The position numbers were made by a program, and so were the translations under genes. Below the pieces are notes generated by a model, which ran no database searches, was not told the origin of the DNA, and saw nothing but the letters and a program-made list of their open reading frames with translations. Positions 1 through 38,978 of a stretch of DNA of 38,978 nucleotides are shown in pieces (position 1 is the first letter of the stretch; every line of letters begins with the position of its first letter). This DNA comes from Alphaproteobacteria bacterium (GTDB lineage: Bacteria; Pseudomonadota; Alphaproteobacteria; CACIAM-22H2): contig JAEUKZ010000001.1 of the NCBI GenBank assembly GCA_016793045.1, positions 1 to 38,978 of the forward strand, given 5' to 3'.

Positions 1-2
1 CC

Positions 3-80
3 CCCGCTGCACCGGCCCCCGCTGCTCCGCCCGTCGTCACCCCGCCGCCGGCCGGTGCCGGCACGCGGGCCACCGCCTGA
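3..80 (+). CDS. tatB: C-terminal tail of a probable TatB (partial, 5' end outside window)
   Basis: An open frame enters from the left edge and stops with TGA at 78-80. The 25 visible residues are almost only Pro, Ala, Val, Gly and Thr, with no recognisable domain. TatB proteins of alphaproteobacteria often end in such a disordered Pro/Ala-rich tail, and tatB normally lies directly before tatC, which starts 32 bases downstream. The assignment therefore rests on gene order and composition only. TatB would be the membrane-anchored subunit that with TatC forms the twin-arginine signal-peptide receptor. It could instead be the end of another Pro/Ala-rich protein. Confidence 0.5.
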   Translation, partial: PAAPAPAAPPVVTPPPAGAGTRATA

Positions 81-112
81 TCCTCACGCCCGCAGCCAGA
101 AGCTGAACAGCC

Positions 113-1042
113 GTGGCCAACAAGACCGTCACCGAGGAGGACCTCGACGACAAGAAGATGCCGCTGCTCGATCACCTGATCGAGCTGCGCCAGCGTCTGA
201 TCCATTCGATCATCGCCTTCGTCTCGGCATTCATCCTCGGCTTCTATTTCGCCAAGCCGATCTTCAATTTCCTCGCCCAGCCGCTCATCGCGACCTCGCG
301 CAGCGATCATCTCCGCACGATGATCTACACCGCGCCGCTCGAAGGGTTCATGACCCTGGTGAAGGTCGGCATGTTCGCGGGCGCGTTCCTGGCCTTTCCG
401 CTGGTGGCGATCCAGATCTGGCGCTTCGTGGCGCCCGGCCTCTATCGCCACGAAAAGCAGGCCTTCCTGCCGTTCCTGATCGCGACCCCGGTCATGTTCG
501 TGCTTGGCGCGGCGGTGGTGTTCTACGCCGTCCTGCCGGTCGGCCTGCAGTTCCTGGCGAGCTTCGAACAGCTCGTCTCGAGCGGCGGGGAAGTGGGCAT
601 CGAGTTCACGCCGAAGATGAACGAGTACCTCTCGTTCGTCATGTCGATGATCCTCGCCTTCGGCATCAGCTTCGAGCTGCCGGTGCTGCTGCTGATCCTG
701 GTGCGCATCGGCGTGCTGCAGGCCGCGACGCTCGCCGGGAAGCGGCGCTACGCGGTCGTCGGTGTCGTCGCCTTCGCCGGGATCGTCACCCCGCCCGACG
801 TGCTGAGCCAGATCGGCCTCGCGGTTCCGCTCTATCTGCTTTACGAGGCCTCGATCTGGATCGGCTACATGATCGAAAAGCGTCGCGACGCCGCCCAGGA
901 GGACGACGAGGAGGAGGCGCATGCGCAGGCCCCGTCCTCGACGCCCGCCGCGCCGCTGCCTGCCATCGCCGCTCCCGTGCCGGCTGACGTTGCGCCGCTC
1001 CGCCCGCCGGCAATCGACGAGACGGACTTCAACACGCGGTGA
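113..1042 (+). CDS. tatC: Sec-independent protein translocase subunit TatC
   Basis: Polytopic inner-membrane core of the twin-arginine translocase, which exports folded proteins and binds their RR signal peptides together with TatB. The 309-residue product has the family hallmark MPLLDHLIELRQRL near residue 16, followed by six hydrophobic segments up to about residue 250. The remaining ~55 residues form a cytoplasmic tail that starts with an acidic EEDDEEEA run and continues Ala/Pro-rich; it is longer than in E. coli TatC (258 residues). Translation starts at GTG 113 (MANKTVTEEDLD), which leaves the conserved N-terminal cytoplasmic region intact. The gene lies 32 bases after a probable tatB tail and 155 bases before serS. 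Identification is firm; only the exact start is uncertain. Confidence 0.96.
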   Translation: MANKTVTEEDLDDKKMPLLDHLIELRQRLIHSIIAFVSAFILGFYFAKPIFNFLAQPLIATSRSDHLRTMIYTAPLEGFMTLVKVGMFAGAFLAFPLVAIQIWRFVAPGLYRHEKQAFLPFLIATPVMFVLGAAVVFYAVLPVGLQFLASFEQLVSSGGEVGIEFTPKMNEYLSFVMSMILAFGISFELPVLLLILVRIGVLQAATLAGKRRYAVVGVVAFAGIVTPPDVLSQIGLAVPLYLLYEASIWIGYMIEKRRDAAQEDDEEEAHAQAPSSTPAAPLPAIAAPVPADVAPLRPPAIDETDFNTR

Positions 1043-1136
1043 GGCGAGCCGCCCGAGCGAAGGCGTGCGGCCCGGCCCCATGCCGGCCCGGCGAACCGGC
1101 ACGCTCGCCTCGCGCGATGCGCGATGCCGCGCAAGA

Positions 1137-1167
1137 TTGGACAGCCGAGTCGCGCTGACCGTATAAC
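1137..1167 (+). promoter_or_regulatory. candidate promoter of the serS-surE-pcm-nlpD operon
   Basis: TTGGAC at 1137-1142 and TATAAC at 1162-1167 are separated by 19 bases and lie about 30 bases before the serS start. The -10 is good, but the spacing is longer than the usual 16-18, so the assignment is tentative. Confidence 0.35.
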
Positions 1168-1197
1168 GGGCCGAAGTCGATTCGCTCGAGGCGGTCC

Positions 1198-2463
1198 ATG
1201 CACGACATCCGATTCATCCGCGACAATCCGCAAGCCTTCGATGCCGCACTGGCGCGCCGCGGCCTGGCGGCGGCTTCGCATCACCTGCTCGCGATGGACC
1301 ACGCGCGCCGCGCGGCGCAGACCCAGGTCCAGGACCTGCTGAAGCAGCGCAACGACGCCTCCAAGCTGATCGGCCAGGCCAAGGGCAAGGGCGAGGACGC
1401 CAGCGCCGCCATCGCCGAGGTCGCCAAGCTCAAGGACGAGATTGCAACGCTCGAACAGCAGGAACGCGACCTTGGCGCGCAGCTCGATGCCGAGCTCGCG
1501 GTGATCCCGAACCTGCCGCTCGACGACGTGCCCGAAGGGACGGACGAGACCGGCAACAAGGAAGTCCGCCGCTGGGGGGATCTGCCGAGCTTCGGCTTCA
1601 AGCCCAAGGAGCATTTCGAGCTCGGCGAGGCGCTCGGCCTGATGGATTTCGGCCGCGCGGCGAAGCTCTCCGGCGCGCGCTTCACCGTGCTGTCAGGCGC
1701 GCTCGCGCGTCTTGAGCGCGCGCTCGGCCAGTTCATGCTCGACATCCACACGCGTGAATTCGGCTACATCGAGGTGAGCCCGCCGCTCCTGGTCAACGAG
1801 CGCACGCTCTACGGTACCAACCAGCTGCCGAAGTTCCGCGAGGACCTGTTCTGGACCGGCGAACGCGCGCTGATCCCGACCGCCGAGGTGCCGCTGACCA
1901 ATCTGGTGGCGGAAGAGATCGTCGACGAGGCCAGACTGCCGCTGCGCTTCACCGCGCTGACGGCCTGCTTCCGTTCGGAGGCGGGATCGGCGGGCAAGGA
2001 CACGCGCGGCATGCTGCGCCAGCATCAGTTCTACAAGGTCGAGCTCGTCTCGATCGCGCATCCCGACCGCTCGATCGAGGAGCACGAGCGCATGACGAAA
2101 TGCGCCGAATCCGTGCTGCAGCGGCTCGGCCTGCCATACCGCGTGATGATGCTGTGCACCGGCGACATGGGCTTCGGCGCGCGCAAGACCTACGACATCG
2201 AGGTCTGGCTGCCGGGCCAGAACATGTACCGCGAGATCTCGAGCTGCTCGGTCTGCGGCGACTTCCAGGCGCGGCGGATGAACGCGCGCTTCCGGCCGGC
2301 CGAAGGCAAGGGCAACCGCTTCGTCCACACCCTCAACGGTTCGGGCATCGCGGTCGGCCGCGCGCTCATCGCCGTGCTCGAGAACTACCAGCAGGGCAAC
2401 GGCGCGATCCGCGTCCCCGACGCGCTCAAGCCGTACATGGGCGGAACCGAGGTGATTGGCTGA
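1198..2463 (+). CDS. serS: seryl-tRNA synthetase
   Basis: Cytoplasmic class II aminoacyl-tRNA synthetase that charges tRNA-Ser (and tRNA-Sec where present) with serine. The 421-residue length is normal. The first ~110 residues are the long antiparallel coiled-coil arm that grips the tRNA-Ser variable arm, rich in Ala/Lys/Glu heptads. The catalytic domain follows. Motif 2 is visible as [20 protein letters not shown] near residue 260, and motif 3 as [18 protein letters not shown] near residue 380. Start ATG 1198 ([11 protein letters not shown]) matches the conserved N terminus. The stop TGA at 2461-2463 overlaps the surE ATG by one base, so the downstream genes are probably co-translated. Confidence 0.97.
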
Positions 2464-3245
2464 TGTTCAACAAACCGATCGACCTTTCGAAGGCGCGCAT
2501 CCTCGTCTCCAACGACGACGGCGTGCATGCCACCGGCATCAAGATCCTGGAGCGGATCGCGCGCACGCTGTCCAAGGACGTGTGGGTGGTGGCGCCCGAG
2601 AGCGAACAGAGCGCGGTCAGCCACTCGCTCACCATCCGCCGGCCGCTGCGCATCCGGCAGAACCGCACCCGCCGCTACGTCGTCGACGGCACGCCGACCG
2701 ACTCGGTGCTGCTCGCGATCAACCACATCCTCAAGGACGACCGGCCGACGCTGTGCCTTTCCGGCATCAACCGCGGCGCCAATCTCGGCGAGGACGTGAG
2801 CTATTCGGGCACGGTTGCGGCGGCGATGGAGGCCACGATGCTCGGCGTGCCGGCGATCGCGCTGAGCCAGGTCCACACCCACGGCCATCCGGTCAAGTGG
2901 GCGACGGCCGAGCACCATGCCGCCAAGGTCATCCGCAAGCTCGCCAAGGTCGGATGGCCGGCGAACACGCTGGTCAACGTGAACTTCCCCGACGTCCTTG
3001 CCGACGCGGTCAAGGGCATCGTCGTCGCGACGCAGGGCCGCCACAAGATCGGCGACGAGCTGGTCGAGAAGTTCGATCCGCGCGGCGTGCCTTATTACTG
3101 GGTCGGCGCCATGCGCAAGGAGGACGCGACGCGCAAGGGCAGCGACATCGCCGCGTGCCAGGATGGCTACATCACCGTCACGCCGCTCTATCTCGACATG
3201 ACGCACCGGCCGACCATGCGCCGGCTCGCCGCGGCGTTGAAGTGA
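2463..3245 (+). CDS. surE: 5'/3'-nucleotidase SurE
   Basis: Cytoplasmic metal-dependent nucleoside monophosphate phosphatase of the survival protein E family. The product has 260 residues. The metal-binding ILVSNDDGVHATGI motif lies at about residues 12-25, the substrate loop GTPTDSVLLAI near residue 78, and the conserved SGINRGANLGEDVSYSGTV stretch near residue 100. The ATG at 2463 overlaps the serS stop (TGATG), and the stop TGA at 3243-3245 overlaps the GTG start of pcm. The surE-pcm-nlpD order is an old conserved arrangement in proteobacteria, linked in E. coli to stationary-phase survival and protein repair. Confidence 0.97.
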   Translation: MFNKPIDLSKARILVSNDDGVHATGIKILERIARTLSKDVWVVAPESEQSAVSHSLTIRRPLRIRQNRTRRYVVDGTPTDSVLLAINHILKDDRPTLCLSGINRGANLGEDVSYSGTVAAAMEATMLGVPAIALSQVHTHGHPVKWATAEHHAAKVIRKLAKVGWPANTLVNVNFPDVLADAVKGIVVATQGRHKIGDELVEKFDPRGVPYYWVGAMRKEDATRKGSDIAACQDGYITVTPLYLDMTHRPTMRRLAAALK

Positions 3246-3898
3246 GCACGCCGAACCACAAGATCCGGCTGCTGCTCGAACTCCGCGGGACGGGAGTGAC
3301 CGATACCCGTGTCCTGTCCGCCATCGAACGGGTGCCGCGCGAGATCTTCGTGCCGGCGGCGCTGCGCGACCGCGCCTACGAGAACACCCCGCTGCCGATC
3401 GGCCTCGGCCAGACCTTGAGCCAGCCGACCGTGGTCGGCCTGATGACCCAGGCGCTCGAGCTGCAGCCGAAGTCGAAGGTGCTGGAGATCGGCACCGGCA
3501 GCGGCTACCAGACTTCGGTTCTCGCGCTGCTGGCGCGACGCGTCTACACGATCGAGCGCCATCGGCCGCTGCTCGGCGAGGCCGAGAAGCGCTTCCGCCA
3601 GATGTCGATCCACAACGTCACCTCGCGCTTCGGTGACGGCTGGAAGGGCTGGCCGGAGCTTGCGCCGTTCGAGCGAATCATCGTAACCGCTGCTCCGGAG
3701 GAGGTTCCGCAGGCGCTGCTCGACCAGCTCGCGCCCGGCGGGATCATGGTGATTCCGGTCGGTCCCGCGGGCGACCAGCGCCTGCTGCGCATCCGCCGCG
3801 GCGAGGCCGACCTGCTGTTCACGACGGAAGAGCTGACGATGGTGCGCTTCGTCCCGCTGGTGGAGGGGATGCCCGACGCCGCGGAGGGAGGACGATGA
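3242..3898 (+). CDS. pcm: protein-L-isoaspartate O-methyltransferase
   Basis: Uses S-adenosylmethionine to methylate abnormal L-isoaspartyl residues, which allows damaged proteins to be repaired. The 218-residue product has the PCMT signature GLGQTLSQPTVVGLMTQAL near residue 57 and the SAM-binding motif I VLEIGTGSGYQTSVLALLA near residue 80, followed by the acidic motif ERHRPL. The chosen GTG start at 3242 overlaps the surE stop by four bases (GTGA) and gives an N terminus (STPNHKIRLLLELRGTGV) that aligns with the family. This implies translational coupling to surE. The nlpD ATG begins one base after the pcm stop. Confidence 0.95.
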   Translation: MSTPNHKIRLLLELRGTGVTDTRVLSAIERVPREIFVPAALRDRAYENTPLPIGLGQTLSQPTVVGLMTQALELQPKSKVLEIGTGSGYQTSVLALLARRVYTIERHRPLLGEAEKRFRQMSIHNVTSRFGDGWKGWPELAPFERIIVTAAPEEVPQALLDQLAPGGIMVIPVGPAGDQRLLRIRRGEADLLFTTEELTMVRFVPLVEGMPDAAEGGR

Positions 3899-3899
3899 C

Positions 3900-4790
3900 A
3901 TGACTGCTGCGAGCGGGTTGCGCGCGGGCGCCTTGGTCCTGGCGCTGGTGGTGCTTGCGGGCTGCGTGCCCGAGAACTATCTGCGCACGCGCAGTCAGCC
4001 CGCCGGCGCCGCGCCGACGGCGCAGGAGGTCGTCGTGCGTTCGGGCGAAAGCCTTTCGGTCATCGCCCAGCGCCAGGGCGTCTCGACGCGCGCCATGGCG
4101 GAAGCCAACAATCTGCGCCCGCCCTATGTCGTCCGCCCCGGCCAGCGGCTGACCGTCCCGCGCGGCGACGCGCCGCGCCCGGCCGAGCCGTCAGCGGCCG
4201 CACGCGCCGCATCCCCGCCGGCGAGCGGCGCCGACGCGCCGCCGAGCGCACCGAGCGGCGATCGCGTCGAGCGGCAGACCCTGGCGCCGCCATCGTCAGC
4301 GCCGCCGGCGGCGCGGAACGGCCGCACGGCGTCACCTGACCCGCGATCGGAACCGGCGCCGGCCGCTGCGGCGCCGGCAAGCGACGACAGCGGCGCCACG
4401 CCGCCGCGCGCCGGCCGTCTGTTCGCGTGGCCGCTGCAGGGCAACATCGTCTCGGATTTCGGGCCGAAGCCGGGCGGCCTGCACAACGACGGCATCAACA
4501 TCGCGGCGGCGCGCAACACCCCGATCCGCGCCGCCGAGAACGGGGTCGTCGTCTATGCCGGAAACGAGCTCCGCGGCTTCGGCAACCTGCTGCTGGTCCG
4601 CCACGCCGACGGCTGGGTCACCGCCTACGGCCACTGCGAGCAGCTGCTCGTGCGCCGCGGCGCCCAGGTCCGGCGCGGCCAGGTGATCGCGCGGGTGGGA
4701 TCGAGCGGCAACGTCCGCACGCCGCAGCTCCATTTCGAGGTGCGGCGCGGAACGCGGCCGGTCAACCCGAACGAGTATCTGGAGCGCTGA
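3900..4790 (+). CDS. nlpD: NlpD-type LysM/LytM (M23-like) lipoprotein, probably non-catalytic
   Basis: Predicted envelope lipoprotein that regulates cell-wall amidases during division. The 296-residue product has a signal peptide ending in the lipobox LAGC (Cys22). A LysM peptidoglycan-binding domain spans about residues 43-87 (VRSGESLSVIAQRQGVSTRA). A long Ala/Pro/Ser-rich linker follows to about residue 175, then a C-terminal LytM/M23 fold. The zinc site is degenerate: where active enzymes have HxGxD this protein has NDGIN, and the HLH motif is QLH. E. coli NlpD is similarly degenerate and acts as an activator of AmiC, so an amidase-activator role is inferred. It is the last gene of the serS-surE-pcm-nlpD chain and converges on the ATPase gene seven bases away. 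Confidence 0.9.
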   Translation: MTAASGLRAGALVLALVVLAGCVPENYLRTRSQPAGAAPTAQEVVVRSGESLSVIAQRQGVSTRAMAEANNLRPPYVVRPGQRLTVPRGDAPRPAEPSAAARAASPPASGADAPPSAPSGDRVERQTLAPPSSAPPAARNGRTASPDPRSEPAPAAAAPASDDSGATPPRAGRLFAWPLQGNIVSDFGPKPGGLHNDGINIAAARNTPIRAAENGVVVYAGNELRGFGNLLLVRHADGWVTAYGHCEQLLVRRGAQVRRGQVIARVGSSGNVRTPQLHFEVRRGTRPVNPNEYLER

Positions 4791-4796
4791 GCGCGT

Positions 4797-5654
4797 TCAG
4801 CCGATGCGCGTGCCGTGCCGGCCGGCGAGGTCCTGGATGAACTGCCAGGCAACGCGGCCCGAGCGCGAGCCGCGCGTGACCGACCATTCGTTGGCCTCGT
4901 GTTCGATGGTCGCGCGGTCGACCGCGATGCCGTAGCGCCGCGCATAGCCCTCGACCATCGCGAAGTAGGTGTCCTGGTCGCAGTGGTGGAAGCCGAGCCA
5001 CAGGCCGAAGCGGTCCGACAGCGAGACCTTCTCCTCGACCGCCTCGCCGGGGTTGATTGCGGTCGAGCGCTCGTTCTCGATCATGTCGCGAGCCATCAGG
5101 TGGCGCCGGTTCGAGGTGGCGTAGAACACCACATTGGTCGGCCGCCCCTCGACGCCGCCCTCGAGCACCGCCTTGAGCGACTTGTACGCGGTGTCCTCGG
5201 CGTCGAAGGACAGGTCGTCGCAGAACAGCACGAAGCGCCGCTGCGAGCCGCGCAGGACCTGGAGCAGGGCGGGCAGGGTCGGGATGTCCTCGCGGTGGAT
5301 CTCGACCAGTGCGAGCGCCTTGGGCGTGGCCTCGTTGATCGCCGCATGGATCGACTTCACGAGCGAACTCTTGCCCATGCCGCGCGCACCCCACAGCAGC
5401 GCGTTGTTGGCCGGCAGCCCGTCGGCGAACCGGCGGGTGTTGTCGAGGAGGATGTCGCGCTGCCGCTCGATCCCGCGCAGCAGGTCGAGATCGACGCGGT
5501 TGACCTCCGCGATCGCCTGCAGGCGATGGCCGTCGGCATGCCAGACGAAGGCGTCGGCACTCGACAGATCGTTCCGGGGCGGCGGCGGCGGGGCGAGGCG
5601 GTCGAGCGCGTCGGCGACGCGGGTGAGCAGCGATTCGAGGTGGGCGGGGTCCAT
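4797..5654 (-). CDS. DUF815-family AAA ATPase
   Basis: A 285-residue P-loop ATPase of the DUF815 family, common in alphaproteobacteria but of unknown cellular function. Walker A is GARGMGKSS at residues 89-97, and a Walker B-like FVLFCDDLSFD lies near residue 145. Typical family stretches such as the VDLDLLRGIERQRDILLDNTRRF region before the P-loop are present. The family often sits near nlpD/yajC in this clade, as here. A good promoter (TTGACC, 16 bases, TAAGGT) lies just upstream of the ATG on the minus strand, so it is transcribed apart from the flanking plus-strand operons. The molecular target cannot be read from the sequence. Confidence 0.9.
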   Translation of the reverse strand: MDPAHLESLLTRVADALDRLAPPPPPRNDLSSADAFVWHADGHRLQAIAEVNRVDLDLLRGIERQRDILLDNTRRFADGLPANNALLWGARGMGKSSLVKSIHAAINEATPKALALVEIHREDIPTLPALLQVLRGSQRRFVLFCDDLSFDAEDTAYKSLKAVLEGGVEGRPTNVVFYATSNRRHLMARDMIENERSTAINPGEAVEEKVSLSDRFGLWLGFHHCDQDTYFAMVEGYARRYGIAVDRATIEHEANEWSVTRGSRSGRVAWQFIQDLAGRHGTRIG

Positions 5655-5684
5655 GAGGGGCCGGCAAAGCGTTGGAAAGTCGCG

Positions 5685-5712
5685 ACCTTAGCAGGCGCCG
5701 GGCGGCGGTCAA
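5685..5712 (-). promoter_or_regulatory. promoter of the DUF815 ATPase gene
   Basis: On the minus strand TTGACC (5712-5707) is followed after 16 bases by TAAGGT (5690-5685). The predicted start of transcription is about 25 bases before the ATG at 5654. It is divergent from, and close to, the yajC promoter. Confidence 0.55.
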
Positions 5713-5729
5713 CGCCATGTCGGCAAGCG

Positions 5730-5757
5730 TTGCATTTCCGCCCCTGGCCGGTATAGT
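5730..5757 (+). promoter_or_regulatory. promoter of the yajC-secD-secF operon
   Basis: TTGCAT at 5730-5735 and TATAGT at 5752-5757 are separated by 16 bases. The predicted transcript starts near 5764 and has a leader of about 42 bases that contains a hairpin directly before the yajC start codon. Confidence 0.55.
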
Positions 5758-5780
5758 CCGCCCGCGTCCGGGGGCCCTCC

Positions 5781-5803
5781 GCTCCCGGGGATCGGGAGCT
5801 TTT
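5781..5803 (+). promoter_or_regulatory. hairpin covering the yajC ribosome-binding site
   Basis: GCTCCCG (5781-5787) pairs perfectly with CGGGAGC (5793-5799) across the loop GGGAT, and TTTT follows at 5800-5803. The only Shine-Dalgarno-like sequence for yajC, GGGAG at 5794-5798, lies inside the 3' arm, seven bases before the ATG at 5806. The element could block ribosome access or act as a weak intrinsic terminator. The pairing is visible in the sequence; the regulatory role is inferred. Confidence 0.5.
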
Positions 5804-5805
5804 GC

Positions 5806-6348
5806 ATGTTTTCATCGCCCGCTTTTGCCCAGGCCGCCGGTGGTGCGCCGGGCGGTTTCGATATCATCGCGCTCGCGCCGTTGGTGCTGATCTTCGTCGT
5901 CTTCTACTTCCTGATCATCCGGCCGCAGCAGAAGAAGATGAAAGACCACAAGGCGATGATTGAGGCGCTGCGCCGCGGCGACCGCATCGTCACGTCGGGC
6001 GGCATCATCGGCACGGTGACCAAGATCATCGACGATCGCGAGATGGCACTGGAGGTCGCCGACGGCGTGCGCGTCAAGGTGCTGCGCAGCATGGTCGCGG
6101 AGGTTCTTGCGCGGACCGGGGCACCCGATGCCAAGGACGCCAAGGAAGAGAAGAAGTCGAGCGAGCCGGACTTCTACAAGGTGCTCGGCGTCAAGAGCAG
6201 CGCCACGGTGGCCGAGATCGACGCCGCCTTCGCGCCGAAGTCCGACGACCCGAAGGCCGTCGAGGCCTACGACACGCTCAAGGATCCCGTGAAGCGCAAA
6301 CTCTACGACTCGCTCGGCCACGATCAGTACGTGAGCCGCATTCGCTGA
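5806..6348 (+). CDS. yajC: YajC, Sec translocon accessory subunit, with a C-terminal HPD-less J-like domain
   Basis: YajC is a small inner-membrane partner of SecD-SecF in the Sec translocon. Residues 1-18 are short and periplasmic, a single membrane segment spans about 20-38, and the conserved YajC domain (RPQQKKMKDHKAMIEAL, then GDRIVTSGGIIGTV) runs to about residue 100. This protein has 180 residues where YajC usually has 90-130. After a charged linker (about 105-120), residues 122-172 read DFYKVLGVKSSATVAEIDAAF, then EAYDTLKDPVKRKLYDSLGH. These are the beginning and end of a DnaJ J-domain, with about 15 residues missing in the middle, including the HPD tripeptide needed to stimulate Hsp70. 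The operon continues 27 bases later with secD. The YajC call is firm; the J-like reading is by eye. Confidence 0.93.
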   Translation: MFSSPAFAQAAGGAPGGFDIIALAPLVLIFVVFYFLIIRPQQKKMKDHKAMIEALRRGDRIVTSGGIIGTVTKIIDDREMALEVADGVRVKVLRSMVAEVLARTGAPDAKDAKEEKKSSEPDFYKVLGVKSSATVAEIDAAFAPKSDDPKAVEAYDTLKDPVKRKLYDSLGHDQYVSRIR

Positions 6349-6375
6349 TCGTCGAGGGTCACGGAGCGCAAGGTC

Positions 6376-7953
6376 ATGCTGCAGATCCCACGCTGGCGCG
6401 TCATCGTCGTGGCACTCGTCTGCCTGATCGGGGCGATCTACGCGGTGCCGAGCTTTTTGAGCCGGGACTTCGCCGACTCGCTGCCGCGCTGGGCGCCGCG
6501 CCAGCAGGTGACGCTTGGACTTGACCTCCAGGGCGGCTCGCATCTGCTCCTCGAGGTCGACTTCCAGGCGGTGATTCGCGACCGCATCCGCAACATCGAG
6601 GACGGCATCCGCGCCTCGATGCGCCAGGCCCGCATCGCGATCTCGCCGCCGCAGGCCGACGGAACGTCCGGCGTCACGGTCCGCATCCGCGACCCGGCCC
6701 AGCTCGAGGCGGCCCGCAATGCGCTGCGCGATCTCGACCGCACGGCCCAGCTCGTCTCCGGCCCAGACCAGACGATCGCGCTGCGGTTCAATGAGCAGGC
6801 GCTGCTCGAAGAGCGCCGCCGTGCGGTGTCGCAGTCGGTCGAAATCGTCCGCCGACGCATCGACGAAACCGGCGCGCGCGACCCGACCATCCAGGTCCAG
6901 GGCCAGGACCGCATCCTGGTGCAGCTTCCCGGCGTGCGCGACCCGGAGCGCATCAAGGGCCTCCTCGGCCGCACCGCCAAGCTGAACTTCCATCTGCTCG
7001 ACACGCAGAACACGCCGGCCGACGTCGCCGCAGGCCGCGCGCCGGGCAGCATCGTTCTGCCGGGCGATCGCGATGCCGGCGGCGGCCCGCAGCAATACGT
7101 GGTGCTGCGGCGGATCAACGTCGCCGGCGAGCGGCTGACCGATGCCCAGCCGGGCCAGAACGGCCAGACCGGGGAGTGGATCGTCAATTTCACCTTCGAC
7201 GGCGCCGGCTCGCGCCAGTTCGCCGATACGACGCGCGAGAATGTCGGCCGGCCGCTGGCGATCGTGCTCGACAACAAGGTGATCAGCGCGCCCGTGATTC
7301 GCGAGCCGATCCTCGGCGGCCGCGGCCAGATTTCCGGCAGCTTCACCGCCGCGACGGCATCGGATCTCGCCGTGCTGCTGCGCGCCGGCGCCCTGCCTGC
7401 GCCGCTGACCGTGATCGAGGAACGCACGGTCGGCCCCGATCTCGGCGCCGATTCGATCCGCGCCGGCGCGATCGCCATTTCGATCGGCTTCGTTCTGATC
7501 GCGGTGCTGATCGTCGCCGGGTACGGTCTGTTCGGCATGATCGCCAACGTGGCCCTGATCCTCAACATCCTGTTCACGCTGTCGATCATGGCGATGATCG
7601 ACGCGACGCTGACGCTGCCCGGTCTTGCGGGCATGGTCCTCGGCCTCGCCATGTCGGTCGATGCCAACGTGCTGGTCTATGAGCGAATGCGCGAAGAGGC
7701 GGCAGCGGGACGATCGCCGTTCCCGGCGGTCGACGTCGCGTTCCAGCGCGCCTTCATCACCATCCTCGATTCCAACCTGACGACGCTGATCGCGGCGGTG
7801 TTCCTCTATGCGTTCGCGAGCGGTCCGGTGCGCGGCTTCGCGGTCACGCTGGCGATCGGCATCATCTGCTCGATGTTCACCGCGGTGACCGTGACGCGGA
7901 TGCTGATCGTCGGCTGGCTGTTCTGGCGCCGGCCCAAGCAGCTGCCGATCTGA
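6376..7953 (+). CDS. secD: protein translocase subunit SecD
   Basis: Large polytopic membrane protein that with SecF uses the proton gradient to pull preproteins out of the SecYEG channel on the periplasmic side. The 525-residue product has one N-terminal membrane segment (about 7-27), the LGLDLQGGSHLLLEVD motif (about 48-63) and a long periplasmic P1 region. The RND-type membrane bundle begins near residue 360, with GLAMSVDANVLVYERMREE near residue 423. The length fits alphaproteobacterial SecD. It sits between yajC and secF (24-base gap), as expected for one operon. Start ATG 6376 (MLQIPRWRVIVV) is well placed. Confidence 0.97.
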   Translation: MLQIPRWRVIVVALVCLIGAIYAVPSFLSRDFADSLPRWAPRQQVTLGLDLQGGSHLLLEVDFQAVIRDRIRNIEDGIRASMRQARIAISPPQADGTSGVTVRIRDPAQLEAARNALRDLDRTAQLVSGPDQTIALRFNEQALLEERRRAVSQSVEIVRRRIDETGARDPTIQVQGQDRILVQLPGVRDPERIKGLLGRTAKLNFHLLDTQNTPADVAAGRAPGSIVLPGDRDAGGGPQQYVVLRRINVAGERLTDAQPGQNGQTGEWIVNFTFDGAGSRQFADTTRENVGRPLAIVLDNKVISAPVIREPILGGRGQISGSFTAATASDLAVLLRAGALPAPLTVIEERTVGPDLGADSIRAGAIAISIGFVLIAVLIVAGYGLFGMIANVALILNILFTLSIMAMIDATLTLPGLAGMVLGLAMSVDANVLVYERMREEAAAGRSPFPAVDVAFQRAFITILDSNLTTLIAAVFLYAFASGPVRGFAVTLAIGIICSMFTAVTVTRMLIVGWLFWRRPKQLPI

Positions 7954-7977
7954 GCCGACGGCGAACGGAGACCTCTC

Positions 7978-8934
7978 ATGCGTCCGATCAAGCTCCTCAA
8001 GTCGGTCCCGAAGCTGGACTATTTCCGGCATCACAAGCTCTGCTTCGCCATCTCGATCATCCTCTGCCTCGTCTCGGTCGTTTCGCTCGCGACCCGCGGT
8101 CTCAACTACGGGGTCGATTTCGCCGGCGGCATCATGATCGAGGTCCGCATGCCGACCGCCGCGAATCTCGGCGAACTCCGCCAACGGGTGAGCGCGCTCA
8201 ATGTCGGCGACGTCTCGCTGCAGGAGTTCGGTTCCGATCGCGAGATCCTGATCCGCGTCGAGCGCCAGGCCGGCGGCGAACAGGCCGAGATGGACGTGGT
8301 TCGCCGGGTGCGCGAATCGCTGGGCGAGGGCGTCGAGTACCGCCGCGTCGAGGTCGTCGGGCCGAAGGTCGGTGCGGAACTGATCCGCGGATCGATCCTG
8401 GCGGTGGCGCTGTCGCTCGTCGGCATCCTTGGCTTCATGGCTTTCCGCTACGGCTGGCAGGCCTCGGTCTCCGGGGTCATCGCGCTGCTGCACGACTGCG
8501 TGACGACGGTCGGCCTGTTCTCGGTCACCGGCCTGCAGTTCGATCTCAACACCGTCGCCGCGGTGGTGACGATCGCCGGCTTCTCGATCAACGACACGGT
8601 GGTCATCGACGACCGCATCCGCGAGAACTCGCGCAAGTTCAAGCGCATGGATTTCCGCGAAGTGGTCAATCTGAGCGTGAACCAGACCATGTCGCGCACG
8701 ATCATGACCAACGGCCTGCTGTTCCTCGCGGCGCTGGCCCTGTTCCTGTTCGGCGGTCCGGTGCTGCAGGGCCTCAACGTGGCTCTGCTGTGGGGCGTCA
8801 TCATCGGCACTTACTCGACGGTCTACGTCGCCGCGCCGCTGGAATGGTACCTGGTCGGCAAGCGCCGCAAGGCGCACGAGGCCGATGCAACCGAGCCGAC
8901 CGAACCCGGCGCACCGCAGCAGTCGCAGGGCTGA
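7978..8934 (+). CDS. secF: protein translocase subunit SecF
   Basis: Partner of SecD in proton-driven late steps of protein export. The 318-residue product has an N-terminal membrane segment, the LNYGVDFAGGIMIEVR motif (about 42-57), and a C-terminal five-helix bundle with the conserved GFSINDTVVIDDRIREN stretch near residue 200. It starts at ATG 7978, 24 bases after secD. The C-terminal tail is short and hydrophilic (HEADATEPTEPG). The NDUFAF3-like gene follows closely. Confidence 0.97.
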   Translation: MRPIKLLKSVPKLDYFRHHKLCFAISIILCLVSVVSLATRGLNYGVDFAGGIMIEVRMPTAANLGELRQRVSALNVGDVSLQEFGSDREILIRVERQAGGEQAEMDVVRRVRESLGEGVEYRRVEVVGPKVGAELIRGSILAVALSLVGILGFMAFRYGWQASVSGVIALLHDCVTTVGLFSVTGLQFDLNTVAAVVTIAGFSINDTVVIDDRIRENSRKFKRMDFREVVNLSVNQTMSRTIMTNGLLFLAALALFLFGGPVLQGLNVALLWGVIIGTYSTVYVAAPLEWYLVGKRRKAHEADATEPTEPGAPQQSQG

Positions 8935-8962
8935 AGTCCTGGGCGCGCCGCCCGGCCGCGTC

Positions 8963-9349
8963 ATGCGCGAGACGCCGACCGCTCCCGCCGGACGGCAGAT
9001 CATCGAGGCCTACGGGCCGGGCCGGATCCGCATTTCGGGCGCGATCCATCAGCGGCCGGTCATCATCCTGCCGGATGCGGTGGTCGACTGGCCGGTTGCG
9101 ACCATCGCGGACCTGAGCGTCGACAGCCTCATCGCGGTCGCATCGGTCCGTCCGCCGATCGAAATCCTCATCATCGGGTGCGGCCCGCGCATGGCCTTCA
9201 TCCGCCCCGACCTCCGGCAGGCGTTGCGCGCGTCGGGCCTGGTCGTCGATGCCATGGACACCGGGGCGGCCTGCCGGACCTACAACGTCCTTTTGGCCGA
9301 GGATCGGCGCGTCGCCGCAGCCCTGATCCCGCTGCCCGCGCAGGCCTGA
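8963..9349 (+). CDS. Mth938/DUF498-domain protein, NDUFAF3-like
   Basis: Small soluble protein of the Mth938-like family (DUF498/DUF598), to which the human complex I assembly factor NDUFAF3 belongs. From the preferred ATG at 8963 it has 128 residues (MRETPTAPAGRQIIEAYGPG). Hallmarks are the RISGAIHQRPVIILPDAVVDWPV stretch, the IEILIIGCGPRMAFI strand-loop, and the C-terminal MDTGAACRTYNVLLAEDRRVAAALIPL. An alternative ATG at 8885 lies within secF and would add 26 residues without family similarity. Its place directly behind secF is the known conserved neighbourhood of this family in alphaproteobacteria. The biochemical function is not established; a role in membrane-complex assembly is inferred from the mitochondrial relative. 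Confidence 0.88.
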   Translation: MRETPTAPAGRQIIEAYGPGRIRISGAIHQRPVIILPDAVVDWPVATIADLSVDSLIAVASVRPPIEILIIGCGPRMAFIRPDLRQALRASGLVVDAMDTGAACRTYNVLLAEDRRVAAALIPLPAQA

Positions 9350-9354
9350 ACGCA

Positions 9355-9379
9355 GACGGGGCCCCGCGTGGGCCCCGTC
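9355..9379. terminator. strong hairpin between convergent genes, likely bidirectional terminator
   Basis: GACGGGGCCC (9355-9364) and GGGCCCCGTC (9370-9379) form a perfect 10-bp stem with a 5-base loop, five bases after the stop of the NDUFAF3-like gene and 25 bases before the stop of the opposing PuuD-like gene. There is no clean T tract on either side. Confidence 0.6.
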
Positions 9380-9403
9380 GCCTCTCCGTGTTTCGTCGGT
9401 GCG

Positions 9404-10027
9404 TCAGTAGATGTTCTGCGCCGCGACCATGAAGTAGAGCATCGGGATCGAGAGCATCGTGTTGAAGCGGCTGGTGAGCATCGCCGTGCGGGCGGCAGCC
9501 TTCTTCTCGTCGGGCGTCGCATCGACCAGACCGAGCGCCTTCTTCTGGTTGGGCCAGATGATCATCCACACGTTGTAGGCCATGACGATGCCGAGCCACA
9601 TGCCGATGCCGATCGCGGCCGGGCGCCCGCCGCCGCTGCCGATGCCGAGCACCAGAGCCTGGTGGATGTAGCCGTTGAGCCAGGCGAGCAGCAGGCCGGT
9701 GATCAGAGTCGCCAGGGCGGCGTGGCGGAACCAGAACAGCGCGGTCGGCGCGATCACCTTGCTCACCGCCGGCTTCTGTTCGTCGGGGATCTTCGGCATC
9801 GACGGGATCTGGACGAAGTTGAAGTACCAGAGCAGGCCGACCCACATCACGCCGGAAAGCACGTGCAGCCAGCGCACGACGAAGGTGATCCAGGCGTAGT
9901 CGAAGGAGAGGCCGCGGCGCGCCAGCGCGACGTCGGCAATGATCAGCAGCACCACGACCAGGGCGAGGCCATAGGCGACCGCCCGTTCGAGCTTGCCCAG
10001 TCCGGCATTTTCGAGAAAGTCCAGCAT
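9404..10027 (-). CDS. PuuD-like membrane protein (urate hydroxylase N-terminal domain family)
   Basis: Integral membrane protein resembling the membrane domain of urate hydroxylase PuuD (Urate_ox_N family). It has several hydrophobic helices, for example near residues 14-34 and in the segment RWLHVLSGVMWVGLLWYFNFVQ with conserved histidine and tryptophan, followed by WFRHAALATLITGLLLAWLNG and AYNVWMIIWPNQKKAL. Canonical PuuD is about 400 residues, with a C-terminal cytochrome c domain. Here only about 207 residues are present and no CxxCH motif, so oxidation of urate by this protein alone is doubtful. ATG 10027 is preferred because GGGGG precedes it; ATG 10048 would add seven residues. No purine-catabolism genes are nearby. 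Confidence 0.75.
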   Translation of the reverse strand: MLDFLENAGLGKLERAVAYGLALVVVLLIIADVALARRGLSFDYAWITFVVRWLHVLSGVMWVGLLWYFNFVQIPSMPKIPDEQKPAVSKVIAPTALFWFRHAALATLITGLLLAWLNGYIHQALVLGIGSGGGRPAAIGIGMWLGIVMAYNVWMIIWPNQKKALGLVDATPDEKKAAARTAMLTSRFNTMLSIPMLYFMVAAQNIY

Positions 10028-10113
10028 GATCGCGCACCCCCGATTCATTTAGTTGGTCTTCGGTGCAGGATACCACGACTCGTGCGGTGCGCAATTCCGA
10101 GCTTGCGAGTGGG

Positions 10114-11376
10114 CTATTGCGGCATCGATTTGCGCAGCGATTCGATCGCGGCGGCGCCGGACCGGATCGCGCCCTCGATCGTCGCCGGCAGGCCGGTCGC
10201 GGTCCAGTCGCCGGCGAGCGCCAGATTGCGCCACGCCGTGCGTGGCGGCGGGCGCCGCGCGACCTGCACTGGTGTCTGCGCGAAGGTGGCGCGCTTTTCC
10301 TTGATCAGTCGCGACGGGGCGGGGCGGTCGGGCTCCAGCGACATCGCGCGCGCGACGTCGCGCCACAGCAGCGCGATGACTTGGTCATTGGGACGTTCGG
10401 CAAGCGCGTCGCCGGCGCTCACCGTCACGCTGACGATGTCATCGTGGACGATCAGCCATTGCGCCGTTCCGCCGACGAGTCCGAGCAGCGGCAGCCCGTC
10501 GGGCAGCTTTGCCGGCCGGCCGAGCCGGAAGTGGGCGTTGACGATCGCGCGCGCGTCGTCCGGCGCGACCAGATCGGGCACCAGGCTCGGAGCGACCGCA
10601 TGCGGCACCGCGAGCACGACCGCGTCGTCCGCATCGATCGGAATCGACCCGTCGGCGAAGTGAAGCGCGTCGGCGCGGCCCGCCGCGAAGGCGATGCGCT
10701 GCAGGCGGTGCTCGGTGCGCAGCACGGCGCCGCGGGTGCGCAGCAGGTCGAGTGCGGGGTCGACGAAGGCGCGTGACAGGCCGGCGCGCGCGACCCACGG
10801 CCGGCAGGCGGCTTCGCCGGCGAAGAACGTCTGCCGGACCATTTCCGCCATCGGCTGCGCGGCGGCTTCGCGGGGATCGGCGTTCATCACCGACGTCGCG
10901 AGCGGGTCCCAGAGCCGGCGGTAGAGTTCGCTGCCCGGCGCCAGAAACTGCGCGACCGTGTCCTCCGGTCCCGCGCGCAGGATGCCGAGTGCGTGGAGGA
11001 AGTCGGCGATGCGTGCGCCCGGCACGCGGCGCGCGCGCGCGAACACCCACCAGGGAATCCGGCCCGCATTCGGGCGCACCGTCCAGCGCTCACCGGTGGC
11101 GAGATCGAGGAAGGGGAAGGCGGCCGGCGCCACCTCGACCATGTGGGCGCGGCCGCCGACTTCATCGAGAAAGGCAAACGCGGCGCGGTTGGCCCCCATG
11201 ATGACGTGGCCGCCGTTGTCGATGACGCAGCCGAGCTTGTCGTCGAAATAGGACCGGCAGCGGCCGCCGGCCTGCGGTGCCGCCTCGTGGAGCGTCACGG
11301 CGGCACCGCCGCGTACGGCAGCCAGGGCGGCCGACAGGCCGGCGAGGCCGGCGCCGATCACGTGAACGCGCTTCAT
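10114..11376 (-). CDS. hpnE: hydroxysqualene dehydroxylase HpnE
   Basis: FAD-dependent enzyme that reduces hydroxysqualene to squalene, the precursor of hopanoid membrane lipids. The 420-residue product begins with an FAD-binding GxGxxG motif (VIGAGLAGLSAALAA, residues 5-19), then HEAAPQAGGRCRSYFDD. The C-terminal flavin-binding LALAGDWTATGLPATIEGAIRSG is typical of amine-oxidase/phytoene-desaturase-like proteins. The ATG at 11376 lies 11 bases after the hpnC stop, so the two form an operon. Squalene-hopene cyclase and other hopanoid genes are not in the window. Confidence 0.92.
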   Translation of the reverse strand: MKRVHVIGAGLAGLSAALAAVRGGAAVTLHEAAPQAGGRCRSYFDDKLGCVIDNGGHVIMGANRAAFAFLDEVGGRAHMVEVAPAAFPFLDLATGERWTVRPNAGRIPWWVFARARRVPGARIADFLHALGILRAGPEDTVAQFLAPGSELYRRLWDPLATSVMNADPREAAAQPMAEMVRQTFFAGEAACRPWVARAGLSRAFVDPALDLLRTRGAVLRTEHRLQRIAFAAGRADALHFADGSIPIDADDAVVLAVPHAVAPSLVPDLVAPDDARAIVNAHFRLGRPAKLPDGLPLLGLVGGTAQWLIVHDDIVSVTVSAGDALAERPNDQVIALLWRDVARAMSLEPDRPAPSRLIKEKRATFAQTPVQVARRPPPRTAWRNLALAGDWTATGLPATIEGAIRSGAAAIESLRKSMPQ

Positions 11377-11387
11377 CGCCGCCCTTG

Positions 11388-12242
11388 TCAGCGTCGCAGG
11401 CCGCGCGCCACGCCGACGATCAGCGCGCCGGCCTTCTCCCATTTCGACAGCGCGACGCGACCGGCGATCGGGTCGCCGCGGCGCAGCTTCGCGGCGAGGC
11501 GCTGGGCCACGCTGACGATTACCGCCGATTCCATGCGCAGGCCGCGATTGGCGACGCCGCGCGGCAGGGCGGCTGCGCGCTGGTTGAGCTGGTCGACGCC
11601 GTCGAGCACGCGATCGAGCACCGCGCGCAGCGGCGGCGTCGCGGCCGCGGCGAGCAGGGCGCGCGGCGTCAGGCCCGCCTGGGTGAGCCAGTCGAGCGGA
11701 ACGTAGAGCCGCGTGAGCTTGGCATAGTCGTCCTTGCAGTCCTGCAGGTGGTTGAGGATCTGCAGCGACGTGCATAGGGCGTCGGAGGCGGGCCACGTGT
11801 CGCGCGATTCGCCGTGGAGCTCGAGCAGGAAGCGCCCGACGGGATTGGCCGAGTAGCGGCAATAGGCGAGCAGATCGCTCCACGACCGGCACGGCCGGTT
11901 GACCGCGTCGGCCATGAAGGCCTGCAGCAGGTGGCGCGAATGCTCGACCGATAGCCCGCGTTCCTCGAAATGGCGCTTGAGGTCGAGCGCGTAGGCAAGC
12001 TCGGGCGCATCGCCTTCCGCGGCGCCACTCACCAGCGCCGCGTCGATCGCCTTGAGCCGTGCCGTCTTGGTCTCGGCATCGAGGGTCGCGGAGTCGGCGA
12101 TGTCGTCGGCGGCACGCGCCAAGCGATAGAATACGGCGACGGTCGGCCGCAGCGGCGCCGGCAGCAGCCACGAGCCGACCGGGAAATTCTCGGTCGTCGC
12201 GGTGCGGTTGGGCGGCGGGCTGGCGGCGGCGGCGGTTGTCAT
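11388..12242 (-). CDS. hpnC: squalene biosynthesis protein HpnC (hydroxysqualene synthase)
   Basis: Member of the squalene/phytoene synthase family. In the HpnCDE route it converts presqualene diphosphate to hydroxysqualene, which HpnE then reduces. The 284-residue product shows the HpnC-type N terminus ENFPVGSWLLP (about 18-28), the first aspartate-rich motif RAADDIAD (about 43-50), and the second as NHLQDCKDDYAKLTRLYVPLDWL near residue 175. ENFPVxSW and NHLQDC point to HpnC rather than HpnD. It is followed by hpnE in the same direction. The usual third member, hpnD, is not between them or elsewhere in the window. Confidence 0.88.
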   Translation of the reverse strand: MTTAAAASPPPNRTATTENFPVGSWLLPAPLRPTVAVFYRLARAADDIADSATLDAETKTARLKAIDAALVSGAAEGDAPELAYALDLKRHFEERGLSVEHSRHLLQAFMADAVNRPCRSWSDLLAYCRYSANPVGRFLLELHGESRDTWPASDALCTSLQILNHLQDCKDDYAKLTRLYVPLDWLTQAGLTPRALLAAAATPPLRAVLDRVLDGVDQLNQRAAALPRGVANRGLRMESAVIVSVAQRLAAKLRRGDPIAGRVALSKWEKAGALIVGVARGLRR

Positions 12243-12289
12243 GGTCGAGTGCGCGCGATATCTAGCACGGCAGCGGACGGTCAGGACAG

Positions 12290-13120
12290 ATGGCGGACGA
12301 TACGGATTTTTGCGCCGACCAGGTGCGGCGCTTCGACCACGACCGCTATCTGACCGCGCTGTTCGCGCCCGCCGCGGCGCGGCCGGCGCTGCTGGCGCTC
12401 TATGCCTTCAATGTCGAGGTCGCGCGGGTGCGCGAGACCGTCAGCGAGCCGCTGATCGGCCAGATCCGCCTGCAATGGTGGCGCGACGCCATCGCCGAGC
12501 TCGCCGGCGGGCGCGCGCGCAAGCATCCCGTCGTCGAAGCCCTGACGGCCGTGCTGGCGCGCGGCGTGCGGCCCGACGACTTCGAGACGCTGCTGCTCGC
12601 ACGCGAGCAAGATCTCACCGACGAGCCGCCCGCGACTCTCGCTGCGCTCGAAGCTTACGCGGAGGGAACCTCCGGCAGCCTCGCGCGCATGGCGGCGACC
12701 ATCCTTGGCGGGACCGACGCGGCGGCGCAGGAGGCGGCGCGACAGGTCGGCACCGCCTGGGCGCTCACCGGCACGTTGCGCGCGGTGCCGTTTCTCGCGC
12801 GCCAGCGCCGGAGCCGCCTGCCGGCCGATCTCGTGGCGCAGGCCGGGCTCGATATCGATGCCATGTACGAGGGACGGCCGGGGCCGCCGCTCGCGCCTGT
12901 CGCGCGGGCGATCGCCGATGCCGCAACCGCCCGGCTGGTGCATGCGCGCGCACTGCGTGCGCACCGCCATGTCCATGCCGCGCTGCTGCCGGCGACGCTC
13001 GCCGACCTGCATCTGCGCCGATTGCGGCGGCGCGGCTTCGCGCTCTTCGATCCGGCCCTGCTTCGGCCGGCCGGCGGTGCCGGGCGGCTTGTGCTCGCGG
13101 CCCTGCTGCGGCGCTACTGA
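12290..13120 (+). CDS. squalene/phytoene synthase family protein, NDUFAF6-like
   Basis: The 276-residue protein has the trans-isoprenyl-diphosphate synthase fold but not its active site. The region aligned with the first DDxxD motif reads FNVEVARVRETVSEPLIGQIRLQWWRDAI without paired aspartates, and the second (GTAWALTGTLRAVPFLARQRRSRLPADLV) also lacks them. This pattern, especially RVRETVSEPxIGQIRLQWWRD, is that of the NDUFAF6 (C8orf38) group, whose mitochondrial member helps assemble complex I subunits. Catalysis is therefore unlikely. It diverges from hpnC with only 47 bases between start codons, which may reflect shared regulation or ancestry. Start ATG 12290. The role in this organism is inferred. 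Confidence 0.82.
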   Translation: MADDTDFCADQVRRFDHDRYLTALFAPAAARPALLALYAFNVEVARVRETVSEPLIGQIRLQWWRDAIAELAGGRARKHPVVEALTAVLARGVRPDDFETLLLAREQDLTDEPPATLAALEAYAEGTSGSLARMAATILGGTDAAAQEAARQVGTAWALTGTLRAVPFLARQRRSRLPADLVAQAGLDIDAMYEGRPGPPLAPVARAIADAATARLVHARALRAHRHVHAALLPATLADLHLRRLRRRGFALFDPALLRPAGGAGRLVLAALLRRY

Positions 13121-13599
13121 AGGCGCAGCAGCGGGCCCTGTTCGGTCACCATCTGCTGGCCGTCGAGCGCCACCAGCACGACCGTGTCGGTCGGCGGCAT
13201 CTGGAGGGGATAGCACCCTGCGCTGCCGCATTCCTGGCGCGGCTCCCAGCCTTCGAGCGCCATGCGAATGAAGCCGTCACCGGTGACGTAGCGCCCCCAA
13301 TGTTGCACCTGGCCGCCCTGGGCGAAGGCCGAGGTCGAGCGGTAGGTCCCGTCGGGGTTGAACTCCAGCCGCCAGGTCTGCATCTGGCCGCCGCGGCGCG
13401 AACGATCGCGCACCGTGCCCTGCCAGACGCCGACCACCGCCGGCGACGGCGCCGCCGCGACCGCTGGCGCTGCCGCCGGGGCAGGGGGTGTCGAGGGTGC
13501 TGCGCCGCCGAAGAGCGGCGGCGGCGGGGTGGGCGGCGTGTCGGCGGCGCAGGCCGCAAGCGCAAGCACGGACAGGGCGAGGACGACGGTCGGCTTCAT
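13114..13599 (-). CDS. small lipoprotein of unknown function
   Basis: The 161-residue product begins MKPTVVLALSVLALAACAAD, a signal peptide with lipobox LAAC (Cys18). A low-complexity Pro/Ala spacer extends to about residue 55. The rest looks like a small beta-rich globular domain (VVGVWQGTVRDRS, TWRLEFNPDGTYRSTSAFAQGG, HWGRYVTGDGFIRMALEGWEP) containing two cysteines (ECGSAGCYPLQM) that could form a disulfide. The WxGT opening and repeated short strands recall lipocalin-like quality-control lipoproteins, but I do not recognise a specific family. The last codons overlap the stop of the convergent NDUFAF6-like gene. Location is predicted to be the outer membrane or periplasm. Confidence 0.75.
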   Translation of the reverse strand: MKPTVVLALSVLALAACAADTPPTPPPPLFGGAAPSTPPAPAAAPAVAAAPSPAVVGVWQGTVRDRSRRGGQMQTWRLEFNPDGTYRSTSAFAQGGQVQHWGRYVTGDGFIRMALEGWEPRQECGSAGCYPLQMPPTDTVVLVALDGQQMVTEQGPLLRLQ

Positions 13600-13698
13600 G
13601 CGGGCGCCTCCAGCTGACTTGTGCCGGCATTGTCGCCTAACGACGGCGCCGCGACCAAGCATCTTGCCCTGGCGGCCGCACCGTCGCGATACTGCGCC

Positions 13699-14946
13699 AT
13701 GGACGGCGACAGCCTCGCGTTCGATCCGCGGTCCGCCGCAGTGATGGCGGATCCGTTCCCGGCCCTCGCGCGGCTGCGGGCGCTCGATCCGGTGCACTGG
13801 AGCGCGATCCTCAAGGGATGGGTGCTGACGCGCCATCGCGATGTCCGCGCGGCACTACACGATCCACGCCTCTCGGCTGACCGCATCACCCCCTTCATGA
13901 ACGCGCTGGCGCCGGCACGCCGCGAGGCCCTCACCGGACTGGAGCGCCTGCTGTCGCGCTGGGCGGTGTTCGTCGATCCGCCGACGCATGGCCGCCTGCG
14001 CGGATTGCTCAATGCGGCATTCCGGCCGCGTGCGATCGAGGCGATGGAACCGGCGATCGCGATCGTCGTGGACGGATTGATCGACCGCATCGCCGCCCGC
14101 GCCGATCAGGCCGGGCAGGGACGCTGCAACCTGATCGCCGATTTCGCCTATCCGCTGCCGGCGACCGTGATCGCCGGGATTCTCGGCGTCCCACTGGACG
14201 ACGTCGACAGGTTCAAGGACTGGTCGGACGATCTCGCGGCCTTCGTCGGCGGCGCCCAGGCGATGCCCGACAAGTACGAGCGCGCGGCGCGCGGCATTGC
14301 CGAGATGGAGGCCTATTTCCGGGGGCTGATCGACCGCCATCGCCGCGCGGGCACATCCGGCGACCTGCTGGGCGACCTGATCGACGCCCAGCGGGGCGAG
14401 GGCCGGCTGGACGAGGACGAACTGGTGGCGACCGCGGTGCTGATCCTCTTCGCCGGGCACGAGACGACGACGAACCTGATCGGCAACGGCCTGCTGGCGC
14501 TGCTGCGCCATCCCGACCAGCTGGCGCGCCTGCGGGCGGAGCCCGGGCTGATGGAATCCGCGGTCGAGGAGATGCTGCGCTACGACGGGCCGGCGGCGAG
14601 CGTGACGCGGGTGGCGCGCGACGCGATCGAGATCGGCGGCCGACGGATCGGGCGCGGCGACCGCCTCTTCCTGATGCTCAACGCCGCCTGCCGCGATCCC
14701 GACGCCTTTGTGGAGCCCGAGCGGTTCGACATTGCCCGGCCGCCGACGACGACAAGCCTCGCCTTCGGCTATGGGATCCACTACTGCGTCGGCGCGCCGT
14801 TGGCACGGTTGGAGGCGCGGATCGCATTCGAGCGGCTGCTGGCGCGGTTCGGGACGCTCGCGCTGGCGGGCGGTCCGCTCGAGTGGACCGACAACCTGGT
14901 GCTGCGCGGCGTGCGGACGCTGGACCTGACCTTCCGTCTGGCCTGA
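13699..14946 (+). CDS. cytochrome P450
   Basis: Soluble class I-type bacterial P450 monooxygenase of 415 residues. The I-helix oxygen-binding motif AGHETTTN is at about residues 252-259, the K-helix ExxR is EEMLR near 290, and the heme loop FGYGIHYCVGAPLARLEA has the heme-thiolate Cys363. The ATG at 13699 gives a normal N terminus (MDGDSLAFDPRSAAVMADPFPALARLRAL); a GTG at 13621 in frame would add 26 unlikely residues. No ferredoxin or ferredoxin reductase gene is adjacent, so its redox partner must be elsewhere, and the substrate cannot be deduced. It stands alone, converging on trmFO across an AT-rich gap. Confidence 0.95.
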   Translation: MDGDSLAFDPRSAAVMADPFPALARLRALDPVHWSAILKGWVLTRHRDVRAALHDPRLSADRITPFMNALAPARREALTGLERLLSRWAVFVDPPTHGRLRGLLNAAFRPRAIEAMEPAIAIVVDGLIDRIAARADQAGQGRCNLIADFAYPLPATVIAGILGVPLDDVDRFKDWSDDLAAFVGGAQAMPDKYERAARGIAEMEAYFRGLIDRHRRAGTSGDLLGDLIDAQRGEGRLDEDELVATAVLILFAGHETTTNLIGNGLLALLRHPDQLARLRAEPGLMESAVEEMLRYDGPAASVTRVARDAIEIGGRRIGRGDRLFLMLNAACRDPDAFVEPERFDIARPPTTTSLAFGYGIHYCVGAPLARLEARIAFERLLARFGTLALAGGPLEWTDNLVLRGVRTLDLTFRLA

Positions 14947-14963
14947 GTGAGGCCCGATGAGGC

Positions 14964-14996
14964 GGCGCCGCCGGGCGTGGGTCGATGGCGCCTTTT
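14964..14996 (+). terminator. possible terminator after the P450 gene
   Basis: GGCGCC at 14964-14969 can pair with the identical self-complementary GGCGCC at 14987-14992, and TTTT follows at 14993-14996. The 17-base loop and short stem make it weak. It lies 18 bases after the P450 stop. Confidence 0.35.
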
Positions 14997-15035
14997 GATT
15001 CCAACCGGATACGAAACGGCATCAATGTGACGGCG

Positions 15036-15183
15036 CTTGATCAGGTCGCTGCCGGAACAATCTCCGCAGGCATCATTACGGTGTCGATATGAAGTAATTT
15101 CTGAGACGAAATAAACTATTTTTCTGTTGTATAAACAGATGTTTACGTGCAATATCTTATACAATACATCATTCTTGATCAGG
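15036..15183. repeat. AT-rich island bounded by 10-bp direct repeats
   Basis: The decamer CTTGATCAGG occurs at 15036-15045 and again at 15174-15183, the second copy overlapping the trmFO stop codon. Between them the sequence drops to about 30% G+C over roughly 15083-15180 (hand count), against about two thirds elsewhere. It contains a small stem-loop (CTGTT, five bases, AACAG at about 15124-15138). No credible gene was found inside. Confidence 0.5.
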
Positions 15184-16534
15184 CTGCGGCTTGGCGCGTT
15201 TGCTCGAGCCATCCGGCGAGGTCGGCAAGGGCCCGGGCGGCGAGGGCACGCTTGCGGTCGACCCCTTTGATCCGCTTGCCACCTTCGGGAAGCGGCGGGA
15301 AGAGGCCGAAATTGCAGTTCATGGGCTGGAAGGTGGCGGCGTCGGCGCCGCCGGTCACATGGCTCAGCAGGGCGCCGAGTGCCGTCGTCGTAGGGGGGCG
15401 CGTCGCCGGCAACTGGCGTGCGTCGGCAGCGGCGAAGCGGCCGGCGAGCAGCCCGACCGCGGCGCTTTCGACATAGCCTTCGACACCGGTGATCTGGCCG
15501 GCGAAGCGCAGCCTCGGTTCGGTCTTGAGGCGCAGCGTCTCGTCCAGCAACCGGGGCGAGTTTATGAACGTATTCCTGTGAAGGCCGCCCAGCCGGGCGA
15601 ACTCGGCGTTCTCCAGCCCGGGAATCATGCGGAAGATCCGCTTCTGCTCGCCGTGCTTCAGCTTCGTCTGGAAGCCGACGATGTTGAACAGCGTGCCGAG
15701 CGCATTGTCCTGGCGGAGCTGGACGACCGCCCAGGGCCGCCGGCCGGTGTGGGGATCGGTAAGGCCGACCGGCTTCATCGGGCCGAAGCGCAGCGTCTCG
15801 CGGCCGCGCGATGCCATCACCTCGATCGGCAGGCAGCCCTCGAAATAGGGCGTGTTCGTTTCCCATTCCTTGAAGTCGGTCTTTTCGCCGGCCAGGAGGG
15901 CATCGATGAACGCCTCGTAGCCGTCGCGGTCGAGGGCGCAATTGATGTAGTCCGCCCCGTCGCCGCCCGGCCCCGCCTTGTCGTAGCGCGACTGGAACCA
16001 CGCCCGATCCATGTCGATCGTCTCGCGATGGACGATCGGCGCGATCGCGTCGAAGAAGGCAAGGGCTTCGGTGCCGGTGCGCGCGCGGATCGCCTCGGCG
16101 AGCGCGGCGGAGGTGAGCGGCCCGGTGGCGACGACGACATTCGCCCAGTCCGGCGGCGGCAGGCCGTCGACTTCGCCCCGCTCGATCGTGACCAGCGGCT
16201 CGGCCTGGAGCGCCGCGGTCACGGCCGCGGCAAAACCCTCACGGTCGACCGCAAGGGCCGATCCCGCAGGCACTTTGTGGGCGTCGGCGGCGCGAAGGAT
16301 CAGCGAACCGGCACGCCGCATCTCCTCGTGCAGCAGTCCGACCGCGTTGGTCTCCGGGTCGTCGGAACGGAAGGAGTTGGAGCACACCAGCTCGGCGAGT
16401 TGCCCGGTGACGTGCGCCTCGGTCGCCCGGACCGGCCGCATCTCGTGCACGACGACGGGAAGGCCTGCGCGGGCGATCTGCCAGGCGGCTTCGCTGCCGG
16501 CGAGTCCGCCGCCGATGACGTGGACCGGGGTCAT
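15179..16534 (-). CDS. trmFO: tRNA (uracil-54-C5)-methyltransferase, folate/FAD-dependent TrmFO
   Basis: Flavoprotein that makes ribothymidine at position 54 of the tRNA T loop, using methylenetetrahydrofolate as carbon donor and FADH2 as reductant. The 451-residue product starts with the FAD-binding [21 protein letters not shown]. The family hallmark [26 protein letters not shown] follows, with the catalytic-region Cys51. Later come [29 protein letters not shown] and [34 protein letters not shown], all characteristic. The length is normal. It diverges from ridA with an 80-base gap and ends inside the direct repeat of the AT-rich island. Confidence 0.97.
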
Positions 16535-16614
16535 GCCATTGCTCGCAGTTCGGGTTATGGTGGCGCGGGTCGCCCCGCCGGCGGCGTCATAACACGGATA
16601 CGGGAGCAGGAGCG

Positions 16615-17001
16615 ATGAACAAGGTCTACAACCCGACGACGATCGCGGCGCCGGTCGGTGCCTACAGCCATGCGGTCGAGATCGCGCCCGGAGCGCGCAC
16701 GCTGTTCATTTCGGGCCAGGTCGGGGTGACCCCCGATGGCAAGACCGGCGTCGGCATCACCGCCCAGGCCGAGGCGGTGTGGGGCAACATCGTCGGCATC
16801 CTCAAGGCCGCCGGGATGGACGTCCGGGACCTGGTCAAGGTCAACATCCTGCTGGTCAACCCGGACGACATCGCGCCGTCGCGCGCGGTCCGCAACCGCT
16901 TCCTGGGCGACCACAAGCCGGCGTCGACCCTGGCCGTGATCTCGCGCCTAGCGGCGCCGGAATACCTCATCGAGATCGAGGCGGTCGCCGCCAAGGCCTG
17001 A
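16615..17001 (+). CDS. RidA-family protein (enamine/imine deaminase-like)
   Basis: A 128-residue YjgF/YER057c/UK114 family protein. Archetypal RidA is a cytoplasmic homotrimer that hydrolyses reactive 2-aminoacrylate made by PLP enzymes. Seen here are the family stretches [44 protein letters not shown] and the C-terminal [20 protein letters not shown]. The arginine needed for imine hydrolysis (in ISRL) and the glutamate of IEIEAVA are kept, so deaminase activity is possible, but family members vary. A good ribosome-binding site (GGAGCAGGAGCG) precedes the ATG. It diverges from trmFO. Confidence 0.92.
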
Positions 17002-17070
17002 CGCGGCTCCTGGTATGGCGGCAAGGTTCCGTTAATCGTCTGTTTGCAGTCGCCCGCTAGTCTGTGTGGG

Positions 17071-17985
17071 ATGACCACCCATCCAGGCTGGCGGTCGACC
17101 GCCCTCATTCTCGGCACGACGCTGGCAGTACTCGCCGGCACGCCGGCGCGCGCCGACTACGTCGGCGGCATGGCCGCCTTCCAGGCCCGCAATTTCCACC
17201 AGGCCTACCTGCAGCTTCTGCCGGCAGGCCATTCCGGCGATCCGCGTGCGCAATTCATGCTCGGCCAGCTCTCGGACAGCGGCCTCGGGCCGGTGCAACG
17301 CGACGCGAGCGAGGCCGCGCGCTGGTATCGGGCGGCGGCGCGACAGGGACACGGGCCCGCCCAGTATGCACTCGCGCGCGCTTATGCCGAGGGCAGCGGG
17401 GTGCCGGTTGACGGCACCCAGGCCGTCGCCTGGTTGACCGCCTCGGCGACTTCGAATTTCGTGCCGGCGATCCTCGCGCTCGCCGACATGTACGACCGCG
17501 GCGCCGGTGTCGCGCAGGACGCTCAGGCCGCGACGAACTGGCTCCGGCGCGCCGCAACCCTCGGCAGCCCGCGCGCGACATATATCCTCGCGGAGCGGAC
17601 GCTGATCGGTCGGGGCACGCCGGTCAATGTTTCCGACGGCTGGGCCTTGATGCGCCGCGCCGCCGATCGGGGCGAACCCACGGCGATGCTGCGGCTCGGC
17701 CAGATCAATCTCGGCTCGAACGCGACGGCCGAGCAGCGCATCTCGTCGATGACGATGCTGCTGCTGGCGATCCGCTTCGGCAATGCAGACGTCAAGCGCG
17801 AGGCGACCCGCGCGCGTGCCGAGCTGGCGGTCAACATGATGCCGAACGAGATCGCCGAGGCGACGACGCGATCGCGCGCCTTCGAGCCGCCGCCCGGCGC
17901 GGCCGACATCGACGGGCCGCGCATGGAAGCGCCGCCGCCCGCCGCCGGGCGCGGCCAGCAGGCGCGCGGCGCACAGCGACGCTGA
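17071..17985 (+). CDS. secreted Sel1-like repeat protein
   Basis: The 304-residue product has an N-terminal signal peptide (STALILGTTLAVLAGTPARA, cleavage near residue 30). It then has tandem Sel1-like TPR repeats, for example ARAQFMLGQLSDSGLGPVQRDASEAARWYRAAARQGHGPAQYALARAYAEGSG-type units repeated about four to five times to residue ~230. A proline-rich tail closes it. Sel1 repeats mediate protein-protein contacts; in alphaproteobacteria such periplasmic proteins take part in envelope signalling or division, but no partner is evident here. ATG 17071 is preferred over TTG 17044 because the signal peptide begins there. It lies 69 bases after ridA and converges on the kinase gene. Confidence 0.85.
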   Translation: MTTHPGWRSTALILGTTLAVLAGTPARADYVGGMAAFQARNFHQAYLQLLPAGHSGDPRAQFMLGQLSDSGLGPVQRDASEAARWYRAAARQGHGPAQYALARAYAEGSGVPVDGTQAVAWLTASATSNFVPAILALADMYDRGAGVAQDAQAATNWLRRAATLGSPRATYILAERTLIGRGTPVNVSDGWALMRRAADRGEPTAMLRLGQINLGSNATAEQRISSMTMLLLAIRFGNADVKREATRARAELAVNMMPNEIAEATTRSRAFEPPPGAADIDGPRMEAPPPAAGRGQQARGAQRR

Positions 17986-18006
17986 GCCGGAACCCCGGCC
18001 TTCCGA

Positions 18007-20040
18007 TCAGCTCTCGGCGGCGCGCGGACTGACCGGCGCGAGCTGCGGGGCCGCGACGAGCTTGGTCGCGTCGCCGATGCCGTCCTCCGGGCGCGCGACG
18101 GGGAAGCGTACGGCGATGGTCGTCCCGACATTTGGCTCGCTCGCGATCTCGAAAACGCCGCCGTGCTTCTCGACGAACGCCTTGACGAGCGTGAGGCCGA
18201 GCCCGGTTCCGCCGAAGCGGCGCGCCAGCGAATCGTCCGCCTGATAGAACGGTTCGGTCGCCCGCGCGACCTGATCCGTCGTCATGCCGATGCCGGTATC
18301 GGCGACGACCACGGCGACGAACGGTCCGTCGCGCCGCGCGGCGATCGTGATCGCGCCGCCTGCGGACGTGAACTTGATCGCGTTCGAGAGCAGGTTCACG
18401 ACGATCTGCTTGGCAATCCGGCGGTCGGCACGGATCGGGGCAAGATCCGCGGCGAGCGTGACGCGGCATGTCAGCTTGGCTTCGTTGATGCGCCCATGCA
18501 GCATCCGCATCGTCTCGTCGACGATCTCCGCTACGTCGACGTTCTCGATGTGCAGCTCGAGCTTGCCGGCCTCGATCTTCACCATGTCGAGCAGGTCGTT
18601 GACGATCGACAGCAGGTGATGGCCGCTCGCGGTTATGTCGGCCGCGTACTCGCGATAGCGCGGCGCGCCTGCGGGCCCGAACATCTCGCCCGCGATCACC
18701 TCCGAAAAGCCGATGATGGCATTGAGCGGCGTGCGCAGCTCGTGGCTCATCGCTGCGAGAAACGCCGATTTCGCGGCATTGGCGCGGTCGGCCGCTGCGA
18801 CCGCTTCCATCAGCGCCGCGTTCGCCCGTTCGAGTTCCGCGGTGCGTGCGCGCACCGCGGCGTTGAGGCTGACGGCGCGCCCGGTGAGCGCGCGCTGGGT
18901 GTCGCTGACCTGCGCCATCATCGTGTTGAAGGCTTCGATGAGTCGGCGGATCTCGTTGGCGGGCTTGGCGACCGACGGCACGGGGGTCGCGAAGTTTCCG
19001 GCGCCGACGCGTTCGGCGCCTGCCGCGAGCGCGTCGAGCGGCGCGACGATGTGCCGCGCGACGGACACGAGGATCAGGCCGGTCGCGATCACGCCGAATG
19101 CCGCGAAGACGAGGGCGGTCGCCAGGCCGCGCCAGATCACCGTCTGAACGTCCGCGGCGACCTGGCTTGCGCGCCGCCGGACGGTCGCCTGCAGGTCGCT
19201 TGCCAGGAGGTCGCCGGTCTCGCGGCGCAGCGCAAGGAAGGCGCCCATGTCTGCGCGCAGCATGCTGCGGACACGCTCGGCTTCGAGGCTCAGGCTCGCG
19301 AGCCGCCCCATCTCCGTTCCGATGTCGCGCAGCCATCCGGCGAGCGCCAGGCTGGGGCTGTGCAGGGCCGCGTCGAGCAGGAGGCGCCGCGCATTGACGA
19401 GATCGCGCGTCGCCGGGTCGCGGCCCTGCTGTCCGTAGGTGCCGACGTTGACGCTGAGCCGGCCGACCACGCTGACCAGCTCGGCGCGCAGGCCGACGAG
19501 CCGGCGTTCGAGCTCGATCCGGTCGCCGCCCTCGACCTCGAGCGGCGGAAGGTCGCCGTCGAGCTGCTGCTGGAACGTCGACAGGCTGAGGACGAACGCG
19601 TCGACGAGGTATTTCTCGTGATCGCGATACGCGGTGAGGCGCTGGCCGAGCGTCGCGAGCGCGCCGTAGCGGCTCCGGAACCGATCGCCGATCGGCCGCA
19701 GTTCGGTCCCGGCGAGCGCCAGCAGGCGGTCGAGATGCGCGAGCGTCTCCTCGATCACGGTCGCGACGCGCGCCTTGGCCTGCGGCGTCGGGTCGGCGAG
19801 ATAGCTGAGCACCGCGGCCCCGGTTTCCGCGGTGCTGATCTCCAGTGCCGACACCGCGCCGGCGATCGGCTGGTTGACGGTCGACATCTCGTGGACGCGG
19901 CTCTCGATGCGGCCGAATTCGCCGACCACGACGACGATCGTGACCGACCAAAGCGCGGTCAGCCCGCCGAGCCCCAGCAGGATCTTTCGCGACAGGCTCG
20001 GCCGGCCGATCTGCCGCAGCAGTTGCCAAAGCGAGGTCAT
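18007..20040 (-). CDS. membrane-bound sensor histidine kinase with HAMP domain
   Basis: A 677-residue orphan kinase. A transmembrane segment at about 19-40 leads into a large, mostly helical periplasmic sensor (about 41-303). A second membrane segment lies at about 304-326, followed by HAMP (about 327-380) and a short coiled coil. HisKA carries the phospho-acceptor His433 in MSHELRTPLNAIIGFSE, and HATPase_c has the N box NLLSNAIKF (549-557), G1 DTGIGM (581-586) and G2 GTGLGL (611-616). The core resembles the PleC/DivJ class of alphaproteobacterial kinases. There is no receiver domain and no response regulator gene nearby. The signal is unknown; the helical sensor resembles ligand-binding bundles of chemoreceptors. 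It follows the DUF4114 protein gene on the same strand after 172 bases. Confidence 0.93.
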   Translation of the reverse strand: MTSLWQLLRQIGRPSLSRKILLGLGGLTALWSVTIVVVVGEFGRIESRVHEMSTVNQPIAGAVSALEISTAETGAAVLSYLADPTPQAKARVATVIEETLAHLDRLLALAGTELRPIGDRFRSRYGALATLGQRLTAYRDHEKYLVDAFVLSLSTFQQQLDGDLPPLEVEGGDRIELERRLVGLRAELVSVVGRLSVNVGTYGQQGRDPATRDLVNARRLLLDAALHSPSLALAGWLRDIGTEMGRLASLSLEAERVRSMLRADMGAFLALRRETGDLLASDLQATVRRRASQVAADVQTVIWRGLATALVFAAFGVIATGLILVSVARHIVAPLDALAAGAERVGAGNFATPVPSVAKPANEIRRLIEAFNTMMAQVSDTQRALTGRAVSLNAAVRARTAELERANAALMEAVAAADRANAAKSAFLAAMSHELRTPLNAIIGFSEVIAGEMFGPAGAPRYREYAADITASGHHLLSIVNDLLDMVKIEAGKLELHIENVDVAEIVDETMRMLHGRINEAKLTCRVTLAADLAPIRADRRIAKQIVVNLLSNAIKFTSAGGAITIAARRDGPFVAVVVADTGIGMTTDQVARATEPFYQADDSLARRFGGTGLGLTLVKAFVEKHGGVFEIASEPNVGTTIAVRFPVARPEDGIGDATKLVAAPQLAPVSPRAAES

Positions 20041-20212
20041 CGAACGGCGCTCCGGCTCCTTCAGGTCGCGGGGGTTCCGGCTTGGCTCCGGCCGCGCTTG
20101 CGGGCGCGGAGTTTACCCAAAGACGATCCGGAAGGCGCCGGCATTTCCCCCTGCGGCGCGCCCGCATGCCCCAACATGGAGTCCTCGGCTTTCGCTGTTG
20201 CCGCGCGTGCAG

Positions 20213-22192
20213 CTACACCGTCGTCTCGATGTAGGTGACGATCGCCGGCGGCGGTACGTAGGTTTCGATGATCTGCACGTCCGGTGGCGCCGGCGGCGAG
20301 GGGCCGCCTTGCGTGAAGGCGAGGCTCGCCTGGGCGCTCTCGGCGTGGCCGAGCGTGTCGACGACCGTAAAATCGACCGTCACCGGCGGCCGGCCGAGAA
20401 GTCCCTCGTCGCCGGGCACCCCGATGGAGATCTTGTTGAGCTCCGCGATCATCGCGCTTGCCGTGCTGCTGCTGCCCGGCGGCTGCAGGATGTAGGTGCC
20501 ATTGCCAAATCCGTCGACGTCGGCCTGCGGCGTCAGGACCCAACCCGCCGTGAGGCCGTCCAATGCGAAGGTCACGCCGTCGCCATTGAGGCCGCCGACG
20601 ACGAACGACGCCAGGGCGAGGGCGCCGAGCCCTTCCGACAGCGAACTGAAGATCGTCGTCGTCGGCTGCCAGACGGCAGGCGTGATCGGCACTTCGGGAT
20701 AGAGAATGTCGATGCTGAAGATCAGGTCGTTGTAGTCGAGATCGGAGCCCCGGCCCGGTCCGCCGCCGATGCTGACGATCGCGTCGTCAGGGTTGCGGAG
20801 GATGTCGCCGCGCAGCGGCCAGTCCTCGAAGCCGATCCACAGAAGTCCGTCCTCGACGCCCGAAAGCGTGTGCGCGTTCTGTGCGAGGCTGAGATCGCTG
20901 CGATAGTCGCTGTTGAGCGTCGGGTCGTGGCTGAAATACGTCTCGCCGACCAGCGGCGTGTAGATGCCGGGATCGGTTTCGACCTCGATGCGCAGCGTGG
21001 CCGGATTGTATCGCAGGTGGGCGTTGATCGCGTCGACATTGGCCTGATAGCCGGCGGCGGTCGGATCGATGCCGAGATCGGCGAACAGATCCATCAGCAG
21101 TGCGCGATTGGCCGGGCCGGTGCCCCCGTCGCTGCGGCCGCCATCGGCGATCATGAACAGGCCGAGCTGGGATTCGGGCGGCACGAAGGACGACGTGGTG
21201 CGATCGCCGACCTGCCCGAAGAAATCGGCGGCGACGGCGGGCGCGTCGCCGCCTTCAAGGCTTGCGTTGAGCCAGAGGATGTCGATGTCGACGAAGTTGC
21301 CGGCGCCGTCGAGACGATAGAACCCGACGATGCTCTGGAAGCCGGCGTTGTCGTGTTCGAGAGTGACGATCAGGAACGGATCGATCGCCACCGAGAGGTT
21401 GCGCGAGTCGGGAATGCCGACCAGGCCGGCAAGGCCGCTGAGATAGACCGAGCTGCCTTCGTTGGCGATCAAAGCGTCGGTGTCGACGGCGCCGCCGGTG
21501 GGCGAATAGCTCGGCTTCTGCGAGAAGGGGATGAAGGCCTCGGCATCGTTGGTGCCGAGGCCGAGCAGGTCGATGATTTCGCGCACGCCGTGCAGGAGAC
21601 CGCGGCCGCCGAAGCCGCCGGCGCCGCGCCCGAAGCTGAGCGGATTGACGTCGCCGAAGGCGAGCCCGTCGAAGGTCGAAGGTGCGAAGGAGGAATTGAA
21701 CCGCCCGCCATCCGCGGCGGCAGACGGATCGGCGGGCAGGTCGGCCTGCGCGGTGCCGCCTGCGCTGGGTACGATCTGACTCAGCGCATCGGCGAGACGG
21801 CCGCCCGCGCCCGGCTGGCAGCCCTGGAGCGCGATTGCGCTGCCCGGGCGGACCAGCGCCTCCTGTGCAGTGATGCTCGTGCCATCGGCGAGGATGAGCA
21901 TCGGCGGCGCGGCGGAATTCGCGGCGGTGAGGAAGCCATCGAGGACGAGCGCGCCATAGCCGCGGCTCGACACCACGAGGTCGTCCTGAACGACCATCGT
22001 GCGCAGCGCCTGCGCATTGGCGACCTGCGGCAGCGTGAACACGAGCGCGGTCGAGCCGGCGACCGCGATGTCGCTGCGCATGCACGCCGCGGGAAGCCGC
22101 GCGACGACCGCTGCGCCGCCGGTCGGGGCGGTTGCTTGGGCCAGTTCGATCACGCCGTCAGCCCCGTCCGCACCACTCGTGCGTGCCAGCAT
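20213..22192 (-). CDS. DUF4114-domain surface or secreted protein
   Basis: A 659-residue acidic protein without an N-terminal Sec signal. The beginning (VIELAQATAPTGGAAVVARLPA, then LVFTLPQ and PPMLILADGTSITAQEAL) resembles the N-terminal retention/head modules of alphaproteobacterial type I-secreted adhesins. The middle is Gly/Ala/Asp/Ser-rich. A DUF4114-like segment near residues 460-500 ends in GSDLDYNDLIFSIDI, the family's DxDYNDLxF motif, probably a calcium site. The C terminus is valine/proline-rich. Export by a type I system is inferred, but no ABC exporter gene is in the window. ATG 22192, preceded by AGGA, is preferred; an in-frame GTG at 22225 would add 11 residues. It lies between two sensor-kinase genes. 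Confidence 0.7.
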   Translation of the reverse strand: MLARTSGADGADGVIELAQATAPTGGAAVVARLPAACMRSDIAVAGSTALVFTLPQVANAQALRTMVVQDDLVVSSRGYGALVLDGFLTAANSAAPPMLILADGTSITAQEALVRPGSAIALQGCQPGAGGRLADALSQIVPSAGGTAQADLPADPSAAADGGRFNSSFAPSTFDGLAFGDVNPLSFGRGAGGFGGRGLLHGVREIIDLLGLGTNDAEAFIPFSQKPSYSPTGGAVDTDALIANEGSSVYLSGLAGLVGIPDSRNLSVAIDPFLIVTLEHDNAGFQSIVGFYRLDGAGNFVDIDILWLNASLEGGDAPAVAADFFGQVGDRTTSSFVPPESQLGLFMIADGGRSDGGTGPANRALLMDLFADLGIDPTAAGYQANVDAINAHLRYNPATLRIEVETDPGIYTPLVGETYFSHDPTLNSDYRSDLSLAQNAHTLSGVEDGLLWIGFEDWPLRGDILRNPDDAIVSIGGGPGRGSDLDYNDLIFSIDILYPEVPITPAVWQPTTTIFSSLSEGLGALALASFVVGGLNGDGVTFALDGLTAGWVLTPQADVDGFGNGTYILQPPGSSSTASAMIAELNKISIGVPGDEGLLGRPPVTVDFTVVDTLGHAESAQASLAFTQGGPSPPAPPDVQIIETYVPPPAIVTYIETTV

Positions 22193-22518
22193 AGCGTTAC
22201 CGTCCTGTCGGCCGCGTGTTGTCACGGGCTGGAATTCTCGCCCGTGTCATCGGCCGCGGGGAAGCGGATTTGGAGAATTTAGGCGCAATTTAGGGCGCAT
22301 TATCATGAAGTTGACACACAGCAATGTATCGCTGCGGCACCCGGTGCAGCGGGGTCGCTCGCCCCTGGCCCGGCGCGATGATGACAGTTCAAAGACAAAT
22401 CCATGAAACACAAGGGTTTAGGCCGATTTTTCACCCGCCGTTAATGAGCGCGGGTCGAGGCTGCGCCCGACGTTGGGGGCGCTCCGGACGGTGCGCGACG
22501 TGGCGGGGGACGACGGCG
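22193..22518. other. divergent intergenic region with an imperfect tandem repeat
   Basis: This 326-base gap separates the divergent DUF4114 protein and kinase genes and is richer in A+T than its surroundings around 22270-22400. It holds a tandem repeat, AATTTAGGCGC (22276-22286) followed at once by AATTTAGGGCGC (22287-22298). A TTGACA lies at 22311-22316 but has no matching -10 at normal distance. Both genes must have promoters here, yet I could not place them convincingly. Confidence 0.4.
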
Positions 22519-23709
22519 ATGGAAGGCAGAGACCCAGCGGCCGGAATCGACATCCGCCCGGCATCGATCGATCGGTTCGCGCTGCGTCTCCAGCCCGTGG
22601 GCGCCAGCATGTCCTGCGCGGCCGTCTACGAGCGTTTCCACGCGGATCCGGACCTGATGGCGCTCGCCGTGGTTGTGGACGAGCGTCCGGTCGGACTCGT
22701 GTGCCGCGGCGATTTCGAACATCGCCTCGCGCATCATTTCGGGCGGGCGCTCTACGAGCGCAAACCGGTCGCCGTTCTCATGGATCCCAAGCCGCTGATC
22801 GTCGAACGCAGCCTGTCGATCGAGGCGATCCAGCACGCGATCGCGACCGACCGCCCGAGCGCGCTGATGCGCGGCTTCGTGATCACCGACGACGGCTCGT
22901 ATCTCGGCCTCGGCACCGCCGCCGGACTGCTGCAGGCCACGCTGCTGCGGACCGAGGAGCGCAACCGCGAACTCGAACGCGCCTACGCCGCGGCGGCGGA
23001 ATCGAGCCGCGCCAAGTCGGCCTTTCTCGCCAACATGAGCCATGAACTGCGCACGCCGCTGAACGCCATCATCGGGTTTTCCGAGCTGATCAAGCTGACC
23101 GCGCCCGGCCGGGCGCCGGCGCGCCTCATCGAATATGCCGGCGACATCCATGCCAGCGGGCAGCATCTCCTGTCGCTGGTCAACGATCTGCTCGACATGG
23201 CGAAGATCGAGGCGGGCCGCTTCGAGATCGAGGACGGCGTGGTCGATCTCGCCTGCGTCGTCGACATGGTGGTGCGGATGACGAGTCCGGCCGCCGCGCT
23301 GGCGCGGCTTGCGCTCGACGTGCGCGTCGACCGCGACCTGCCGCTGCTGCGCGGCGACGAGCGCGCAATCCGCCAGATCCTGCTCAACCTGGTGTCGAAC
23401 GCAGTCAAGTTCACACCCGCCGACGGGCGCGTCGTCGTCTTCGGCGAATCCAGACGCGGAGCGGTCGTCTTCGGCGTCGCCGACACCGGGGTCGGCATGT
23501 CGGAGGACGAGGTCGCGATCGCGCTGACGCCGTTCGGCCAGGTCTCCGGCGCGCTCAACCGCCGCCACCAGGGCACCGGCCTTGGGCTGCCGCTGGCGCG
23601 CAGCATCGCCGAACTGCACGGCGGCACGCTTGACGTCGCGAGCGCGCCCGGCCGCGGCACCACTGTCACCGTGCGCCTGCCGGTGGCGCTCGAAGCGGCC
23701 GCGGATTGA
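22519..23709 (+). CDS. soluble sensor histidine kinase with CBS-like N-terminal domain
   Basis: The 396-residue product has no membrane segment. Residues 25-140 look like a degenerate CBS-domain pair (VYERFHADPDLMALAVVVDERPVGLVCRG; PLIVERSLSIEAIQHAIA; MRGFVITDDGSYLGLGTAAGLL), a fold that usually binds adenine nucleotides. A coiled coil leads to HisKA with His175 in NMSHELRTPLNAIIGFSEL. HATPase_c follows, with NLVSNAVKF (290-298), DTGVGM (322-327) and GTGLGL (352-357). The ATG at 22519 is preceded by GGGGGACG at good spacing. No response regulator gene is adjacent. It ends five bases from the convergent uvrA stop. Sensing of cytoplasmic nucleotide state is a guess from the fold. Confidence 0.88.
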   Translation: MEGRDPAAGIDIRPASIDRFALRLQPVGASMSCAAVYERFHADPDLMALAVVVDERPVGLVCRGDFEHRLAHHFGRALYERKPVAVLMDPKPLIVERSLSIEAIQHAIATDRPSALMRGFVITDDGSYLGLGTAAGLLQATLLRTEERNRELERAYAAAAESSRAKSAFLANMSHELRTPLNAIIGFSELIKLTAPGRAPARLIEYAGDIHASGQHLLSLVNDLLDMAKIEAGRFEIEDGVVDLACVVDMVVRMTSPAAALARLALDVRVDRDLPLLRGDERAIRQILLNLVSNAVKFTPADGRVVVFGESRRGAVVFGVADTGVGMSEDEVAIALTPFGQVSGALNRRHQGTGLGLPLARSIAELHGGTLDVASAPGRGTTVTVRLPVALEAAAD

Positions 23710-23713
23710 GCGC

Positions 23714-26578
<2,865 letters not shown>

Positions 26579-26663
26579 CGGCTTTCGTACGTCCTTCGAG
26601 GGAGGCAGAGACTATAGGTTTGCGGGTGCGAAAAGGCGAATTCCACCCCCGCGAAAGCAGCGG

Positions 26664-26672
26664 TTATCCACA
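26664..26672 (+). promoter_or_regulatory. consensus DnaA box between uvrA and ssb
   Basis: TTATCCACA matches the strong DnaA-box consensus exactly. It lies between the divergent uvrA and ssb genes, 90 bases before the ssb ATG. Only one copy was seen, so this is not an origin; binding by DnaA is possible but unproven. Confidence 0.45.
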
Positions 26673-26761
26673 GCTTTGCTCGGGGCTCCGCGGCTCCCCG
26701 GTTGACCCCGAATCTGAGCGGTGTAGACTGCCACATCGTTCGGGACAAATGGAGAACAAAG

Positions 26762-27268
26762 ATGGCGGGCAGTGTCAACAAGGTGATCCTGGTGGGCAAT
26801 CTCGGGCGCGATCCCGAGATCCGCAGCTTCTCCAATGGTGGCCGCGTCGCCAATCTGTCGGTCGCGACCTCGGAGAGCTGGCGCGACAAGCAGTCGGGCG
26901 AGCGCAAGGAGAAGACCGAATGGCACCGCGTCGCGATTTTCAATGAGCGTCTCGTCGAGATTGCCGAGAAGTACCTGCGCAAGGGCTCGAAGGTCTACAT
27001 CGAGGGCGCGCTCGAAACGCGCAAGTGGACGGACCAGTCGGGCCAGGAGAAGTACACCACCGAGGTCGTGCTGAAGCAGTTCCGCGGCGAACTCACCATG
27101 CTCGACGGCCGCGCGGGCGGCGGCGGGGGCGGGGGAGGCGGCGGCGACATGCCCGACGACATGGGCGATGACATGGGCGGCGGCGGGATGGGGGGTGGGG
27201 GCTCGGCGCCGAGCCGATCCTCGGCCCCACCCAAGCGCGGCAAGCTCGACGACGACATCCCGTTCTGA
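26762..27268 (+). CDS. ssb: single-stranded DNA-binding protein
   Basis: Coats single-stranded DNA during replication, recombination and repair, and recruits partner enzymes through its C-terminal tip. The 168-residue product has an OB fold over about residues 4-112 ([56 protein letters not shown]). A very Gly-rich flexible linker follows (ten consecutive Gly near 120, then Asp/Met/Gly repeats), and the tip is DDDIPF. The ATG at 26762 follows GGAGAA at good spacing. An upstream in-frame start at 26702 would add 20 unrelated residues. The divergent ssb-uvrA pair is conserved across proteobacteria. Confidence 0.97.
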
Positions 27269-27277
27269 GCGGCAGCC

Positions 27278-27298
27278 GCGGCGGCACGCCACCGCCGC
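27278..27298 (+). terminator. hairpin after ssb, possible terminator
   Basis: GCGGCGG (27278-27284) pairs perfectly with CCGCCGC (27292-27298) over a 7-base loop, ten bases after the ssb stop. Only TT follows, so termination may be inefficient. It lies between convergent genes. Confidence 0.4.
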
Positions 27299-27320
27299 TT
27301 GCTGGACCCCACCCTTGCCG

Positions 27321-27830
27321 TCAAGCGATCTGCGCCATCAGGCGCCGTGTCGCCGTCGCATAGCCTGTCGCCTCGTAGAGGCGCAGCGCATCCTGGTTGA
27401 AGGCGTGGGTGCTGATCTCGATCGTCCGCGCGTCCTTGGCCTGTGCCCAGGCGCGCGCGCGGGCCAGGAGAGCCCGCCCGATCCCGGCGCGGCGATGGGC
27501 CGGCTCGACGAACAGACCATCGACGGCCGCCACGCGGGCCGGGACGACGATCGGAAGGCCCATGCGCTGGTGGAGCGCCAGCGTCGCGAATCCCACCAGG
27601 CGGCCGGCGTGCTCGGCGACCAGGAGCGCGGTGTGCGGGCCCGCAATCAGACTGTCGACCTGTTCGCGGGTGCGCGGCGCGCTGTCCGCGGCGCGGACCT
27701 GGTCCGGCCGCGCGATCCGATGCTGGGCATCGAGCGCGGCGAAGAGCGGACACAGCTCCTCGTAGTCCGCAACGACGGCGTGACGGATGAGGACGGGGGC
27801 GGCGATCGTATCGGCAGTGTCGGTCGTCAT
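27321..27830 (-). CDS. GNAT-family N-acetyltransferase
   Basis: A 169-residue acyl-CoA-dependent acetyltransferase. The acetyl-CoA pyrophosphate-binding motif A is VDGLFVEPAHRRAGIGRALLARARAWA (about 104-130), with the classic Q/RxxGxG/A pattern as RRAGIG. Motif B follows as THAFNQDALRLYEATGYATATRRL. The N-terminal part (VLIRHAVVADYEELCPLFAAL) is also typical. The substrate is unknown; GNAT enzymes acetylate antibiotics, ribosomal proteins, polyamines or small metabolites. The gene lies downstream of a possible peptide-leader and terminator arrangement at 27880-28052. Confidence 0.92.
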   Translation of the reverse strand: MTTDTADTIAAPVLIRHAVVADYEELCPLFAALDAQHRIARPDQVRAADSAPRTREQVDSLIAGPHTALLVAEHAGRLVGFATLALHQRMGLPIVVPARVAAVDGLFVEPAHRRAGIGRALLARARAWAQAKDARTIEISTHAFNQDALRLYEATGYATATRRLMAQIA

Positions 27831-27879
27831 GGTTCCCTCGCGGTTGTGGCCGCGCCGCGACCGGACGGGAGACGCCGAA

Positions 27880-27913
27880 AATGCGAAAGGCCCCGACCGG
27901 TTCCGGCGGGGCC
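27880..27913 (-). terminator. intrinsic-terminator-like hairpin upstream of the GNAT gene
   Basis: On the minus strand GGCCCCG (27913-27907) and CGGGGCC (27895-27889) form a perfect 7-bp stem, followed by TTTCGCATTTT. It lies between a promoter-like sequence and the acetyltransferase start codon, so it may act as an attenuator. Confidence 0.5.
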
Positions 27914-27939
27914 CTGGTGGTCTCGGTGTGCTGTGTCAC

Positions 27940-28017
27940 TCAGCGCATGTACGACCTCGGGCGGCCCGCGATGGGGAAGCCCGTAAAATACAATGCGGCG
28001 TGAACGGCGATCAGCAT
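27940..28017 (-). CDS. putative 25-residue leader peptide
   Basis: A short open frame (starting MLIAVHAALYFTG, ending RSYMR) begins at the position where transcription from the promoter at 28024-28052 is expected to start. It would therefore be read from a leaderless mRNA. The frame ends 27 bases before a terminator-like hairpin, as in amino-acid attenuators such as rhizobial trpL. It shows no run of one amino acid, and no homologue is known to me. Its reality is uncertain. Confidence 0.3.
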   Translation of the reverse strand: MLIAVHAALYFTGFPIAGRPRSYMR

Positions 28018-28023
28018 GCGCGC

Positions 28024-28052
28024 ACGCTACGGACCGCGCTGGGTGCCGTCAA
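28024..28052 (-). promoter_or_regulatory. promoter-like sequence upstream of the GNAT gene
   Basis: TTGACG (28052-28047) and TAGCGT (28029-28024) are separated by 17 bases on the minus strand. The expected start point is near 28017, which is the A of an ATG. This places the acetyltransferase gene about 190 bases into the transcript. Confidence 0.5.
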
Positions 28053-28153
28053 GCCTGAAGGCGGGCGAGGAAGATCGGCGCGCAATGGCAGGCGTGCGCT
28101 ATACTGGCGCACCGAGCGCGGCCATTCCGACCGCGTCATCCGCATGCTGACCG

Positions 28154-29056
28154 GTGACACCGTTGGCCGATCACCCCGCCGTGCCGGACCGCGACGACGT
28201 CAACCGTGGTCTGCCGCGCGTGAAGCCCGACACGCTCGTCGCCTTTGTGCTCGTGCATGCCGTCGCGTTGCTCGCGGTGATGCCGGCGCTGTTCACCTGG
28301 ACGGGCGTCGCCGCCTTCGCGGCCGGTCATTTCGTGTTTGGCACCCTTGGCATCAATATCGGCTTCCACCGCCTGCTCGCCCATCGCAGCTTTGCGTGCC
28401 CGGTCTGGGTCGAGCGGATGCTGGCGCTGTTCGGCACCTGCAGCCTGCAGTTCTCGCCCGCCTACTGGGTCGCGGTGCACCGGCGTCATCACCAGTTCTC
28501 AGATGAACCTGAAGACCCGCATTCGCCGCGCCGGGGTCTGCTGTGGGCGCATTTCGGCTGGCTGATCGCGCGCCGGCCGCTCGACTTGAAGCCGACCGTA
28601 CTGACCTGGCGCTACGCCAAAGACATGATGCGCCAGCCCTTCTACGAACGCCTCGAGCGAAAGAATGTCTGGGCGGCCGTGGGATTGTCGGTGTGGATCC
28701 TGCTCTATGTGGCGGGGTTCACGGCGGAGGCGCTTGCCGGCGGCACGTGGATGGAATGCGGCTGGTTTGGCAGCAGCCTGATGGTCTGGGGCGGCGCGCT
28801 GCGCACCGTCGTCGTCTGGCACAGCACATGGTCGGTGAATTCCGTCGCGCATGTGTGGGGCTACCGGACGCACGACACCGGCGACGACAGCCGCAACAAC
28901 CCGTTCGTCGCCCTGATCGCCAGCGGCGAAGGCTGGCACAACAATCATCACGCCGATCCAGTTTCGCCGCGCCACGGGATGCAATGGTGGGAGATCGACG
29001 TGTCATGGCTGGTCATTCGACTGATGATGGCGCTCGGCCTCGCGCGGCCACGTTGA
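28154..29056 (+). CDS. acyl-CoA (delta-9 type) fatty-acid desaturase
   Basis: Integral-membrane di-iron desaturase that introduces a double bond into acyl chains and so tunes membrane fluidity. The 300-residue product has the three histidine boxes: HRLLAHRSF (HxxxxH, about 73), HRRHHQFSD (HxxHH, about 110) and HNNHHA (HxxHH, near residue 260). Hydrophobic helices lie between them (AFVLVHAVALLAVMPALF; VGLSVWILLYVAGF). No fused cytochrome b5 or ferredoxin domain is present. A GTG at 28154 is the first plausible start, without an obvious ribosome-binding site, so the N terminus is uncertain. It stands alone upstream of gyrA. Confidence 0.92.
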   Translation: MTPLADHPAVPDRDDVNRGLPRVKPDTLVAFVLVHAVALLAVMPALFTWTGVAAFAAGHFVFGTLGINIGFHRLLAHRSFACPVWVERMLALFGTCSLQFSPAYWVAVHRRHHQFSDEPEDPHSPRRGLLWAHFGWLIARRPLDLKPTVLTWRYAKDMMRQPFYERLERKNVWAAVGLSVWILLYVAGFTAEALAGGTWMECGWFGSSLMVWGGALRTVVVWHSTWSVNSVAHVWGYRTHDTGDDSRNNPFVALIASGEGWHNNHHADPVSPRHGMQWWEIDVSWLVIRLMMALGLARPR

Positions 29057-29101
29057 TCGAGACAGCCCGAGGCCGGGCCGGTTCAAACGCGCAGAATGTT
29101 C

Positions 29102-29130
29102 TTGCATTGTTCGGCGTCATGTGTTAATTT
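29102..29130 (+). promoter_or_regulatory. promoter-like sequence, distal, upstream of gyrA
   Basis: TTGCAT (29102-29107) and TAATTT (29125-29130) are 17 bases apart. Transcription would start near 29137, about 270 bases before gyrA, giving either a long gyrA leader or a separate small RNA. Confidence 0.4.
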
Positions 29131-29260
29131 GTCCCTGACGAAATCGGAGGCGACCTGCATTGGCCAAGCCGCCGCGCATGCCGCGCCGATGTCGCCCCGA
29201 CCCGATGTCCGCCAGAATCGCGAAACTCCGCCCAAGAGATTGATTTCAAAGCTCGCATGC

Positions 29261-29310
29261 CGTTTCACGGGGCGTTTCATCAGCGTTTCATGCGGCCCCG
29301 GATGAAACGC
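29261..29310. repeat. CGTTTCA repeats and 9-bp inverted repeat upstream of gyrA
   Basis: CGTTTCA occurs at 29261-29267, 29273-29279 and 29284-29290, spaced 12 and 11 bases, about one helical turn each. It occurs inverted (TGAAACG) at 29303-29309. The last two extend to a perfect 9-bp inverted repeat, GCGTTTCAT (29283-29291) and ATGAAACGC (29302-29310), with a 10-base spacer. It lies just upstream of the proximal gyrA promoter, as expected for a regulator-binding site. Confidence 0.55.
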
Positions 29311-29330
29311 GGAATTGGCTCCGCCCGACA

Positions 29331-29359
29331 TTGTTCGCAACTGCAGTAACTGCTAACGT
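29331..29359 (+). promoter_or_regulatory. promoter-like sequence, proximal, for gyrA
   Basis: TTGTTC (29331-29336) and TAACGT (29354-29359) are 17 bases apart, and the gyrA start codon follows 48 bases later. It lies 20 bases downstream of the inverted repeat. Confidence 0.4.
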
Positions 29360-29407
29360 TCTCGGCGAGTCCTGCACCTCTAGTGGCCTGCCGCGAAAGG
29401 CCTGCCC

Positions 29408-32185
29408 TTGACCGACCAGACCCAGCCGAAGCCCTCCGACATCTCCCAGGTCACGATCGAAGAGGAGATGCGCCGCTCCTATCTCGATTACGCGATGAGC
29501 GTGATCGTGGCGCGCGCGCTGCCCGACGTGCGCGACGGCCTGAAGCCGGTCCACCGCCGCATCCTCTTCGCGATGAACGAAGGCGGCTACGACTGGAACC
29601 GGCCCTATCGCAAGTCGGCCCGTGTCGTCGGCGAGGTGATGGGCAAGTATCACCCGCACGGCGACGCCCCGATCTACGAGGCGATGGTGCGCATGGCGCA
29701 GGACTTCTCCATGCGCCTGCCGCTGATCGACGGGCAGGGCAATTTCGGCTCGATGGACGGCGATCCGCCGGCGGCGATGCGCTACACCGAGGCGCGCCTC
29801 GACAAGTCCGCGGCCTCGCTGCTCGTCGACATCGACCGCGAGACCGTCGACTTCCAGTCGAACTACGACGATTCCTCGGTCGAGCCGACCGTGCTGCCGG
29901 CGCAGTTCCCGAACCTGCTGGTCAACGGCGCCAACGGCATCGCCGTCGGCATGGCGACGAGCATCCCGACGCACAATCTCGGCGAAGTCATCGATGCCTG
30001 CTGCGCGTATATCGACAATCCGGAGATCGACGTCGACGAATTGATGCAGCATGTTCCCGGCCCGGACTTCCCGACCGGCGGCATCCTCATCACCTCGAAG
30101 ACCGCGCTGCGCGAGGCCTACCGGACCGGGCGCGGCTCGATCGTCGTGCGCGGCCGCGCCAAGATCGAGGAGATCCGCAAGGATCGCGAGGCGATCGTCA
30201 TCTCCGAGATTCCGTTCCAGGTGAACAAGGTGCGCCTGGTCGAGCGCATCGCCGAGCTGGTCCAGGAAAAGACGATCGAGGGCATCTCGGACCTGCGCGA
30301 CGAGAGCGATCGCGACGGCGTGCGCGTCGTCGTCGAACTGAAGCGCGACGCTTCGGCCGAGATCGTCCTCAACCAGCTCTACCGCTACACGCCCCTGCAG
30401 ACCTCCTTCGGCCTCAACATGCTCGCGCTCAACCGCGGCCGGCCGGAGGTGATGGGGCTCAAGGACATCATCGCCGCCTTCATCGCCTTCCGCGAGGAGG
30501 TGATCACGCGGCGCACCCGCTTCGAGCTGCGCAAGGCGCGCGAGCGCGCGCATATCGTGGTCGGCCTCGTCCTCGCGGTGGTGAACATCGATGCGGTCAT
30601 CAAGCTGATCCGCGAATCGCCTGATCCGGTCGTGGCGCGCGAGCGGCTGATGGAGCGCGCGTGGCCCGTCCACGACATCGGCCCGCTGATCGAGCTCATC
30701 AACGAGCCCGGACGCGGCGTCGTCGACGGCACCTACCGCCTGTCCGAGGAGCAGGCGAAGGCGATCCTCGAACTGCGGCTGCAGCGCCTGACCGGCCTCG
30801 AGCGCGAGAAACTGGCTGACGAGCTGAACGGCCTGGTGAAGGAGATCGCCGGTCTGCTCGAGATCCTGGCTTCGCGCGAGAAGCTCTACGGCATCATGCG
30901 CGGCGAGTTCCTCAAGATGAAGGAGGAGTTTGCCGACGCCCGCCGCACGACGCTCGAAGAAGGCGAGGGCGACCAGAACATCGAGGACCTGATCCAGCCC
31001 GAGGACATGGTCGTCACCGTCACCAACGCGGGGTACGTCAAGCGCGTGCCCGCCTCGGCCTATCGCGCGCAGCGGCGCGGCGGCCGCGGCCGTGCCGGCA
31101 TGGCCACGCGCGAGGAGGATTTCACCACCCACATCTTCCATGCCAATACGCATCAGCCCGTGCTGTTCTTCACCGCGCGCGGCATGGTCTATCAGCTCAA
31201 GGTCTACATGCTGCCGCTCGGCACGCCGCAGGCGCGCGGCAAGCCGCTGATCAACCTGCTGCCGCAGCTGTCATCGGGCGACCGCATCGCGACGATCATG
31301 CCGCTGCCGCAGGACGAGGCGAGCTGGGGCGCCCTCAACGCCGTGTTCGCGACATCCGCCGGCAACATCAGGCGCAATGCGCTGTCGGATTTCGTCAACA
31401 TCAAGGCGAACGGCAAGATCGCGATGAAGCTCGAGGCCGGCGAGCGTCTGGTCGCCGTGGTGACGTGCAGCGAAGACCAGGACGTACTGCTCTCCGCCGC
31501 CGGCGGCAAGGCGATCCGCTTCGCGGTCGGCGAGGTGCGCCTGTTCACCGGCCGCACTTCGACCGGCGTGCGCGGCATCAAGCTCGCCGATGGCGACGAG
31601 GTGATCTCGCTCTCGATGCTGCGCCACAGCGACGCCTCCGTCGGCGAGCGCGCGGCCTATCTGCGCATGGTCGCCCAGCGTCGCCGCGGCGAGGGCGAGC
31701 CGGCGGACGACAGCGCGGTCGATGTGGGCGAGGAGGGCGCGGCGCAGGAGGGGGCGAGCGACGATGCCGTTGCGGTGACGCTGAGCGACGAGCGTTTCGC
31801 GCAGCTCGCCGCGGAGGAAGAGTTCATCCTGACCGTCACGGTCAAGGGGTACGGCAAGCGCACGTCGTCGCACGAGTACCGCGTTTCGGGGCGCGGCGGC
31901 AGCGGCATCGCGAACATCGATGTGACCGAGCGCAACGGGCCGGTGATCGCATCGCTGCCGGTCGCGCACCAGGACCAGATGATGCTGGTGACCGATGGCG
32001 GGCAGCTGATCCGGATTCCGGTCGACGACATTCGCATCGCCGGCCGCAAGACCCAGGGCGTCACCCTGTTCAAGGTTGAAGGCAGCGAACGCGTTATGTC
32101 GGTGACGCGGCTGATCACGGATGACGGCGCCGCCGCAGCCGGGGCGCCGCCGCCCGGCGCGGTCGACGGCGACAACGGCGGCTGA
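29408..32185 (+). CDS. gyrA: DNA gyrase subunit A
   Basis: Breakage-reunion subunit of the type II topoisomerase that introduces negative supercoils. The 925-residue product has the catalytic Tyr126 in [10 protein letters not shown], the winged-helix region, and a C-terminal DNA-wrapping beta-pinwheel with the GyrA box QRRGGRG at 555-561. The quinolone-determining region reads [17 protein letters not shown], with Ala87 and Glu91 where E. coli has Ser83 and Asp87. An acidic insertion (about 757-800) interrupts the pinwheel. Translation starts at TTG 29408: AAAGG lies seven bases before it, an in-frame stop (TAG 29381-29383) precedes it, and the next ATG would remove conserved residues. The stop is followed 35 bases later by coaD. 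Confidence 0.98.
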
Positions 32186-32220
32186 ACGACCCGAGACGGG
32201 CGGGCCGCGAAGGGGGAGTG

Positions 32221-32799
32221 ATGGCCAAGGAGCGGATCGGCATCTATCCGGGAACGTTCGACCCGGTGACCAACGGCCACATGGACATCATCGTGCGGGC
32301 GACGTCGATGGTCGACCGGCTGGTCGTGGCGGTCGCGGTCAATGCGGGCAAGGGGCCGCTTTTCGGACTCGACGAGCGCGTCGAGCTGCTGCGCGGGGAG
32401 ATCGGGGATCTCGCCCCGGGGGTGGCGAACCGCATCGAAATCCGGCCGTTCCGTACCCTGCTGATGAAGTTCGTCGAGACGGTCGGCGCCTCGATGATCA
32501 TCCGCGGGCTCAGGGCGGTGTCGGATTTCGAGTACGAGTTCCAGATGGCGGGCATGAACCACCGCCTCAACCCGTCGGTCGAGACCGTGTTCCTGATGGC
32601 GTCCGAGTCCAACCAGTTCATCGCCTCGCGCTTCGTCAAGGAGATCGGCCGGCTCGGCGGCGACATCACCCATTTCGTCAGTCCGCGCGTCGCCGAACGC
32701 GTGCGGGTGCAGTTCGACCAGTCTGAGCGCCTCGTCAACAGCGACACCGACCCGACGCGCCCGACCATCCCGGTGCCGGACATCAAGCAGCCGCTCTAG
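32221..32799 (+). CDS. coaD: phosphopantetheine adenylyltransferase
   Basis: Catalyses the fourth step of coenzyme A synthesis, joining 4'-phosphopantetheine to AMP from ATP. The 192-residue product, slightly longer than the usual ~160, has the nucleotidyltransferase motif YPGTFDPVTNGHMDII (residues 9-24, TxGH as TNGH). Further motifs are PFRTLLMKFVETVGASMIIRGLRAVSDFEYEFQMAGMN and SNQFIASRFVKEI in place of the more common YSYISSSLVKEI. The ~30 C-terminal residues are an extension. A GTG at 32218 directly precedes the ATG; ATG 32221 is preferred, with AGGGGGAG upstream. Location after gyrA is common in alphaproteobacteria. Confidence 0.95.
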   Translation: MAKERIGIYPGTFDPVTNGHMDIIVRATSMVDRLVVAVAVNAGKGPLFGLDERVELLRGEIGDLAPGVANRIEIRPFRTLLMKFVETVGASMIIRGLRAVSDFEYEFQMAGMNHRLNPSVETVFLMASESNQFIASRFVKEIGRLGGDITHFVSPRVAERVRVQFDQSERLVNSDTDPTRPTIPVPDIKQPL

Positions 32800-32816
32800 G
32801 CGCGCTTGCGCATCGC

Positions 32817-32845
32817 TGGACCGCCGCCACGGGGGGGTGTATAGA
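32817..32845 (+). promoter_or_regulatory. promoter of the tRNA-Lys gene
   Basis: TGGACC (32817-32822) and TATAGA (32840-32845) are 17 bases apart, and the mature tRNA begins 18 bases after the -10 element. Confidence 0.5.
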
Positions 32846-32862
32846 CCGCGCCTTCCCCGGTC

Positions 32863-32937
32863 GAGCCCGTAGCTCAGCGGTAGAGCACGTGACTTTTAAT
32901 CATGGGGTCGTGGGTTCGATCCCCACCGGGCTCACCA
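32863..32937 (+). tRNA. tRNA-Lys (anticodon UUU)
   Basis: A 75-base cloverleaf including the encoded CCA. The acceptor stem is GAGCCCG/CGGGCTC, the D arm GCTC-AGCGGTA-GAGC, the anticodon arm CGTGA-CTTTTAA-TCATG with anticodon TTT, the variable loop GGGTC, and the T arm GTGGG-TTCGATC-CCCAC. All stems pair (one G-U in the anticodon stem). The anticodon UUU reads both lysine codons. The discriminator base is A. The gene stands alone after coaD with its own promoter-like sequence. Confidence 0.97.
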
Positions 32938-32971
32938 GAAGATGCAGCGGTGCCAGGACCGGCACGTCGGC

Positions 32972-33286
32972 TTATCGGCGCGGCGCTGTCGCCGCGGCGA
33001 CCGGGTCGCAGGCGAAGATCGCTGCCGGCGGACGGAGGGTGTAGCCGCCCTGGCTGCCGCCGCTCGACGTCGGCTGAAGCAGGATGAAGCGGGCGCGAGC
33101 GCCGCGGCTGGCGCATTCGCGGTCGGCGGTCACGGTCGCCCCCGCGATGTCGCCGGGATCGCCGTCCATGTTGACGACGACCTGGCTCGAACTGCGGAAG
33201 CCGCCGCCGACCCCGCCCGATGCGCCGGCGCAGCCGGCCAGGCTCAAGCCCACGGCGACGGCCTGAATCAGCAAGCGATTGATCAT
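32972..33286 (-). CDS. small lipoprotein of unknown function
   Basis: The 104-residue product from ATG 33286 has a signal peptide with lipobox LAGC (INRLLIQAVAVGLSLAGCAG, Cys19). A Gly/Ser stretch follows, then a short domain with VVVNMDGDPGDIAGATVTADRECASRGARARFILLQ and a C-terminal FACD. The two remaining cysteines could form a disulfide. GAGGG lies six bases before the ATG. The family is not recognised. The protein is probably anchored in the outer membrane or periplasm. It is transcribed away from the HerA-type gene. Confidence 0.7.
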   Translation of the reverse strand: MINRLLIQAVAVGLSLAGCAGASGGVGGGFRSSSQVVVNMDGDPGDIAGATVTADRECASRGARARFILLQPTSSGGSQGGYTLRPPAAIFACDPVAAATAPRR

Positions 33287-33513
33287 TTGGCCCTCGTAGA
33301 CATCCCCCCGAGGCGACACGAACTAGATCGGCGGGCCACCGCGGCAAGCCGCCTTCGGACGGGACGGGGTCACAGTTCGGTGAGGTAACGGGAGGGAATG
33401 CCCTTCACTGGTGGAGCATTGCGGGATGGGCCGGCGTTAATCCTGCCGAAACCATGTCCGGGCGATGCTGCCGCCAATCAGCAGAATTGCGCGTCGCAGG
33501 AGAATCTCGCCAG

Positions 33514-35121
33514 ATGATCGTCAATCTTCCCGTCCAGGCAGAGGCAGCCGAGGCCGTCGTCGGCCACGTCGTCGCGGTAAGCGGCTCACGGTTGTCGGTC
33601 GATCTCGTCGATGATGCCGGGACGCGTGACTCCGAGGGCGAACAGGTCCGTATCGGCGATCTCCTGCGGATCGAATCGCCGGATGGTTCGGTCTTCGGCA
33701 TCGTCCAGTCCCTGCGCACGACCAGTATCGGCACCGGCCGCGACGCGCGACACACCGTCGACATCGACGTGTTCGGCGAGATGAGCCAGGACCGCCAGCA
33801 TTTCCAGCGCGGCGTATCGCGCCATCCCGTTCTCGGTGCGGATGTGCGTGGCTCGACCCGCGAGGATCTCGCGCAGATCTTCGCCCCGACGAGCAACGCG
33901 GTGACGCGGATCGGCGCGGTCCACCAGGATCGCAGCCTGCCGGCCTATGTCCTGGTCGACCAGCTGCTCGGCAAGCACTTCGCGGTGCTGGGAACGACCG
34001 GCTCGGGCAAATCGTGCACGGTCACGCTGATCCTGAAGTCGATCCTGCGCGACCATCCGCAGGGCCACGTGATCCTGCTCGATCCGCACGACGAATATGG
34101 TCAGGCCTTCGGTCCGATCGCGGAACGGCTGACCACCGCCAACATCGAGCTGCCCTACTGGCTGCTGGACTTCGAGGAGATCTCGTCGCTCCTGATCGGT
34201 CGTGGCCAGGCCGGTTCCGACGCCGAGCGCAACATCCTCAAGGCCGCGATCGTCGAGGCGAAGAAGAAGTTCATCGCCACGGGCGAGAGCGACCACGTCA
34301 CGGTCGACACGCCGGTGCCCTACCGGCTGTCGGAGTTGATCCGCGCGATCGAAGCGGCAATGGGCAAGCTCGACAAGCCCGATACGGCCGCGGCCTACAT
34401 GCGGCTGGTCTCCCGGATCCAGAGCCTGCAGTCGGACCGCCGCTACGGGTTCATGTTTGCCGGCGTCGTCGTGCGCGACAGCCTGGGCGCGATCGCCCGG
34501 CGCCTGCTGCGCGTGCCCGTCGGCGGCCGGCCGGTGACGGTGATCGATCTCTCGGGCGTGCCGTCGGAGATCGTCGACGTCGTGGTGTCGGTGCTGTGCC
34601 GCCTCATCTTCGACCTGGCGGTCTGGAACGCGAGCCCGCGCAGCCTGCCGGTCCTCGTTGTCTGCGAGGAAGCGCACCGTTACGTACCGGTCGATATCAA
34701 TGCCGGGTTCGGTCCGACGCGGCGGGTGCTCGCCCGCATCGCCAAGGAAGGGCGCAAGTACGGCGTGTCGCTCTGCCTGGTCAGCCAACGTCCGTCGGAG
34801 CTCGACGTTTCGATCCTCTCCCAGTGCAACACGGTGTTCGCCCTGCGGATGAACAACGAGCGCGACCAGGATTTCGTGCGCGCGGTGCTGCCGGAAAGCG
34901 CCCAGGGTCTGATCGGCAGCCTGCCGTCGCTTCACAACCAGGAGGCGCTGGTGGTGGGGGAGGGGGTCAGCGTCCCGATGCGGGTCCGCTTCGACAACCT
35001 GCCGCCCGAGGAGCGCCCGCGCAGCGCGACGGCTTCGTTTTCGACGGCCTGGACTGCGGAGGGTGATGGCGAGGCGGTGCTCGCCGCGACGATCGAGCGC
35101 TGGCGCCGTCAGGCACGCTGA
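33514..35121 (+). CDS. HerA-type (DUF87) ATPase
   Basis: A 535-residue ATPase of the HerA/FtsK superfamily. An N-terminal beta-rich HAS-barrel-like region spans about 1-110. Walker A GTTGSGKS is at 160-167, followed by VILLDPHDEYG (187-196). Walker B is in VLVVCEEAHRYVP near 380, and the C-terminal part has RRVLARIAKEGRKYGVSLCLVSQRPSELDVSILSQCNT. HerA proteins form hexameric DNA translocases, in archaea with the nuclease NurA; no NurA or Mre11/Rad50 gene is visible here. ATG 33514, preceded by AGGAGAA, is preferred to ATG 33454. A 39-codon open frame upstream ends across this ATG. A kinase gene follows on the same strand. Confidence 0.9.
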   Translation: MIVNLPVQAEAAEAVVGHVVAVSGSRLSVDLVDDAGTRDSEGEQVRIGDLLRIESPDGSVFGIVQSLRTTSIGTGRDARHTVDIDVFGEMSQDRQHFQRGVSRHPVLGADVRGSTREDLAQIFAPTSNAVTRIGAVHQDRSLPAYVLVDQLLGKHFAVLGTTGSGKSCTVTLILKSILRDHPQGHVILLDPHDEYGQAFGPIAERLTTANIELPYWLLDFEEISSLLIGRGQAGSDAERNILKAAIVEAKKKFIATGESDHVTVDTPVPYRLSELIRAIEAAMGKLDKPDTAAAYMRLVSRIQSLQSDRRYGFMFAGVVVRDSLGAIARRLLRVPVGGRPVTVIDLSGVPSEIVDVVVSVLCRLIFDLAVWNASPRSLPVLVVCEEAHRYVPVDINAGFGPTRRVLARIAKEGRKYGVSLCLVSQRPSELDVSILSQCNTVFALRMNNERDQDFVRAVLPESAQGLIGSLPSLHNQEALVVGEGVSVPMRVRFDNLPPEERPRSATASFSTAWTAEGDGEAVLAATIERWRRQAR

Positions 35122-35160
35122 GCGTTCGGGCGGAATCGGCATCCGGCTGCAGCGGGAACG

Positions 35161-35189
35161 TTGACGATTTGTTAAGACGCCGATAGCAG
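35161..35189 (+). promoter_or_regulatory. candidate promoter of the third kinase gene
   Basis: TTGACG (35161-35166) and TAGCAG (35184-35189) are 17 bases apart, 55 bases before the kinase ATG. The -35 is good and the -10 weak. Confidence 0.4.
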
Positions 35190-35243
35190 CATTGCTCGGC
35201 TGGGGACGTTCGGGCCCTCGGGGATGTGGGCCAGGGGATGAGG

Positions 35244-37718
35244 ATGACCGCTGCGTCGACCGAAGCGCCGCACCGGCCGCCCAAAGCGGGCGGCGTGGCT
35301 CGATGGTTCAGGCCGCCTTTGCGCGTCCTGACCGGGCTGATCGTGCTGCTCGTCGTCACCATCATCGGCATGACGATCGATCGCTGCGTGGACATCTATG
35401 TCGCCGGCAGAGATGCCGCGCATCGGAACGTCGTGGAGTTGTCGGGCGTTCTGGGGCGCCAGGTGGCCCAGACCGTGGCGTCGATCGACGCGACGCTGCT
35501 CGGCGTCGTCGATGCCGTGGAGCTGACCGACAGGCAGGGTGCCGAAGGATCGGACGCCGCAGTCCGGCTGATCCAGCGCCGCCTTCGCGAGACGCCGCAG
35601 ATCCGTGATCTGGTCGTACTCGACGCGACGGGCCGGTCGCGCTTCGTTGCGGGCGAGGGCGCGATCCTCTCCGCTGGTCTCGCGGTCCAGGACTTCTTCG
35701 CCGTCCAGGGCGACGCAATGCAGGCTGCCGGCCTGCAGATCGGTGCGCCGATCATCAACGCCGGCCAGGGCTCGGCCCTGGTGCCGTTGAGCCGCCGCTT
35801 CAACGCAACCGATGGTCGCCATGGCGGTGTCGTCGTGGCCATCGTCGCTGCCGATGTCCTGGCGGCGGCACTGCGTCCGGGGGATCGTCCCGGCACGGAG
35901 GAAGCGGCGCTGTGGAGTGCCGGCGGCGTCTTGCTCGCCCGCTCGAGCTCCGCGCCCGGTACGATCGGCCAGTCCGCCAGCGACGATGCCGCGCGCCGCC
36001 CGATCGTCAGGACGGCCGTACCTGGCTATCCGTTCTTCGTGTCGGTCGCGAGCGACGAGACCGCGCTGAGAGCGTCGTTGACCAGTCAGATCGCCAGCGC
36101 GATCGCGATCGCGCTGGCGCGCCTCGCTGCCGTCGCTGCCTTTGCCTTCCTGCTCTACCGGCAGATCCGACGCCATGAGGCCGACGCGGCTGACTTGCGC
36201 GCGGATGTCGCACGCCTTCGCGACTTCGCGGCGGCGAACGCGGACTGGTACTGGGAAACCGACTCGTCGATGCGGTTCACCTACATCTCCGGCGCCAGCG
36301 CGTCGGCTGCGACGCCGCCGCTGGAAGCGTTCATCGGCAAGACCGCCCGCGATACCGAGCCGCGGGGCGTCTCGGATGAGCAGTGGGAGCGCCACGAAGC
36401 GATCCTGCGCGCGCGCCTGCCGTTCCGCGACTTCCGGCTGCAGCGCGGCAGGCCTGGCAAGCGCCTGCGCCACCTCTCGATCAACGGCGTTCCCGTGTTC
36501 GACGCGCGCGGCCGCTTCGCCGGCTATCGTGGCACCGGCCGCGACGTGACCGAGGAAACGGAGAGCGCGGATACCCTGCGGGCCGTGATCGACGCCGTGC
36601 CTGCGATGATCAGCGCGAAGGATACCGCGCAGCGCTTCGTGTTCATGAACAGCTACCAGGCGACGCTCTACGGAACGACCCCGGAGGCGGCGCTGGGCCT
36701 GACGCCCGCGGAACTGCTCGGCGCCGTTGCCGGCAGCCATGCTGGAGCGCTCGACCGCCGCGTGCTCGAAACCGGCGTACCGACGGGCTTTTTCGAGGAG
36801 CGCTTCACGGGTGCCGACGGCGTCGCGCGTGACTGGCTCTCCGCGAAGCTGCCAATCAGGACTCCTTCCGGCGAGATTCGCCTTGTCCTGACGGTCTCGA
36901 TGGACATCACGGCTCAGAAGACGGCGGAGAAACAGCTGCGCAACGCACATGGGGAGATCGTCCGCGCCAAGGAGACGGCCGAGCAGGCAAGTGTGGCGAA
37001 ATCGGAGTTTCTCGCCAATGTCAGCCACGAACTGCGCACGCCGCTCAACGCCATCATCGGCTTTTCGGAGATCATGTCCGCGGCGATGTACGGTCCGATC
37101 GGCTCGGAGCGCTACTTGGGCTATGTCCGCGACATCAATCACAGCGCCCTCTATCTGCTGGACCTGATCAACGACATCCTCGACATGGCGAAGATCGAAG
37201 CGGGCAAGCGCGAACTCGCCCTCGAAGCCGTCGACATCGCGGCGGAGATCGGCGATACGGTGCGCATGTTCGGCCAGCGCGTCGGGCAGGAAGGGGTGAA
37301 TCTCGTCGCCGAGCTTCCACCCTGGCCGTCAGTGCTGCAGGCGGACCGGCGCGCGATCCGGCAGATCCTGATCAACATCGTCGGCAATGCCGTCAAGTTC
37401 ACGCCGCGCGGACGGTCGGTCTACGTCACGTTACGGCGTTCGAGCACGACGTTGGACATCGTCGTCCGCGACGAAGGGGCGGGTATTCCGGCCGACCAGA
37501 TCGAAAAGCTGGGCACGCCGTTCTTCCAGGTCAACGACTACACCGCACGCAGCAAGCCAGGGTCGGGGCTCGGTCTTGCGCTCACCAAGTCGCTGGTGTC
37601 GCTGCATGGCGGGACGATGTCGATCGAGAGTCAGCTTGGGCAGGGGACGACGGTCGTCATCGCCATCCCCTTCGGACCGGTCGGTGCGCGCGACGGCGCT
37701 TCGACGTCGGCTGCATGA
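35244..37718 (+). CDS. membrane sensor histidine kinase with extracytoplasmic sensor and two PAS domains
   Basis: An 824-residue orphan kinase. A membrane segment at about 27-48 leads to a dCACHE-like periplasmic sensor (about 50-280), where LRETPQIRDLVVLDATGRSRFV and AVQDFFAVQ resemble CACHE loops. The second membrane segment (about 282-305) is followed by a coiled coil and two PAS domains (about 325-438 and 442-558, the second closing with MDITAQKTAE). HisKA has His595 in NVSHELRTPLNAIIGFSEI. HATPase_c has NIVGNAVKF (711-719), DEGAGI (743-748) and GSGLGL (773-778). ATG 35244 is preferred because AGGGG lies six bases before it. No response regulator gene is adjacent. The core closely resembles the other two kinases in the window. 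Confidence 0.92.
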   Translation: MTAASTEAPHRPPKAGGVARWFRPPLRVLTGLIVLLVVTIIGMTIDRCVDIYVAGRDAAHRNVVELSGVLGRQVAQTVASIDATLLGVVDAVELTDRQGAEGSDAAVRLIQRRLRETPQIRDLVVLDATGRSRFVAGEGAILSAGLAVQDFFAVQGDAMQAAGLQIGAPIINAGQGSALVPLSRRFNATDGRHGGVVVAIVAADVLAAALRPGDRPGTEEAALWSAGGVLLARSSSAPGTIGQSASDDAARRPIVRTAVPGYPFFVSVASDETALRASLTSQIASAIAIALARLAAVAAFAFLLYRQIRRHEADAADLRADVARLRDFAAANADWYWETDSSMRFTYISGASASAATPPLEAFIGKTARDTEPRGVSDEQWERHEAILRARLPFRDFRLQRGRPGKRLRHLSINGVPVFDARGRFAGYRGTGRDVTEETESADTLRAVIDAVPAMISAKDTAQRFVFMNSYQATLYGTTPEAALGLTPAELLGAVAGSHAGALDRRVLETGVPTGFFEERFTGADGVARDWLSAKLPIRTPSGEIRLVLTVSMDITAQKTAEKQLRNAHGEIVRAKETAEQASVAKSEFLANVSHELRTPLNAIIGFSEIMSAAMYGPIGSERYLGYVRDINHSALYLLDLINDILDMAKIEAGKRELALEAVDIAAEIGDTVRMFGQRVGQEGVNLVAELPPWPSVLQADRRAIRQILINIVGNAVKFTPRGRSVYVTLRRSSTTLDIVVRDEGAGIPADQIEKLGTPFFQVNDYTARSKPGSGLGLALTKSLVSLHGGTMSIESQLGQGTTVVIAIPFGPVGARDGASTSAA
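36092..36119. repeat. 28-bp perfect palindrome inside the third kinase gene
   Basis: CGCCAGCGCGATCG is followed without spacer by its exact reverse complement. The centre contains two overlapping GCGATCGC octamers. It encodes Ile/Ala residues of the second membrane segment. Confidence 0.6.
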
Positions 37719-37781
37719 CGGCGGAGCAGGCGAGCCGCCCTCGGTAACCATTCCTAAAGTATACCATCGCAGTATTGGTCG

Positions 37782-38978
37782 ATGGCCGACGACAAGGACG
37801 CGCTTCACCAGAACCTCTCGGTGCTCGCCAAGCGGCTGCCGCGCAACGCCGTTCGTGCGCTGGTGGCCGAACTCGGCGAAAAGGCCAGCGCAACCGCGCG
37901 CGCCGGCCAAGCGCGCCAGGCTTTGATCAGCGAGCTCAATACGCCGCGCCCTAACCGGGCCCGGCGCCTCTTCACCGCACTCGTCGAAGCATTGCTGACG
38001 GATGACGAGGCGCTGACCGAGGCCGGCGGCCCGGAGCGCGTTCCCGGTCTCCTGCAGCGGGCGGATGTCGCCGGATTCTGGGCCGCGCTGCTCGACAGCG
38101 GGCTCGCCTCGACCGCGGAGGCGATCCAGGCAAGGATCGATGAACTGTGCTCCGACGCCGTGATCGAGGACGTCTTTCTTCGCGCGGACGTGCTCGAACT
38201 CCAGCAGCACTTGGCTGCGGAATCGGTCGGCATCATCGACCGCCTCGGCAACGCGCCGCCCAAGCAGGCGAAATTTCTGCAGGTTGCGAACGCGGCACGC
38301 AACGCCCAGATACGCGATCGGCTCGGATGGTCGGTCGACCCGGCCGCCTTGACTTGGCGCAGCGTCCAGCAGTTTCGCGACCTGCTGAGGCTCATTCCGG
38401 TCATCGGGCGGGACCTTTCGGCCCTCGGCCGGCAGATTGCAAGCGACGACGGGCAGGGCCCGATCGACGATGGCGGCGTGGACGCCGTACTCGCGGCCAC
38501 TGCAAGTGCCGAGCGGGCACTGAAGGACCGGTCCGATCTCGCCGGCGCCTATCTCGTGGGGATCGGATTGCATCGTCGCCATCGCTACGACATCGCCGCG
38601 GCCGTCCTGCGCGTCTCGCCGATCGAGCGGGGCCGCTATGGGGCGATGGTTGCCAGTGCGCTGTGCGGGCATCTGAGCGGTGTCGGTCGGGCGATGGCCA
38701 GGCGGCTCGAAGGCGCAGTATCGGATCCGGCCGCTGGAGGTGCGATCGTATTGGGGGCGGACGCCCGCGCGGCCCTCGATGCCTTGTTGTTGCGCTATGG
38801 ACGCGTGCTCGAAGCGATCGTGAAATCCGGCCTGATGGAGCATCCGGACGCCAAGTTCCTCGTCCGCGAGGCCTATGGCGAACTGCCGGCGGCGATCGAC
38901 ACATCGATCGTCCCGCGCCTGCTGCAGCGCATCCGGGCAAGCGGAAGTGCAGTCCGCCGCCCGGCCGATCACGGCGAC
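37782..38978 (+). CDS. unrecognised protein, partial (3' end outside window)
   Basis: An open frame from ATG 37782 continues without a stop to the right edge, 399 codons so far. It starts MADDKDALHQNLSVLAKRLPRNAVRALVAELGEKA and is leucine/alanine-rich with regular charged residues, so it should be largely alpha-helical and soluble; no signal peptide, membrane segment or nucleotide-binding motif is visible. Third-position G+C bias matches the neighbours, which supports real coding. It begins 63 bases after the kinase stop on the same strand, so the two may be co-transcribed. I do not recognise the family; a signalling or regulatory role is only suggested by context. Confidence 0.8.
   Translation, partial: MADDKDALHQNLSVLAKRLPRNAVRALVAELGEKASATARAGQARQALISELNTPRPNRARRLFTALVEALLTDDEALTEAGGPERVPGLLQRADVAGFWAALLDSGLASTAEAIQARIDELCSDAVIEDVFLRADVLELQQHLAAESVGIIDRLGNAPPKQAKFLQVANAARNAQIRDRLGWSVDPAALTWRSVQQFRDLLRLIPVIGRDLSALGRQIASDDGQGPIDDGGVDAVLAATASAERALKDRSDLAGAYLVGIGLHRRHRYDIAAAVLRVSPIERGRYGAMVASALCGHLSGVGRAMARRLEGAVSDPAAGGAIVLGADARAALDALLLRYGRVLEAIVKSGLMEHPDAKFLVREAYGELPAAIDTSIVPRLLQRIRASGSAVRRPADHGD

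Follow-up and report, generated by a model that had tools for sequence, protein, structure and literature searches.

The YajC protein encoded in the window, by which we mean the whole stretch of 38,978 nt analyzed here, carries 60 C-terminal residues that are shown by our analyses to be a J-domain with its hairpin tip cut off. We consider it moderately probable that this tail serves SecDF-YajC on its cytosolic side as a noncatalytic J-like docking module and that it descends from a YajC-J-domain fusion that still carried the HPD motif. The role of YajC itself is poorly understood.

The yajC gene occupies positions 5806–6348 on the forward strand and encodes a protein of 180 aa with a YajC part and a trimmed J-like tail, delimited from its open reading frame and from Pfam and TIGR00739 matches. 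The Pfam YajC domain covers residues 23–98 (E value 2.8e-30), and the TIGR00739 score of 96.8 bits (E value 5.7e-28) exceeds the cut-off of 44.2, which together with secD and secF downstream identifies the protein as a YajC family member. It is the first gene of the usual yajC-secD-secF order and is followed 3' on the forward strand by secD (6376–7953; TIGR01129, 3e-140) and then secF (7978–8934; TIGR00966, 4.7e-88). The end of secF is overlapped by a gene for a DUF498 protein (8885–9349, forward strand; PF04430, 3.1e-34); a DUF815 AAA ATPase (4797–5654, reverse strand; PF05673, 4.8e-107) is encoded divergently from yajC, and a protein with LysM and M23 peptidase domains, similar to DipM/NlpD, is encoded at 3900–4790 on the forward strand.

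Residues 24–53 (5875–5964; all features of yajC are on the forward strand) form a long helix in the AlphaFold2 model that includes a single transmembrane segment, and the sequence following this segment, RPQQKKMKDHK, marks the positive side; from the positive-inside rule and the known topology of YajC, we infer that this side and the tail face the cytosol. The conserved cytosolic beta domain of YajC comprises residues 40–101 (5923–6108), as defined by the Pfam match and by Foldseek, in which 9a7v_A (titled YrbF-GlpD) ranks first for the full-length model with a TMt of 0.85. A charged linker of low conservation (residues 102–119; 6109–6162) leads into the tail, which consists of J-domain helix I and a short helix II (residues 122–145; 6169–6240), a 10-residue substitute for the hairpin tip (residues 143–152; 6232–6261), and the end of helix III, helix IV, and the sequence LGHDEY (residues 153–175; 6262–6330). 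The window protein thus shares the N-terminal transmembrane helix, the beta domain, and the secD/secF gene order with YajC proteins (TIGR00739, PF02699) but has 60 extra residues that, among the matches listed, other sampled YajC proteins lack, with the sole exception of one protein, L032, that is described later.

Assignment of the tail to the J-domain family is based on several comparisons. The DnaJ model PF00226 matches the tail of the full-length protein in two pieces (E value 5.4e-7, 30.1 bits), the first of them at residues 122–143, and matches the tail by itself with an E value of 4.6e-8; the tail scores of 30.1–33.5 bits lie above the family cut-off of 27.8 bits. The alignment to TIGR02349 (DnaJ_bact) spans residues 122–175, and 13 of 13 tails from the same family match PF00226 at the E-value limit applied. 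As a single sequence the tail retrieved J-domains from among solved structures at 7.7e-6, whereas a profile of the 13 family tails found about 50 J-domain chains below an E value of 1, the best being the J-domain of DNAJB9 at 1e-11; this profile was built from 13–18 sequences that all come from one family. A preliminary description of the locus had read residues 122–172 as J-like, and these matches bear that out. Foldseek searches with the tail returned J-domain and J-like chains throughout with a probability of about 1, although with E values of only about 0.01 because the domain is so short, and VIA-align gave Z scores of up to 8.2 over 62 residues. Chance resemblance is ruled out by the Pfam and solved-structure profile matches. 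A frameshift or assembly artefact is likewise ruled out because the same tail is found in 18 genomes; the tail is in frame and GC3-rich. A phage origin was also rejected, there being no phage match.

Alignment with Escherichia coli DnaJ shows precisely what has been lost. Window residues 122–142 correspond to DnaJ residues 5–25 and residues 153–175 to DnaJ residues 52–74, and the 26 residues between them in DnaJ (26–51) are replaced by the 10 residues 143–152. What is missing is the distal half of helix II, the HPD loop, and the portion of helix III that ends at DnaJ residue 51; L032 and the DnaJ of the window's genome have all of these. Helix I, helix IV, and the base of the hairpin are kept, with helix II halved and both arms of the hairpin shortened. 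Compared with the DnaJ J-domain (PF00226), the tail therefore retains helix I, the base of helices II–III, helix IV, and the equivalents of L57, D59, R63, and the GH pair (L158, D160, R164, and GH171–172) but lacks the HPD loop, the hairpin tip, and the basic residues of helix II. AlphaFold2, supplied with 13 sequences of which three have the tail, predicts that residues 121–180 fold, at a pLDDT of 89–95, like a J-domain whose helix II–III hairpin is shortened, with helices at residues 123–127 (I), 135–145 (short II), 149–159 (short III), 161–170 (IV), and 172–179; when the tail was modeled by itself, these helices reappeared but with lower confidence (pLDDT 78). The helical hairpin fold expected at the outset is thus predicted, as a four-helix J fold whose II–III hairpin is shortened, and J-domains top the structure search. 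The preliminary description had both helix II and the HPD loop removed; the loss of HPD is confirmed by the alignment, whereas helix II is halved rather than absent, a short helix being predicted at 135–145.

The losses affect the face of the J-domain that acts on Hsp70. HPD, which is required for Hsp70 stimulation (PMC13254874) and marks functional J-proteins, is absent from the window YajC and from all 18 tailed members of its family. None of the 18 tails has K or R at the positions of DnaJ residues 19, 22, and 23, where A, D, E, or T is found instead, and what remains of helix II has a net charge of −1 to −3 compared with a net positive charge in DnaJ; the positive charge of helix II contributes to binding between J-domains and Hsp70 (PMC7289447). 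A designed J analogue without HPD still stimulated Hsc70 (PMC13254874), so absence of the motif is not absolute proof of inactivity. Nevertheless, with HPD and the basic residues of helix II both gone in 18 of 18 tails, it is very unlikely, as judged from sequence, that the tail stimulates DnaK by the usual mechanism, and it is unlikely to be an active co-chaperone; on the same grounds DnaK, earlier envisaged as a possible partner, would be unlikely to dock at the usual face. Alternatively, the tail might recruit DnaK without stimulating it, the KRKLY sequence of helix IV binding DnaK weakly and concentrating it at SecDF without ATP hydrolysis. KRKLY occupies the position that the QKRAA motif has in DnaJ, R164 is invariant and residue 163 is always K or R, and according to one proposal helix IV with QKRAA increases the affinity or specificity for Hsp70 (PMC1906734). 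This model is kept alive by the finding of DnaK and DnaJ in SecYEG interactomes (PMC8082313), and a recruiter role of HPD-less J-proteins has been named as an open question (PMC13254874); however, the main binding face is missing from 18 of 18 tails, and we regard recruitment of this kind as quite unlikely.

Conservation was expressed as mean identity and pN/pS over the 18 tailed genomes. The transmembrane region is 76% identical with a pN/pS of 0.31, the YajC core (residues 40–101) 68% with 0.52, the linker 49% with 0.74, and the first part of the tail (residues 120–143) 51% with 0.59, whereas residues 151–175 are 82% identical with a pN/pS of 0.22 and are the best-conserved stretch of the protein. 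Sixteen tail positions are invariant over the 18 genomes, among them T157, L158, D160, P161, R164, K165, L166, Y167, L170, G171, and H172 within residues 151–175; the invariant L127, G128, L158, D160, R164, and G171-H172 correspond to L10, G11, L57, D59, R63, and G70-H71 of DnaJ. Where the YajC tail has K165 and L166, the DnaJ proteins compared have A-A (or S-A) and L032 has K-I, and the tail ends in LGHDEY compared with GHAAF in DnaJ; on these alignments, K165-L166 and the LGHDEY ending are signatures of the YajC tail that are nearly matched in L032. The family's own DnaJ, compared in six genomes, is also best conserved in helices III/IV (95% compared with 73% in helices I–II), so constraint from the fold alone may explain part of the conservation of the tail.

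This pattern bears on two further explanations. The suggestion that the tail is a decayed J-domain kept as a spacer fits the loss of the active tip, the absence of the whole tail from three relatives with small genomes, and an identity of about 51% in helices I–II, but the C-terminal half is under strong purifying selection, which contradicts it; because residues 151–175 change at a slower rate than the YajC core, a decaying spacer is unlikely, and with the fold predicted confidently and the tail kept in six genera we give this explanation very little credence. A structural role, in which the trimmed domain rests against the YajC beta domain or cytosolic loops of SecDF and stabilizes the complex, would fit strong conservation without an Hsp70 face and has precedents among J-like subunits of respiratory complexes, mitoribosomes, and axonemes, of which the Foldseek results include those of ciliate complex I, the trypanosome mitoribosome (mL77), and axonemal complexes. 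We think such a role rather unlikely, as the linker is variable and predicted to be disordered at residues 105–117 (pLDDT below 50), and the model, with a whole-protein pTM of 0.38, predicts no fixed packing of the tail against YajC.

J-like proteins of type IV are defined by a recognizable J-domain in which HPD is nonconservatively altered (PMC13254874). The tail belongs with them in lacking HPD, as does, for example, DNAJB13, a pseudo-J protein with a recognizable J-domain and no working HPD; however, described examples have a substituted HPD, whereas in the tail HPD is deleted, 26 residues being reduced to 10. The preliminary description had drawn a parallel to Pam16/Tim16 of mitochondria. 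Pam16 forms a heterodimer with Pam18, and both Pam16 and the YajC tail place an HPD-less J-like domain on a protein translocon, but Pam16 is mitochondrial and has DKE or DKS at the HPD position, whereas the tail has a deleted hairpin tip and no sequence match to Pam16. Among solved structures, the tail profile retrieved no Tim16/Pam16 chain at an E value of 10 or less, PF03656 did not match the tail at the same limit, and a PF03656 search of the family did not report yajC; Pam16 is also not among the chains listed by VIA, although absence from that list is no evidence of absence. The general claim of an HPD-less J-like module on a Sec accessory subunit holds, as the module is conserved in relatives and predicted to be a helical bundle, whereas the specific parallel is not supported by these searches or by the differing anatomy.

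A function like that of Pam16 could exist without such kinship: the pseudo-J tail would pair with a true J-protein (DnaJ or a Tim14-like protein) and restrain or place Hsp70 at the translocon. Pam16 sets the precedent that an HPD-less J-like subunit can act in this way (PMC13254874), and the window's own genome encodes candidate partners in the form of HSP70 (two strong matches and additional partial ones), DnaJ, and a Tim14-like membrane J-protein. Against this, a Pam16/Tim16 match is absent, the hairpin is shortened instead of substituted, and the weak PF03656 match in this genome is to the Tim14-like protein and not to YajC; we judge the Pam16-like function distinctly unlikely. The Tim14-like protein (L114, G000:C14:7522-7659, reverse strand) is a membrane protein of 169 residues that ends in an HPD-containing J-domain; its best match among solved structures is yeast Tim14/Pam18 (2guz_A, E value 3.8e-9), and by sequence it is a candidate J partner. 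Elsewhere in the genome (G000:C125:7398-9741), an HSP70 gene lies beside a weak J-domain match (E value 6.6e-5) on the same strand, an arrangement that suggests hscA-hscB.

The window belongs to a GTDB family of uncultured alphaproteobacteria represented by 23 genomes, 21 of which have a recognizable YajC. Absence of the extension from all close relatives had been named as grounds for abandoning the J-like reading; the tail is present in 18 of these 21 genomes, covering six genera. The other three, from one genus with genomes of 1.7–2.6 Mb, have a 122-residue YajC without it, and a nineteenth genome (G007) has an 18-residue tail fragment on a separate contig. Among the best matches listed for 385 genomes sampled from the class, those that extend through the whole tail belong to the window's family and to genome G332 alone, and among the matches listed for 398 genomes sampled from the phylum, the YajC of the window is the single such case; the two samples overlap partly and cover about 780 Pseudomonadota genomes, in which a divergent case below the matches listed is possible. 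Outside YajC, other matches to the trimmed J-domain in the 23 family genomes occur only in DnaJ-sized frames, a search of 190 class genomes at an E value of 1e-9 or less found none except one DnaJ-sized match, and relatives with a tail-less YajC have no separate gene for the tail.

The earlier proposal to look for YajC proteins that keep HPD was answered by one protein, L032 (JADFMW010000058.1, match at 4001–4600, genome G332), which among the matches listed is the one tailed YajC outside the family in these approximately 780 genomes. It has the same fusion arrangement but retains helix II and a whole J-domain with KYHPDTN, and it is known from a single contig of one alphaproteobacterial metagenome-assembled genome; neither of the two remaining genomes from its family and order has a tail on YajC. 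In helices III/IV, L032 is identical to the window at 18 of 23 positions compared with 10–14 of 23 for the DnaJ proteins compared, and over the 18 tails it shares 14–18 of 23 compared with 12–15 for the best DnaJ. This greater closeness to L032 than to DnaJ is a modest indication, at the level of sequence, that both forms derive from a single J cassette. The window's family falls into two groups in the tree of YajC plus SecD (AU p 0.002–0.004) and also in that of SecD alone, whereas YajC alone groups most of the family weakly. L032 is placed away from the family in the gene trees with tail-less sisters in between, so descent from an HPD-bearing fusion may require lateral transfer or several losses. 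The trees conflict on the age of the fusion and are compatible with gain, loss, and transfer alike. In SecD trees (loci L001–L022), one group of the family adjoins Azospirillum and Ferrovibrio, at odds with the family grouping, and transfer of secDF is possible. A more far-reaching scenario, to which we give little weight, is that of a domesticated J-domain that was first an active recruiter of DnaK of the L032 type and then became a trimmed pseudo-J controlling Hsp70 or a J-protein at SecDF-YajC, an independent bacterial counterpart of Pam16/Pam18.

The docking module that we favor would have begun as an HPD-bearing YajC-J fusion like L032 that brought DnaK to SecDF-YajC. The DnaK-activating face would then have been lost and the domain kept in the cytosol on the flexible linker as a noncatalytic module, which would hold a partner beside SecYEG-SecDF through the conserved surface of helices III/IV with KRKLY..LGHDEY. 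The occurrence of DnaK and DnaJ in SecYEG interactomes (PMC8082313) makes this setting plausible. The candidates for the partner are a factor that handles nascent chains, SecA, SecD/F itself, and a chaperone bound without stimulation.

In the open-access literature, judged by titles, abstracts, and term counts, no YajC-J-domain fusion is described. The combination of YajC with a trimmed J-domain therefore appears to be undescribed, although HPD-less J-like proteins as such are already known. Whether these are accidents or products of selection was called open in a 2026 review (PMC13254874). The YajC tail provides a naturally occurring example of a J-domain that has lost its Hsp70-activating part by deletion and whose remainder stays under selection on a subunit of the Sec translocon, and with the HPD-bearing L032 available for comparison it makes Hsp70-independent J-domain function testable. 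L032, if real, would be a translocon-anchored active co-chaperone, and the two forms suggest a possible route by which chaperones may be tied to the bacterial Sec machinery.
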